From Candidatus Methanofrustulum fimipullorum (GTDB lineage: Archaea > Halobacteriota > Methanosarcinia > Methanosarcinales > Methanosarcinaceae), in the NCBI GenBank assembly GCA_012518265.1, contig JAAYST010000015.1, positions 1-43,586 of the forward strand: a stretch of DNA of 43,586 bases, written 5' to 3'. Below, in pieces: positions 1 to 43,586 of this stretch. Each line of letters starts with the position of its first letter. The stretch's first letter is position 1. The notes below the pieces were generated by a model. It did no database searches. It worked only from the letters and a program-made list of their open reading frames with translations, and was not told where the DNA came from. The translations under genes and the position numbers were made by a program.

Positions 1-62
1 CCGGAAACGCTGCATATGGACTTTACCGAAAATTTTTAAAAAAGAAAGGATTTGAAAAATAA
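1..62 (+). CDS. C-terminal end of an unidentified protein (partial)
   Basis: The window opens inside an open frame (codons from base 3) that encodes about 19 residues ending LYRKFLKKKGFEK and stops at TAA 60-62. The pattern with N, A and LY followed by KKGFE resembles the last strand of GNAT acetyltransferases, but this is too little to assign. The other two frames close earlier or look less coding-like. The gene converges on the small minus-strand gene that follows. The call as a gene end is tentative. Confidence 0.3.
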   Translation, partial: GNAAYGLYRKFLKKKGFEK

Positions 63-80
63 AAATCTTTGAATTCACAT

Positions 81-338
81 TCACATATTATATTTTTTTC
101 TAATAATACGTTCACCGATTACTACAATTAAAATCGCAATAAGACTTGGCACAATTCCCCACGTCATTATAAAAATCATAATCTTATTTACAAAAGACGG
201 GAAATTTATTGCAAAACCAGTTAAAATATATATTAACGATAAAATAAGTATAAATATTGCAATCGAGAAACATATTTTTGCGACAATGTTTAATATATAT
301 AATACAATTTTAACTTTTTCTATTTGAGATTCATTCAT
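81..338 (-). CDS. small two-helix membrane protein, unknown function
   Basis: This 85-residue protein has a charged N-terminus (about residues 1-10), a first hydrophobic stretch at about 11-42 rich in I and L, and a second at about 52-74, followed by a basic tail (RIIRKKY). That gives two predicted membrane helices with a short FPSFVNK loop. I recognise no family. It starts at ATG 338 with a weak GGGAAG upstream and ends in TGA. It is divergent from the restriction-modification operon, so 339-518 carries both promoters. Small membrane proteins beside defence genes are sometimes part of them, but nothing in the sequence shows that here. Confidence 0.6.
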   Translation of the reverse strand: MNESQIEKVKIVLYILNIVAKICFSIAIFILILSLIYILTGFAINFPSFVNKIMIFIMTWGIVPSLIAILIVVIGERIIRKKYNM

Positions 339-483
339 AAATATAACTTCCCGATATTGTAATATTTACAAGCTTTAATATAAAGCTTTAGTCTTTTTTT
401 TAGTTTTCAGTTTCATACTTTTTTGTTCATTTAACTTTTTTTTCATTCGTTTAATTCGAACATAATTATATTTTATTCGTATC

Positions 484-492
484 TTATAAATA
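484..492 (+). promoter_or_regulatory. TATA box of the restriction-modification operon
   Basis: TTATAAATA lies 35 bases before the ATG at 519. An archaeal start site is expected about 25-30 bases downstream (about 512), leaving a leader of only a few bases. No Shine-Dalgarno precedes the ATG, in keeping with leaderless translation. Confidence 0.5.
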
Positions 493-518
493 TTTAAAGA
501 AAAATATAATATGTCGTT

Positions 519-1289
519 ATGGTTGATTCAGAAAAGATTATAAAAAGCAAAAAAAGGGTCCAAATGCATGGAGAAGTTTTAACTCCTAAAAAAGTGGTTC
601 GAAAAATGCTTGATACGCCCGATATAAGGGATTTGTCTAAAGATTTGGAGACTACGTTTTTGGAACCGGGAGCAGGAGAAGGTGCTTTTTTGTCTGAAAT
701 TTTGGAAAGAAAATTGAAAACGGTTCATAAAATGTATTGTGAATCGATTATACAATATGAAAATTATTCTTTATTTGCTTTATCGACATTGTACGGGGTC
801 GAATATTTAGAAGACAATACTACTGCTTGTGTTTTAAATTTGTATGATATTTTTTATAAGTATTATAAGTCGGCTTCTGAAAAGTTTAATCGAAAGATTA
901 AAAATAAGATTCTGGATTGTGCAAAAATTATCATAAAATCAAATATTGTTCAAGGAGATTTTTTAACTAAAAAAACAGCCAAAGGAAAATATTTAATATT
1001 CAGTGAATGGAAACCTGTTAACTTATACAAAGGAAGAACGATTACGGTTAACAGAACTGAATATACTTTAGATGAAATTATTGAAAAGAAAGAAAAAGAA
1101 CCAGGTGAATATATAAGCGGTTATTATAGAAAATACGGAAGACTTCCTCAAGATAATCAGTCTTCTATTTTCGATTTCGATAACTTTGAAAACCCCGATG
1201 AATCGGAAACTGTTGAAGTTAAATACAGATATAAAACATGTAAAATTACGGATGTTCATTTAGAATTAATGGAGGAACTTTATGAGTAA
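519..1289 (+). CDS. N6-adenine methyltransferase-like protein of an R-M operon, lacking NPPY
   Basis: This 256-residue protein has the start of an amino-methyltransferase fold. It shows the HGEVLTPKKVVRKMLD segment common to N6-adenine methylases (about residues 17-32), SAM-binding motif I in the form FLEPGAGEGAFL (about 47-58), an acidic strand-2 motif YGVEYLEDN (about 91-99), and a motif III-like NIVQGDFL (about 145). No catalytic NPPY/DPPY follows; instead there is EWKPVNLYKGRTI and an acidic tail. It is therefore either an inactive or regulatory partner or one that completes its active site with the next protein. The next gene begins inside its last codons behind a perfect GGAGG, so the two are translationally coupled. 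Proteins of this size are known next to helicase-methylase restriction enzymes in Firmicutes and other bacteria, so the operon was probably acquired. The role as R-M partner is inferred. Confidence 0.75.
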   Translation: MVDSEKIIKSKKRVQMHGEVLTPKKVVRKMLDTPDIRDLSKDLETTFLEPGAGEGAFLSEILERKLKTVHKMYCESIIQYENYSLFALSTLYGVEYLEDNTTACVLNLYDIFYKYYKSASEKFNRKIKNKILDCAKIIIKSNIVQGDFLTKKTAKGKYLIFSEWKPVNLYKGRTITVNRTEYTLDEIIEKKEKEPGEYISGYYRKYGRLPQDNQSSIFDFDNFENPDESETVEVKYRYKTCKITDVHLELMEELYE

Positions 1290-4200
1290 AATTATAATTA
1301 AGCCATATGAAGAGCAGATTTTGAAAATTTATGGCTATATATTGCCACGTGTTCCTAGCCATGAGGGTTATGTAAAAATTGGTGAAACTACCAGACAAAC
1401 AGAGACAAGGATTAAAGAACAGTTGGGAACGGCGGGTCTGAAGCATGAGCTTTTATTTGAAAGGAAAGCTCAAAGGTCGGACGGAACTTGGTTTCACGAT
1501 TCCGATTTGCACAGGTTTTTAACGGAAGAAAAAAACGTAAAAAGAAAAGTTTTTAATGATACTGCAAACGAATGGTTTTATTTTAACGGATATTTACAAA
1601 AGGCGGAAGAATTTACCGACGAATTTATCAATAGAGATTTTGATGAAGTCCAAATTTCAAAAGACAAATTCGATTACGTTTTAAGATCCGAACAGCAACT
1701 GGCAGTCGATGAAACTTATAATTATTATATGAAATATAAAGGCGATCCGAATTTTGAAATAAGCAGTTTTTTGTGGAATGCAAAACCGAGATTTGGAAAA
1801 ACGTTGTCTACTTACGATTTTATTTTGAGAATTAGAGCTGAAAATGTTTTAATTGTGACAAACAGACCGGCTATTGCGAATTCGTGGTATGACGATTTTC
1901 GTAAATTTATAGGTTGGAGAAAACCTCATTTGAGGTTTGTTTCGGAAACTGACGCTTTGAAAGGAAAAGCGTTTTCAAGAGACGATTATGTAAAACGCTT
2001 TTCAAATGACGAAAACACATTTGGTCAAGTTGTTTTTATTTCACTTCAGGATTTGAAAGGCGCACGTTTTGCAGGTGGAGATTATGATAAACTTTCGTGG
2101 GTTCCCGAAATCGATTGGGATTTGTTGGTTATTGATGAAGCTCATGAAGGTGTTGATACTAAAAAGACTGAAAACGTGTTTTCAAAAATCAAAAGAGATT
2201 TCACTCTTCATTTGTCGGGAACTCCTTTTAAAGCTTTGGCAAACAACAAATTTTCATATGATCAAATTTACAATTGGTCTTATTTAGATGAACAAAAGAA
2301 GAAGTTGAATTGGAATTACAGTTTCGGCAGTAATCCTTATGAGCGTTTGCCTACGTTAAATCTGTTTACTTACCAATTGAGTAAAATGATTGAAGAGCGT
2401 GTTTCCAAAGGTGTCACTTTTGATGATAATGAAAATTATGATTATGCTTTTGATTTAAACGAGTTTTTTAAAACGAAATCTAACGGAAAATTCGTTTACG
2501 AGGAAAGCGTTAATGCTTTTTTGGATAATTTGTGTTCCGGAAAATATCCTTTTGCCGAAAGCAAATATCAAAATGAATTAAATCATACATTTTGGCTTCT
2601 TCCTCGTGTTGCTTCTGCTAAAGCGATGGAGAATTTGTTGAAAAACCATCACTTTTTCAAAGATTATACTGTTGTTTTGGCGGCAGGAGACGGTTTGGCT
2701 TTAGTTGATGAAAATCACAACATTGATAATATTAGAAATGGAAATACAGGCGATGTTGGCAGTTTAGGTGATGAATTTGCAGATGACGAGCTTTTAATTA
2801 ACGCAGACGATTTTAATGAAAACGAAAAGAGTTATGACAAAGTTAAAAATGCGATTAAGAATTTCGAAAAGACGATTACTCTTTCTGTAGGCCAACTTAC
2901 AACAGGTGTTACAATTCCTGAGTGGACGGCCGTTTTGATGTTAAACAATATCAAATCTCCAAGTCTTTATTTCCAAGCGGCTTTCAGAGCACAAAATCCT
3001 TATGAATTTGTCAAAGACGGTAAACTTTTCAGGAAAGAAAATTCTTACATTTTTGATTTTGCACCTGACAGAACACTCGTTCTTTATGACGAATTTGCTG
3101 TTAATTTAAACCCGGCTGAAGATCCGAGCAGAAAAAACAATATCAAAGAACTGCTCAACTTTTTCCCCGTAATCGGCGAAGACGAAGACGGTTTTATGAA
3201 AGAATTAGATGCGGAATCCGTTTTGTCAATTCCTCGTTTAATAAAAGCCAAAGAAGTCGTAAAACGTGGATTTATGAGCAATCTTTTATTTGCGAACATT
3301 TCCGGAATATTCAAAGCACCGTCTGAAGTTACCGATATTTTGCAAAAAATAAGACCGGAAGAAAATAAAAGATTTGGAAATCATAAAGAAATCGAACTCA
3401 ATGACGTTCATTTAGACGACGACGATAATGTTAAAATTCCCGGATCTATGGTAATTAATACAACAAACGACATTTTCGGTAAAAAAATCTACCGCAAAAT
3501 TGACATTCCCGTTCCGGATTTTTCCAAAGTGACCGTTTCAAAAAAGAAACCCGATTTAAACGACCCGATAAATGCTATCGTAAAGAAAGTTACCGAATCA
3601 ACAAACGATTCTTTTAACGATTTCGCCGAAAAATTCAATCTTAACAAAACCCAATTAAAAAATACCAAGAAAAGTTTTGAAAAATCAGTTACAAACGCCG
3701 TAACAGATGAATTGCACGATTTTTATGTTACTGAAAACGAATTGAATTTGGAAAAAGAAAAGGAAATTTTTAAAGCAGGCACCGTCGAAGAACTTGTTAA
3801 CGAAATTGAATTTAATTACGAGCAAAAGAGAAAAGAAGTTCAAAGCGACTTTTTACAAAACTTAGGAGACAGTATTCAAGTCATTGCCGAAAAAACAGTT
3901 GAACTTGAATACGAAAAAATCGAAGAGACCAAGAAGAAAAAATCAGAAGACGACGTTAGAAGTCACTTAAGAGGATTTTCACGCACAATTCCTATATTTT
4001 TAATGGCTTACGGCACAAAAGAAACAACAATAGACAACTTCGAAGAAAACATAGAACCCGAAATTTTCGAAGAAATAACCGGAATTACCATTTCCGAATT
4101 CAGAAAACTAAGAGACGGATTCGACTACATCGACGAAGCCGGCAACAACCGCAAATTCAAAGGCTTATTCGACAAAATCGTCTTCAACGCAAGCGTTTCG

Positions 4201-5703
4201 GAATTCATGAACAAAAAAGAAGAACTCTCAAACTATTTCGACGAAGAAAAAGAAGACATATTCAATTACATTCCCCCTCAAGAAACGAATCAAATATTCA
4301 CTCCCCGAAGCGTCGTCAAACTCATGTTAGACAAACTTGAAAAAGAAAACCCCGGAATATTTGAAAATTACAACACAAAATTCATAGATCTTTATTCAAA
4401 AAGCGGCTTATTTATAACTGAAATCATAAAACGTTTAAACAAAAACCTAAAATCTCAAATCCCCAACGATCATGAAAGAATCACTTGGATATTAGAAAAC
4501 CAGATATATGCCGTCTGTCCATCAAAAATAATTCACAAAATCGTCACAAACTACGTATACGGCAACCTGACCGGAATTTCAAAACAAAACATAGTCGCAA
4601 CCGACCTTTCAGAAGCTGCCAAAAACGAAAAAATGCAACAAGAACTACAAAAAGCCTACGGAGGTAAAAACATTAAATTTGACGTAATAATCGGAAACCC
4701 ACCATATCAAGACGAATCGATAGGAGATAATAAAACCTACACCCCACCCATTTATCATAAATTTATGGATCAATCGTACGAAATAGCCGAAAAAGTAATG
4801 TTGATCACACCCGCACGATTTTTATTTAACGCCGGCAGTACTCCAAAAGCATGGAATCGAAAAATGTTAGATGATGAACATCTTAAAGTAGTATATTATG
4901 AATCAGACGGTTCAAAAATATTTCCAAATACAGATATAAAAGGCGGAATCGCAGTAACGTATCGGGATTCAAATAAAAAGTTTGGTAAAATAGGTTTTTT
5001 TACAGCTTTCGATGAATTAAAGTCTACAATCGATAAAGTTGTTAACGATGATTTTCTCCCATTCAATGAATTAATTTATGCTCCAGAAAGTTATAGATTA
5101 AGTGATGTAATTCACGTTGAAAATCCTGATGTGAAGTCTAGATTAAGTGAAGGGCATGAATATGATTTGAGTACAAATATTTTCGATAGACTTGATAATT
5201 TATTTTATGATGAAAATCCGAATGACGGGAAAGAATATATACAAATATATGGTAGACAGAAAAATAAACGTTTATATAAATGGTTTAGACGTGATTATAT
5301 AACTGACCACGAGAATTTTTTAAAATATAAGGTAATGGTACCAAAATCAAATGGTTCAGGTGCGATTGGTGAAGTTTTAAGCACGCCCCTTATCGGGGCG
5401 CCCCTTATCGGGCATACTCAAACATTCATAAGTATTGGGAAATTTGAAACTGAGAAAGAAGCAGAAGCTTGTCTTAAATACGTTAAGACTAAATTTGCAA
5501 GGGCACTTTTAGGAACGCTCAAAGTTACGCAAGATAATAAGAAAGGTGCATGGGCAAATGTTCCACTTCAAGATTTTACAGAAAATTCGGATATCGATTG
5601 GTCAAAGTCAATTCCAGAAATTGACCAACAATTATATAAAAAATATGGTTTGAATAAACAAGAAATCGATTTTATTGAAGAAAATGTGCAACCGATGGAA
5701 TAA
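1282..5703 (+). CDS. single-chain restriction-modification enzyme: GIY-YIG nuclease, SF2 helicase, Eco57I-type methylase
   Basis: This 1473-residue protein reads as four modules. Residues about 8-95 match a GIY-YIG/T5orf172-type nuclease (YGYILPRV, GYVKIGETTRQTETRI). Residues about 130-660 are an SF2 helicase: PRFGKT as Walker A, VIDEAHEG as motif II, LHLSGTPFKAL as motif III, and TTGVTIPEW and YFQAAFRAQNP as motifs V/VI. A long charged coiled-coil-like region spans about 760-900. From about 1005 there is an N6-adenine methylase: QIFTPRSVVKLMLDK, a variant motif I (IDLYSKSGLFITEI, not DPxxGxG), and catalytic FDVIIGNPPYQ near 1140. The C-terminal part should recognise the target and ends in SIPEIDQQLYKKYGL, a typical ending in this family. 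The family is known from bacteria but not well characterised. The start at 1282 has GGAGG six bases upstream inside the previous gene. Codon third positions change along the gene (see findings). Confidence 0.9.
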   Translation: MSKIIIKPYEEQILKIYGYILPRVPSHEGYVKIGETTRQTETRIKEQLGTAGLKHELLFERKAQRSDGTWFHDSDLHRFLTEEKNVKRKVFNDTANEWFYFNGYLQKAEEFTDEFINRDFDEVQISKDKFDYVLRSEQQLAVDETYNYYMKYKGDPNFEISSFLWNAKPRFGKTLSTYDFILRIRAENVLIVTNRPAIANSWYDDFRKFIGWRKPHLRFVSETDALKGKAFSRDDYVKRFSNDENTFGQVVFISLQDLKGARFAGGDYDKLSWVPEIDWDLLVIDEAHEGVDTKKTENVFSKIKRDFTLHLSGTPFKALANNKFSYDQIYNWSYLDEQKKKLNWNYSFGSNPYERLPTLNLFTYQLSKMIEERVSKGVTFDDNENYDYAFDLNEFFKTKSNGKFVYEESVNAFLDNLCSGKYPFAESKYQNELNHTFWLLPRVASAKAMENLLKNHHFFKDYTVVLAAGDGLALVDENHNIDNIRNGNTGDVGSLGDEFADDELLINADDFNENEKSYDKVKNAIKNFEKTITLSVGQLTTGVTIPEWTAVLMLNNIKSPSLYFQAAFRAQNPYEFVKDGKLFRKENSYIFDFAPDRTLVLYDEFAVNLNPAEDPSRKNNIKELLNFFPVIGEDEDGFMKELDAESVLSIPRLIKAKEVVKRGFMSNLLFANISGIFKAPSEVTDILQKIRPEENKRFGNHKEIELNDVHLDDDDNVKIPGSMVINTTNDIFGKKIYRKIDIPVPDFSKVTVSKKKPDLNDPINAIVKKVTESTNDSFNDFAEKFNLNKTQLKNTKKSFEKSVTNAVTDELHDFYVTENELNLEKEKEIFKAGTVEELVNEIEFNYEQKRKEVQSDFLQNLGDSIQVIAEKTVELEYEKIEETKKKKSEDDVRSHLRGFSRTIPIFLMAYGTKETTIDNFEENIEPEIFEEITGITISEFRKLRDGFDYIDEAGNNRKFKGLFDKIVFNASVSEFMNKKEELSNYFDEEKEDIFNYIPPQETNQIFTPRSVVKLMLDKLEKENPGIFENYNTKFIDLYSKSGLFITEIIKRLNKNLKSQIPNDHERITWILENQIYAVCPSKIIHKIVTNYVYGNLTGISKQNIVATDLSEAAKNEKMQQELQKAYGGKNIKFDVIIGNPPYQDESIGDNKTYTPPIYHKFMDQSYEIAEKVMLITPARFLFNAGSTPKAWNRKMLDDEHLKVVYYESDGSKIFPNTDIKGGIAVTYRDSNKKFGKIGFFTAFDELKSTIDKVVNDDFLPFNELIYAPESYRLSDVIHVENPDVKSRLSEGHEYDLSTNIFDRLDNLFYDENPNDGKEYIQIYGRQKNKRLYKWFRRDYITDHENFLKYKVMVPKSNGSGAIGEVLSTPLIGAPLIGHTQTFISIGKFETEKEAEACLKYVKTKFARALLGTLKVTQDNKKGAWANVPLQDFTENSDIDWSKSIPEIDQQLYKKYGLNKQEIDFIEENVQPME
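5384..5412 (+). repeat. 15-bp GC-rich tandem duplication inside the R-M gene
   Basis: CGCCCCTTATCGGGG at 5384-5398 is followed at once by CGCCCCTTATCGGG at 5399-5412. Each copy can fold into a small hairpin (CGCCCC/GGGGCG). The duplication is in frame and gives PLIGAPLIG in the probable target-recognition region. Its GC content is far above that of the surrounding sequence. Confidence 0.85.
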
Positions 5704-5742
5704 TTTTTTTATATATTTTGAAAAATCGAAAATGTTTTTTTG

Positions 5743-5893
5743 AAAAAGAACAAAGCGAAAAAACAAAATTAGGCCACCAACGCTGAAACCTTAAAGGAAA
5801 AGAATAAAACGAAACAACAGAATTAGGCCACCGACGCTGAAACTGTAACAGAAAGAATAAAACGAAAAAACAGAATTGGGCCACCAACGCAAA
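5743..5893 (+). repeat. dispersed intergenic repeat, three copies of about 54 bp
   Basis: The core AATTAGGCCACCAACGCTGA recurs with its AGGCC at 5771, 5825 and (as GGGCC) 5878, that is every 54 then 53 bases. The units are linked by AAAGAATAAAACGAAAAAACAGA-type sequence. A further copy, nearly identical over about 70 bases, lies in the opposite orientation at 12846-12916. Both sites follow the stop of a gene in the same sense. No protein is encoded, and I know of no named family for this unit. Confidence 0.85.
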
Positions 5894-5903
5894 CGGGACG
5901 TAT

Positions 5904-5924
5904 GACTGGTCCGAAGGACCGGTC
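5904..5924 (+). terminator. GAA-loop hairpin downstream of the R-M operon
   Basis: GACTGGTCC (5904-5912) pairs with GGACCGGTC (5916-5924) with one G-T wobble, leaving the loop GAA. There is no T-run directly behind it, so it may be an RNA-stabilising 3' structure rather than a terminator. Confidence 0.5.
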
Positions 5925-5932
5925 TAACAACC

Positions 5933-5959
5933 GACCCGTTCGCGAATAGCGAACGGGTC
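5933..5959. repeat. 11-bp perfect inverted repeat (hairpin)
   Basis: GACCCGTTCGC (5933-5943) and GCGAACGGGTC (5949-5959) are perfect complements around GAATA. This is the most stable structure in the convergent gap between the R-M operon and rdgB. It may act as a transcription block for either strand or as a repetitive palindrome. Confidence 0.7.
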
Positions 5960-5964
5960 AAATT

Positions 5965-6037
5965 AAAAATCGGGCTCTCAGACGCCCGATTTTTCGGGTC
6001 AGATTAAAAATCGGGCTCTCTAACGCCCGATTTTTTT
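5965..6037. terminator. tandem duplicated terminator hairpins between convergent genes
   Basis: Two near-identical units follow each other. AAAAATCGGGC/GCCCGATTTTT lies at 5965-5994 (loop TCTCAGAC), and the same stem lies at 6006-6035 (loop TCTCTAAC), followed by more T residues. The A-run and T-run flanks make each unit usable in both directions. The second unit lies inside the last codons of rdgB, whose stop codon is at 6004-6006. Confidence 0.75.
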
Positions 6038-6630
6038 AGTAGGAATTCATCAATCGCTCTTCTCCTGTGCGAAATTTTATTTTTCACATCATTTCCTAAT
6101 TCTCCAAACGTCTTTCCCTCATATTCGAAAATCGGATCATATCCGAATCCTTCATTTCCTCGTTCTTCGTGTGCGATTTTTCCTTTAACAATTCCGGAAT
6201 ACGCTTCCGGCTCTTTGTTTGGTTCACAATATGCAATTACCGTTTTGAAATATGCGTTTCTGTTAGTTTCGCCTTTCATCAGTTTTAATACTTTTTGATT
6301 TCCGAGTTTGTCTTCGACAAATCTTGAATAAGGTCCGGGAAAACCGTTTAACGCTTCTATGAAAAGGCCGGAATCGTCTACGATTACGGGAATTTTAAAA
6401 AAGTCGGCTGCACTTTTTGCAGAGGCTTTCGCAATGGGTTCCAATTCGTCTGCTTGAATTTCCGGAAAATCCGTTTTTTCTTGAAGTACTTCAAAACCGA
6501 AAGGTTCCAATATTTCTTTTATTTCTATGAATTTGCCTTTGTTTCCTGTGACAAATACGATTTTCGTTTTGTTTTTGATTTTATTGTTTTTGATTTTATT
6601 GCTTTTGATTTTATCTGTTTCGTGCGTCAA
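6004..6630 (-). CDS. rdgB: XTP/dITP diphosphatase (RdgB/HAM1 family)
   Basis: The protein hydrolyses non-canonical purine triphosphates (XTP, ITP, dITP) to monophosphates and so cleans the nucleotide pool. Family marks are IVFVTGNKGKFIEI near residues 24-37 (phosphate loop), VDDSGLFIEALNGFPGPYS with the acidic metal ligands, GYDPIF, and KNKISHRRRA near the C-terminus. Length is 208 residues against a usual 185-200. The excess is an N-terminal KIKSNKIKNNKIKNK tract encoded by a short A-rich tandem repeat, plus the tail SGVREPDF encoded by the terminator hairpin. The start is TTG at 6630, overlapping the TGA stop of kae1-bud32 (TTGA), with GAGGT eight bases upstream; this argues for translational coupling. 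An internal start just before KIVFVTGN would give the usual length but lacks an ATG. Confidence 0.93.
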   Translation of the reverse strand: MTHETDKIKSNKIKNNKIKNKTKIVFVTGNKGKFIEIKEILEPFGFEVLQEKTDFPEIQADELEPIAKASAKSAADFFKIPVIVDDSGLFIEALNGFPGPYSRFVEDKLGNQKVLKLMKGETNRNAYFKTVIAYCEPNKEPEAYSGIVKGKIAHEERGNEGFGYDPIFEYEGKTFGELGNDVKNKISHRRRAIDEFLLKKSGVREPDF

Positions 6631-8429
6631 ATGTAACGACCTCTGCTCTTTATTTCGTCGGCTCTTTTAATAATGTCTTCGGCCAATTCGTATTCTGAAA
6701 TATATCCGGATTTAAACGAATCCGTCAATTCTTTGTGGGAGTCGTGTGTGCTTTCAAATGTTTGGAAAAGTACGTGAATGTCAACTCCTTTTGCTTCAAT
6801 CTGTTTGTCGAAATGTGAAAGCCCGAAGTCGATTATGTAAATTTTTCCGGAATTTTCGCTTTCACTTTTATTTTTGTTTTCATTATTGTTTTTGTTTTGT
6901 TCTGTCCAAATCATGTTCGATGTCGTCAAATCGCCGTGTACGATGTCGTTTTTATGCATTTTCCCGATAATTTTTCCTAACATTTCTGCTTTTTTGGAAT
7001 CGATTACGTATTTTAACGGAATTCCGTCTATGTATTCCATTTTTATTGTAAAATCGTATATGTCGTATATTATTGGTGTTGAAATTCCGACTTTTCTTGC
7101 TGCAGAAATCATCGATGCTTCCGTTTTCGTTCTTTCTTTTCTTAATTTTTCGTCAATTTCAGGAAGTCTGTAATTTTTAGAAATTCTTTCCTTTAAAACA
7201 TATTTTCTTTCAATGAATTTATGGCGCTGATTATGGCGCTGATTAATTTTTTCCGTTCCGATTGAAACGATTGCTTCGGCGCCACTTCTCATTTTATGAA
7301 TTTCTTTTTCGATATCTTCTTTTTCTTCATTTTTCCATGTAACTTTTACCATGTCAGGTCTGAAGTCGGCTCTAACTTTCGATTCTTCAATAGAAATTGT
7401 GTCTTTTGCCAAATACATCAAAAGTCCGGTGTAAGCAATCATTGCGCCGTTGTCGCCCATAAATCTCTTTTCGGGAACGTAAAATTTTGCGCCTCTGCTT
7501 TCACACATGATTTCAAGCATTTCACGAAGTCGTGTGTTTGCACCGACTCCGCCGGCTAACAAAACTTCGTTTTTTCCTGTGTGCGCAAGTGCTCTTTCGG
7601 TTACTTCGACCGCCATTGCAAATGAGGTTTCTTGAAGAGAATAACAAACATCGGAAAGCCTTTCTTCATCGATTTCCCGCTCGTTTTTGTTTTTTGTTTC
7701 ATTTTTGTCATTTGTTTCATTTTTTTCTTTTATTTCGTTTTTATCTTTTGTTTCGTTTTTGTCATTTTGTTCAAAAAGTGCTCTTGTTGCTGCTGTTGAA
7801 AGTCCTGAAAAGAAGAAATCCATTCCTTTTACCGTGTACGGAAGTTCGATAAAGTTTTTTGCGGATTTTGCGAGTTTTTCGATTTTGGGACCTCCGGGGT
7901 GTGACAAATTTGCGGAACGCGCAAATTTGTCAAGTGCGTTTCCAAGGCCTATGTCAAGCGTTTCTCCGAAAACTCTGTACTTTTTATCTTTGTATCCTAA
8001 TACTTGTGTATTTGCTCCGCTTGCATACAAAACGATTGGGTCTTTTGCAGGCGTTTTCCAAATTCCCACTTCAACATGAGCAACGCAGTGATTTACACCG
8101 ATTAACGGTTTTTTTAAAACTAAAGAAAGCATTCTGGCAGCAGTTGCAACAATTCTTAGACAAGGACCAAGACCCGGCCCTTGAGAAAATGCGATTCCGT
8201 CAATTTCTTCTTTTGGAATTCCGAGTTCGTCCATTTTCGAAAAAACGCGCTCAATTACTTCCGCCGCATAAGTTGCATGGTGTTGTCCTGCTTCCCGAGG
8301 ATGAATTCCGCCGGTTTTCGGAGAATATGTCTCGGTAACTTCCAATATTACGTCGTCCGGATTTACTAACGCAACACTCAAATTCCAGGCAGTCCCTTCA
8401 ATTCCGAGAATAATCGGCTTTTTAATCAA
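6627..8429 (-). CDS. bifunctional tRNA threonylcarbamoyladenosine synthase Kae1 / Bud32 kinase
   Basis: This 600-residue fusion supplies two KEOPS subunits, which with Sua5-made threonylcarbamoyl-AMP place t6A37 on ANN-decoding tRNAs. Kae1 part: GIEGTAWNLSVALV at the N-terminus, HPREAGQHHA and GVNHCVAHVEVG with the metal-binding histidines, SHPGGPKIEKLA, LAGGVGANTRLREML, and FMGDNGAMIAY. Bud32 part from about residue 385: KERISKNYRLPEIDEKLR, MHKNDIVHGDLTTSNM as catalytic loop, IYIIDFGLSHFD as the DFG region, and the basic end IKSRGRYI. Two low-complexity inserts stand out: six-residue repeats of NET/KDK type at about residues 220-250 in Kae1, and an N/K/E/S tract at about 507-527 between the catalytic loop and DFG. 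The start is TTG at 8429 with AAGGGA six bases before it. The gene is upstream of, and coupled to, rdgB. Confidence 0.95.
   Translation of the reverse strand: MIKKPIILGIEGTAWNLSVALVNPDDVILEVTETYSPKTGGIHPREAGQHHATYAAEVIERVFSKMDELGIPKEEIDGIAFSQGPGLGPCLRIVATAARMLSLVLKKPLIGVNHCVAHVEVGIWKTPAKDPIVLYASGANTQVLGYKDKKYRVFGETLDIGLGNALDKFARSANLSHPGGPKIEKLAKSAKNFIELPYTVKGMDFFFSGLSTAATRALFEQNDKNETKDKNEIKEKNETNDKNETKNKNEREIDEERLSDVCYSLQETSFAMAVEVTERALAHTGKNEVLLAGGVGANTRLREMLEIMCESRGAKFYVPEKRFMGDNGAMIAYTGLLMYLAKDTISIEESKVRADFRPDMVKVTWKNEEKEDIEKEIHKMRSGAEAIVSIGTEKINQRHNQRHKFIERKYVLKERISKNYRLPEIDEKLRKERTKTEASMISAARKVGISTPIIYDIYDFTIKMEYIDGIPLKYVIDSKKAEMLGKIIGKMHKNDIVHGDLTTSNMIWTEQNKNNNENKNKSESENSGKIYIIDFGLSHFDKQIEAKGVDIHVLFQTFESTHDSHKELTDSFKSGYISEYELAEDIIKRADEIKSRGRYI
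7681..7775 (-). repeat. in-frame 18-bp minisatellite inside kae1
   Basis: About four to five units encode NETKDK, NEIKEK, NETNDK and NETKNK in turn. The block sits just before the conserved LSDVCYSLQETSFAM helix, where other Kae1 proteins have a short loop. Confidence 0.8.
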
Positions 8430-8449
8430 TTTAATTCCCTTCTTTGTTT

Positions 8450-9643
8450 TTACGATTCAAAAATTTCTTCCGACCTTTTCATAATGTACGGAATATCGAT
8501 TTCTTGCGGGCATTTGTCAAGGCAGTGTCCGCAATCGATGCAATTTGAACCAGCGATATTTTTTTTAATTTCTCTTTTGTAGCTCCAAAGAACTCCTGCA
8601 ACGAGTCCGTACAAATCGAATTCTTCGACAAATTTTATATTTTTCGGAATGTCTACTCCGGCTGCACACGGCATGCAATATTTGCAATCGGTACACCCAA
8701 TCATATTTTTATTATCATATATTTTTTGAATTTCTTTCATAATTTTTATTTCTTCTAAATTCAATTTTTTATCTTCTTTTGCAATTTTCACATTTTCAAA
8801 AACATGTTCGGGTTCACTCATTCCGCTCAAAAGCATTGTAACTTTCGGATTGTCCCACAAAAACCTCAAACCCCATTCGGTCGGACTTCTTTTGTTTTCT
8901 GATTTTTCCATCAAATCTCGAATTTCAGGGAAAGGTTCCCCTGAAAGTCTTCCGCCTTTTAGCGGTTCCATTATGAAAACCGGAATTTCTTTACTGTGTG
9001 CATAATTCAATCCGGCTTCGCCTGCTTGATATTTCGTATCAACGTAATTGTATTGAATTTGACAAAAATCCCAATCAAAAGAATCGATAACTTCTTTGAA
9101 CAGTTCAAAATCGTCATGAAACGAAAAACCGATGTAATTTATTTTTCCCTCTTTTTTTAATTCTTTCAGAAAAGAAATAAGATCGTAATCGAGAACAGTT
9201 TTCCAACTGCTTCTTTTAACATCGTGAAGTAAATAAAAATCGATGTAATCGGTTTTCAGCTTTTTTAATTGAGTATTGAAAATCTTAAGAGCGTCGTCTT
9301 TCGATTCTATTAAATAAATCGGGAGTTTCGTTGCGATAAATATGTTTTCTCTAAAACTCTCCGGAGTTTTTTCAGGCAAATTTTCAGGAAATCCGTATTT
9401 TCCCGAAATAAAATTTCCTATAAAAATTTCACTAAAACCCCCAAAATCGTATTTTTCATCGCCGCTGTGATAAAAATATGCGGTATCAATATAATTTACA
9501 CCGTTTTCAATCGCATAAATAAGCATCTTTGATGCCTTTTCTTCATCAATTTCAAAATTTGAGCCCTTAATCGGAAGTCTCATCGACCCGAAACCCAAAA
9601 TTGAAATTTCATCTCCCTTATTCCCGATTTTTCTGTAATGCAT
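8450..9643 (-). CDS. aldo/keto reductase with C-terminal 4Fe-4S ferredoxin domain
   Basis: The first 290 residues or so form an NAD(P)H-dependent aldo/keto reductase barrel. They include GFGSMRLPI near the start, the catalytic Asp and Tyr in YIDTAYFYHSG, the Lys in IATKLPI, and the His in FYLLHDV. The last 90 residues carry clustered cysteines: GCTDCKYCMPCAAGVDIP and CIDCGHCLDKCPQEIDIP, a pattern for iron-sulphur binding. This reductase-ferredoxin arrangement is common in anaerobic archaea and bacteria; the substrate is unknown. ATG 9643 gives the usual start MHYRKIGN; an in-frame TTG at 9652 would add three residues. No strong Shine-Dalgarno is visible. It lies about 20 bases upstream of kae1-bud32 on the same strand and is probably cotranscribed with it. 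Confidence 0.9.
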   Translation of the reverse strand: MHYRKIGNKGDEISILGFGSMRLPIKGSNFEIDEEKASKMLIYAIENGVNYIDTAYFYHSGDEKYDFGGFSEIFIGNFISGKYGFPENLPEKTPESFRENIFIATKLPIYLIESKDDALKIFNTQLKKLKTDYIDFYLLHDVKRSSWKTVLDYDLISFLKELKKEGKINYIGFSFHDDFELFKEVIDSFDWDFCQIQYNYVDTKYQAGEAGLNYAHSKEIPVFIMEPLKGGRLSGEPFPEIRDLMEKSENKRSPTEWGLRFLWDNPKVTMLLSGMSEPEHVFENVKIAKEDKKLNLEEIKIMKEIQKIYDNKNMIGCTDCKYCMPCAAGVDIPKNIKFVEEFDLYGLVAGVLWSYKREIKKNIAGSNCIDCGHCLDKCPQEIDIPYIMKRSEEIFES

Positions 9644-9747
9644 TTTATTCAACTCGATAACCGCTAATTATTTTATAAAATAAAAAAGTAAATCAAAAAA
9701 AATTCACAGAATATAGCACAATAAGAAAACAAATTAAAATTAACCAT

Positions 9748-10629
9748 TCAAATAAAAACGGCAATTGCGGCGTATCCTACAACGGCTTCAAAATCTCCTG
9801 AAACTTCACCGCTGTTTGTGTATTTTATAAGTTTTCCGGATGCATTTTCATTTAACCGTTTTGCAGTTTCAATTAGAATTGCAATCGGTCCGAATCCGCA
9901 TGCAGACGCATTTAGTCTTTCTACAGTTTCGTAGAGTCTGTTCGTATTTGTTTTTAATACGTTTTCTATAATTTCAAAATCGATTTTCTTTGCTTTTTCG
10001 GCTGTGACGTAATGAGACAAATCGCTTGAAGCAATTATTTTTATCGTTTTGTTATTTTCTTCCTTTTCTTTTATTACGATATCTGCAATAATTTTCCCCA
10101 AGTCTTTTGCAACATCGATTTTTTGAGTTCCCATACAAATCGGAAATATTTTAAAATCATTTTTAAATTTGTATTGCAAAAAAGGAATTTGAACTTCAAG
10201 AGAATGCTCAAACAAATGAGCCGACTCGTCAGGTTTTGCAATCGTATTTTCAAAATATTTAAACAAAGACAAATCACAATTTACGGTTCCAAGCGGCGTA
10301 TTCCATGCGGAATACGAAATTGAAACCGGAGTTCCGTATCCCGTATGATTCGGTCCGATCAAAATGTAGGTATCGGCAGGCGAAAGCGCATTTATTGCGG
10401 ATGCGGCAGTTTCTCCCGAATATATAAAACCCGCATGAGGTGACACAACACCTAATGAGTCCGATTTATCAAAATCTCCGCATTCTCTTTCATTCTCTTC
10501 CGCTTTCAAAAACGCCATTTTAAGCCAATTCTTAAGCTTTCCTTCATCATCGCTATAAAACTTACCCGAAACAACAGGAGCTCTGATGTTTTTTATATCG
10601 AAATCCGACTCGAACCCGGCTTTTTTCAT
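9748..10629 (-). CDS. MEMO family protein (AmmeMemoRadiSam system protein B)
   Basis: This 293-residue protein has the full set of MEMO landmarks: RAPVVSGKFYSDD at the N-terminus, VVSPHAGFIYSG, ILIGPNHTGYG, HSLEVQIPFLQY, IIASSDLSHYV, and ACGFGPIAILIE. The fold is related to class III extradiol dioxygenases, and the conserved histidines (in PHAG, NHTG, LSHY) would hold a metal. In archaea and bacteria it often accompanies an AMMECR1 protein and a radical SAM enzyme, neither of which is in this window, so the chemistry is undefined. The start ATG 10629 has AGGAG seven bases upstream. The long T-rich spacer 10630-10769 separates it from ilvE. Confidence 0.93.
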   Translation of the reverse strand: MKKAGFESDFDIKNIRAPVVSGKFYSDDEGKLKNWLKMAFLKAEENERECGDFDKSDSLGVVSPHAGFIYSGETAASAINALSPADTYILIGPNHTGYGTPVSISYSAWNTPLGTVNCDLSLFKYFENTIAKPDESAHLFEHSLEVQIPFLQYKFKNDFKIFPICMGTQKIDVAKDLGKIIADIVIKEKEENNKTIKIIASSDLSHYVTAEKAKKIDFEIIENVLKTNTNRLYETVERLNASACGFGPIAILIETAKRLNENASGKLIKYTNSGEVSGDFEAVVGYAAIAVFI

Positions 10630-10769
10630 AAGTTTTCTCCTAATATTTTTTTTAATTTTATTTTGTTTTTTCTTTTTGTTTTTTTTGATTTTTCCTTATT
10701 TTTTGATTTTATTTTTTTGTTTTTTTTTGATTTTTCTTTTTAATTCTTATTATTTTTTCTTTTTAATTT
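10630..10769 (-). repeat. A/C-rich simple-sequence leader (minus strand) between ilvE and MEMO
   Basis: The gap is almost entirely short runs of T broken by single G, C or A on the plus strand (A-rich in the sense of both neighbours). No gene or hairpin is seen. Confidence 0.7.
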
Positions 10770-11834
10770 TTATTCAATTTTTTTTGTCCAATTGTATTCA
10801 TCTTTGATTTTACCGGATTGGATTCCTGTTATCGTATCGTATACCAATTGTGAAATCGGTCCGATTTCACCTTTATTTATAATAATCTTTTTTCCGTTCC
10901 AGTTGAGTTCTCCAATCGGTGAAATAACAGCCGCCGTTCCTGTTCCGAACGCTTCTTTCAGTTCATTTTTCTCCCATGCGTCATAGACTTCCTTAATTCC
11001 CAATCTTCTTTCAACGACATTATAGCCCTTGTTTTTTAAAAGTTCTATCGTTGAATTTCGAGTGATTCCGGCCAAAATGCTTCCGTTCAATTCCGGTGTT
11101 ACTACCTCGTCTCCTATTACGAAAAATACGTTCATCGTTCCGACTTCTTCTATATATTTCTTTTCCACACCGTCAAGCCACAAAACTTGTGTATATCCCT
11201 TTTCCTCCGCATCCATTTGTGCCTTAATACTTGCGGCATAATTTCCCGGAGTCTTCGCATAACCCATTCCGCCCGGCGTTGCTCTTACATAATTACTTTC
11301 AACGTAAATTTTTACCGGATCGATTCCTTCAGGATAATATGCACCGACAGGCGATAAAATTATTATAAATTTGTATGTATGTGACGGATGAACACCAAGT
11401 TTGTTATCGGTTGCAATAATAAACGGTCTAATATAAAGTGAAGTTCCCGGAGCGGTCGGGACCCAATCTTTATCTGTCTTTACAATTTCCATAATGCACT
11501 TAACAGCAAAATCAACATCTACCGGCGGAATGCAAAGCCTTTCGTTTGATATATTTACTCTTTCCATATTCTTTTCGGGTCTGAATAATAAAATATCACC
11601 GTCTACCGATTTATAAGCCTTCATTCCTTCAAAAATTCCCTGACCATAGTGCAAAATCATACAAGCCGGATCCATAGAAAGCGGACCGTAAGGCACAATT
11701 CTCGGATCATGCCACCCTTTTCCTTGCGTGTAATCCATAATAAACATATGGTCCGTAAAATGTACTCCGAAACCTAAATTATTTTCATCAGGTTTCGCTT
11801 TGGGATTTTTTGTTTTTTCAATACGTATGTCCAT
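10770..11834 (-). CDS. ilvE: branched-chain amino acid aminotransferase, long (BCAT) type
   Basis: A PLP enzyme of fold type IV that interconverts leucine, isoleucine and valine with their 2-oxo acids. Marks are FTDHMFIMDYTQGKGWHDPR, HYGQGIFEGMKAY, GYAKTPGNYAASIKAQ (with the Schiff-base lysine), QVLWLDGVEKKYIEEVGTMN, and FGTGTAAVISPIG. At about 354 residues it belongs to the longer type found in eukaryotes and many bacteria rather than the roughly 300-residue type I would expect in methanogens, which hints at transfer. The first ATG (11843) is only two bases after GAGGA. The ATG at 11834 has GAGG about nine bases before it and is the better start, giving MDIRIEKTK. An upstream AT-rich gap to 11934 holds the end of the larB transcript. 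Confidence 0.93.
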   Translation of the reverse strand: MDIRIEKTKNPKAKPDENNLGFGVHFTDHMFIMDYTQGKGWHDPRIVPYGPLSMDPACMILHYGQGIFEGMKAYKSVDGDILLFRPEKNMERVNISNERLCIPPVDVDFAVKCIMEIVKTDKDWVPTAPGTSLYIRPFIIATDNKLGVHPSHTYKFIIILSPVGAYYPEGIDPVKIYVESNYVRATPGGMGYAKTPGNYAASIKAQMDAEEKGYTQVLWLDGVEKKYIEEVGTMNVFFVIGDEVVTPELNGSILAGITRNSTIELLKNKGYNVVERRLGIKEVYDAWEKNELKEAFGTGTAAVISPIGELNWNGKKIIINKGEIGPISQLVYDTITGIQSGKIKDEYNWTKKIE

Positions 11835-11933
11835 AAATTTCATTTCCTCAATTTAATAGATTATATAAATAAATTATATAAATATTTTATGAATACTTTC
11901 AAATAATAAAAGTGTTTTGTATGCGTTTTTCTT

Positions 11934-12800
11934 TCAGGATTTTCCCATCCTTTGTCTTTTTGCTCTGTTTGCAATTTTTGCGGCGTATGCGCCGGCGACA
12001 AATCCTGCATCGATGTTTACAACAGTTATAACCGAACACGATTGAATCATAGAATAAAATGCGGCTTTTCCGTTTGAGCCGATTCCGTATCCGGTAGAAA
12101 CCGGAAGACCGATTACGGGCGCGTCCAATATCCCTGCAACTACAGTCGGAAGTGTTCCTTCACGGCCGGCCGCAACGACTATTGCGTCCGGGTCAAACGA
12201 ATTCAATTTATCAAGTTCAATTAAAAGTCTTTGATACCCTGCAACTCCGACATCGTACAATTCATAAGTTTTGCAGCCGGTTTCGCGTGCAGTCATAGCA
12301 GCTTCTTCGGCAACGGGAATATCTGCAGTTCCTGCAGTAATTATTGCAACTCTTCCCGAAATTTCTGAAAAATCCGAAAAATCCGAAAATTCTTCGTTTT
12401 CATCGTTTTTTTTGCTTTCATCGTTTAATTTCGATTCGAACGATTCGTTCGAATCGAAATTCGGACCAACAACGAGAGTTTTGTTATACCTTCCCGAATC
12501 AATAATTCTCAAATCCTTTTCTTCTTTTATCGATTCATATTGTTTTTCTGAAACTCTTGTAACCAAAACTCTGTCTTTACTCTTTGTAAACTGCTTTAAA
12601 ATATTTATTAAATCATCATCGCTTTTCCCTTCCGCCAAAACCGCTTCCAAAACTCCTGTTCTTTTGCATCTGAAAGTATCGATTTTTGCAATGTCGGATA
12701 CCGATAAAAATCCGAGCGACCTTATATGCATTTCCGCTTCTTCTTTTTCCATTTTACCGTCTTTATACATTTGAAGAATTTTTTCAATCGTAAAAGTCAT
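11934..12800 (-). CDS. larB: LarB, nickel-pincer cofactor pyridinium biscarboxylate synthase
   Basis: LarB carboxylates and hydrolyses nicotinic acid adenine dinucleotide to give pyridinium-3,5-biscarboxylic acid mononucleotide, the first step to the nickel-pincer cofactor. The C-terminal half has the AIR-carboxylase-like signature: TAGTADIPVAEEAA, YELYDVGVAGYQRLL, VVAAGREGTLPTVVAG, APVIGLPVSTGYG, and ITVVNIDAGFVAGAYAA. The N-terminal half has IEKILQMYKDGKM and a conserved middle (DTFRCKRTGVLEAVLAEGK). Between them is an unusual acidic S/D/E/F-rich insert of about 30 residues (about 114-145) that contains the palindrome at 12427-12461. LarC and LarE are not in the window. ATG 12800 (MTFTIEKIL) resembles the usual N-terminus; ATG 12812 would add four residues. 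Confidence 0.92.
   Translation of the reverse strand: MTFTIEKILQMYKDGKMEKEEAEMHIRSLGFLSVSDIAKIDTFRCKRTGVLEAVLAEGKSDDDLINILKQFTKSKDRVLVTRVSEKQYESIKEEKDLRIIDSGRYNKTLVVGPNFDSNESFESKLNDESKKNDENEEFSDFSDFSEISGRVAIITAGTADIPVAEEAAMTARETGCKTYELYDVGVAGYQRLLIELDKLNSFDPDAIVVAAGREGTLPTVVAGILDAPVIGLPVSTGYGIGSNGKAAFYSMIQSCSVITVVNIDAGFVAGAYAAKIANRAKRQRMGKS
12427..12461. repeat. 35-base near-perfect palindrome inside larB
   Basis: AATTTCGATTCGAACGA (12427-12443) is the exact reverse complement of TCGTTCGAATCGAAATT (12445-12461), with a single T at the centre. In larB it encodes the non-conserved linker around NFDSNESFESKL. It could fold into a 17-bp mRNA hairpin or be a palindromic insertion. Confidence 0.9.
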
Positions 12801-12845
12801 AACAATTCCCATTTTCAGTTTTTCATTTTCAGTTTTTTGGCTTTT

Positions 12846-12916
12846 CGTTTTATTCTTTTCATTTAAGGTTTTAGTGTCGGTGGCCTAATTTTGTTTTTTC
12901 GTTTTATTCTTTTTAG
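12846..12916 (-). repeat. dispersed intergenic repeat, copy in minus orientation
   Basis: Read on the minus strand this contains AAAACAAAATTAGGCCACCG and then ACCTTAAATGAAAAGAATAA, nearly identical over about 70 bases to the array at 5743-5893. It lies between the nucleotidyltransferase gene and larB, downstream of a gene in the sense direction as at the other site. Confidence 0.85.
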
Positions 12917-12940
12917 GAAAAGCCGTATCAGGCTTTTCCT
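12915..12940. repeat. 10-bp perfect hairpin next to the dispersed repeat
   Basis: AGGAAAAGCC (12915-12924) pairs with GGCTTTTCCT (12931-12940) around GTATCA, followed by TTTTTAG on the plus strand. It abuts the dispersed repeat and may terminate the upstream minus-strand transcript or be part of the repeat. Confidence 0.65.
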
Positions 12941-12979
12941 TTTTAGTTGATATGCCCGGCACCCATTTTTCTGTTTAGC

Positions 12980-13019
12980 ACGGCACATTTCAAAAATATT
13001 TTATCGTGCCGTTTTTTTT
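12980..13019 (+). terminator. terminator-like hairpin with T-run on the plus strand
   Basis: ACGGCAC (12980-12986) pairs with GTGCCGT (13006-13012), followed directly by seven more T residues. No plus-strand gene precedes it, so it may be a remnant or act on antisense transcription. It lies 60-100 bases beyond the stop of the minus-strand nucleotidyltransferase. Confidence 0.4.
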
Positions 13020-13080
13020 AATATTTATGAAAATTTGTAACTAGTTTTATTCTTTTTAAGATTTTAACTGCAGTTTCGTT

Positions 13081-14136
13081 TCATTCTTCGTTTTCGATTA
13101 AAGTTTTAGAAATAATCCATTCGTCTTTCGGTTCACGTTTCGTTCCGACAACTATTCTTTTTGTAAATCCCAAATCTTCTTCAATTCCTGATACTTCAAT
13201 CACTTCATTTTTTAAAGCCTGCCCCGCATACGAATGAGTGTAAGATAAAACCTCCGAATAAATTTCATGATCAATTTTATACAAAGCCGGACTGTCGTAC
13301 GAATACGAATCATCGGTAACAAAAGCGTCTATCGCTACTCTTTTTTTGTCCCTTCCTCTTAAAATCGGCACCGCATTTTTTTCATCTCTAACGAACAAAA
13401 CGTCAAAATATATTCCGTCAACGCATCCCCTGTTGTACTTCCTTTTTTCGTGTTTTAAAAATGTGTCAAATGAAAGCGGAGAATTTCTTTTTTCATAAAC
13501 CTTTTTCCACAGATCTAAATCAAGAGGCTTTATATCGCAATCGCAATTTGAACTGAAATTCGTTTGTTTTTTTGAAATCGATTCAATCGCTTTTTGTGCA
13601 ACCGGCCAATACTTTTCATAAACTACAAAATCAATATCGGAACCTTCACTTTCAAGTCCCGGAAGAATCGATCCCGAAACTCCCATATATTCGTAAGGAA
13701 TTCCTCTTTCATAAAAAAAATCAATAATTTTGTTCAAAGTGGAATTCTTACCCGATTTTATAGACTTTAAAATTGCATCGTTCGGCTTCAAAACTTTAAG
13801 AATTTCATCATCGGGAACTAAAATAACGTCTTTTACCCAATCAGGATGATGTTTTCTCATAAACTCGTACGATTCGTCAAATCCGAGTTTTCTGTATTTT
13901 TTCCCGTTAAATTTTGAAACGTTTAAATCCGCATCAAAAACGGTATCGTAACCCGTATTTGAATTCGAATCGTCATCATATCTCAATCTCATAACCCTGT
14001 TTCCGTTTTCGTCCGGAACATATCTTAAAATCGCTCTTACTTCCGATTTCGGATGAAAGTAATCGCAAACAGCGAATATGTATCCCGATTTCGTAATTAA
14101 AAAATCGCGAATAACAGGTTTTTTATTCAGCCTCAT
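13081..14136 (-). CDS. archaeal nucleotidyltransferase-domain protein, function unknown
   Basis: This 351-residue protein has the polymerase-beta-type nucleotidyltransferase signature GVSGSILPGLESEGSDIDFVVY near residues 155-176: a G-S pair followed by two aspartates for metal. The flanks contain PYEYMGVSG and PLDLDLWKKVYEKR, with YFDVLFVRD as the likely third carboxylate strand. The N-terminal 100 residues form a separate conserved region (VIRDFLITKSGYIFAVCDYFHP). It corresponds to a conserved archaeal family annotated as predicted nucleotidyltransferase, with no known substrate. ATG 14136 has GAGG five bases upstream; the TTG one codon earlier has almost no spacing and is less likely. It ends in TGA before a repeat-rich gap. 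Confidence 0.85.
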   Translation of the reverse strand: MRLNKKPVIRDFLITKSGYIFAVCDYFHPKSEVRAILRYVPDENGNRVMRLRYDDDSNSNTGYDTVFDADLNVSKFNGKKYRKLGFDESYEFMRKHHPDWVKDVILVPDDEILKVLKPNDAILKSIKSGKNSTLNKIIDFFYERGIPYEYMGVSGSILPGLESEGSDIDFVVYEKYWPVAQKAIESISKKQTNFSSNCDCDIKPLDLDLWKKVYEKRNSPLSFDTFLKHEKRKYNRGCVDGIYFDVLFVRDEKNAVPILRGRDKKRVAIDAFVTDDSYSYDSPALYKIDHEIYSEVLSYTHSYAGQALKNEVIEVSGIEEDLGFTKRIVVGTKREPKDEWIISKTLIENEE

Positions 14137-14139
14137 CAA

Positions 14140-14231
14140 AACCTCTTCAACTATTTTTTTATTTTTTGTTTTTTATTTTTTGTTTTTTATTTTTTGTTTT
14201 TTATTTTTTTGTTTTTTTATTTTTTTGTTTT
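14140..14231 (-). repeat. simple-sequence spacer (TTTTTTGTTTTTTATT units)
   Basis: Several copies of a unit of about 17 bases, T-runs with regular G and A, fill the gap between gatD and the nucleotidyltransferase gene. There is no other signal apart from the GAGG of the downstream gene. Confidence 0.75.
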
Positions 14232-15560
14232 TTATACGATGAGATGTCTTTTTTCGATTTCTCCTCTCAAATTCTTTTTCATCGTGTGCTTTGCACATCT
14301 CAAATTTCCGCAATTTCCTAAAACCCACATCAATTTAACGAGAGCCGTTTCAGAAGTCATATCTTCAACACCTACTACTCCTGCCTCGCTTAATTTTCTT
14401 CCCGTTTCATAGACAACCTGATTTGTTTTTCCGTAAATCGTCTGAGTCGTAATCACAACGAGCACATTTTTATCGCACGCTCTTTTCAAATGTGAAATCC
14501 AATCGTCAGAAACGTGTCCCATTCCGACTCCTTCAATTACAAGGCCGTAATAACCCTCATCTACATAAAAATCAATAATTTTCGGATCGCTTCCCGGGAA
14601 AAATTTAATTAAAGCACACTTTTCCACAAAATCGGGTTTGAGCTTCAACTCAATTTCTCCTCTTTTTACATAATCCGACAAAATTCTAATTTCGTCTTTT
14701 TTATATTCAACTTCCCCAATCGGCTTTGCGTTAATCGATTTAAAAGCATCTCTTCTCGAAGAATGCATTTTTCTTACTTTTGTTGCTCTGTGAATTTCAC
14801 AATAGTCATCAGAAACAGTCCCGTGCATTACAACAACAGATTCCGCAATGTCGCTCGTTGCAACTTTTACTGAACAAATCAAATTCATGTGATTGTCCGA
14901 CCCCGGTCTGTCTGCATTTTTTTGAGATCCTGTAAATACTATCGGAACGCTCGTTTTCACCATAAAAGAAATGGCCGAGGCGACATATGACAAAGTGTCC
15001 GTTCCGCAAGTTACAATTATTCCGTCAGCACCCGATTTAATTTCTTCGTAAATTATTTTTGCAAGATTAATCCAATGTTTCGGCTTCATGTTTTCCGAAA
15101 GAATATTGTCAACTTGTCTCGTATTTATATTCGCATAATTTTTAAGTTCCGGAATATCGGCAAGCATCTCATCAGCAGTCACAGCCGGACTTGCCGTATA
15201 CGTTTTCTCATCATACGTACACGCAATCGTTCCCCCGACTGCCAAAATCGATACGTTCTTTTTTTCCCATTCTCTTTTCTCCTTTTTCTCTTCCTCTCCT
15301 TTCTTTTCTTCTTTTACTTTTTCTTTTTTCTCATTCTCTTCTTTCTTCTCATCTTTTACTTCTTTTTTCTCTTCCTCTATTTTTACTTCCTCTTTCGTTT
15401 TTTCAACTTCGACAACTTTTATATTTTCTTTGTTAAATCCTACAATATATCCGCCATCGATTTTCATAGTAATTTCGTCATCGGTTTCCTTAATTACATT
15501 TCCCTCAAAAAATGCTCCGTCTTTTTCAACTTTTATGAACTTGCCGGTTGTGATTTCCAT
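14232..15560 (-). CDS. gatD: Glu-tRNA(Gln) amidotransferase subunit D
   Basis: GatD is the asparaginase-like glutaminase of the archaeal GatDE complex. It releases ammonia that GatE uses to turn Glu-tRNA(Gln) into Gln-tRNA(Gln). The N-terminal 50 residues form the small GatD-specific domain (GAFFEGNVIKE). The asparaginase part has AVGGTIACTYD with the first Thr, VTCGTDTLSY with the Thr-Asp pair, GSQKNADRPGSDN, MHSSRRDAF with the lysine/arginine region, and GVGMGHVSDDW. Residues about 54-103 are a lysine/glutamate-only linker that is much longer than usual and arises from repetitive codons. Length is 442 against a usual 410-435. ATG 15560 has GAGGAG nine bases upstream. gatE is not in the window. 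Confidence 0.96.
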   Translation of the reverse strand: MEITTGKFIKVEKDGAFFEGNVIKETDDEITMKIDGGYIVGFNKENIKVVEVEKTKEEVKIEEEKKEVKDEKKEENEKKEKVKEEKKGEEEKKEKREWEKKNVSILAVGGTIACTYDEKTYTASPAVTADEMLADIPELKNYANINTRQVDNILSENMKPKHWINLAKIIYEEIKSGADGIIVTCGTDTLSYVASAISFMVKTSVPIVFTGSQKNADRPGSDNHMNLICSVKVATSDIAESVVVMHGTVSDDYCEIHRATKVRKMHSSRRDAFKSINAKPIGEVEYKKDEIRILSDYVKRGEIELKLKPDFVEKCALIKFFPGSDPKIIDFYVDEGYYGLVIEGVGMGHVSDDWISHLKRACDKNVLVVITTQTIYGKTNQVVYETGRKLSEAGVVGVEDMTSETALVKLMWVLGNCGNLRCAKHTMKKNLRGEIEKRHLIV

Positions 15561-15747
15561 AATTATAATCTCCTCGATTCTTTATTATTTCTTTATTTTT
15601 TGTTTTTTCTTTCATTTTTTTGTTTTGTTTGTTTTTGTTTTTGTTTGTTTTTGTTTTTGTTTGTTTTTGTTTCTTTCTTTTATATTTCGTTTTTTAATTT
15701 TATTTTTGTCTTTCTTGTTTTTATTTTATTTTATTTTATTTTTTGTT
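15561..15747 (-). repeat. simple-sequence spacer between argH and gatD
   Basis: Plus-strand runs of TTTTTGTTTG repeat several times near 15614-15675 and are followed by TTTTA units near 15719-15745. Apart from the GAGGAG of gatD, no gene or clear promoter is seen. Confidence 0.75.
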
Positions 15748-17226
15748 TTATTCCTCGTTGATTTTTTGATTTACGAGGCAGATTAAATTATCTAGTGATT
15801 TTTGGACATTTTTGTCTAAATCCTCGACTTTACTTTTTATTTTTTCCATTCTTTTTTGTTTGTTTTTGATTTCCGCTTTTATAGTATCGGGTGCGGGTCC
15901 ACCGATTATTTTTCTTTTTGCTACGTTTTCAACAGGGTCAAGCGCAATTTTAATATCTTCTTCTTTCAATCCTCTTTCAGATAATTTAAATCCTGATGTT
16001 TCTTTTGAAATTTCATCCAATATTTTCAAATTCGGCTCTCTGTTTTCTTTTGTTAAAATTCCGATGATTTGGTGAGCTGTTCTAAACGGAATATCGGTTT
16101 TTCTGACCAAAGTGTCCGCAAGCTCCGTTGCGGTTGTAAATCCTTTATTTGACTGCTCAAACATTCTTTCTTTTTTAACTTTAAGCGTATCTGTCATTTT
16201 TGTCATGATTCGAACAGATGCTCTAGTTGTTTTAAGCGCTGTTTGAATTTTAGGATTTGCTTCTTGCAAATCCCTGTTGTAACTCATCGGAAGTCCTTTG
16301 CAAATAGTTAAAAGCGCAACTAAAGATCCGACAACATCTCCTGTTTTTCCTCTCATTAATTCGGCAGTATCCGGATTTTTTTTCTGCGGCATAATAGAAG
16401 AAGTAGATGCATATTTGTCATCCAATTCTATAAAATCAAATTCCTGAGACGACCATATTACAATTTCTTCAGACATTTTGCTTAAGTTTATTGAAATATT
16501 TGCAAGAACCGACGCCGTTTCGATTAAAAAATCTCTGCTGCTTACAGCGTCCTTCGAATTTTCCATCGGTTTTGAAAAGCCTAAAAGTTTTGTCGTCATA
16601 TCTCTGTCAAGCGGAAAACCCGTTGACGCAAAAGCGGCCGACCCGAGCGGATTTATATTTACTCTTTCATAAGCGTCAATTAAACGCAAAATATCTCTTT
16701 CCAAACAGTTGGAATGAGCCAAAACGTGATGCGCAAAAGTAGTAGGCTGAGCGTGTTGAAGATGTGTAAATCCGGGCATAACGGTTTCGGTATTTTCTTT
16801 TGAAAGTTTAATTAAGGATTTCTGAAGTTCAATCATTTCATACATCAAATCAATCAATTCATCTCTTAACGCAAATCGAATACACGTTGCAACTTCATCG
16901 TTTCTCGAGCGCCCTGAGTGCATTCTTCCCCCGGAATCTTCCCCCGTTAATTCTATAAGCCTTGCTTCAAGAGAAATATGAATATCTTCATAATCGAAAT
17001 CAAGCTTTTCCATACCTTCTTCTTTAATCTTTAAAAGACCCGCAAGAATTTTTTTACAATCGTCTTTTTTTATAATTTTTTGATTTTCCAGCATCAAAGT
17101 ATGTGCCAAATCAATAAAAATATCGGCTTCAAAAATCCATTTGTCAGCCAGCATCGACGATGTATATTGTTTCATTTCTTCATCAGTTTCCAACTGAAGC
17201 CTTCCGCGTCTCAAAATATTGCTCAA
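15748..17226 (-). CDS. argH: argininosuccinate lyase
   Basis: It cleaves argininosuccinate to arginine and fumarate, the last step of arginine synthesis. The fumarase/aspartase-superfamily marks are MHSGRSRNDEVATCIR, PGFTHLQHAQPTTFAHH (with the catalytic His), NPLGSAAFASTGFPLDR, and SSIMPQKKNPDTAELMRGK with the catalytic serine loop. At 492 residues it has the normal length. The start is TTG 17226, supported by AGGAG nine bases upstream; the protein then begins MSNILRRGRL as in other ArgH. It is transcribed divergently from the cardiolipin synthase gene, and the shared 187-base gap carries the 12-bp direct repeats at 17300-17335. Confidence 0.96.
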   Translation of the reverse strand: MSNILRRGRLQLETDEEMKQYTSSMLADKWIFEADIFIDLAHTLMLENQKIIKKDDCKKILAGLLKIKEEGMEKLDFDYEDIHISLEARLIELTGEDSGGRMHSGRSRNDEVATCIRFALRDELIDLMYEMIELQKSLIKLSKENTETVMPGFTHLQHAQPTTFAHHVLAHSNCLERDILRLIDAYERVNINPLGSAAFASTGFPLDRDMTTKLLGFSKPMENSKDAVSSRDFLIETASVLANISINLSKMSEEIVIWSSQEFDFIELDDKYASTSSIMPQKKNPDTAELMRGKTGDVVGSLVALLTICKGLPMSYNRDLQEANPKIQTALKTTRASVRIMTKMTDTLKVKKERMFEQSNKGFTTATELADTLVRKTDIPFRTAHQIIGILTKENREPNLKILDEISKETSGFKLSERGLKEEDIKIALDPVENVAKRKIIGGPAPDTIKAEIKNKQKRMEKIKSKVEDLDKNVQKSLDNLICLVNQKINEE

Positions 17227-17299
17227 AATAAAAAACTCCTGATTTCGTTATTTTGTTTCTCGAATTTTTTGACATTTGATAATTGATAATTGTAGTGGT

Positions 17300-17335
17300 A
17301 TTATCGTTGTAATTATCGTTATAATTATCGTAAAC
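17300..17335. promoter_or_regulatory. three 12-bp direct repeats between argH and cls
   Basis: ATTATCGTTGTA, ATTATCGTTATA and ATTATCGTAAAC follow each other without gap at 17300-17335, in the divergent promoter region. Evenly spaced direct repeats of about one helical turn suggest a cooperative regulator site, but a simple-sequence origin is possible. Confidence 0.4.
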
Positions 17336-17413
17336 TAATTATATGAACTTTTACATTATATCTTTTTAAAATAATTTAATGTTTATTCCGGAAATTGCAT
17401 TACAGGTCGTTAA

Positions 17414-18994
17414 ATGTTTTCATCAGATACGTTTTATTACATTATCGGTTTATTATATAATTTAGTTAATCTGATTCTTGGGACATCAACTTCCACAATT
17501 TTTGGAATTTCCGTTCCTACAAGGTTGATTTCATTTTTTTATATATTAGTTTACTTTACTAATTCTTTAATTTCTTTTACAATAATTTTTATTGACAGAG
17601 AAAAGCCCAAAAGAGCAATCAGTTGGCTTTTAGTATTTATGTTGTTTCCGTTTATCGGTTTAATTGTGTACCTTTTTTTAGGAAGGCGTTGGAAATCGAC
17701 TACTTTAAAAGAAAAACTGTCTTCCGGTATTCAGGATAATATAAAAACGTCTTTGGACAAATACGACGGTCCTTATTCCAATATGGTTGAAATGGTTTCA
17801 AAAGAAAACGGTCTTCCGGTTTTTCTATACAATGAAATTGAGATTTTTAAAGACGGTACGGAAAAATTTGAATCTCTATTAAAAGACATAGATGAGGCAA
17901 AACATCATATTCATTTAGAATATTATATTGCAATGTCCGATAAAATCGGTCGTAAAATATTTGATCGATTAATCGAAAAATCAAAATCGGGTGTCAAAGT
18001 TCGTGTCGTTTTGGATAAATTCGGCAGTCGAAATTTCAGCAGAAAATATATTAAGGAAATAAGAGATGCAGGTGTTGAGCTTCTTTTTTATACCGCCTAT
18101 GATGCCTGTTTCACAAGAATTATAGACTTCTCATTAAATCACAGAAATCACAGAAAAATAGTAGTAATAGACGGCGTAATCGGTTATTTGGGCGGAAATA
18201 ATATAAGTGATAATTATATCGGTTTAGGAAATATGGGTTATTGGCGCGATACGCACATAAGAGTCAGAGGCGAATTAGTAGCCGGTCTTCAAGCTCTTTT
18301 TTTAGACGACTTTTATTCAGTCCTTTCACATAATAAAAAAACATCAAAATGGGAACTTGACAGAAAGTTTAAAAAAATGGTTGACAATTATGGAAACGAG
18401 AAAGACTTTTTATCATATTTTCCTGAAAATAAAGTCACGAATTATTTACCTATGCAAATGGTTTACATTGGACCGGGAAGTCCGTTTTCTGCAATTGAAC
18501 ATTTGTTTTTAAAAATGATTTCCGAAGCGGAAGAATCGATATACATAACTACTCCTTATTTTGTTCCGTCCGATTCATTGACAGAATCGCTTAAAATAGC
18601 AATAAATTCCGGTGTTTCGGTAAATATTATATTTCCCGGTCAATATGACCATTCTCCGGTTGGTCATGCATGCATTACTTATCTAAAAGAATTGTTGGAC
18701 GAAGGAGCAAATATCTACTTTTATGACAAAGATTCGTATACTCACGATAAAACGATGCTGGTTGATTCAAAAATGTTTACGGTAGGCTCAAGTAATTTTG
18801 ATGTTCGAAGCTTTTATTACAATTTCGAAGTAAATGCCGTAGTATATGATGAAAAAACATCAAAATTAATAGAAAATAATTTTAAAGAAGATATTGCAAA
18901 ATCAAAACAATTAACACTTGAAGAATATAATAAAGGAAGCAAATTGAGACATTTCCTGGAAAGCTTTTTCAGATTGTTTTCTTTGCTTTTTTAA
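17414..18994 (+). CDS. cls: cardiolipin synthase (phospholipase D family)
   Basis: This 526-residue membrane enzyme joins two phospholipids into a cardiolipin-type lipid; in archaea the substrates are archaeol lipids. The N-terminus has membrane segments at about 8-28, 34-58 and 68-92, with the PLDc_N sequence REKPKRAISWLLVFMLFPF. Two HKD motifs follow: NHRNHRKIVVIDGVIGYLGG (about residue 240) and YTHDKTMLVDSKMFTVGSSN (about 440-460). The C-terminus ends in a hydrophobic tail (FFRLFSLLF). ATG 17414 follows AGGT by about six bases. Genes of this family in archaea are often of bacterial origin. It is followed by an AT repeat tract and the chromate-transporter pair. Confidence 0.93.
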   Translation: MFSSDTFYYIIGLLYNLVNLILGTSTSTIFGISVPTRLISFFYILVYFTNSLISFTIIFIDREKPKRAISWLLVFMLFPFIGLIVYLFLGRRWKSTTLKEKLSSGIQDNIKTSLDKYDGPYSNMVEMVSKENGLPVFLYNEIEIFKDGTEKFESLLKDIDEAKHHIHLEYYIAMSDKIGRKIFDRLIEKSKSGVKVRVVLDKFGSRNFSRKYIKEIRDAGVELLFYTAYDACFTRIIDFSLNHRNHRKIVVIDGVIGYLGGNNISDNYIGLGNMGYWRDTHIRVRGELVAGLQALFLDDFYSVLSHNKKTSKWELDRKFKKMVDNYGNEKDFLSYFPENKVTNYLPMQMVYIGPGSPFSAIEHLFLKMISEAEESIYITTPYFVPSDSLTESLKIAINSGVSVNIIFPGQYDHSPVGHACITYLKELLDEGANIYFYDKDSYTHDKTMLVDSKMFTVGSSNFDVRSFYYNFEVNAVVYDEKTSKLIENNFKEDIAKSKQLTLEEYNKGSKLRHFLESFFRLFSLLF

Positions 18995-19147
18995 CAGATA
19001 CATTTTTTATTAAGTTTTTTCTTAATTCTTTCTTAATTCTTTCTTGATTTTCCGTTTTGATTTAATTTTGATTTAATTTTGATTTAATTTTTTATTTAAT
19101 TTTTTATTTAATTTTTTATTTAATTTTTGATTTCCGATGTGGTATTT
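18995..19147 (+). repeat. simple-sequence spacer with TTTGATTTAATT and TTTTTTATTTAA units
   Basis: Three TTGATTTAATT units are followed by about four TTTTTTATTTAA units, up to the start of the first chromate-transporter gene. No hairpin terminator is seen for cls other than the T-rich tract itself. Confidence 0.7.
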
Positions 19148-19747
19148 ATGATAAGTCTTTTAGATTTGTACATTACTTTTTTAAAAATAAGCTCAGTTAC
19201 TTTCGGGGGAGGTTATGCAATGCTTCCGATTTTGCACAAAGAACTTGTTGAGCGTAAAAAATGGGTTGATACAGACGATCTTTTAAACTATTACGCAATC
19301 GGTCAATGCACACCGGGTCCGATAGCAATAAACACTTCAACTTTAATCGGATATCAAAAAAGGAAACTCCCGGGTGCAATTGCAGCAACAGCAGGCTATG
19401 TTACCCCTTCTTTTATAATTATAATCATAATCGCCTCGGTTCTTCAGGATATTTCTCATTTGGAAATCGTAAATAACGCTTTCGGAGGAATTCGAGTTGC
19501 CGTTCCCGCTTTAATCATAATGGCAATTGCGAAGCTTTGGAAAAGCTCAATAAAAGACGGCGAAGGATTTTTGATTTTTTTAGGCTCTTTTGCAATTTCT
19601 ATTTTTTTAAACCTATCTCCGATTTATGTCATAATCGGCGCAATAATTTTAGGTTTGATTATGAAAAGAGGAGAAGTGCCTTCAAAGTCTTGTGAAATCA
19701 AATCCGAAAATTCGGAAAAAATTTCGCAAACTCAAAAAAAGGATTAA
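19148..19747 (+). CDS. chromate transporter family protein, first half-size subunit
   Basis: About 199 residues and one CHR domain. FGGGYAMLPILHKELVERKK is the conserved N-terminal motif, followed by IGQCTPGPIAINTSTLIGY and four to five further hydrophobic helices, with a polar tail (SENSEKISQTQKKD). Half-size CHR proteins work as pairs. The annotated chromate efflux is known only for a few members, so the real substrate here is open. I take ATG 19148; an upstream TTG at 19127 lies in the repeat and would add seven unlikely residues. The second subunit starts about 75 bases downstream in the same operon. Confidence 0.9.
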   Translation: MISLLDLYITFLKISSVTFGGGYAMLPILHKELVERKKWVDTDDLLNYYAIGQCTPGPIAINTSTLIGYQKRKLPGAIAATAGYVTPSFIIIIIIASVLQDISHLEIVNNAFGGIRVAVPALIIMAIAKLWKSSIKDGEGFLIFLGSFAISIFLNLSPIYVIIGAIILGLIMKRGEVPSKSCEIKSENSEKISQTQKKD

Positions 19748-19823
19748 GAGAATAAAAGAATAAAAAGGGAAAAAGAGGATTAAGAGAATTAATAAAATAA
19801 AAATAATAATGAGGAATCAAATT

Positions 19824-20426
19824 ATGTCAATACTTTTTGAATTATTCTTCGAGTTTTTTAAAGCCGGTCTTTTTTCGGTTGGTGGCGGTCTTGCGACTCT
19901 TCCGTTTTTGTATGAAATGAGTTACAAATACATGTGGCTTGCAGCAGAAATTATTCCCGATTTGATTGCAATTTCCGAATCGACCCCGGGCGCATTAGGA
20001 GTTAATGCTGCAACATATGTCGGTTGGAACGCAGCAGGACTTCCGGGCGCAACGGCCGCAACTCTCGGACTTGTAACGCCGTCTGTTATCATAATGTTGT
20101 TTGTTGCACGCTCTTATGATACTTTCCTCCAAAAAAAATATATTCAGGACATATTCTATGCAATAAGGCCTGCCGTAATCGGTTTAATCGCAGTTGTAGC
20201 GTGGAATTTATTAAAAATATCCTTATCTTCGGAAAATGTAAATTCAAATGTTTCACTTTCAAATATTTTATCGATGTCGGATATAGTTTCCTATTTAATT
20301 TCAATACTCGATATAAAAGCCGTAATTTTATTCGGAATTATTATGCTCGTTATGAGAAAAATAGAAATTCATCCGCTTTATTATATACTGGGATCGGCCT
20401 TAATCGGAATAATATTTAAATTTTGA
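19824..20426 (+). CDS. chromate transporter family protein, second half-size subunit
   Basis: About 200 residues and one CHR domain: FKAGLFSVGGGLATLPFLYE, then ISESTPGALGVNAATYVGWN (the second-half version of the TPG motif), GLVTPSVIIML, and several hydrophobic helices. It is the partner of the preceding protein; together they equal a full-length ChrA. ATG 19824 has GAGG nine bases upstream, so the ATG at 19809, which itself overlaps that GAGG, is less likely. The spacer before it contains GAGGATTAAGAG and A-rich sequence only. Confidence 0.9.
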   Translation: MSILFELFFEFFKAGLFSVGGGLATLPFLYEMSYKYMWLAAEIIPDLIAISESTPGALGVNAATYVGWNAAGLPGATAATLGLVTPSVIIMLFVARSYDTFLQKKYIQDIFYAIRPAVIGLIAVVAWNLLKISLSSENVNSNVSLSNILSMSDIVSYLISILDIKAVILFGIIMLVMRKIEIHPLYYILGSALIGIIFKF

Positions 20427-20624
20427 TTAATTTTTATTTTCGTTTTTTTTGTATTATTTTTATTTTGTTTTTATTTTTTTTTTGTTTTAATTTTTGTTTT
20501 TTTTTGTTTTTATTTTTGTTTTTTTTGTTTTAATTTTTGTTTTTATTTTTGTTTTTTTTGTTTTTTTTCGTTTTTATTTTTTTTTGTTTTTTTTTTTCGT
20601 TTTTATTTTTTTTGTTTTTTCACA
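20427..20624. repeat. T-rich simple-sequence tract between convergent genes
   Basis: Nearly 200 bases of T-runs broken by G, A or CG (TTTTTTGTTTTTATTTTTG and similar). It separates the chromate-transporter operon from the convergent yigZ gene. T-runs can terminate archaeal transcription on the plus strand. Confidence 0.75.
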
Positions 20625-21260
20625 TCATTTTCTAACCAAAATATTTCTTTCAGAAATAATATTTAAACTTCCTTCATTAATTTCTTCGAGTATCGGAATA
20701 ATGTTTTCTGTTTCAAAAAACTCGATTTTTACTTTTACATTTTCTTCAAAAGTTTGATCTTTAATTTTTATATTTTCTTTATCAAGTGCGTTTTTTATTT
20801 TATCGTATTTATCATACGGAATTTCAAATTCTACTTCTTTTCCTTTCCCCGCTTTTAAAACACCCGACTCTTCAAGTGTTATGCTTGCGGAAGTCGAATA
20901 CGCTTTGACAAGCCCTCCCGTTCCGAGTAATATTCCCCCGAAATATCTCGTAACGATTATTAACGTATTCGTATAATTTCTTTTTCTTAAAATATCCAAA
21001 ATGGGCGGCCCTGAAGTTCCGCTCGGCTCTCCGTCATCGGAATAAACTTCAGCACTCTCGTCCACAACTCGGTATGCGTAAACGTTATGTGTCGCATCCT
21101 TATATTTCTCATTATGAGCTTTAATTTTATTTTCGGCATCTTCTCTGTTTTCAACAAAGAAAGAAAATCCCAAAAACTTGGACTTGTTGATGTCGATTTC
21201 TGTTACTGCGTCCTTTTCTATTGTATTTGCAAACATTTCGTTCTTCTCTTTTTCAAGCAT
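20625..21260 (-). CDS. YigZ/IMPACT family protein (UPF0029)
   Basis: This 211-residue protein carries the family signature YSDDGEPSGTSGPPILDIL and VTRYFGGILLGTGGLVKAYS, preceded by KSKFLGFSFFVEN and ATHNVYAYRV. The C-terminal 80 residues form the small ferredoxin-like domain. Its molecular role is not firmly known; eukaryotic IMPACT modulates translation control through GCN1. Family members occur in many bacteria and some archaea. ATG 21260 has no Shine-Dalgarno. The ATG at codon 9 (21236) has GAGAAG about six bases before it and would give the more usual MFANTIEKD start. Both ends are bounded by non-coding sequence. Confidence 0.92.
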   Translation of the reverse strand: MLEKEKNEMFANTIEKDAVTEIDINKSKFLGFSFFVENREDAENKIKAHNEKYKDATHNVYAYRVVDESAEVYSDDGEPSGTSGPPILDILRKRNYTNTLIIVTRYFGGILLGTGGLVKAYSTSASITLEESGVLKAGKGKEVEFEIPYDKYDKIKNALDKENIKIKDQTFEENVKVKIEFFETENIIPILEEINEGSLNIISERNILVRK

Positions 21261-21444
21261 CTATAGTCGGTGCCAACATATTACTTTGTTGTTGTAGTGT
21301 CTTTTTTTAAGCTTTCAGCTCGTTTTCGCTTTATGCTACTTAAATTAGTATATATTCTATATAATGTATATACAGTATTACTAAATAACTAAATAAGGTT
21401 AAAGAATATTATATTAGTACCTTATACTAATGCCGAATGGGTAA

Positions 21445-21728
21445 AATAATGATGATGGTGGAATTTCAATTACGGTCGGAAAAGAAAGATCTGACCTTAC
21501 CTTGAAGTTGCGCAATTCAGATGTAACATTTGGCGAATATGTAAAACAAGTTTATCCGGAAATAATGGACAAATCGAAGTTAGCGTTGGCGTTGGATACG
21601 AAAAAGATTCGTGTTTTGTATCTAATTTAATAAAAGTCTCAGTCATGAAAGTAGCTTATTTCATAAATAGATTTTTTGATTTTCTAAATGTTGAAAGAGC
21701 AATAGGAATCACGATCGCATTCGGTTGA
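21445..21728 (+). pseudogene. remnant coding fragments, possibly one decayed gene
   Basis: Frame 21445-21630 is open for 61 codons after a TAA and reads with normal amino-acid balance (for example LKLRNSDVTFGEYVKQVYPE), but it has no start codon in frame. Three ATGs at 21449-21457 are one base out of frame. A second short frame, 21645-21728, begins ATG and encodes FINRFFDFLNVERAIG before TGA; the FFDFLNV part faintly recalls transposase C-terminal regions. I cannot name a family. A hairpin ATTAGTA/TACTAAT precedes at 21413-21431. The rest of 21261-21809 shows nothing further. Confidence 0.35.
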
Positions 21729-21809
21729 ACTTAAAAAATTCCGGTAAAATAGGCGAAAGCGAAAGCCCTTTACTCTTTTTTTTCTTAACCTAACAACTTT
21801 TTATTTTTA

Positions 21810-22106
21810 TTATAAGTTTTTTTTAGCTTTATTCATAAATATAATGCCGATTGCAAGACTTGCAAAAATTGTACATAAACCGATTATTGTAAATTCCGAA
21901 TATATGAATGCAGCAGAAATTAAAAGTCCTATTGCTATTGCAAACATTCCTTTAGAAAACATTTTTCCGTAATTTATTTTATCTTCTGTCTTTACATTTT
22001 TTATATGGTAATTATGTATTAGAGAAATATTTCCTCTTCTAATAGAAATTCCCGTTCCTAAAAAAAATATTGAAGTTAAACACAATATAAAAATTCCGAT
22101 CCACAT
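21810..22106 (-). CDS. DUF3784-like small membrane protein
   Basis: This 98-residue protein has three predicted membrane helices: about residues 3-20, 53-69 and 73-90. The segment between the first and second, ISLIHNYHIKNVKTEDKINY, matches the pattern I associate with DUF3784 proteins (a G or S, then LIxxY, and a KxKxxY stretch). Function is unknown; such proteins are widespread in Firmicutes, so transfer is possible. It lies downstream of uvrC on the same strand, 60 bases away. Confidence 0.65.
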   Translation of the reverse strand: MWIGIFILCLTSIFFLGTGISIRRGNISLIHNYHIKNVKTEDKINYGKMFSKGMFAIAIGLLISAAFIYSEFTIIGLCTIFASLAIGIIFMNKAKKNL

Positions 22107-22165
22107 TTATACCGCCCGTTTCCGGTCTTTTTCCATCTTTTTTCACCTGTTTTCATTTTTTATTT

Positions 22166-23872
22166 TCATTTTTTTTCATTTGCTTTTGCCTTTGATAATA
22201 CTTTTGCTTTTGCTTTTTGCGTTTTTTTATATTTTTCCGCTTCTTCTCTTAGTGCCTTTTCTCTTAAAAGCCTGTTGTAGCTCAATGCAAATCTGTGTGC
22301 TTCGTCTCTTATTTCCTGCAAATAAAGCGATGCTTTTTCGTTTTTTGCTATCGGAAGCGGGTCGTCAAGTCCCGGAACATATATTTCTTCTTCTCTTTCC
22401 GCAATCGATATGACTGGGATTTTCAATTCAAGCTTTTTCAATACATCGTTTGCGTAAGCGAGTTGTCCTTTTCCGCCGTCGATTAAAATCAAATCCGGCA
22501 TATCGCTTTTCTCTTCAATAAGCCTTTTGTACCTTCTTTCTACGACTTCCGCAATTGCAGAATAATCGTCAATTCCTTCAACAGTTCTAATTCTGTATCG
22601 TCTGTAATTCGATTTGTCCGGTTTTCCGTCTTTAAACCGAACCATTGAAGCAACAGTCCACGAGCCTGACAGATGCGATATGTCGAAACATTCGATAACT
22701 TCCGGCATTTTGTCAAGCATAAGTTTCTTTTTGAGTTCTTCGACTTTTTTAATCGAGCCGAAAAATACGGTTTCAATGTTTTTCAAAGCCAAATCGATAA
22801 GACGCTTTTTATCTCCTCTTTTGGGAATTGTAATTTTTACTTTTGAACCTCTTCTGTCCGATAAAAAATCGATTAAAGATTGGTTAATCATATCTTCCGT
22901 GTAATTGTTTTTTAAATTGTTGTTTTCTTCTTCATCCAAATATGCATCTTCATCTAAAATTTCAAATGCATCGGGCAATATTATTTCAGCCGGAGTCGGA
23001 TGTTCGGAATAATATTGGACAAGAAATTCTTCTAAAAAGTTTAGGCTGTACGGAAATGAAAACTCTTCTTTTCCTAAAAGAGTTCCGGAAATTACGTTAA
23101 AAACCATAATGTAGACACGATTTCTTTTTACGATATAATTAATTACGTCTTCGTTGTGAGTAATTCTTCTGTCCATACTTTGGTGTTCTTTTAAATGTTT
23201 AAGAGATGAAATTTGTTCTCTTAAAGTCAACGCTTTTTCAAAATTCAATTCGGTTGACGCTTTTTTCATATCTTTTTCCAAATTCTTTATAAGGTCGTCC
23301 ACGTTTCCTTTTAAAGCTTCTTCCGCATTTTTAACCGAGATTTGATATTCTTCTTCCGTTATATTTTTTATACAAGGAGCGCTGCACGTATCGATATGAT
23401 ATCTAAGACACGGCCTTTTCGGCAAATTTCTGCAAGGTCTAAGTTTAAAAGTTTTTTGAACGAGTTCTAATACATAATCTCTTTCTTTTGCCGAAACGAA
23501 AGGCCCGTACAATTTTCCTTTTTTAGTTGCTCTTCTCATAATCGAAATTCGCGGAAAATCGTCGTCTGAAATGTGTATATATGCATAATTTTTTGAATCT
23601 CTTAAATCGATATTGTATTTGGGTTTATGTTTTTTAATTAAACTGTTTTCCAAAATTAAAGCTTCAACTTCATTGTCGGTTATAATGAAATCGGCAGAAT
23701 AAATCGATTTTACAAGAACTCTCGTCTTTGCATCGTGATTCGTTTTTTGAAAATAGCTTGAAACCCTTTTTTTAAGATTCTTCGCTTTTCCGACATAAAT
23801 AATTTCTCCGTTTGAATCTTTATACAAATAGCAACCCGGATTTGTCGGTATATTTTCAATATCTATAGTCAT
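22166..23872 (-). CDS. uvrC: excinuclease ABC subunit C
   Basis: UvrC makes both incisions around a lesion marked by UvrAB. The N-terminal GIY-YIG nuclease is seen in NPGCYLYKD and IIYVGKAKNLKKRVSSYF (residues about 11-40). The UVR helix pair KKASTELNFEKALTLREQ lies at about 208-226, and the RNase H-like 5' nuclease is in ECFDISHLSGSWTVASMV, YRRYRIRTVEGIDDYSAIAE and DLILIDGGKGQL. At 568 residues it is shorter than bacterial forms. After YNRLLREKAL there is only a basic repetitive tail (KAKAKVLSKAKANEKK) where the helix-hairpin-helix DNA-binding domain normally sits. ATG 23872 lies inside the upstream JAMM gene (17-base overlap). UvrA and UvrB are not in the window. Confidence 0.95.
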   Translation of the reverse strand: MTIDIENIPTNPGCYLYKDSNGEIIYVGKAKNLKKRVSSYFQKTNHDAKTRVLVKSIYSADFIITDNEVEALILENSLIKKHKPKYNIDLRDSKNYAYIHISDDDFPRISIMRRATKKGKLYGPFVSAKERDYVLELVQKTFKLRPCRNLPKRPCLRYHIDTCSAPCIKNITEEEYQISVKNAEEALKGNVDDLIKNLEKDMKKASTELNFEKALTLREQISSLKHLKEHQSMDRRITHNEDVINYIVKRNRVYIMVFNVISGTLLGKEEFSFPYSLNFLEEFLVQYYSEHPTPAEIILPDAFEILDEDAYLDEEENNNLKNNYTEDMINQSLIDFLSDRRGSKVKITIPKRGDKKRLIDLALKNIETVFFGSIKKVEELKKKLMLDKMPEVIECFDISHLSGSWTVASMVRFKDGKPDKSNYRRYRIRTVEGIDDYSAIAEVVERRYKRLIEEKSDMPDLILIDGGKGQLAYANDVLKKLELKIPVISIAEREEEIYVPGLDDPLPIAKNEKASLYLQEIRDEAHRFALSYNRLLREKALREEAEKYKKTQKAKAKVLSKAKANEKK

Positions 23873-24365
23873 TATTTATTCCATCTTCAAAATTATAATC
23901 AACAACTTTCAAATCAATCGGATTTCCGTATCTGTCAAATGCTTTCCACGAATTTACGGAATAGGGCTGACCTACAATAATATTTACTTCTCCGTTTTTG
24001 AAAAAAATCAAATCCTGTTTTGAAGGCCTCAAAGCACCGCTTGGATGACTGTGAATCGTTCCCGCCGATTTCATATTCGGCATCATGTGCAAACTAAAAC
24101 GAACACTTTCTTCTGTCGCATCTGTTCCCGGCAAATAAATAACATTTGTAATCACATTTCCAGAAGACTCAAGCAAAGCTCCAAATTCATACGGATCAGA
24201 CTTTTTACAAACTTCAAGTATAAACTCAAGAGTATCAGAAGCAATCACATAATCTGTTTCGGCTTTTCCTTTATTCGTTTCATTTCCGATATTTTTTTTA
24301 TTTTTCCCCGAAAAATTCCCTATATTAAAAAGTTCGCCAAAAGCAGACATTATCGATCTGATCAT
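23856..24365 (-). CDS. JAMM/MPN (Mov34, PAD-1) metalloprotease-like protein
   Basis: This 169-residue protein has the JAMM zinc motif: an upstream glutamate in YEFGALLES, then HSHPSGALRPSKQDL with the two histidines and the aspartate at the canonical HxH(x)7SxxD spacing. Archaeal relatives remove ubiquitin-like SAMP modifiers or resemble the proteasome lid subunit Rpn11. The first 35 residues (GKNKKNIGNETNKGK) look like a disordered linker. ATG 24365 follows GGTG by five bases. Its 3' end overlaps uvrC by 17 bases, so the two proteins are made from one message. Whether it acts in DNA repair is open. Confidence 0.88.
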   Translation of the reverse strand: MIRSIMSAFGELFNIGNFSGKNKKNIGNETNKGKAETDYVIASDTLEFILEVCKKSDPYEFGALLESSGNVITNVIYLPGTDATEESVRFSLHMMPNMKSAGTIHSHPSGALRPSKQDLIFFKNGEVNIIVGQPYSVNSWKAFDRYGNPIDLKVVDYNFEDGINNDYRY

Positions 24366-24429
24366 TTCTACACCGTTTTATTTTTTTTATTTTGTTTTTT
24401 TTTTATATTTTATTTTTATATTTTGTTTA

Positions 24430-25632
24430 TTATGTATTCAATTCCTTTTTCATTAATGTAATCGTTCTTGTCAAACTTTTGTGAACTCTTTGTTTCCACA
24501 CGTTTTCAACTTTAAATCCTGAAGCTTGTGCGAATTCTTCAACGCTTATTTCGGATACGACTACCGCTTTTTTTCCTGGCTTTAAAACGCGATACATTTC
24601 TTTAAAAGACAAAACGTATAATTCGTGTAAAGAGTCCGCCTTGATTGATGCCGATCTTCCGTACGGCGGGTCTGTAATAATTGCATCTATCGTTTCCGAT
24701 TTTATCGGAAGTCTGCATGCATCGGCCGTCATCAACACATAATCTATTCCTTTTCCGCCTTGTTTTATCAACTTTCCCGTATTTAAATCGTATGATTTTA
24801 AATTTAAGTCTGCCCCGTTTATTATTTTTTGTTGTGCGTCGGATCCTATGACTTTTGCACCTGTAAGTCCCGCTTCAATTAATATTCCACCCGTTCCGCA
24901 AAACGGATCAAGCACAATTTTTCCGGGGCCCGCCCCCGAAATATTTGAAATTGCCCTTGCAAATCTGGGCATTAAAACGCCCGGATAAAAAAACGGCTTT
25001 TTTTGAGGCGCTCTGTCTTCAAAAGCTCCTCTATCGACTTTTGAAACTAGAGTTCCGAATACGGCTTTATCTGTTAAAATTAATCGAAATGTTTTATCCG
25101 GATTTTTCAAGTCTGCATTAAATCCTTGTCTGAAAACGGCACCTCCGATTTTCCCTTCAATATTTACATTCTTTAAAACGCTGTTGTCTCCAATCCTTGA
25201 AACTCTCACAACGTAAGTTTCGTTTGGTTTTAAATATTTGGAATAATCAACGGAATTTACAGTCTCGATTATCTCTTTTTCACCAATTTCGGAAATTTCA
25301 ATTACGTTTGAAATCGCGTGAGTCATCGACAAAACGGGAGCTACTCTATTTCTTAAAACGAATTCAATTCCTTCATTGATTCCAAGACATGTGTTTTCAT
25401 CTAATTCTCTATTATTATCATCGATATTACTGTTATCGATATTACTGTTATCGATATTACTGTTATCGATATTATTATTGATATTATTGTTATCTATACA
25501 AATATCCAGAATCAGACATCTGTTAAATAAAAAAAGAACGGAAAAAACAAGTCCGTTTAATTCCAAACAGCTTGTAATTTCCGCAACAGCTATTTCCGTA
25601 TGCTCTCCGGAAAGTTCAAATGCATACAACAT
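24430..25632 (-). CDS. tRNA (guanine10-N2)-dimethyltransferase
   Basis: A 400-residue Trm-G10/Trm11-type enzyme that makes m2(2)G10 in tRNA. The N-terminal 150 residues correspond to the ferredoxin-like and THUMP RNA-binding parts. The SAM domain shows LDPFCGTGGILIEAGL (motif I, about residue 240), and DAIITDPPYGRSAS is the catalytic motif IV. An insert at about residues 47-75 consists of NIDNS repeats coming from a 15-bp minisatellite (25416-25495) and interrupts the first domain. ATG 25632 has only a weak upstream GAGA. It lies between ppdK and the JAMM gene on the same strand with spacers under 70 bases. Confidence 0.93.
   Translation of the reverse strand: MLYAFELSGEHTEIAVAEITSCLELNGLVFSVLFLFNRCLILDICIDNNNINNNIDNSNIDNSNIDNSNIDDNNRELDENTCLGINEGIEFVLRNRVAPVLSMTHAISNVIEISEIGEKEIIETVNSVDYSKYLKPNETYVVRVSRIGDNSVLKNVNIEGKIGGAVFRQGFNADLKNPDKTFRLILTDKAVFGTLVSKVDRGAFEDRAPQKKPFFYPGVLMPRFARAISNISGAGPGKIVLDPFCGTGGILIEAGLTGAKVIGSDAQQKIINGADLNLKSYDLNTGKLIKQGGKGIDYVLMTADACRLPIKSETIDAIITDPPYGRSASIKADSLHELYVLSFKEMYRVLKPGKKAVVVSEISVEEFAQASGFKVENVWKQRVHKSLTRTITLMKKELNT
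25416..25495 (-). repeat. 15-bp minisatellite inside the tRNA methyltransferase gene
   Basis: TTATCGATATTACTG on the plus strand repeats about three times exactly and continues in degenerate form (ATTATTGATATTATTG). It is in frame and encodes NIDNS units. Confidence 0.88.
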
Positions 25633-25661
25633 TTAAATTATATCTCGTTTTTTTATTTTTT

Positions 25662-28319
25662 TTAGTTTTTGTTTTGTTCTTTTTCAATCACATTTTGTGC
25701 CGCAACGAGTCTTGCAATCGGAACTCTGTAAGACGAGCAGCTTACGTAGTCGATTCCGATATCTTCAGCAAATCTGATAGATGCCGGATCTCCTCCGTGT
25801 TCTCCGCAAATTCCGATTTTCAATTCGGGTTTTGTGCTTCTTCCCTTATTTACTCCGATTTTCATGAGTTCACCAACACCTTCAACGTCTATCGTTGAAA
25901 ACGGGTCGCATTTCAAAATATTCTTGTCTATATATTCCGGAATGAATTTTGCAACGTCGTCTCTTGAAAAACCGAAAGTTGTTTGTGTCAAATCGTTTGT
26001 TCCAAATGAGAAAAAGTCGGCTTCTTTTGCGATTTTGTCGGCTGTCATAACGGCTCTTGGAAGTTCAATCATAGTTCCGACAACTATTGGGATTTCGCAA
26101 TCATATTTTTCCAAAGTTTCTTTTGCAACTCTGATGATTTCTTTTTTAGTAATTTCAAGCTCCCCTATTTCTCCGACTAACGGAACCATGATTTCCGGTA
26201 TAACGTCAACACCGTCTTTTTTAAGTTCACAAGCTGCTTCGAAAACGGCACGCGTTTGCATATTGTAAATCTCAGGATATGTAATTCCCAATCTGCAGCC
26301 TCTGTGTCCCAACATCGGGTTTACTTCCTGCAAAGAGTTAACTCTGTCCATTACATTTTGAATTCTCATCAATTCTTCTTTGGGAGCGTTTTTAAGTTTA
26401 AGTTTTGCCAAATCTTTTTCAAGTTCTCTTATATTTGGTAAAAATTCATGCAACGGCGGATCCAACAGTCTTATTGTAACCGTTTTTCCTTCCATCAATC
26501 TTAAAATTTCTTTAAAGTCTTCTTTTTGCATTGGCAATATTTTACCCAAATGCTTTTTTCTCTCTTCTACCGAATCGGCTAAAACCATCGCTCTTACGAC
26601 AGGAATCCTCTCTTCGTCAAAGAACATATGCTCAGTTCTGCAAAGTCCGATTCCTTCCGCACCAAGTTCAATTGCTCTTGCAACATCTTCAGGCGTGTCG
26701 GCATTTGCATAAACACCGATTTTCTTGAATTCATCGGCCCAACTTAAAATTTCTATAATGTCTTTGTCAATTTCGTGGTCGATTAAAGGAACCGCACCTT
26801 TTATTACGTCTCCAGTTCCGCCGTCTATCGTTAAATCGTCACCTTGACTTATAACATTTCCGTTAAGTGTAAACTGTTTGTTCTCATCATCGATAATGAT
26901 TTCTCCGCATCCGACAACACACGGTTTTCCCATTCCTCTTCCGACTACCGCCGCATGAGATGTCATTCCGCCTCTGGCTGTTAAAATACCTTCAGCCGCA
27001 TGCATTCCCCCGATATCGTCCGGCGATGTTTCAAGTCTTACGAGAATTGTTTTTATTCCGTTTTCTTTCATATCTTCGGCATCTTTTGGCGTAAATACGA
27101 CTTTTCCGACAGCGGCACCCGGTGATGCGGGAAGTCCTTTTCCTATCTTATTCAATTTTGCTTTAGGATCTATTGTCGGGTGAAGCAATTGGTTTATCTG
27201 ATCAGGACTAATTCTCATCAAAGCGGTTTTTCTGTCAACAAGTCCTTCTTTGACCATGTCGACCGCAATTTTCGTAGCGGACGCTGCAGTTCTTTTTCCC
27301 GCTCTTGTTTGAAGCATATAAAGCTCTCCTTCCTGAATCGTAAATTCGATATCTTGCATGTCTGCAAAATGGCTTTCAAGCTTTTCACAAATATCTACCA
27401 ACTGTTCATATGCGCGAGGGATTTTTTCTTTCAGCGTGTTTATTTCGGAAGGAGTTCTAATTCCTGCAACAACGTCTTCTCCTTGTGCATTTATCAAATA
27501 TTCACCGAAAAATCTGTTTTCTCCCGTTGAAGGATCTCTTGTAAACGCAACACCTGTTCCTGACGTTTCACCCATGTTTCCGTAAACCATTGACTGAACG
27601 TTTACAGCCGTTCCCCAGTCTCCGGGAATATTGTTTAAGCTTCTGTAGATTTCGGCTCTCGGGTTGTTCCACGACTCAAAAACTGCACTAATTGCCATAA
27701 ACAATTGTTCTTCCGGGTTTTGCGGGAACTCAAAATTCTTTTCATCACATACAATTTTTTTGTACGATTCAACAAGTTCCTTTAAATCTTCAACAGTAAG
27801 TTCCGTGTCGTTTTCTATATTCTTTGCTTTTTTGGTTTCCTCAAGTACTTTTTCAAATTTCGAATATTCGATATTTAATACAACATCTGCAAACATTGCA
27901 ACAAACCGTCTGTAACAGTCGTACGCAAATCTCGGATTTTCCGTCTTTTCAGCAAGTCCTTCAACCGATACATCATTTAAACCTAAATTTAAAACAGTAT
28001 CCATCATACCGGGCATTGAAACTCTTGCTCCCGATCTGATTGAAAGGAGCAACGGGTTTTTGTTGTCTCCGAACTTTTTATCTGTTGCATCTTCAAGTTT
28101 TTCGATTGCTTCAAAAATCTGCTTTTTTACTTCATCGGGATACTTTTTTTCATCCTGATAAATAGAACAAACTTCTGTTGTAATCGTAAACCCGGGCGGA
28201 ACCGGGATTCCCATTTGCGCCATTTCGGCAAGTCCCGAACCTTTTCCGCCCAACAATTCTTTCATATGCCCGTTTCCTTCAGTTCGGTTCGCACCGAAAA
28301 AATAAACATAATTAGACAA
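25662..28319 (-). CDS. ppdK: pyruvate, phosphate dikinase
   Basis: It interconverts pyruvate, ATP and phosphate with PEP, AMP and pyrophosphate, feeding gluconeogenesis in an autotroph. The ATP-grasp part begins YVYFFGANRTEGNGHMKELL and has GKGSGLAEMAQMGIPVPPGF. The swivelling phosphohistidine domain has GGMTSHAAVVGRGMGKPCVV (His about residue 455). The PEP/pyruvate domain ends with GICGEHGGDPASIRFAEDI and SSYRVPIARL. The most upstream in-frame start is TTG 28334, but a perfect GGAGGG lies seven bases before the TTG at 28319, which gives the family start MSNYVYFFG; I choose 28319 (885 residues). Confidence 0.96.
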   Translation of the reverse strand: MSNYVYFFGANRTEGNGHMKELLGGKGSGLAEMAQMGIPVPPGFTITTEVCSIYQDEKKYPDEVKKQIFEAIEKLEDATDKKFGDNKNPLLLSIRSGARVSMPGMMDTVLNLGLNDVSVEGLAEKTENPRFAYDCYRRFVAMFADVVLNIEYSKFEKVLEETKKAKNIENDTELTVEDLKELVESYKKIVCDEKNFEFPQNPEEQLFMAISAVFESWNNPRAEIYRSLNNIPGDWGTAVNVQSMVYGNMGETSGTGVAFTRDPSTGENRFFGEYLINAQGEDVVAGIRTPSEINTLKEKIPRAYEQLVDICEKLESHFADMQDIEFTIQEGELYMLQTRAGKRTAASATKIAVDMVKEGLVDRKTALMRISPDQINQLLHPTIDPKAKLNKIGKGLPASPGAAVGKVVFTPKDAEDMKENGIKTILVRLETSPDDIGGMHAAEGILTARGGMTSHAAVVGRGMGKPCVVGCGEIIIDDENKQFTLNGNVISQGDDLTIDGGTGDVIKGAVPLIDHEIDKDIIEILSWADEFKKIGVYANADTPEDVARAIELGAEGIGLCRTEHMFFDEERIPVVRAMVLADSVEERKKHLGKILPMQKEDFKEILRLMEGKTVTIRLLDPPLHEFLPNIRELEKDLAKLKLKNAPKEELMRIQNVMDRVNSLQEVNPMLGHRGCRLGITYPEIYNMQTRAVFEAACELKKDGVDVIPEIMVPLVGEIGELEITKKEIIRVAKETLEKYDCEIPIVVGTMIELPRAVMTADKIAKEADFFSFGTNDLTQTTFGFSRDDVAKFIPEYIDKNILKCDPFSTIDVEGVGELMKIGVNKGRSTKPELKIGICGEHGGDPASIRFAEDIGIDYVSCSSYRVPIARLVAAQNVIEKEQNKN

Positions 28320-28650
28320 AACAAATCCCTCCAACAGTTACTATATGAACCGTATTGACTGTTACCAAATTTTTTAAAGAGAATTTTTTAAAACATTCAT
28401 TTAAAATTGTTAAAAAGTTTAAAAAATTTAAAAAATAAAAAAACATTTTAAACGTTAAAAAATTTAAAAACGTTAAAAAAGACAAAAACATGCGTTTAAA
28501 ATATGGCAGGTTATAACCTTCAATTTCTTCAATTCGTTTTTTAAAACATTCAAACTTCACTTTTTCGTATACTTCAACCAATGAAACATTTTTTCCGTTT
28601 AGATTTCTTAATTTCAGGCAATTTACATTTCCCGGTTTTTTAAATTTCAT
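28312..28650 (-). other. possible decayed or spurious open frame upstream of ppdK
   Basis: A 112-codon frame begins at ATG 28650. The first 55 codons look plausible (for example SLVEVYEKVKFECFKKRIEE), but the rest runs through AT simple sequence giving FLTFLNFL-like repeats, and it ends inside ppdK. It may be a gene end lost to repeat insertion, or chance. The remaining gap 28651-28949 is AT-rich with no other signal. Confidence 0.2.
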
Positions 28651-28949
28651 ATATAGTTCACTTCGAAAAAGAGTTTACAGTTTAAATAATTTAATATGAA
28701 ATAACTATAAAAATGCAGTCATGAAATGCAATTTATGGAAATATTACAAATACTCCAAAAATTTTATTCATGAAACGCTCTGTAATGATTTATATGTTTT
28801 CATCCTTTTTAACGTTTTCTTTTTTCAATTTTAATATTTTTCGGCTATATTTATTCTCATATTATTTATATTTTTATTATGTTTTTATATTCTATTAATT
28901 ATTCTTATTCTATTAATTATTCTATTACATTCACATTACAACCTCAATA

Positions 28950-28997
28950 TTTATATTATAACGAGTCTTAATTAGTACATTCGATTTTAAAATCGAA
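28950..28997 (+). promoter_or_regulatory. TATA box and 18-bp palindromic operator candidate of the PNPOx gene
   Basis: TTTATATTA (28950-28958) is a good box A. The predicted start point, about 25-30 bases on, falls at the beginning of the perfect palindrome TTCGATTTTAAAATCGAA (28980-28997). A repressor bound there would cover the start site. CGGAG follows as the ribosome-binding site. Confidence 0.6.
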
Positions 28998-29013
28998 CGG
29001 AGATGAAATAATA

Positions 29014-29430
29014 ATGGTAAAGTTAACGGAACAAATGAAAGAAGATATTAAAAAAGTACGTGTATTGCCCCTTGCAACTTGCTCCAAAAGCGGAATTCCT
29101 AACGTAATTCCAATCGGAATTTCCGAAATAGTTGAAAAAGACGGAAACGATCACATACACGTAATGAACAACTTTTTCTTAAAAACAATCGCAAACATCA
29201 ATGAAAACCCCAAAGTTGCTCTCTACATTTGGAGTCCGGAAACATCCGGTTGTATACAAATAAAAGGCGATGTCGTAAACATTACGGACAAAGGAAAAGA
29301 ATACGACAATTTTGTCGGAAAAGCAAAAGAAGCAAAACCCGGACTTCCCGGAAAACAATTGGTAGATATCAAAATCACAGATGTGTTCAATTGTAAATCC
29401 GGAGAGACGGCAGGACAAAAAATTCTTTGA
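29014..29430 (+). CDS. pyridoxamine 5'-phosphate oxidase-fold flavoprotein
   Basis: This 138-residue protein is of the split-barrel flavin- or F420-binding type. The opening VRVLPLATCSKSGIPNVIPIG is the typical first strands of the fold (threonine and serine facing the cofactor phosphate), NNFFLKTIANINENPKVALYI is the central helix-strand, and CIQIKGDVVNIT closes the barrel. Small single-domain members reduce or bind flavins in methanogens, but substrates differ and I cannot choose one. The start has CGGAG about 11 bases upstream. It is a single gene with its own TATA box and palindrome. Confidence 0.88.
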   Translation: MVKLTEQMKEDIKKVRVLPLATCSKSGIPNVIPIGISEIVEKDGNDHIHVMNNFFLKTIANINENPKVALYIWSPETSGCIQIKGDVVNITDKGKEYDNFVGKAKEAKPGLPGKQLVDIKITDVFNCKSGETAGQKIL

Positions 29431-29477
29431 GTAATAAATACAAAACAATATAAAAATAATAAAAAACCAAAAAATAA

Positions 29478-29545
29478 TAAAAATAACAAAATAACAAAAA
29501 TAACAAAAATAACAAAAATAACAAAAATAATAAAATAATAAAATT
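29478..29545 (+). repeat. 9-bp microsatellite (AAAAATAAC)
   Basis: AAAATAACAAAAATAAC units repeat about five times after the PNPOx gene and degrade into AATAATAAAAT. On the sense strand it is A-rich, unlike a usual T-run terminator. Confidence 0.8.
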
Positions 29546-29584
29546 CATTATTAAATTTACAAATATTTTTATATGAGTTTTTGC

Positions 29585-29593
29585 TTTATATAT
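29585..29593 (+). promoter_or_regulatory. TATA box of rpl10e
   Basis: TTTATATAT matches the archaeal box A closely; a second possible box (TTTTTATAT) is at 29566. Transcription should start near 29613, about 280 bases before the L10e ATG. Confidence 0.55.
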
Positions 29594-29612
29594 GGAATCG
29601 AGGTAAAAACAA

Positions 29613-29891
29613 GGCATATTAATGGAATTGTTGATCCTTGCCGTCAATATCGGCTAACCACCGTTCATAGGGCTCTTTTTGAAACTTGTTCAAAATTTGA
29701 GTTGCGGTGTACTCGGATATTTAATTGCTTTAATTTCTTTAATTTTTAAAGCTTATTCTACGGATTTCATTTTTATTGAAATCCTTATTTCGGGATTTGT
29801 TTTTATGAATCCTCTTGTCTTGTGATTGTCTCTAAATATAATTTTTCGAATTTTATTTTCGATAATTGAAATTCTATTGGAGGAAATCAGT
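29613..29891 (+). promoter_or_regulatory. long, structured leader of rpl10e
   Basis: Between the predicted start and the ATG lies sequence richer in GC than other gaps (29595-29730). It has a possible mini-ORF at 29622 (MELLILAVNIG), a perfect hairpin GGATTTCA/TGAAATCC at 29762-29784, and a second weaker GGGATT/AATCC stem. GGAGG precedes the L10e start. Autoregulation or a separate small RNA is possible; no known riboswitch, tRNA or 7S/RNase P motif is recognised. Confidence 0.4.
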
Positions 29892-30413
29892 ATGGCCAGA
29901 AAACCGGCAAGTATGTACAGAAACATTAAACAGCAATCTTATACAAGAAGAAAATATATGGGCGGTGTTCCCGGTGTTCAAATTATTCACTTTGACATGG
30001 GAGACCGTAAAAGACAGGACTTTCCAATAAAGGTAAGTCTTTGCGCAGATGAAAGATGTGCGATAAGACACACAGCTCTTGAAGCGGCTCGTATTACCGC
30101 AAACAGATACATGACTAACAAAGCGGACAGAAAAAACTTCCATATGAAATTAAGAGTCTATCCGCACGAAGTTTTAAGAGAAAATAAACAAGCAACCGGT
30201 GCCGGTGCGGACCGTATTTCAAGCGGAATGAGAGGCGCTTTCGGTAAAAATGTCGGAACGGCCGCACGTGTACGTGCAGGACAACGCATATTTACAATCT
30301 CAATCGATAAACAATATTTCAATGCGGCTAAAAAAGCACTTTCAAACGCAGGACAAAAATTGCCGACACCGACATCGATTGTAATCGACGAAGGTGCGGA
30401 ACTCGTTTTATAA
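29892..30413 (+). CDS. rpl10e: large-subunit ribosomal protein L10e (uL16)
   Basis: A component of the large subunit near the peptidyl-transferase and A-site region. The sequence starts [20 protein letters not shown] with [17 protein letters not shown], and has [22 protein letters not shown] as the conserved loop region near residues 100-120. Length is 173 residues, as usual. ATG 29892 is preceded by GGAGG at the right distance; upstream in-frame ATG 29826 would add 22 residues that no L10e has. It ends in TAA, followed directly by two perfect hairpins. Confidence 0.97.
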
Positions 30414-30415
30414 CC

Positions 30416-30442
30416 GAAATTTAAAACGAAGTTTTAAATTTC
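30416..30442 (+). terminator. first GAA-loop hairpin after rpl10e
   Basis: GAAATTTAAAAC (30416-30427) pairs exactly with GTTTTAAATTTC (30431-30442) around GAA, two bases after the rpl10e stop. Confidence 0.7.
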
Positions 30443-30443
30443 T

Positions 30444-30476
30444 AAGTTTTTAATTCTCGAAGAGAATTAAAAACTT
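30444..30476 (+). terminator. second GAA-loop hairpin after rpl10e
   Basis: AAGTTTTTAATTCTC (30444-30458) pairs exactly over 15 bases with GAGAATTAAAAACTT (30462-30476) around GAA. T-rich sequence follows. Together with the first hairpin it is a strong 3' end. Confidence 0.8.
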
Positions 30477-30559
30477 ATTTGATTTTTCTTTTTTATTTTA
30501 AGCTTTGAGTATCGGCGACACTTACTCTTTGTTTTTTGTTTTCCTTTTTTAAAAATTGT

Positions 30560-31200
30560 GCTTTCGTTTTTTTCTTTAATTAAAATTTCCATCGTCCATT
30601 TTTTTTCTTTAATTGGAATTTCCGCAGTCCATTTTTTTCTTTTTATCGCGGCGCTTTTTAGGATTTTTCGGGCGTTCGTTTTTGTTTTTAAAGAGATCCC
30701 CTAGCATTCGTTTTTTTTATTTCCAATAAAAACCGATACGCTGCTTTATTTCTTTAATTGAAATTTCCGTCGTCTTTTTTTTCTTTTTGCGCGGCGCTTT
30801 TTTAGGATTTTTTGGTCGTTCGTTTTTTTTTGTTTTTGAATAGAAACCCTAGTATCCGTTTTTTCTTTTATTTTCAAGAAAAACCGATATGCCATTTTTT
30901 TTTAATTGAAATTTCCGTTGTCCTTTTTTTTTCTTTTTTGCGCGGCGTTTTTTTAGGACTTTTCGGGCGTTCGTTTTTTTGTTTTTGAAGAGAACCCCTA
31001 GCATCCGTTTTTTATTTCCAACGAAAACCGATACTTCGTTTTTTTCCTTAATTGAAATTTCCGTTTTCCTTTTTTTCTTTTTGTGCGGCGTTTTTTAGGA
31101 TTTTTCGGACGTTCGTTTTTTTGTTTTTGAAGAGAACCCCTAGCATACGTTTTTTATTTCCAACGAAAACCGATACTTCGTTTTTTTCCTTTTACTTTTT
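30560..31200. repeat. array of about four 145-bp tandem repeats, undescribed
   Basis: The landmark CCGATA recurs at 30733, 30884, 31028 and 31170 (intervals 151, 144, 142). Each unit contains, in order, AATTGAAATTTCCG, CGCGGCG, TTAGGATTTTTCGGGCGTTCG, GAACCCCTAGCATCCG and TTTCCAACGAAAACCGATAC, joined by T-runs. The two copies nearest the copA end are most alike; the first is most degenerate. All frames are closed, and it lies between convergent rpl10e and copA. It resembles neither CRISPR nor an ORB-type origin that I know. Confidence 0.88.
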
Positions 31201-31210
31201 TTATTTTACT

Positions 31211-31867
31211 TTATATCTCCTTTCTTTTCATTAACAACGAATTCGTTGTTACCGAAATTGAACTTAGAGCCATAAACGCCGCAGCCATTTCCGGTGTTAT
31301 TAAAATGGTTTTCGTAAGCGGAAACAAAATTCCTGCCGCAATTGGAATTCCAATTGAGTTATAACAAAGCGCCCAAAACAGATTTTGTTTTATTTTACGA
31401 ATTGTAAGTTTGCTCAATTCGATTGCTTTTAAAACGTCTTTCGGGTCGTTTTTAATTAAAACAACGTCTGCCGTTTCAATTGCGACATCAGTTCCGGCTC
31501 CCATTGCTATTCCAACATCCGCTTCGGCAAGTGCGGGAGCGTCGTTTATTCCGTCTCCGACCATTGCAACGATTTTTCCTTTATTTTTAAGTTCTTTTAC
31601 TTTTTGGGCTTTAAATTGAGGCATCACTTGAGCAATCACATTTTCTTTTTTGATTCCCGCAATTTCGGCAATATTTTGAGCCGTTCCTTCATTGTCTCCA
31701 GTTAGCATATATGTTTCAATTTTTCTTTTGTTAAGAGCTTCTATCGTTTCTCTTGCAGTTGATCGAACCGTATCGGCAATTGCAAACATTGAAATTAAAT
31801 AATTATCAAAACCTGCCAAAACTACAGTTTTTCCTTCTTTTTCAAAATTCTCTTTTGTTTGCTTTTC
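31211..31867 (-). CDS. copA: copper P-type ATPase, C-terminal part beyond an in-frame TAG
   Basis: This continues in the same frame as the next entry after one TAG. It holds the end of the nucleotide domain (EGKTVVLAGFDNYL), the P-domain hinge MLTGDNEGTAQNIAEIAG and MVGDGINDAPALAEADVGIA, and the last two membrane helices (QNLFWALCYNSIGIPIAAG and AAFMALSSISVTTNSLL with the conserved MxxSS). If translated alone it could start only at TTG 31819 inside the domain and would not be functional. 218 residues follow the TAG. The frame is fully open and conserved, so the break is either recent or read through. Confidence 0.85.
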   Translation of the reverse strand, partial: EKQTKENFEKEGKTVVLAGFDNYLISMFAIADTVRSTARETIEALNKRKIETYMLTGDNEGTAQNIAEIAGIKKENVIAQVMPQFKAQKVKELKNKGKIVAMVGDGINDAPALAEADVGIAMGAGTDVAIETADVVLIKNDPKDVLKAIELSKLTIRKIKQNLFWALCYNSIGIPIAAGILFPLTKTILITPEMAAAFMALSSISVTTNSLLMKRKEI

Positions 31868-31870
31868 CTA
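31868..31870 (-). other. in-frame amber codon in copA
   Basis: On the minus strand the codons read CTT TCC GAT TAG GAA AAG CAA. The reading frame before and after is the same CopA frame. The site is a variable loop in the nucleotide-binding domain, between [11 protein letters not shown] and EGKTVVLAG. Confidence 0.9.
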
Positions 31871-34045
31871 ATCGGAAAGAATAATGTTGTATTCCGACAA
31901 AAATCTTTCAGAACCGATATATACTTTTTTCAAACCGTAATTAAAACCGACAAAATCAATTTCTACATCACCGCTCACACCTTTTCCTGCATGAGAATTG
32001 AAATTTTGCACAGAAAGTTTCTTTTCATTCGTTTTACTTAATTCTTTCGTTTTTTTCATGATTGCTTTTGAAATCGGATGCTCCGATTTCTCTTCAATTG
32101 CAGCAGCAATTAAGAGTGCATCGTTTTCACTTATTTTGTTAGTATAAATATCTGTCACAACAGGTTTTCCTTCTGTTAAAGTTCCCGTTTTGTCAAAAAT
32201 AACAGCATCAATTTCATTAGTTCGTTCGAGTGATTCTCCTCCTTTGAATAAAATTCCTCTTTCGGCTCCCATTCCGGTTCCGACCATAATTGCGGCGGGC
32301 GTTGCAAGTCCCACAGCACAAGGGCACGAAATAATCAAAACGGTAATTGAAACCAGAAGCGAAAACAAAAACGGAGTAATTCCTTCAAAAGATTCTTGTG
32401 AATTTACATTAAAGTATTCAAATCCTATAAAATACCAAAACAAAAAAGCAACGATTGCGACTATAAAAACTCCTACTATAAAGTTTCCGGCAACTTTGTC
32501 AGCAATTCTTTGAATTTTCGGCTTTTTAGTCTGCGCGTCAGACACAAGTTGAATTATTTGAGAAAGAGTCGTGTCTTTTCCTACCTTTTCCGCTTCAAAT
32601 CTTATATAGCCTGTCAAATTTACGGTAGAACCTATTGCCGTATCTCCTACTCCTTTTTCAACAGGCATACTTTCCCCGGTCAACATTGACTCGTCAACAG
32701 TCGTATTTCCGTAAATGATTTTTCCGTCGACCGGTATTTTTTCTCCCGGTCTTACAGCTAAAACATCACCAATTTTTACGGAATCTGTAGGGATTTCAAT
32801 TTCATTTTCGTTTTCTGTTACCAATCTGCTCGTCAAAACTTTCATATCGAACAGTTTTTCAATTGATTCTGTTGTCTTACTCATCGATTTTGCTTCAAGA
32901 TATTTTCCAAGCGAGACAAAAATTATAATCATGGCGACAGTTTCGTAGTAAAGACTTTCATATCCCGGTCCCAAATCAATAAAAGTAGATATAACACTTA
33001 CCAAATACGCGCATCCCGTTCCGGTTGCAATCAAAAGATCCATATCGAAAAGTCCGGTTTTTAGACTTTTTACGGCACCTGTAAAATATCTTCTCCCCGG
33101 GAATAATATAATCAAAGAAGTTAAAATGAAAAGCATGTATTTACTTGCAAGAATTTCCGGAACAAACCAAAAGCTGTCGCTCATATGTTTCATGCTTCCC
33201 AAAATTACGGGAATTCCTAAAATTAATGATAAAATAAAATTTCGCTTTTGAATTTCATCGTTTCTCTTACTCGCATCTCTTCTTCTCGTTTCCTCATTTT
33301 CTCTTTCGGACTCTTCCACGACAAAAGCTTCATATCCTATATCATCAATCGCTTCTTTAAGCAGTTTCGGATTCGTTTTTCTCAAATCGTAATATACGGT
33401 TGCTTCTTTCATCGGTAAATTAACGGTTGCATCCTTTACCCCGTCAATCGATTTAAGCACCTTTTCAACATTTATTGCGCATGCGGCGCAAGTCATTCCG
33501 TTTACTTCAAGAGTTGCCAAACTCGTCCCGTCATTTCCTTTTAAATTATTTTCCGATTCCTTTCCGTTTTTTTCGTTTTTTTCATTCTTTTCAAAATCTT
33601 CAACAATTGCCTCATAGCCTGCGTTATCAATTGCTTTTTTCATAACGTTTGGCTCAACTTTTTTGGAATTGTAAAAAACAGTTGCTTTTCCAAGCGGCAA
33701 ATTAACCGAAGCATTGTTTACGCCGTCTATCACCGTTAGTATTTTTTCAACATTGAGAGTGCATGCGGCACAAGACATTCCGGAAATGTGAATATCAACC
33801 TTTTTTTCTGTGACAAAATTTTCCGGCAGATATCCTTCATCGGAAATTATATTTTTAATGTCTTTGATATCTATTTCGTTTTCATCGTATTTTACGAAAA
33901 CCTCTCCGTAAATTTCATCCGGATTTTCGTCATTTAGAACTATTTTTACAACATCAATTCCTTTTGTTTTTTCAAGTGCGTTTTTTACGACAGATACGCA
34001 ATGCCCGCAAGTCATGCCGCTTACTGCGAACTTTTCGCTTTTCAT
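31868..34045 (-). CDS. copA: copper-exporting P1B-type ATPase, N-terminal part up to an in-frame TAG
   Basis: 725 residues of a CopA. Three heavy-metal-binding domains come first, with GMTCGHC (about residue 13), [15 protein letters not shown] and [15 protein letters not shown]; the second and third look like recent duplicates. Membrane helices follow, with the A-domain [10 protein letters not shown] (about 455), the ion-binding [18 protein letters not shown] (about 573), the phosphorylated [16 protein letters not shown] (about 617), and SEHPISKAI with the HP dipeptide. Between domains 2 and 3 is a N/K/E-rich insert. The frame then meets TAG at 31868-31870 and continues open as the entry at 31211. 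With readthrough the protein would have 944 residues including the amber position. No Shine-Dalgarno of note precedes ATG 34045; the promoter region holds inverted repeats. Confidence 0.93.
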
Positions 34046-34090
34046 AAGTGTGCCACTTCCTTTACTTATTTAAAGGTAAAAATAAAAATA

Positions 34091-34230
34091 TTTTACTCAA
34101 TTTTAAAGTAAAATAAAAAAGTATAAAATAAAATATGAAAGTAATACATAAAACATAGATATTGTATGTTTTAGTAATATAAAAATAATTTCGTCATGGT
34201 TAAACTTTTGGTTATATAAGTTTATATAAA
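34091..34230 (-). promoter_or_regulatory. copA promoter region with inverted repeats
   Basis: On the minus strand TTTATATAAAC (34230-34220) is a strong TATA box, giving a start near 34200 and a leader of about 155 bases. Downstream are TAAAACATA/TATGTTTTA (arms 34149-34157 and 34165-34173) and TTTTACT/AGTAAAA (34091-34097 and 34107-34113). Either could bind a copper regulator. The rest of 34046-34455 is A- and T-rich sequence with AAAGTTTT repeats. Confidence 0.45.
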
Positions 34231-34351
34231 TAACCCGAAAATCTAAAAAAGTTTGTAAATAAAAAGTTTTGTAAAAAAAAAGTTTTATAAATAAAATGTT
34301 TTGTAAATTTAAAAGTTTTATAAAAAAGAAAAAAAATCGTTTTTATTTTTC

Positions 34352-34444
34352 GGGGAATTTTTCAAATTCCCCTTAATTTTCAGCTTTCAAGATTATCATT
34401 ATCTTTCAAGATGATTTTTATCATTAAAGATAATTTTTATCTTT
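34352..34444 (-). terminator. hairpins downstream of the NAC gene
   Basis: GGGGAATTT/AAATTCCCC at 34352-34372 has the loop GAA when read on the minus strand, the sense of the NAC gene, and is followed by a run of T. Before it in the same transcript, AAAGATAA/TTATCTTT at 34426-34444 forms a second small stem. Confidence 0.65.
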
Positions 34445-34455
34445 CGACATAATTT

Positions 34456-34812
34456 TCAGCTTTCGGCAAGTTTCAAAATTGCTTCTGCGAGGTCTCCGTT
34501 AACTTCTTTTAAGACCTTTTCCGCTGTTTCTTTGTCGGCACCGGTTTGCTCGGCAACGAGAATTATGTCCGACTCCGGAATTTCCAATTCTTTAGGAAGT
34601 TTTGTAACATTTCCGGTAATTTGATACGTGTCGACTCCCTGCGCTCTCATAATTGAAATTGAGGGATCGTCGATTATAATATCTCCCGATTCGGTTTTTA
34701 TTATAACCTGCTGAGCATTGTCGATGTCTTCCATTTCTATTCCGAGCTGCTTCATCATCCCTTGAAGCTTTTTCGGATTCATTCCTCCGCGTCCTCCCAT
34801 TCCGGGTATCAT
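34456..34812 (-). CDS. nac: archaeal nascent polypeptide-associated complex protein
   Basis: A homodimeric ribosome-associated chaperone. The 118 residues show a glycine-rich start (MIPGMGGRGGMNPKKLQGMMKQ), a central NAC beta-barrel segment (QQVIIKTESGDIIIDDPSI, DTYQITGNVTKLPKE), and a C-terminal UBA domain (ADKETAEKVLKEVNGDLAEAILKLAES). Size and domain order are normal. It starts 25 bases after the HesB gene, so the two form an operon. ATG 34812 is taken as start; M5 and M11 are possible alternatives, the latter directly after GGAGGA. Confidence 0.95.
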   Translation of the reverse strand: MIPGMGGRGGMNPKKLQGMMKQLGIEMEDIDNAQQVIIKTESGDIIIDDPSISIMRAQGVDTYQITGNVTKLPKELEIPESDIILVAEQTGADKETAEKVLKEVNGDLAEAILKLAES

Positions 34813-34837
34813 TTAAGACCACGTCCCGCCTTTAAGA

Positions 34838-35158
34838 TTAATGGCAACCGGAGCAGCTTCCGCCACACTGAACAGCGTTCGGATCTTCTACTGTAAATCC
34901 TTTTCTAAATCCGTCGTCTATGTAATTTATAATAAGAGGCTCGACAGTTTTCTTCATGTCAACATCATATACGATTTTTATTCCGGAAATTTCTTCTGTG
35001 CTGTCGTTTTCCGAAATTTCGTCATCAAGAGACAAACCGAATGCAATTCCGCTGCACCCCATTCCGGCAATATAAATTCTGAGATGCTGTTCTTTATTTT
35101 CTTGAGAGTTCATAACATCGTTTAATGCAGCAACTGCTTCATCTGTAATCTTAACCAT
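34838..35158 (-). CDS. HesB/IscA family iron-sulphur protein
   Basis: This 106-residue protein has the A-type carrier fold: ITDEAVAALNDVM at the start, LRIYIAGMGCSGIAFGLSLDD with one cysteine, KIVYDVDMKKTVEPLIINYIDDG, and the C-terminal QCGGSCSGCH with three cysteines and a terminal histidine. This variant resembles the HesB-like proteins of methanogens more than canonical IscA (CxnCGCG). It probably binds or transfers an iron-sulphur cluster. ATG 35158 has GGAGA eight bases upstream. It is the first gene of the operon with nac. Confidence 0.9.
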   Translation of the reverse strand: MVKITDEAVAALNDVMNSQENKEQHLRIYIAGMGCSGIAFGLSLDDEISENDSTEEISGIKIVYDVDMKKTVEPLIINYIDDGFRKGFTVEDPNAVQCGGSCSGCH

Positions 35159-35281
35159 AATTTGATTCTCCGTTTGTATTCAATTTTTAAATTTTTTATT
35201 TAATAAATGTAAATCCTGTTTTTATACCTTTTGGCTATTTTTATGTTTTTATCTTTTAAAATTAAAATTTTCCTCTTTTTG

Positions 35282-36508
35282 TCATACGAACTCAACACCG
35301 TCATCAGCAGGTTTATCGAGCGTTTCTCCGTTGTATGCGTTAATTTCGATACTTCTTCGTTTTCCTTTCAATTCCCATATCGGTGCAAAAACCAGTTTTA
35401 TTTTAAGTATTATATCTGATTCTTTCGGTTTAAACACTTTGCTTTGCGACATTACGACTTGAGCGTTTGTAATATTCGTTTTTATTTCTTTAGTATTTTT
35501 CCGTATTAAATCTTCAATAATTTTTACTCTTATATTTTCTTTTGTAATTTCCGGTTGGCGTTGTTCGTACTGAATATCGGGGATTTCCGTCTGATTTTCA
35601 ATTTCTCCGAATTCTATATTGTTAAATTCTCCGTTTATGGCATTTATAAAACCGGAGCCGCTTTCAGACATTTCAACAATTTCGTCATCAAATTTTCTGT
35701 TTATATTAATCGAGTAAGTGTAGTTCCAATACGGAATAAATTTTAAAACAGTCTCCGAAACGTCGCCCATTAGAGACCTTCCGAGAGATTCCGCTTTTTC
35801 AAGCGACATATTTATTTTTGATGTCGGTGTCGCAATAATCTGTATTTTCTCAGGAATTGTATTTCTTTCCGGCATAATATTTCTTTCAGAAACTGTATTT
35901 TTTTCCGATATTATTCCTTTTTCCAATATTATATCTTTTTCAGGAACAATAATTTTTTCAGCAGTTTCACTTACTGAAATCGTTTTTTCAATACTCTCGT
36001 TTTCTGCTTCAAAATTGATAATATTTCTTACGTTTATATTTTTTATATTTTCATTTATTACATTTATGTTTCTTTGATTTTCATTTTGTGCTGTAAATCT
36101 TGCTAAAAAACTCAAAAAATCAGTTTTTTTTTTTGAATCGATAGAATCCAAAATACAATTTCCGAGTAAATAAATCGTATCTTCCCGTTTTAAATTGTCA
36201 ATAAAAAAAGTACCTACGTTTTCCGCAAGCATATTTCTGTCCCAAATAACAACACCTGTTTCTCTTGCGTATTGTTCAAGCGCGTCGGCTCCGCCTTTTA
36301 TTTTTTTAGTCGTTATGTATAAACTGTTTTTACCTGAAACATTATTTGTAAATCTCTCAAGTATGTCCAAGTCTCCTTCCGTATCACACATAACATATAA
36401 TTCGTAACTTCCTTTGCGACCGTGAATATCACAAAAATCGCAGGAACTCGTTTCATAGCCGTATGAATGAAACATGTTTAATAAAATGCTTATCAATTCC
36501 TTTTTCAT
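35282..36508 (-). CDS. uncharacterised archaeal protein, endonuclease-like N-terminal domain
   Basis: 408 residues with three parts. The first 125 include an alternating helix-strand pattern (NSLYITTKKIKGGADALEQYARETGVVIWDR), which suggests a restriction-endonuclease-like or Holliday-type fold with LYITTKK as the possible catalytic strand; I cannot verify this. Residues about 165-225 are a repetitive linker (EKGIISEKNTVSERNIMPER). The last 180 residues hold FIPYWNYTYSININRKF and FAPIWELKGKRRSIEINAYNGETL, typical of a conserved euryarchaeal family of unknown function that ends in a strand-rich domain. AGGGG precedes ATG 36508. Two copies of a 19-bp sequence with a possible TATA box lie 45-85 bases upstream. 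Confidence 0.75.
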   Translation of the reverse strand: MKKELISILLNMFHSYGYETSSCDFCDIHGRKGSYELYVMCDTEGDLDILERFTNNVSGKNSLYITTKKIKGGADALEQYARETGVVIWDRNMLAENVGTFFIDNLKREDTIYLLGNCILDSIDSKKKTDFLSFLARFTAQNENQRNINVINENIKNINVRNIINFEAENESIEKTISVSETAEKIIVPEKDIILEKGIISEKNTVSERNIMPERNTIPEKIQIIATPTSKINMSLEKAESLGRSLMGDVSETVLKFIPYWNYTYSININRKFDDEIVEMSESGSGFINAINGEFNNIEFGEIENQTEIPDIQYEQRQPEITKENIRVKIIEDLIRKNTKEIKTNITNAQVVMSQSKVFKPKESDIILKIKLVFAPIWELKGKRRSIEINAYNGETLDKPADDGVEFV

Positions 36509-36553
36509 ATTTTCCCCTGAAATAATCGATATTTATTGAATTAAAAGGTATTT

Positions 36554-36591
36554 GTATTGTTTATATGTTTCCGTATTGTTTATATGTTTCT
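36554..36591 (-). promoter_or_regulatory. duplicated 19-bp element with TATA-like core
   Basis: GTATTGTTTATATGTTTCC (36554-36572) is repeated at 36573-36591 with one change. On the minus strand each holds CATATAAAC, so the promoter of the gene at 35282-36508 may be doubled. The rest of 36592-36774 is T-rich with no gene. Confidence 0.4.
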
Positions 36592-36774
36592 GTTTTTTCC
36601 TTTAATTTTTTCTTTTAATTTTTTCCTTTTAACTTTTTCTTTTTAAATTTTAAGTTTTTGGCCTCAGAACTCATAGGGTTTTTCATTGCAGTTTTACTCA
36701 AATTAATTTATCTTCATTGGCCTTTTTACTTTACTTAAACTTTCTGTTTTTTATTTTTTTTCTTTTTTTATTTT

Positions 36775-39324
36775 TTATTTTGAATGTTTTACGTCTTTTG
36801 CAGTTTTCTTACGGAATCTTTCTTCTATTTTCATTGCACGCAGTATTGCTTTTACAATTTCAACGAGTACGACCATCATAACCGCCGCTCCGATTATGAT
36901 TCCCCATTGTTCGATTGTTGGGGGTATTACGTCGAACAAATCGTTAATTCCGGGAATTACGACAACTCCTACTAATAAAGCGCCCGATACTAAACATGCT
37001 ATATTTAAATATTTATTGTTGAAAGGATTCTGACTGAATATGGATTTGAATACGGATTTTACATTATATGCGTGGAACAATTGTATCATACCCAAAGTGG
37101 CAAACGCCATCGTTTCCGCTAACAAATGAGCATCTCCTTCCATAGTTGGAACAATATAAGTGCTTGCATACCAATATACGCCTAATGTTAAAGCGGCTTC
37201 GATAATTCCTTGATATATAATCGAGAAGCCGACGCCGTTTGAGAAAAACGATGAATTTTTATCGCGCGGTTCATATTCCATAATATCGGGCTCGGCTTTT
37301 TCCATTCCTAAAGCAATGGCAGGAAATACGTCAGTTACCAAGTTAATCCATAATATGTGAATCGGCTCCAAAATTTGCCATCCAAGCAGTGTAGCAATTG
37401 ACAATGTCAATACTTCACCCATATTGGCGGAAAGTAAAAACTGAACGGCTTTTTGAATATTTGCAAATACTTTTCTTCCTTCCTCGATTGCGGAAACGAT
37501 TGTTGCAAAGTTGTCGTCTGCAAGTACCATGTCGGATGCGCCTTTGGAAACTTCCGTTCCTGTAATTCCCATGCCGACTCCGATATTTGCCTGTTTTAAC
37601 GCAGGAGCGTCGTTTACTCCGTCTCCTGTCATTGAAATAATTTTGTCGTTTGCTTGCCATGCGTTTATGATACGAACTTTATGTTCGGGAGAAACGCGTG
37701 CGTAAACCGAGTAATCATTTACTTTTTTAGCCAATTCTTCATCAGACATTTCATTTAATTCGGCACCTGTACAAACATGTCTTACGTTTTCGGGGTCGTT
37801 TTCGTCCAATATTGTTAAACGTTCGGCTATGGCCTGTGCAGTAAGTGCATGGTCTCCTGTAATCATTATAGTTCTAACACCTGCATTTCTGACTTCGATA
37901 ACCGATTGGCGCGCTTCGGGGCGCTCAGGATCGATCATTGCCATTAGCCCCGAGAATACGAGCTCGTTTTCAACAGTTTCCGTGTTCAGTTCGGTCGGAA
38001 TTTCGTCTATATATCTATAAGCGCCACCCAATACACGTAAAGCGTTTCGTGCAAATTCTGCGTTTTTAGCCAAAATTTCATTTTTATCGTCTTGAGTTAT
38101 CGGAACACTCATTCCGTCTTTTTCGATATGTGTACAGCGTTCCAACAATTGATCGGGTGCACCTTTTACATAAACCGTATATTTTCCTTCTTTTCTTTCG
38201 GTTTTATGAATCGTTGACATTAATTTTCGTCCGGAATCGAAAGGGACTTCACCTACACGAGGCGCTTTTGCAATTTCTCCTTCAACATCAAAACCCTGAT
38301 TTAAAGCATATTGAGTCATAGCCGTTTCAGTAGGGTCTCCCGTTAATGTGCCGTCCGGTTTTATTCCGGTGTCATTCGGAAATGCAAAACCGTAATATAG
38401 CGATGAATTTTTGCTGAGGCTCTCCGATGCTTCCAATTCCCGGGAATTGAAATATACCTTTTCAACAGTCATTTTGTTTTGTGTTAAAGTACCCGTTTTA
38501 TCGGATGCAATAATCATTGTCGAACCCAAAGTTTCAACAGCGGGCAAAGAGCGAACTAAAGCATTGCGTGCCGCCATTTTTTGAGTTCCTTGGGACAATA
38601 TAATCGTTGTAATTGCGGGCAATCCTTCCGGTAACGCGGCAACAGCCAACGAAACCGCAACTAGCAGCATATTTACCCAAGCCGTATCGTTTATAAAAAC
38701 ACCGACTGCAAAGTTGGCCGCCGCAACTACGACAACAACGACCGTAAGTATTTTTGCCAACTTTTCCTGATCTCTTTGCAACGGCGTTTTTTGCTTCTCG
38801 GCGGCATCTATCATTTTTGCAATATGCCCAACTTCCGTTTGCATTCCCGTTGCAGTTACAATACCGACACCGCGTCCGTATGTAACATTTGTTGAAGAAA
38901 ATCCCATATTTGTTCGGTCACCGATTCCGATTTCGCCCTGAATTGCACCTAACGACTTATTTACCGGAACGGATTCTCCCGTTAAAGCGGCTTCTTCAAT
39001 CTGTAATGAATTTCCTTCTATTATGTACATGTCGGCAGGGACAATATCGCCCGCTTCCAAAATGATAATATCTCCCGGCACAATTCCTTTTGATGCAATG
39101 TGTTTTATTTCACCGTCACGCAAAACGTTTGCTTCCGGCGCATTCATCTTCGCCAAGGCGTCGATTGCTTCTTCCGCTTGCTGTTCCTGATAAACGCCTA
39201 ATATTGCGTTCATTAAAACTACTGCCAATATTACTACAGCATCAACAAAATCACCGGACGCCGCCCAAGAAATAAATGCGGCTATTATTAAAATTATAAT
39301 CATCAAATCTTTGAACTGGTCCAA
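36775..39324 (-). CDS. calcium-type P-type ATPase, main part (frameshifted from its N-terminus)
   Basis: 849 residues covering nearly all of a P2-type cation pump of the PacL/SERCA kind. It has QFKDLMIIILIIAAFISW as first membrane hairpin, LTGESVPVNK in the A-domain, AALPEGLPAITTIIL in M4 (the PEGLP ion site), SDKTGTLTQNKMTVEKVYFN, KGAPDQLLERC in the nucleotide domain, and TGDGVNDAPALKQANIGVGMG. Six C-terminal helices follow, including LWINLVTDVFPAIALGM. As a separate gene it could start only at TTG 39324. Its true N-terminus (MSEKRYYNYTAEEII) is encoded at 39333-39490 in the other frame; the two join at the A5T5 run 39323-39332. It is a pseudogene, a sequencing slip, or a programmed shift. 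Confidence 0.93.
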   Translation of the reverse strand: MDQFKDLMIIILIIAAFISWAASGDFVDAVVILAVVLMNAILGVYQEQQAEEAIDALAKMNAPEANVLRDGEIKHIASKGIVPGDIIILEAGDIVPADMYIIEGNSLQIEEAALTGESVPVNKSLGAIQGEIGIGDRTNMGFSSTNVTYGRGVGIVTATGMQTEVGHIAKMIDAAEKQKTPLQRDQEKLAKILTVVVVVVAAANFAVGVFINDTAWVNMLLVAVSLAVAALPEGLPAITTIILSQGTQKMAARNALVRSLPAVETLGSTMIIASDKTGTLTQNKMTVEKVYFNSRELEASESLSKNSSLYYGFAFPNDTGIKPDGTLTGDPTETAMTQYALNQGFDVEGEIAKAPRVGEVPFDSGRKLMSTIHKTERKEGKYTVYVKGAPDQLLERCTHIEKDGMSVPITQDDKNEILAKNAEFARNALRVLGGAYRYIDEIPTELNTETVENELVFSGLMAMIDPERPEARQSVIEVRNAGVRTIMITGDHALTAQAIAERLTILDENDPENVRHVCTGAELNEMSDEELAKKVNDYSVYARVSPEHKVRIINAWQANDKIISMTGDGVNDAPALKQANIGVGMGITGTEVSKGASDMVLADDNFATIVSAIEEGRKVFANIQKAVQFLLSANMGEVLTLSIATLLGWQILEPIHILWINLVTDVFPAIALGMEKAEPDIMEYEPRDKNSSFFSNGVGFSIIYQGIIEAALTLGVYWYASTYIVPTMEGDAHLLAETMAFATLGMIQLFHAYNVKSVFKSIFSQNPFNNKYLNIACLVSGALLVGVVVIPGINDLFDVIPPTIEQWGIIIGAAVMMVVLVEIVKAILRAMKIEERFRKKTAKDVKHSK

Positions 39325-39332
39325 AAATTTTT
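39323..39332 (-). other. frameshift site AAAAATTTTT in the calcium ATPase
   Basis: Removing one base of the run gives TCA AAA TTT TTG GAC CAG and restores one continuous ATPase frame (SKFLDQFKD), as in relatives. The site is a palindromic homopolymer pair. Confidence 0.85.
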
Positions 39333-39490
39333 GAAATAAAGTTACTGCGCTTTCCTTCTTGAATTTCGTTTAGTCCGTATTTTTTCAAACGCTTTTTTGC
39401 TTCCTCAGACGACAAACCTTTCGAAACATCGACCTCGAATTCTTTAATGATTTCTTCGGCTGTATAATTATAGTATCTTTTTTCCGACAT
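39333..39490 (-). CDS. N-terminal fragment of the calcium-type ATPase
   Basis: About 52 genuine residues, MSEKRYYNYTAEEIIKEF followed by DVSKGLSSEEAKKRLKKYGLNEIQEGK: the classic cation-ATPase N-terminal domain that ends just before the first membrane helix. In its own frame it runs on for about 27 meaningless residues to a stop near 39251. The start ATG 39490 has AAGGAAGG close upstream, so this is the real translation start of the pump. Confidence 0.88.
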
Positions 39491-39529
39491 ACCCTTCCTT
39501 CTGTTATCAAATAATAGCCGTTTTTATTC

Positions 39530-39616
39530 AATTATTTTATTTTTTACTTTTTTATTTAATTTGATTTATTTAATTTGATTTATTTAATTCGATTTATTTA
39601 ATTTATTTAATCTGAT
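39530..39616 (-). repeat. AT microsatellite (TTTAATTTGATTTA units)
   Basis: A unit of about 14 bases, TTTAATTTGATTTA, with variants CGATTTA and CTGATTTA, repeats five to six times between the ATPase gene and pyrF. Confidence 0.78.
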
Positions 39617-40264
39617 TTATTTAATTTGATTTACATAATCTTTTATTGCTTTTCCCGGATCTTTTGATTCATATATTGATCTTCCGACAATAATCCAGTC
39701 GGCTCCGGCTTCAAGAGTTCCTTTTGCGGAACCTCCTTGTTTTCCGACACCGGGTGAAATTATTTTCATGTCTGTTCCTATTATTTCTCTTAGGCTTTTA
39801 ATTCTTTCGGGTCTTGTAGCAGGTGCAACGATTCCGTATGCTTTTGAATCTTTTGCCATTTTTGCAATTTTTTCCGAAACTTCCTTTGTGAAAAACGTAT
39901 CCCCTCCGGGATGACTCATTTCTGCAACAACAAATACTTTCTTATCAAAAGCTTCTGCAGTTTTTACACATTCTTCAAGACTGTCTTTTCCTGTAAACGC
40001 CTGAATAATTATTGCTTCGGCTCCCGCATTGAACACGTGTTCGCAAATTAAGCGATTCGTATTTGGTATGTCTGCCACTTTAAAGTCTGCAATAACCGGT
40101 GCATAATTTTTCAGTTCTTTTATAAAAGAAAGGCCGGTTCCTAAAATTAGAGGATATCCGACTTTTATTGCGTCAAGATCGTCTTTAGTTTCCTCGGCAA
40201 TTTCAATTGCCAATTTTTCATCAGTTACGTCCAGTGCAAGAATAATCCCCGTTTCTTTTTTCAT
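39617..40264 (-). CDS. pyrF: orotidine 5'-phosphate decarboxylase
   Basis: It converts OMP to UMP, the last step of UMP synthesis. 215 residues with a TIM barrel: IILALDVTDE for the first strand, IKVGYPLIL with the lysine, VIADFKVADIPNTN with the catalytic Asp-Lys-Asp network, VVAEMSHPGG, and ISPGVGKQGGSAKGTLEAGADWIIVGRSIY for the phosphate loop. The size and DFKVADIPNT motif are those of archaeal PyrF. ATG 40264 has AAGGA about 11 bases upstream. It lies downstream of deoxyhypusine synthase, separated by an AT repeat. Confidence 0.96.
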   Translation of the reverse strand: MKKETGIILALDVTDEKLAIEIAEETKDDLDAIKVGYPLILGTGLSFIKELKNYAPVIADFKVADIPNTNRLICEHVFNAGAEAIIIQAFTGKDSLEECVKTAEAFDKKVFVVAEMSHPGGDTFFTKEVSEKIAKMAKDSKAYGIVAPATRPERIKSLREIIGTDMKIISPGVGKQGGSAKGTLEAGADWIIVGRSIYESKDPGKAIKDYVNQIK

Positions 40265-40353
40265 GTTAATTTATTCCTTTATTGTATTTTTATGCATTTT
40301 TTATGTATTTTTATGCATTTTTTTAATACATTTTTTATGTATTTTATGCATTT
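40265..40353 (-). repeat. TTTTTATGCATTTTTTATGTA repeat spacer
   Basis: Four to five imperfect copies of TTTTTATGCATT and TTTTTTATGTATT fill the gap. Only the AAGGA of pyrF is functional as far as I see. Confidence 0.75.
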
Positions 40354-41316
40354 TTATATTCTGTTTTTAGCAACTCTTGAGCGAACGGCCCCGACCATTA
40401 GCGGCAATGTAATCGTTGCATCGGAATAAACCGTTACAAATTTTGCGCTTGAGTCAACTTTTCCCCATGAAATCGCTTCATCGAGAGTTGCTCCCGAAAG
40501 TCCGCCTGTTTGCGGTGTGTCCATTGTCAACTGAATGGCATAATCGAATTCTTTAGGCGTAACAAGCATTGACTGGAATATATAATTTTTAGGAACTCCT
40601 CCTCCAACGAAAACGGCACCGGCTTTTTTCGCATCCCAACAAATATCCATGAAATCATGCATATCCGCAACAGCATCGACTACGAGCGGATTCATTTCTT
40701 TATACAAATATGCATGAAGTCCTATGACAGAGTCAGGAAACGCGGGACAATATACAGGAACGTCGTTTTCGTAAGCGGCACCCAAAATAGTATCGTTATT
40801 ATTTATTCCTGCACCCAAAACTTTCATAAATTCCGCAATGGAAACCGGTTTGTCTTTAGGCAAATCTTCCATAACGTCCAGTAAAAACTCTTCAAGCTCT
40901 TCAAAATGTCCGTCAGGCAAATATACATCGTATATTCTGTCTATGTGTTCCTCATGAAGTTCTTTGTCGTCGACTTGGTCAGTTCCTTTATAATGGTTTA
41001 AACCGAGACCTTCAAGCGTATCGTGAACCATGTTTGCGCCGGTCGTAACTAAAACGTCAATATACCCGTCTTTGATCAAATCGGCAATTATCGTTCTCAT
41101 TCCGGCCGGAACCATTGCACCTGCAAGCCCGAAAAATTTTGTAACATCAGGGTCCGATACCATTTCATAATAAATTTCAACCGCTTGTGAAATCCGTCTT
41201 GCTCCAAACGCACAGTTTTCCAAAGATTTCGCAAACTCGTCCATGTCCATCGAACCCGTAATTTTTGCAGGAACAATCGGCTTTGAAAGTTTTTTATGAC
41301 CGCTTGTAAATTCCAT
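40354..41316 (-). CDS. dhs: deoxyhypusine synthase
   Basis: It transfers the aminobutyl group of spermidine, with NAD, to a lysine of the translation factor aIF5A. 320 residues with FFGLAGAMVPAGMR at the N-terminal NAD region, VLVTTGANMVHDTLEGLG, NDVPVYCPAFPDSVIGLH, VFVGGGVPKNYIFQ, and SGATLDEAISWGKVD with the lysine that forms the enzyme intermediate. Length and motifs are normal. ATG 41316 follows AAGGATGG by about nine bases. It is divergent from the RNase Z gene; 41317-41456 contains short AT repeats including three GTGAAATATTGTT-like units at 41408-41446. Confidence 0.96.
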   Translation of the reverse strand: MEFTSGHKKLSKPIVPAKITGSMDMDEFAKSLENCAFGARRISQAVEIYYEMVSDPDVTKFFGLAGAMVPAGMRTIIADLIKDGYIDVLVTTGANMVHDTLEGLGLNHYKGTDQVDDKELHEEHIDRIYDVYLPDGHFEELEEFLLDVMEDLPKDKPVSIAEFMKVLGAGINNNDTILGAAYENDVPVYCPAFPDSVIGLHAYLYKEMNPLVVDAVADMHDFMDICWDAKKAGAVFVGGGVPKNYIFQSMLVTPKEFDYAIQLTMDTPQTGGLSGATLDEAISWGKVDSSAKFVTVYSDATITLPLMVGAVRSRVAKNRI

Positions 41317-41407
41317 ATTTTATCCATCCTTAGTATTATAATATTATTTTGTAAATTAGCGTACAATTAATTAATTAATTTATGCATATTCATATATTTT
41401 AATTCTT

Positions 41408-41446
41408 TCGAAATATTGTGAAATATTGTTGTGAAATATTGTTGTT
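41408..41446. repeat. three GAAATATTGT direct repeats in the dhs-rnz promoter gap
   Basis: GAAATATTGT occurs at about 41410, 41420 and 41433 with G, GTT and GTTGTT linkers. It may be a regulator site or another microsatellite. Confidence 0.45.
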
Positions 41447-41456
41447 TTGCAAACTG

Positions 41457-41464
41457 TTTATATA
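41457..41464 (+). promoter_or_regulatory. TATA box of rnz, leaderless transcript
   Basis: TTTATATA begins 30 bases before the ATG at 41487, so transcription should start on or next to the start codon. No Shine-Dalgarno is present. Confidence 0.65.
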
Positions 41465-41486
41465 GTTTTTTTATTTAATTTATACT

Positions 41487-42425
41487 ATGATTAATATTAC
41501 GTTTTTAGGAACTTCGGGAAGTCTTCCTACAAAGGAAAGAAATCCTTCCGCCGTGTTGTTCAATTATGAAGGCGAACTGTTATTATTTGATTGCGGGGAG
41601 GGAACACAAAGGCAAATGATGTCGGCTAAAACGGGTATGCATAACTTAAAATACATATTTTTGTCTCACATGCATGCGGATCACATTTTAGGAATTCCGG
41701 GCCTTTTGCAAACGATGGATTTTCAAGGAAGAACTTCGGATTTATTCATTTACGGGCCGCCGGGCGTTTCTCAATTCATTGAAGCGTGCGACGGTTTGGG
41801 TCTTCACAAACTCAAATTTGAAGTGCATGTTGTAACTCTTAATCCAGGAGATTTCGCATATCATGAAAATTTCAGAGTAAAAGCGGTTCGAACCGACCAC
41901 GGAATCGTATCTTTGGGTTATGTTTTTGAAACGCCCCCAAGACCGGGAAGATTTAACAGAGAACGTGCAATAGAACTCGGAGTAGCACCGGGTCCGTTAT
42001 TTTCAAAACTTCATTCCGGAGAATCTGTAACTCTCGATGACGGGCGAGTTGTCGATCCTGAAATTCACGGAATTGTAGGGCCGAAGCGCCCCGGTTTAAA
42101 AATCGTATACAGCGGCGATACAAAAGAAAGCGAATCGTTTTTTAAAGAAGCGGCAAATGCTGATCTTCTAATTCACGAATCATCTTTTACCGACGATTTG
42201 GCGGAATCGGCACTTGAGTGGAAACACTCAACGGCAGGCGGAGTTGCAAGACTTTCCGACAAATATAAAATCCAAAAGCTTGCACTCGTTCATATAAGCC
42301 CAAGATATTCGGATGATCCTTCTGTCGTTTTAAATGAAGCGCTGAAGTATTTTAAAAATACAATCCTTCCAAACGATTTGGATACAATAGAAATATTTCC
42401 GAAAGAATCATATCTGCCGGAATAA
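41487..42425 (+). CDS. rnz: ribonuclease Z
   Basis: The 3' processing endonuclease of tRNA precursors. 312 residues of the metallo-beta-lactamase fold: FLGTSGSLPTKERNPSAVL at the start, LLFDCGEGTQRQMM, LSHMHADHILGIPGLLQTM with HxHxDH at residues about 61-66, RTDHGIVSLGYVFE, IVYSGDTKES with the bridging Asp, and LALVHISPRYSD with the last His. The exosite arm is present (PPRPGRFNRERAIELGV). Length is normal for the short RNase Z form. The start ATG is preceded only by the TATA box, so it is probably leaderless. Confidence 0.97.
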   Translation: MINITFLGTSGSLPTKERNPSAVLFNYEGELLLFDCGEGTQRQMMSAKTGMHNLKYIFLSHMHADHILGIPGLLQTMDFQGRTSDLFIYGPPGVSQFIEACDGLGLHKLKFEVHVVTLNPGDFAYHENFRVKAVRTDHGIVSLGYVFETPPRPGRFNRERAIELGVAPGPLFSKLHSGESVTLDDGRVVDPEIHGIVGPKRPGLKIVYSGDTKESESFFKEAANADLLIHESSFTDDLAESALEWKHSTAGGVARLSDKYKIQKLALVHISPRYSDDPSVVLNEALKYFKNTILPNDLDTIEIFPKESYLPE

Positions 42426-42492
42426 TCTTTCTGTTTTTTATTTTTTTTGTTTTTTACAATAAATTCTTTTTTATTTTTTACAATAGAATACC

Positions 42493-42554
42493 TTTATATA
42501 TATCATTCTTTTTTTTATTATTATCCATTCTTATAATTCTTAAAAATGGATAAT
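42493..42554 (+). promoter_or_regulatory. TATA box and 10-bp inverted repeat upstream of the SDR gene
   Basis: TTTATATATAT starts at 42493. ATTATCCATT (42520-42529) and AATGGATAAT (42545-42554) are perfect inverted arms with a 15-base spacer and lie at the expected start of transcription. This may be an operator or a 5' hairpin. AGGTG precedes the ATG at 42624. Confidence 0.5.
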
Positions 42555-42623
42555 TTATTTCTATATTTTATTTTTTATTTTCTAATATTAGTTTTAGAGA
42601 ATAAAATTAAAAGGTGTTAAAAC

Positions 42624-43385
42624 ATGTTTAATTATAAAGGAAGAGTAGTTTTTATTACAGGGGCATCGTCGGGATTAGGACTTCAAATGGCTGAAGGTTT
42701 TGCAAAACAGGGCGCAGATCTCGTAATTACGGCTAGAAGAGTCGAAAAGCTTGAAAAAGCTGCAAATGATATTGAGAAAAAATTCGGTGTTAAATGTTTG
42801 CCTGTTCAATGTGATGTTACAGATACGGAACAAGTAAATTCCGCAGTTGAAAAAGCAATAAAAGAATTCGGAAAAATCGATGTTTTAGTAAACAACGCAG
42901 GAAGCAGCAAAGGCGGTGCTATTACCGAAATGACTGATGAAGCTTGGGACTTTACAATCGAAACGGATTTAACTTCCGTATTTAAAGTAACAAGAGCTGT
43001 TTCTAAACACATGGTTGAAAAAGGTTACGGAAGAATCATAAACATTTCATCAATGTACGGTCTTCTCGGTACAAACCAACAGCAAACGGCATACCATGCA
43101 TCAAAAGCAGGTGTTGTAAACTTTACACGTGCAGTTTCAGCGGAACTCGCACCGTACGGTGTTACATGCAACACGATTTGCCCCGGTTTCTTCACAACGG
43201 AACTTACCGTTGACACACTTTCGACAGATGAATTTAAGGGATACATGAATATTTCGGTTCCCGCAAAAAGACCCGGAAAAGTCGGAGAATTAAACCCCGG
43301 CGCAATATTCTTGGGTTCAGAAGAAGCTTCATACGTCACCGGAATTTTCTTACCGATTGACGGCGGATGGAGCAGCGCAAAATAA
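42624..43385 (+). CDS. short-chain dehydrogenase/reductase
   Basis: 253 residues, a classical SDR: VVFITGASSGLGLQMAEGFA as the dinucleotide-binding TGxxxGxG motif (about residues 9-28), an arginine in TARR that favours NADP(H), VLVNNAGSSKGG (NNAG), INISSMYGLL with the catalytic serine, YHASKAGVVNFTRAV with YxxxK, and CPGFFTTE. It most resembles 3-oxoacyl-ACP reductase or gluconate 5-dehydrogenase-like members, but these motifs do not fix the substrate. The C-terminus FLPIDGGWSSAK is typical. AGGTG lies about nine bases before ATG 42624. Confidence 0.92.
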   Translation: MFNYKGRVVFITGASSGLGLQMAEGFAKQGADLVITARRVEKLEKAANDIEKKFGVKCLPVQCDVTDTEQVNSAVEKAIKEFGKIDVLVNNAGSSKGGAITEMTDEAWDFTIETDLTSVFKVTRAVSKHMVEKGYGRIINISSMYGLLGTNQQQTAYHASKAGVVNFTRAVSAELAPYGVTCNTICPGFFTTELTVDTLSTDEFKGYMNISVPAKRPGKVGELNPGAIFLGSEEASYVTGIFLPIDGGWSSAK

Positions 43386-43406
43386 GATAATTTGAAAAAT
43401 TTCGAG

Positions 43407-43459
43407 AAAGTTTGAAAAAGTTTGCAGATTTCTGCAAACTTTTTCAAACTTTTTTTTTA
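43407..43459 (+). terminator. 22-bp perfect terminator hairpin after the SDR gene
   Basis: The arm 43407-43428 (AAAGTTTGAAAAAG then TTTGCAGA) is exactly complementary to 43431-43452 and is followed by seven more T residues. It is an unusually long stem and starts 22 bases after the stop. Confidence 0.85.
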
Positions 43460-43465
43460 TTTTTT

Positions 43466-43586
43466 ACATTTTGCTTTTTTACATTTTGCTTTTTTACATT
43501 TTGCTTTTTTACATTTTGCTTTTTTACATTTTGCTTTTTTACATTTTGCTTTTTTACATTTTGCTTTTTTACATTTTGCTTTTTTA
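43466..43586. repeat. 15-bp tandem array (ACATTTTGCTTTTTT), eight copies, running off the end
   Basis: The unit repeats without visible error from 43466 to the last base, eight copies plus one base. It continues beyond the window, so its total length is unknown. Confidence 0.95.

Follow-up and report, generated by a model that had tools for sequence, protein, structure and literature searches.

The single in-frame TAG in the copper-ATPase gene copA of Candidatus Methanofrustulum fimipullorum most likely specifies pyrrolysine (Pyl) rather than a premature stop, and UAG appears to serve as a sense codon throughout this genome (a "Pyl code"), a reading to which we assign a probability of about 0.9. 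In the mechanism that we propose, PylBCD would make pyrrolysine, PylS would charge tRNA-Pyl(CUA) with it, and ribosomes would read UAG as Pyl in copA, in MtmB, and in at least eight other recognizable genes. The predicted copA product is the entire copper pump of 944 residues, in which residue 726 is Pyl, an outcome that an initial annotation of the locus had entertained and that the complete pyl cluster and the practical absence of TAG as a terminator now support. Near-complete purging of TAG as a terminator would make UAG a sense codon genome-wide, and once TAG stops are gone, a base change that creates TAG at a tolerant site, probably neutral, could persist. Standard annotation would label copA as broken or truncated along with nine or more further conserved genes (those for MtrA, fumarase, and Elp3 among them), while copA and the other TAG-bearing conserved genes probably encode intact Pyl proteins.

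The copA Frame Is Intact on Both Sides of the TAG

The window (the whole stretch of DNA analyzed, 43,586 nucleotides) belongs to a Methanosarcinaceae assembly of 1.51 Mb in 108 contigs that is 81% complete. The copA frame (Table 1) opens with an ATG at 34045, reaches the TAG after 725 codons (31870–31868), and continues for 218 codons to a TAA at 31211. The codons around the TAG on the minus strand (CTT TCC GAT TAG GAA AAG CAA) and their coordinates agree with the initial annotation of a frame open on both sides, with no frameshift and zero bases gained or lost at the TAG. Pfam recognizes three HMA domains, E1-E2_ATPase, and Hydrolase, the last as one unbroken match to PF00702 (residues 612–843, E = 2.5e-39) that runs across codon 726 and bears out the earlier description of the flanks as family-like. 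All family motifs (HMA domains, CPC, DKTGT, TGD, GDGINDAP, and SEHP) are present by sequence and Pfam. The nearest solved chains are copper ATPases (e.g., 3j09, 3rfu, and 8q73); the protein has the same complete domain set and motifs as these CopA Cu(+) ATPases and differs from them in one residue that is predicted to be pyrrolysine. In the predicted structure, the ATP-binding part has a mean pLDDT of 90, and residue 726 comes second in a helix (residues 130–141 of the model) that follows a loop.

The copA TAG is the sole TAG terminating any ORF of at least 150 aa in the window, which, together with the conserved 218-residue continuation, argues that it did not arise by chance. No significant RNA structure of the PYLIS-like hairpin kind was found after the copA TAG (z = −1.07), and PYLIS is dispensable (PMC2933860). 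Directly downstream of copA, a 142-base unit recurs about four times as an array (window 30600–31188), and a perfect 15-base repeat of 8.5 copies (window 43460–43586) runs off the contig end. A second P-type ATPase (L015), flagged as having internal stops, proved to contain an uninterrupted ORF of 801 aa from a different subfamily and was set aside.

Table 1. Positions of copA, its in-frame TAG, and other genes with predicted Pyl codons (window positions unless a locus is given)
Feature	Position	Strand	Remarks
copA, Cu(+)-exporting P1B-type ATPase, 944 aa with TAG as amino acid	31211..34045	-	Pfam, PDB relatives
In-frame TAG, codon 726, predicted pyrrolysine codon	31868..31870	-	Inside single PF00702 match
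copA part 5′ of TAG, 725 aa	31871..34045	-	Metal-binding domains, CPC, DKTGT
copA part 3′ of TAG, 218 aa + TAA stop	31211..31867	-	TGDN, GDGINDAP, last membrane helices
Fumarase alpha, two in-frame TAGs	L119:9145-9996		Predicted Pyl
MtrA, one in-frame TAG	L083:13430-14200		Predicted Pyl
Elp3, one in-frame TAG	L095:301-1980		Predicted Pyl

The Genome Carries a Complete Pyrrolysine System

The search for pyl genes that the initial annotation had proposed located all five on contig C13, where pylT-pylS-pylB-pylC-pylD form a complete cluster in canonical order, as in other Methanosarcinaceae, in which pylTSBCD is an uninterrupted cluster (PMC9499178). ARAGORN places tRNA-Pyl, with its CUA anticodon, at L001:822-891 just upstream of pylS, and no other CUA tRNA occurs in the 0.99 Mb examined. 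The pylS product scores 336 bits against a curated TIGR02367 cut-off of 178, and pylS was found in 100/112 genomes of the family. The pylB, pylC, and pylD ORFs were named from gene order and sequence reading rather than by family scan; a Pfam PylC-like_N scan gave no match despite the presence of the pylC ORF, which is probably a matter of model sensitivity. MtmB (725 bits) has one in-frame TAG of the classical kind both here and in the sister genome, the only genus mate, where the classical in-frame TAG of MttB was seen as well. The features by which a pyrrolysine-decoding genome is recognized, namely tRNA-Pyl(CUA), pylS, pylB/C/D, and a methylamine methyltransferase with an in-frame TAG, were all found here.

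TAG Is Nearly Lost as a Terminator

The initial annotation had noted that TAG is rare as a stop where pyl genes occur, and this holds for the present genome. The 994,715 bases examined (two thirds of the assembly) hold 764 non-overlapping ORFs of 100 aa or longer. The terminator is TAA in 514, TGA in 235, and TAG in 15 (TAA or TGA in 749/764), and intergenic composition would predict ~82 TAG stops among 749. Twelve of the 15 TAG-ended ORFs continue in frame for 50–278 codons. Possible true TAG terminators number at most three: the end of a PPK2 gene, an ORF in a repeat array, and an ORF resembling a non-coding frame. The PPK2 gene, the one recognizable gene among them, may end in TAG two codons ahead of a TAA. 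The share of TAG among terminators is thus at most 0.1–0.4%, compared with ~4–5% in Methanosarcina and 1.6% in Candidatus Methanomethylophilus alvus (PMC4153887). As a positive control, TAG ends 5/53 CopA or aRF1 genes of relatives.

Loss of TAG stops appears to extend to the sister genome, which has pylS and tRNA-Pyl. In 163,663 bases at 51% GC, we counted 93 TGA, 25 TAA, and 3 TAG ends, the last comprising one MttB and others resembling non-coding frames, so that the stretches examined contain zero credible TAG stops. AT-richness alone is therefore not the cause of TAG-stop loss. Within the single genus to which both genomes are assigned, GC content in the stretches examined goes from 33.5% here to 51% in the sister, and the value here lies below the 41–44% of gut-clade isolates (PMC11362671).

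A terminator share so far below those of Methanosarcina and Ca. M. alvus points to efficient decoding of UAG and weighs against ambiguous decoding, in which some ribosomes would insert Pyl at UAG and others would terminate, giving a 725-aa fragment beside the full-length pump at a ratio that perhaps varies with methylamine supply. We consider such mixed decoding a possibility at clearly less than even odds; it is a milder form of the pyrrolysine reading that overlaps with it rather than opposing it. A Methanosarcina acetivorans reporter with an introduced UAG yielded 20–30% full-length product (PMC2933860), in line with incomplete decoding. The release factor aRF1 of this genome also retains NIKS, so some UAG termination is possible, and decoding efficiency is the main remaining uncertainty. 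Residue 54 of aRF1, just before NIKS in the stop-recognition motif, is Val both here (L186) and in the sister genome (L191): QAANIKS/QASNIKS has become QVANIKS in both species of the genus, and Ala occupies this position in all 18 other aRF1 compared. This Ala-to-Val change could lower UAG termination. It is an improbable, speculative extension that the genus turned UAG into a pure sense codon aided by the altered aRF1.

Family Matches Extend Across TAG in Conserved Genes

With TAG translated as a residue, Pfam matches run across it in ten genes: CopA, Elp3 (GNAT domain), DinB, RfcS, fumarase, MtrA, a RibD-type reductase (RibD_C), PHP, a TIM-barrel enzyme, and MtmB. Both in-frame TAGs of fumarase alpha are spanned by the family match. 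A double-PPK2 protein has its TAG between its two domains, and TAGs also occur outside any spanning family match in a radical-SAM protein, MtrC (N-terminal tail), an HNH protein, and a membrane protein. Some conserved proteins carry low-complexity inserts of Asn, Lys, Glu, and Ser (L119:7274-8536, L050:5406-6851, and window 33540-33600); examples are the Asn-rich N terminus of DinB and the STNFED repeated in a radical-SAM protein.

We aligned CopA with 34 relatives, including that of the genus mate, and all 34 have a sense codon at the TAG position. The initial annotation had placed the TAG in a variable loop tolerant of an extra residue. The segment around it is indeed longer by one residue than its counterpart in CopA of Methanosarcina, but the relatives do have a residue in the TAG column, L in 26 and otherwise V, A, I, or T. 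In the 108 Methanosarcinaceae genomes that yielded a CopA match, the other CopA matches listed have no in-frame TAG. Residues 727–944 have a median identity to relatives of 0.600, compared with 0.608 for residues 400–620; deviations at near-invariant columns are 18/113 after the TAG and 50/218 upstream; and the two sides have similar GC at each codon position. By these three measures there is no sign of decay or relaxed constraint after the TAG, in keeping with the earlier observation that the last 218 residues keep GDGINDAP and the final membrane helices.

Were the copA TAG a premature stop leaving CopA truncated and inactive, the fresh-pseudogene branch of the initial annotation, ten simultaneous fresh pseudogenes would be needed to account for ten conserved genes, MtmB included, that are interrupted alike. 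Restriction of the TAG to this species, among the matches listed, suits a nonsense mutation so recent that it has left no further damage. The intact frame and normal downstream conservation speak against a pseudogene, and we judge this reading very improbable in a genome where essentially zero genes end at TAG and where a pyl operon supplies the sole CUA tRNA. Still less probable is an assembly or sequencing error at a sense codon; the genome is fragmented and one wrong base would be enough, but the other conserved genes carry in-frame TAGs of a like kind, and errors striking at random should produce TAA and TGA as well. Least probable of all is a split gene, in which the part after the TAG would be translated separately from an internal start (a TTG-start ORF of 202 aa lies at 31819–31211) to give a two-chain pump; against it, the break would lie inside the ATP-binding domain, no ribosome-binding site is apparent by eye before the TTG, and 0/34 aligned relatives have a split CopA.

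Relation to Known Pyl Systems

Kivenson et al. reportedly described such a system in Science in 2025 under the title "An archaeal genetic code with all TAG codons as pyrrolysine". This "Pyl code", as reported, shares with the present genome a pyl operon, virtual absence of TAG as a stop, and in-frame TAG in many non-methyltransferase genes; the case here is known from sequence alone. Both sequence hallmarks of the code, TAG unused as a terminator and in-frame TAG in many unrelated conserved genes, are found in the two thirds of the assembly examined, and the pattern matches this already known kind. UAG here seems to be a regular sense codon, not a stop under suppression, and the genome brings in one more lineage with apparently complete reassignment of TAG. 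Ca. M. alvus, of a different order, has 16 predicted Pyl proteins beyond methylamine methyltransferases (Borrel et al. 2014, PMC4153887) and likewise makes low use of TAG stops, but its TAG terminators persist while almost none do here.

Among the aligned relatives, the predicted Pyl codon of copA is specific to this species, which counts against the pyrrolysine reading insofar as the codon itself has no conservation to support Pyl. From a sense codon in every aligned relative, the genus mate included, we infer that the predicted Pyl of CopA is recent and probably neutral. Thg1 of M. acetivorans offers a parallel: its in-frame amber occurs in one species only, is translated as Pyl, and is not needed for activity (PMC2933860). 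Both are one-species amber gains in a housekeeping gene; the proteins differ, and Pyl was physically shown in Thg1 whereas in CopA its insertion is predicted. The copA case illustrates how neutral Pyl codons may build up in housekeeping genes after TAG termination is lost. In a relative of another genus (G011; L158 and L159), three ORFs of ~370–410 aa stop at TAG and continue in frame for 381–618 codons, possibly encoding long Pyl proteins.
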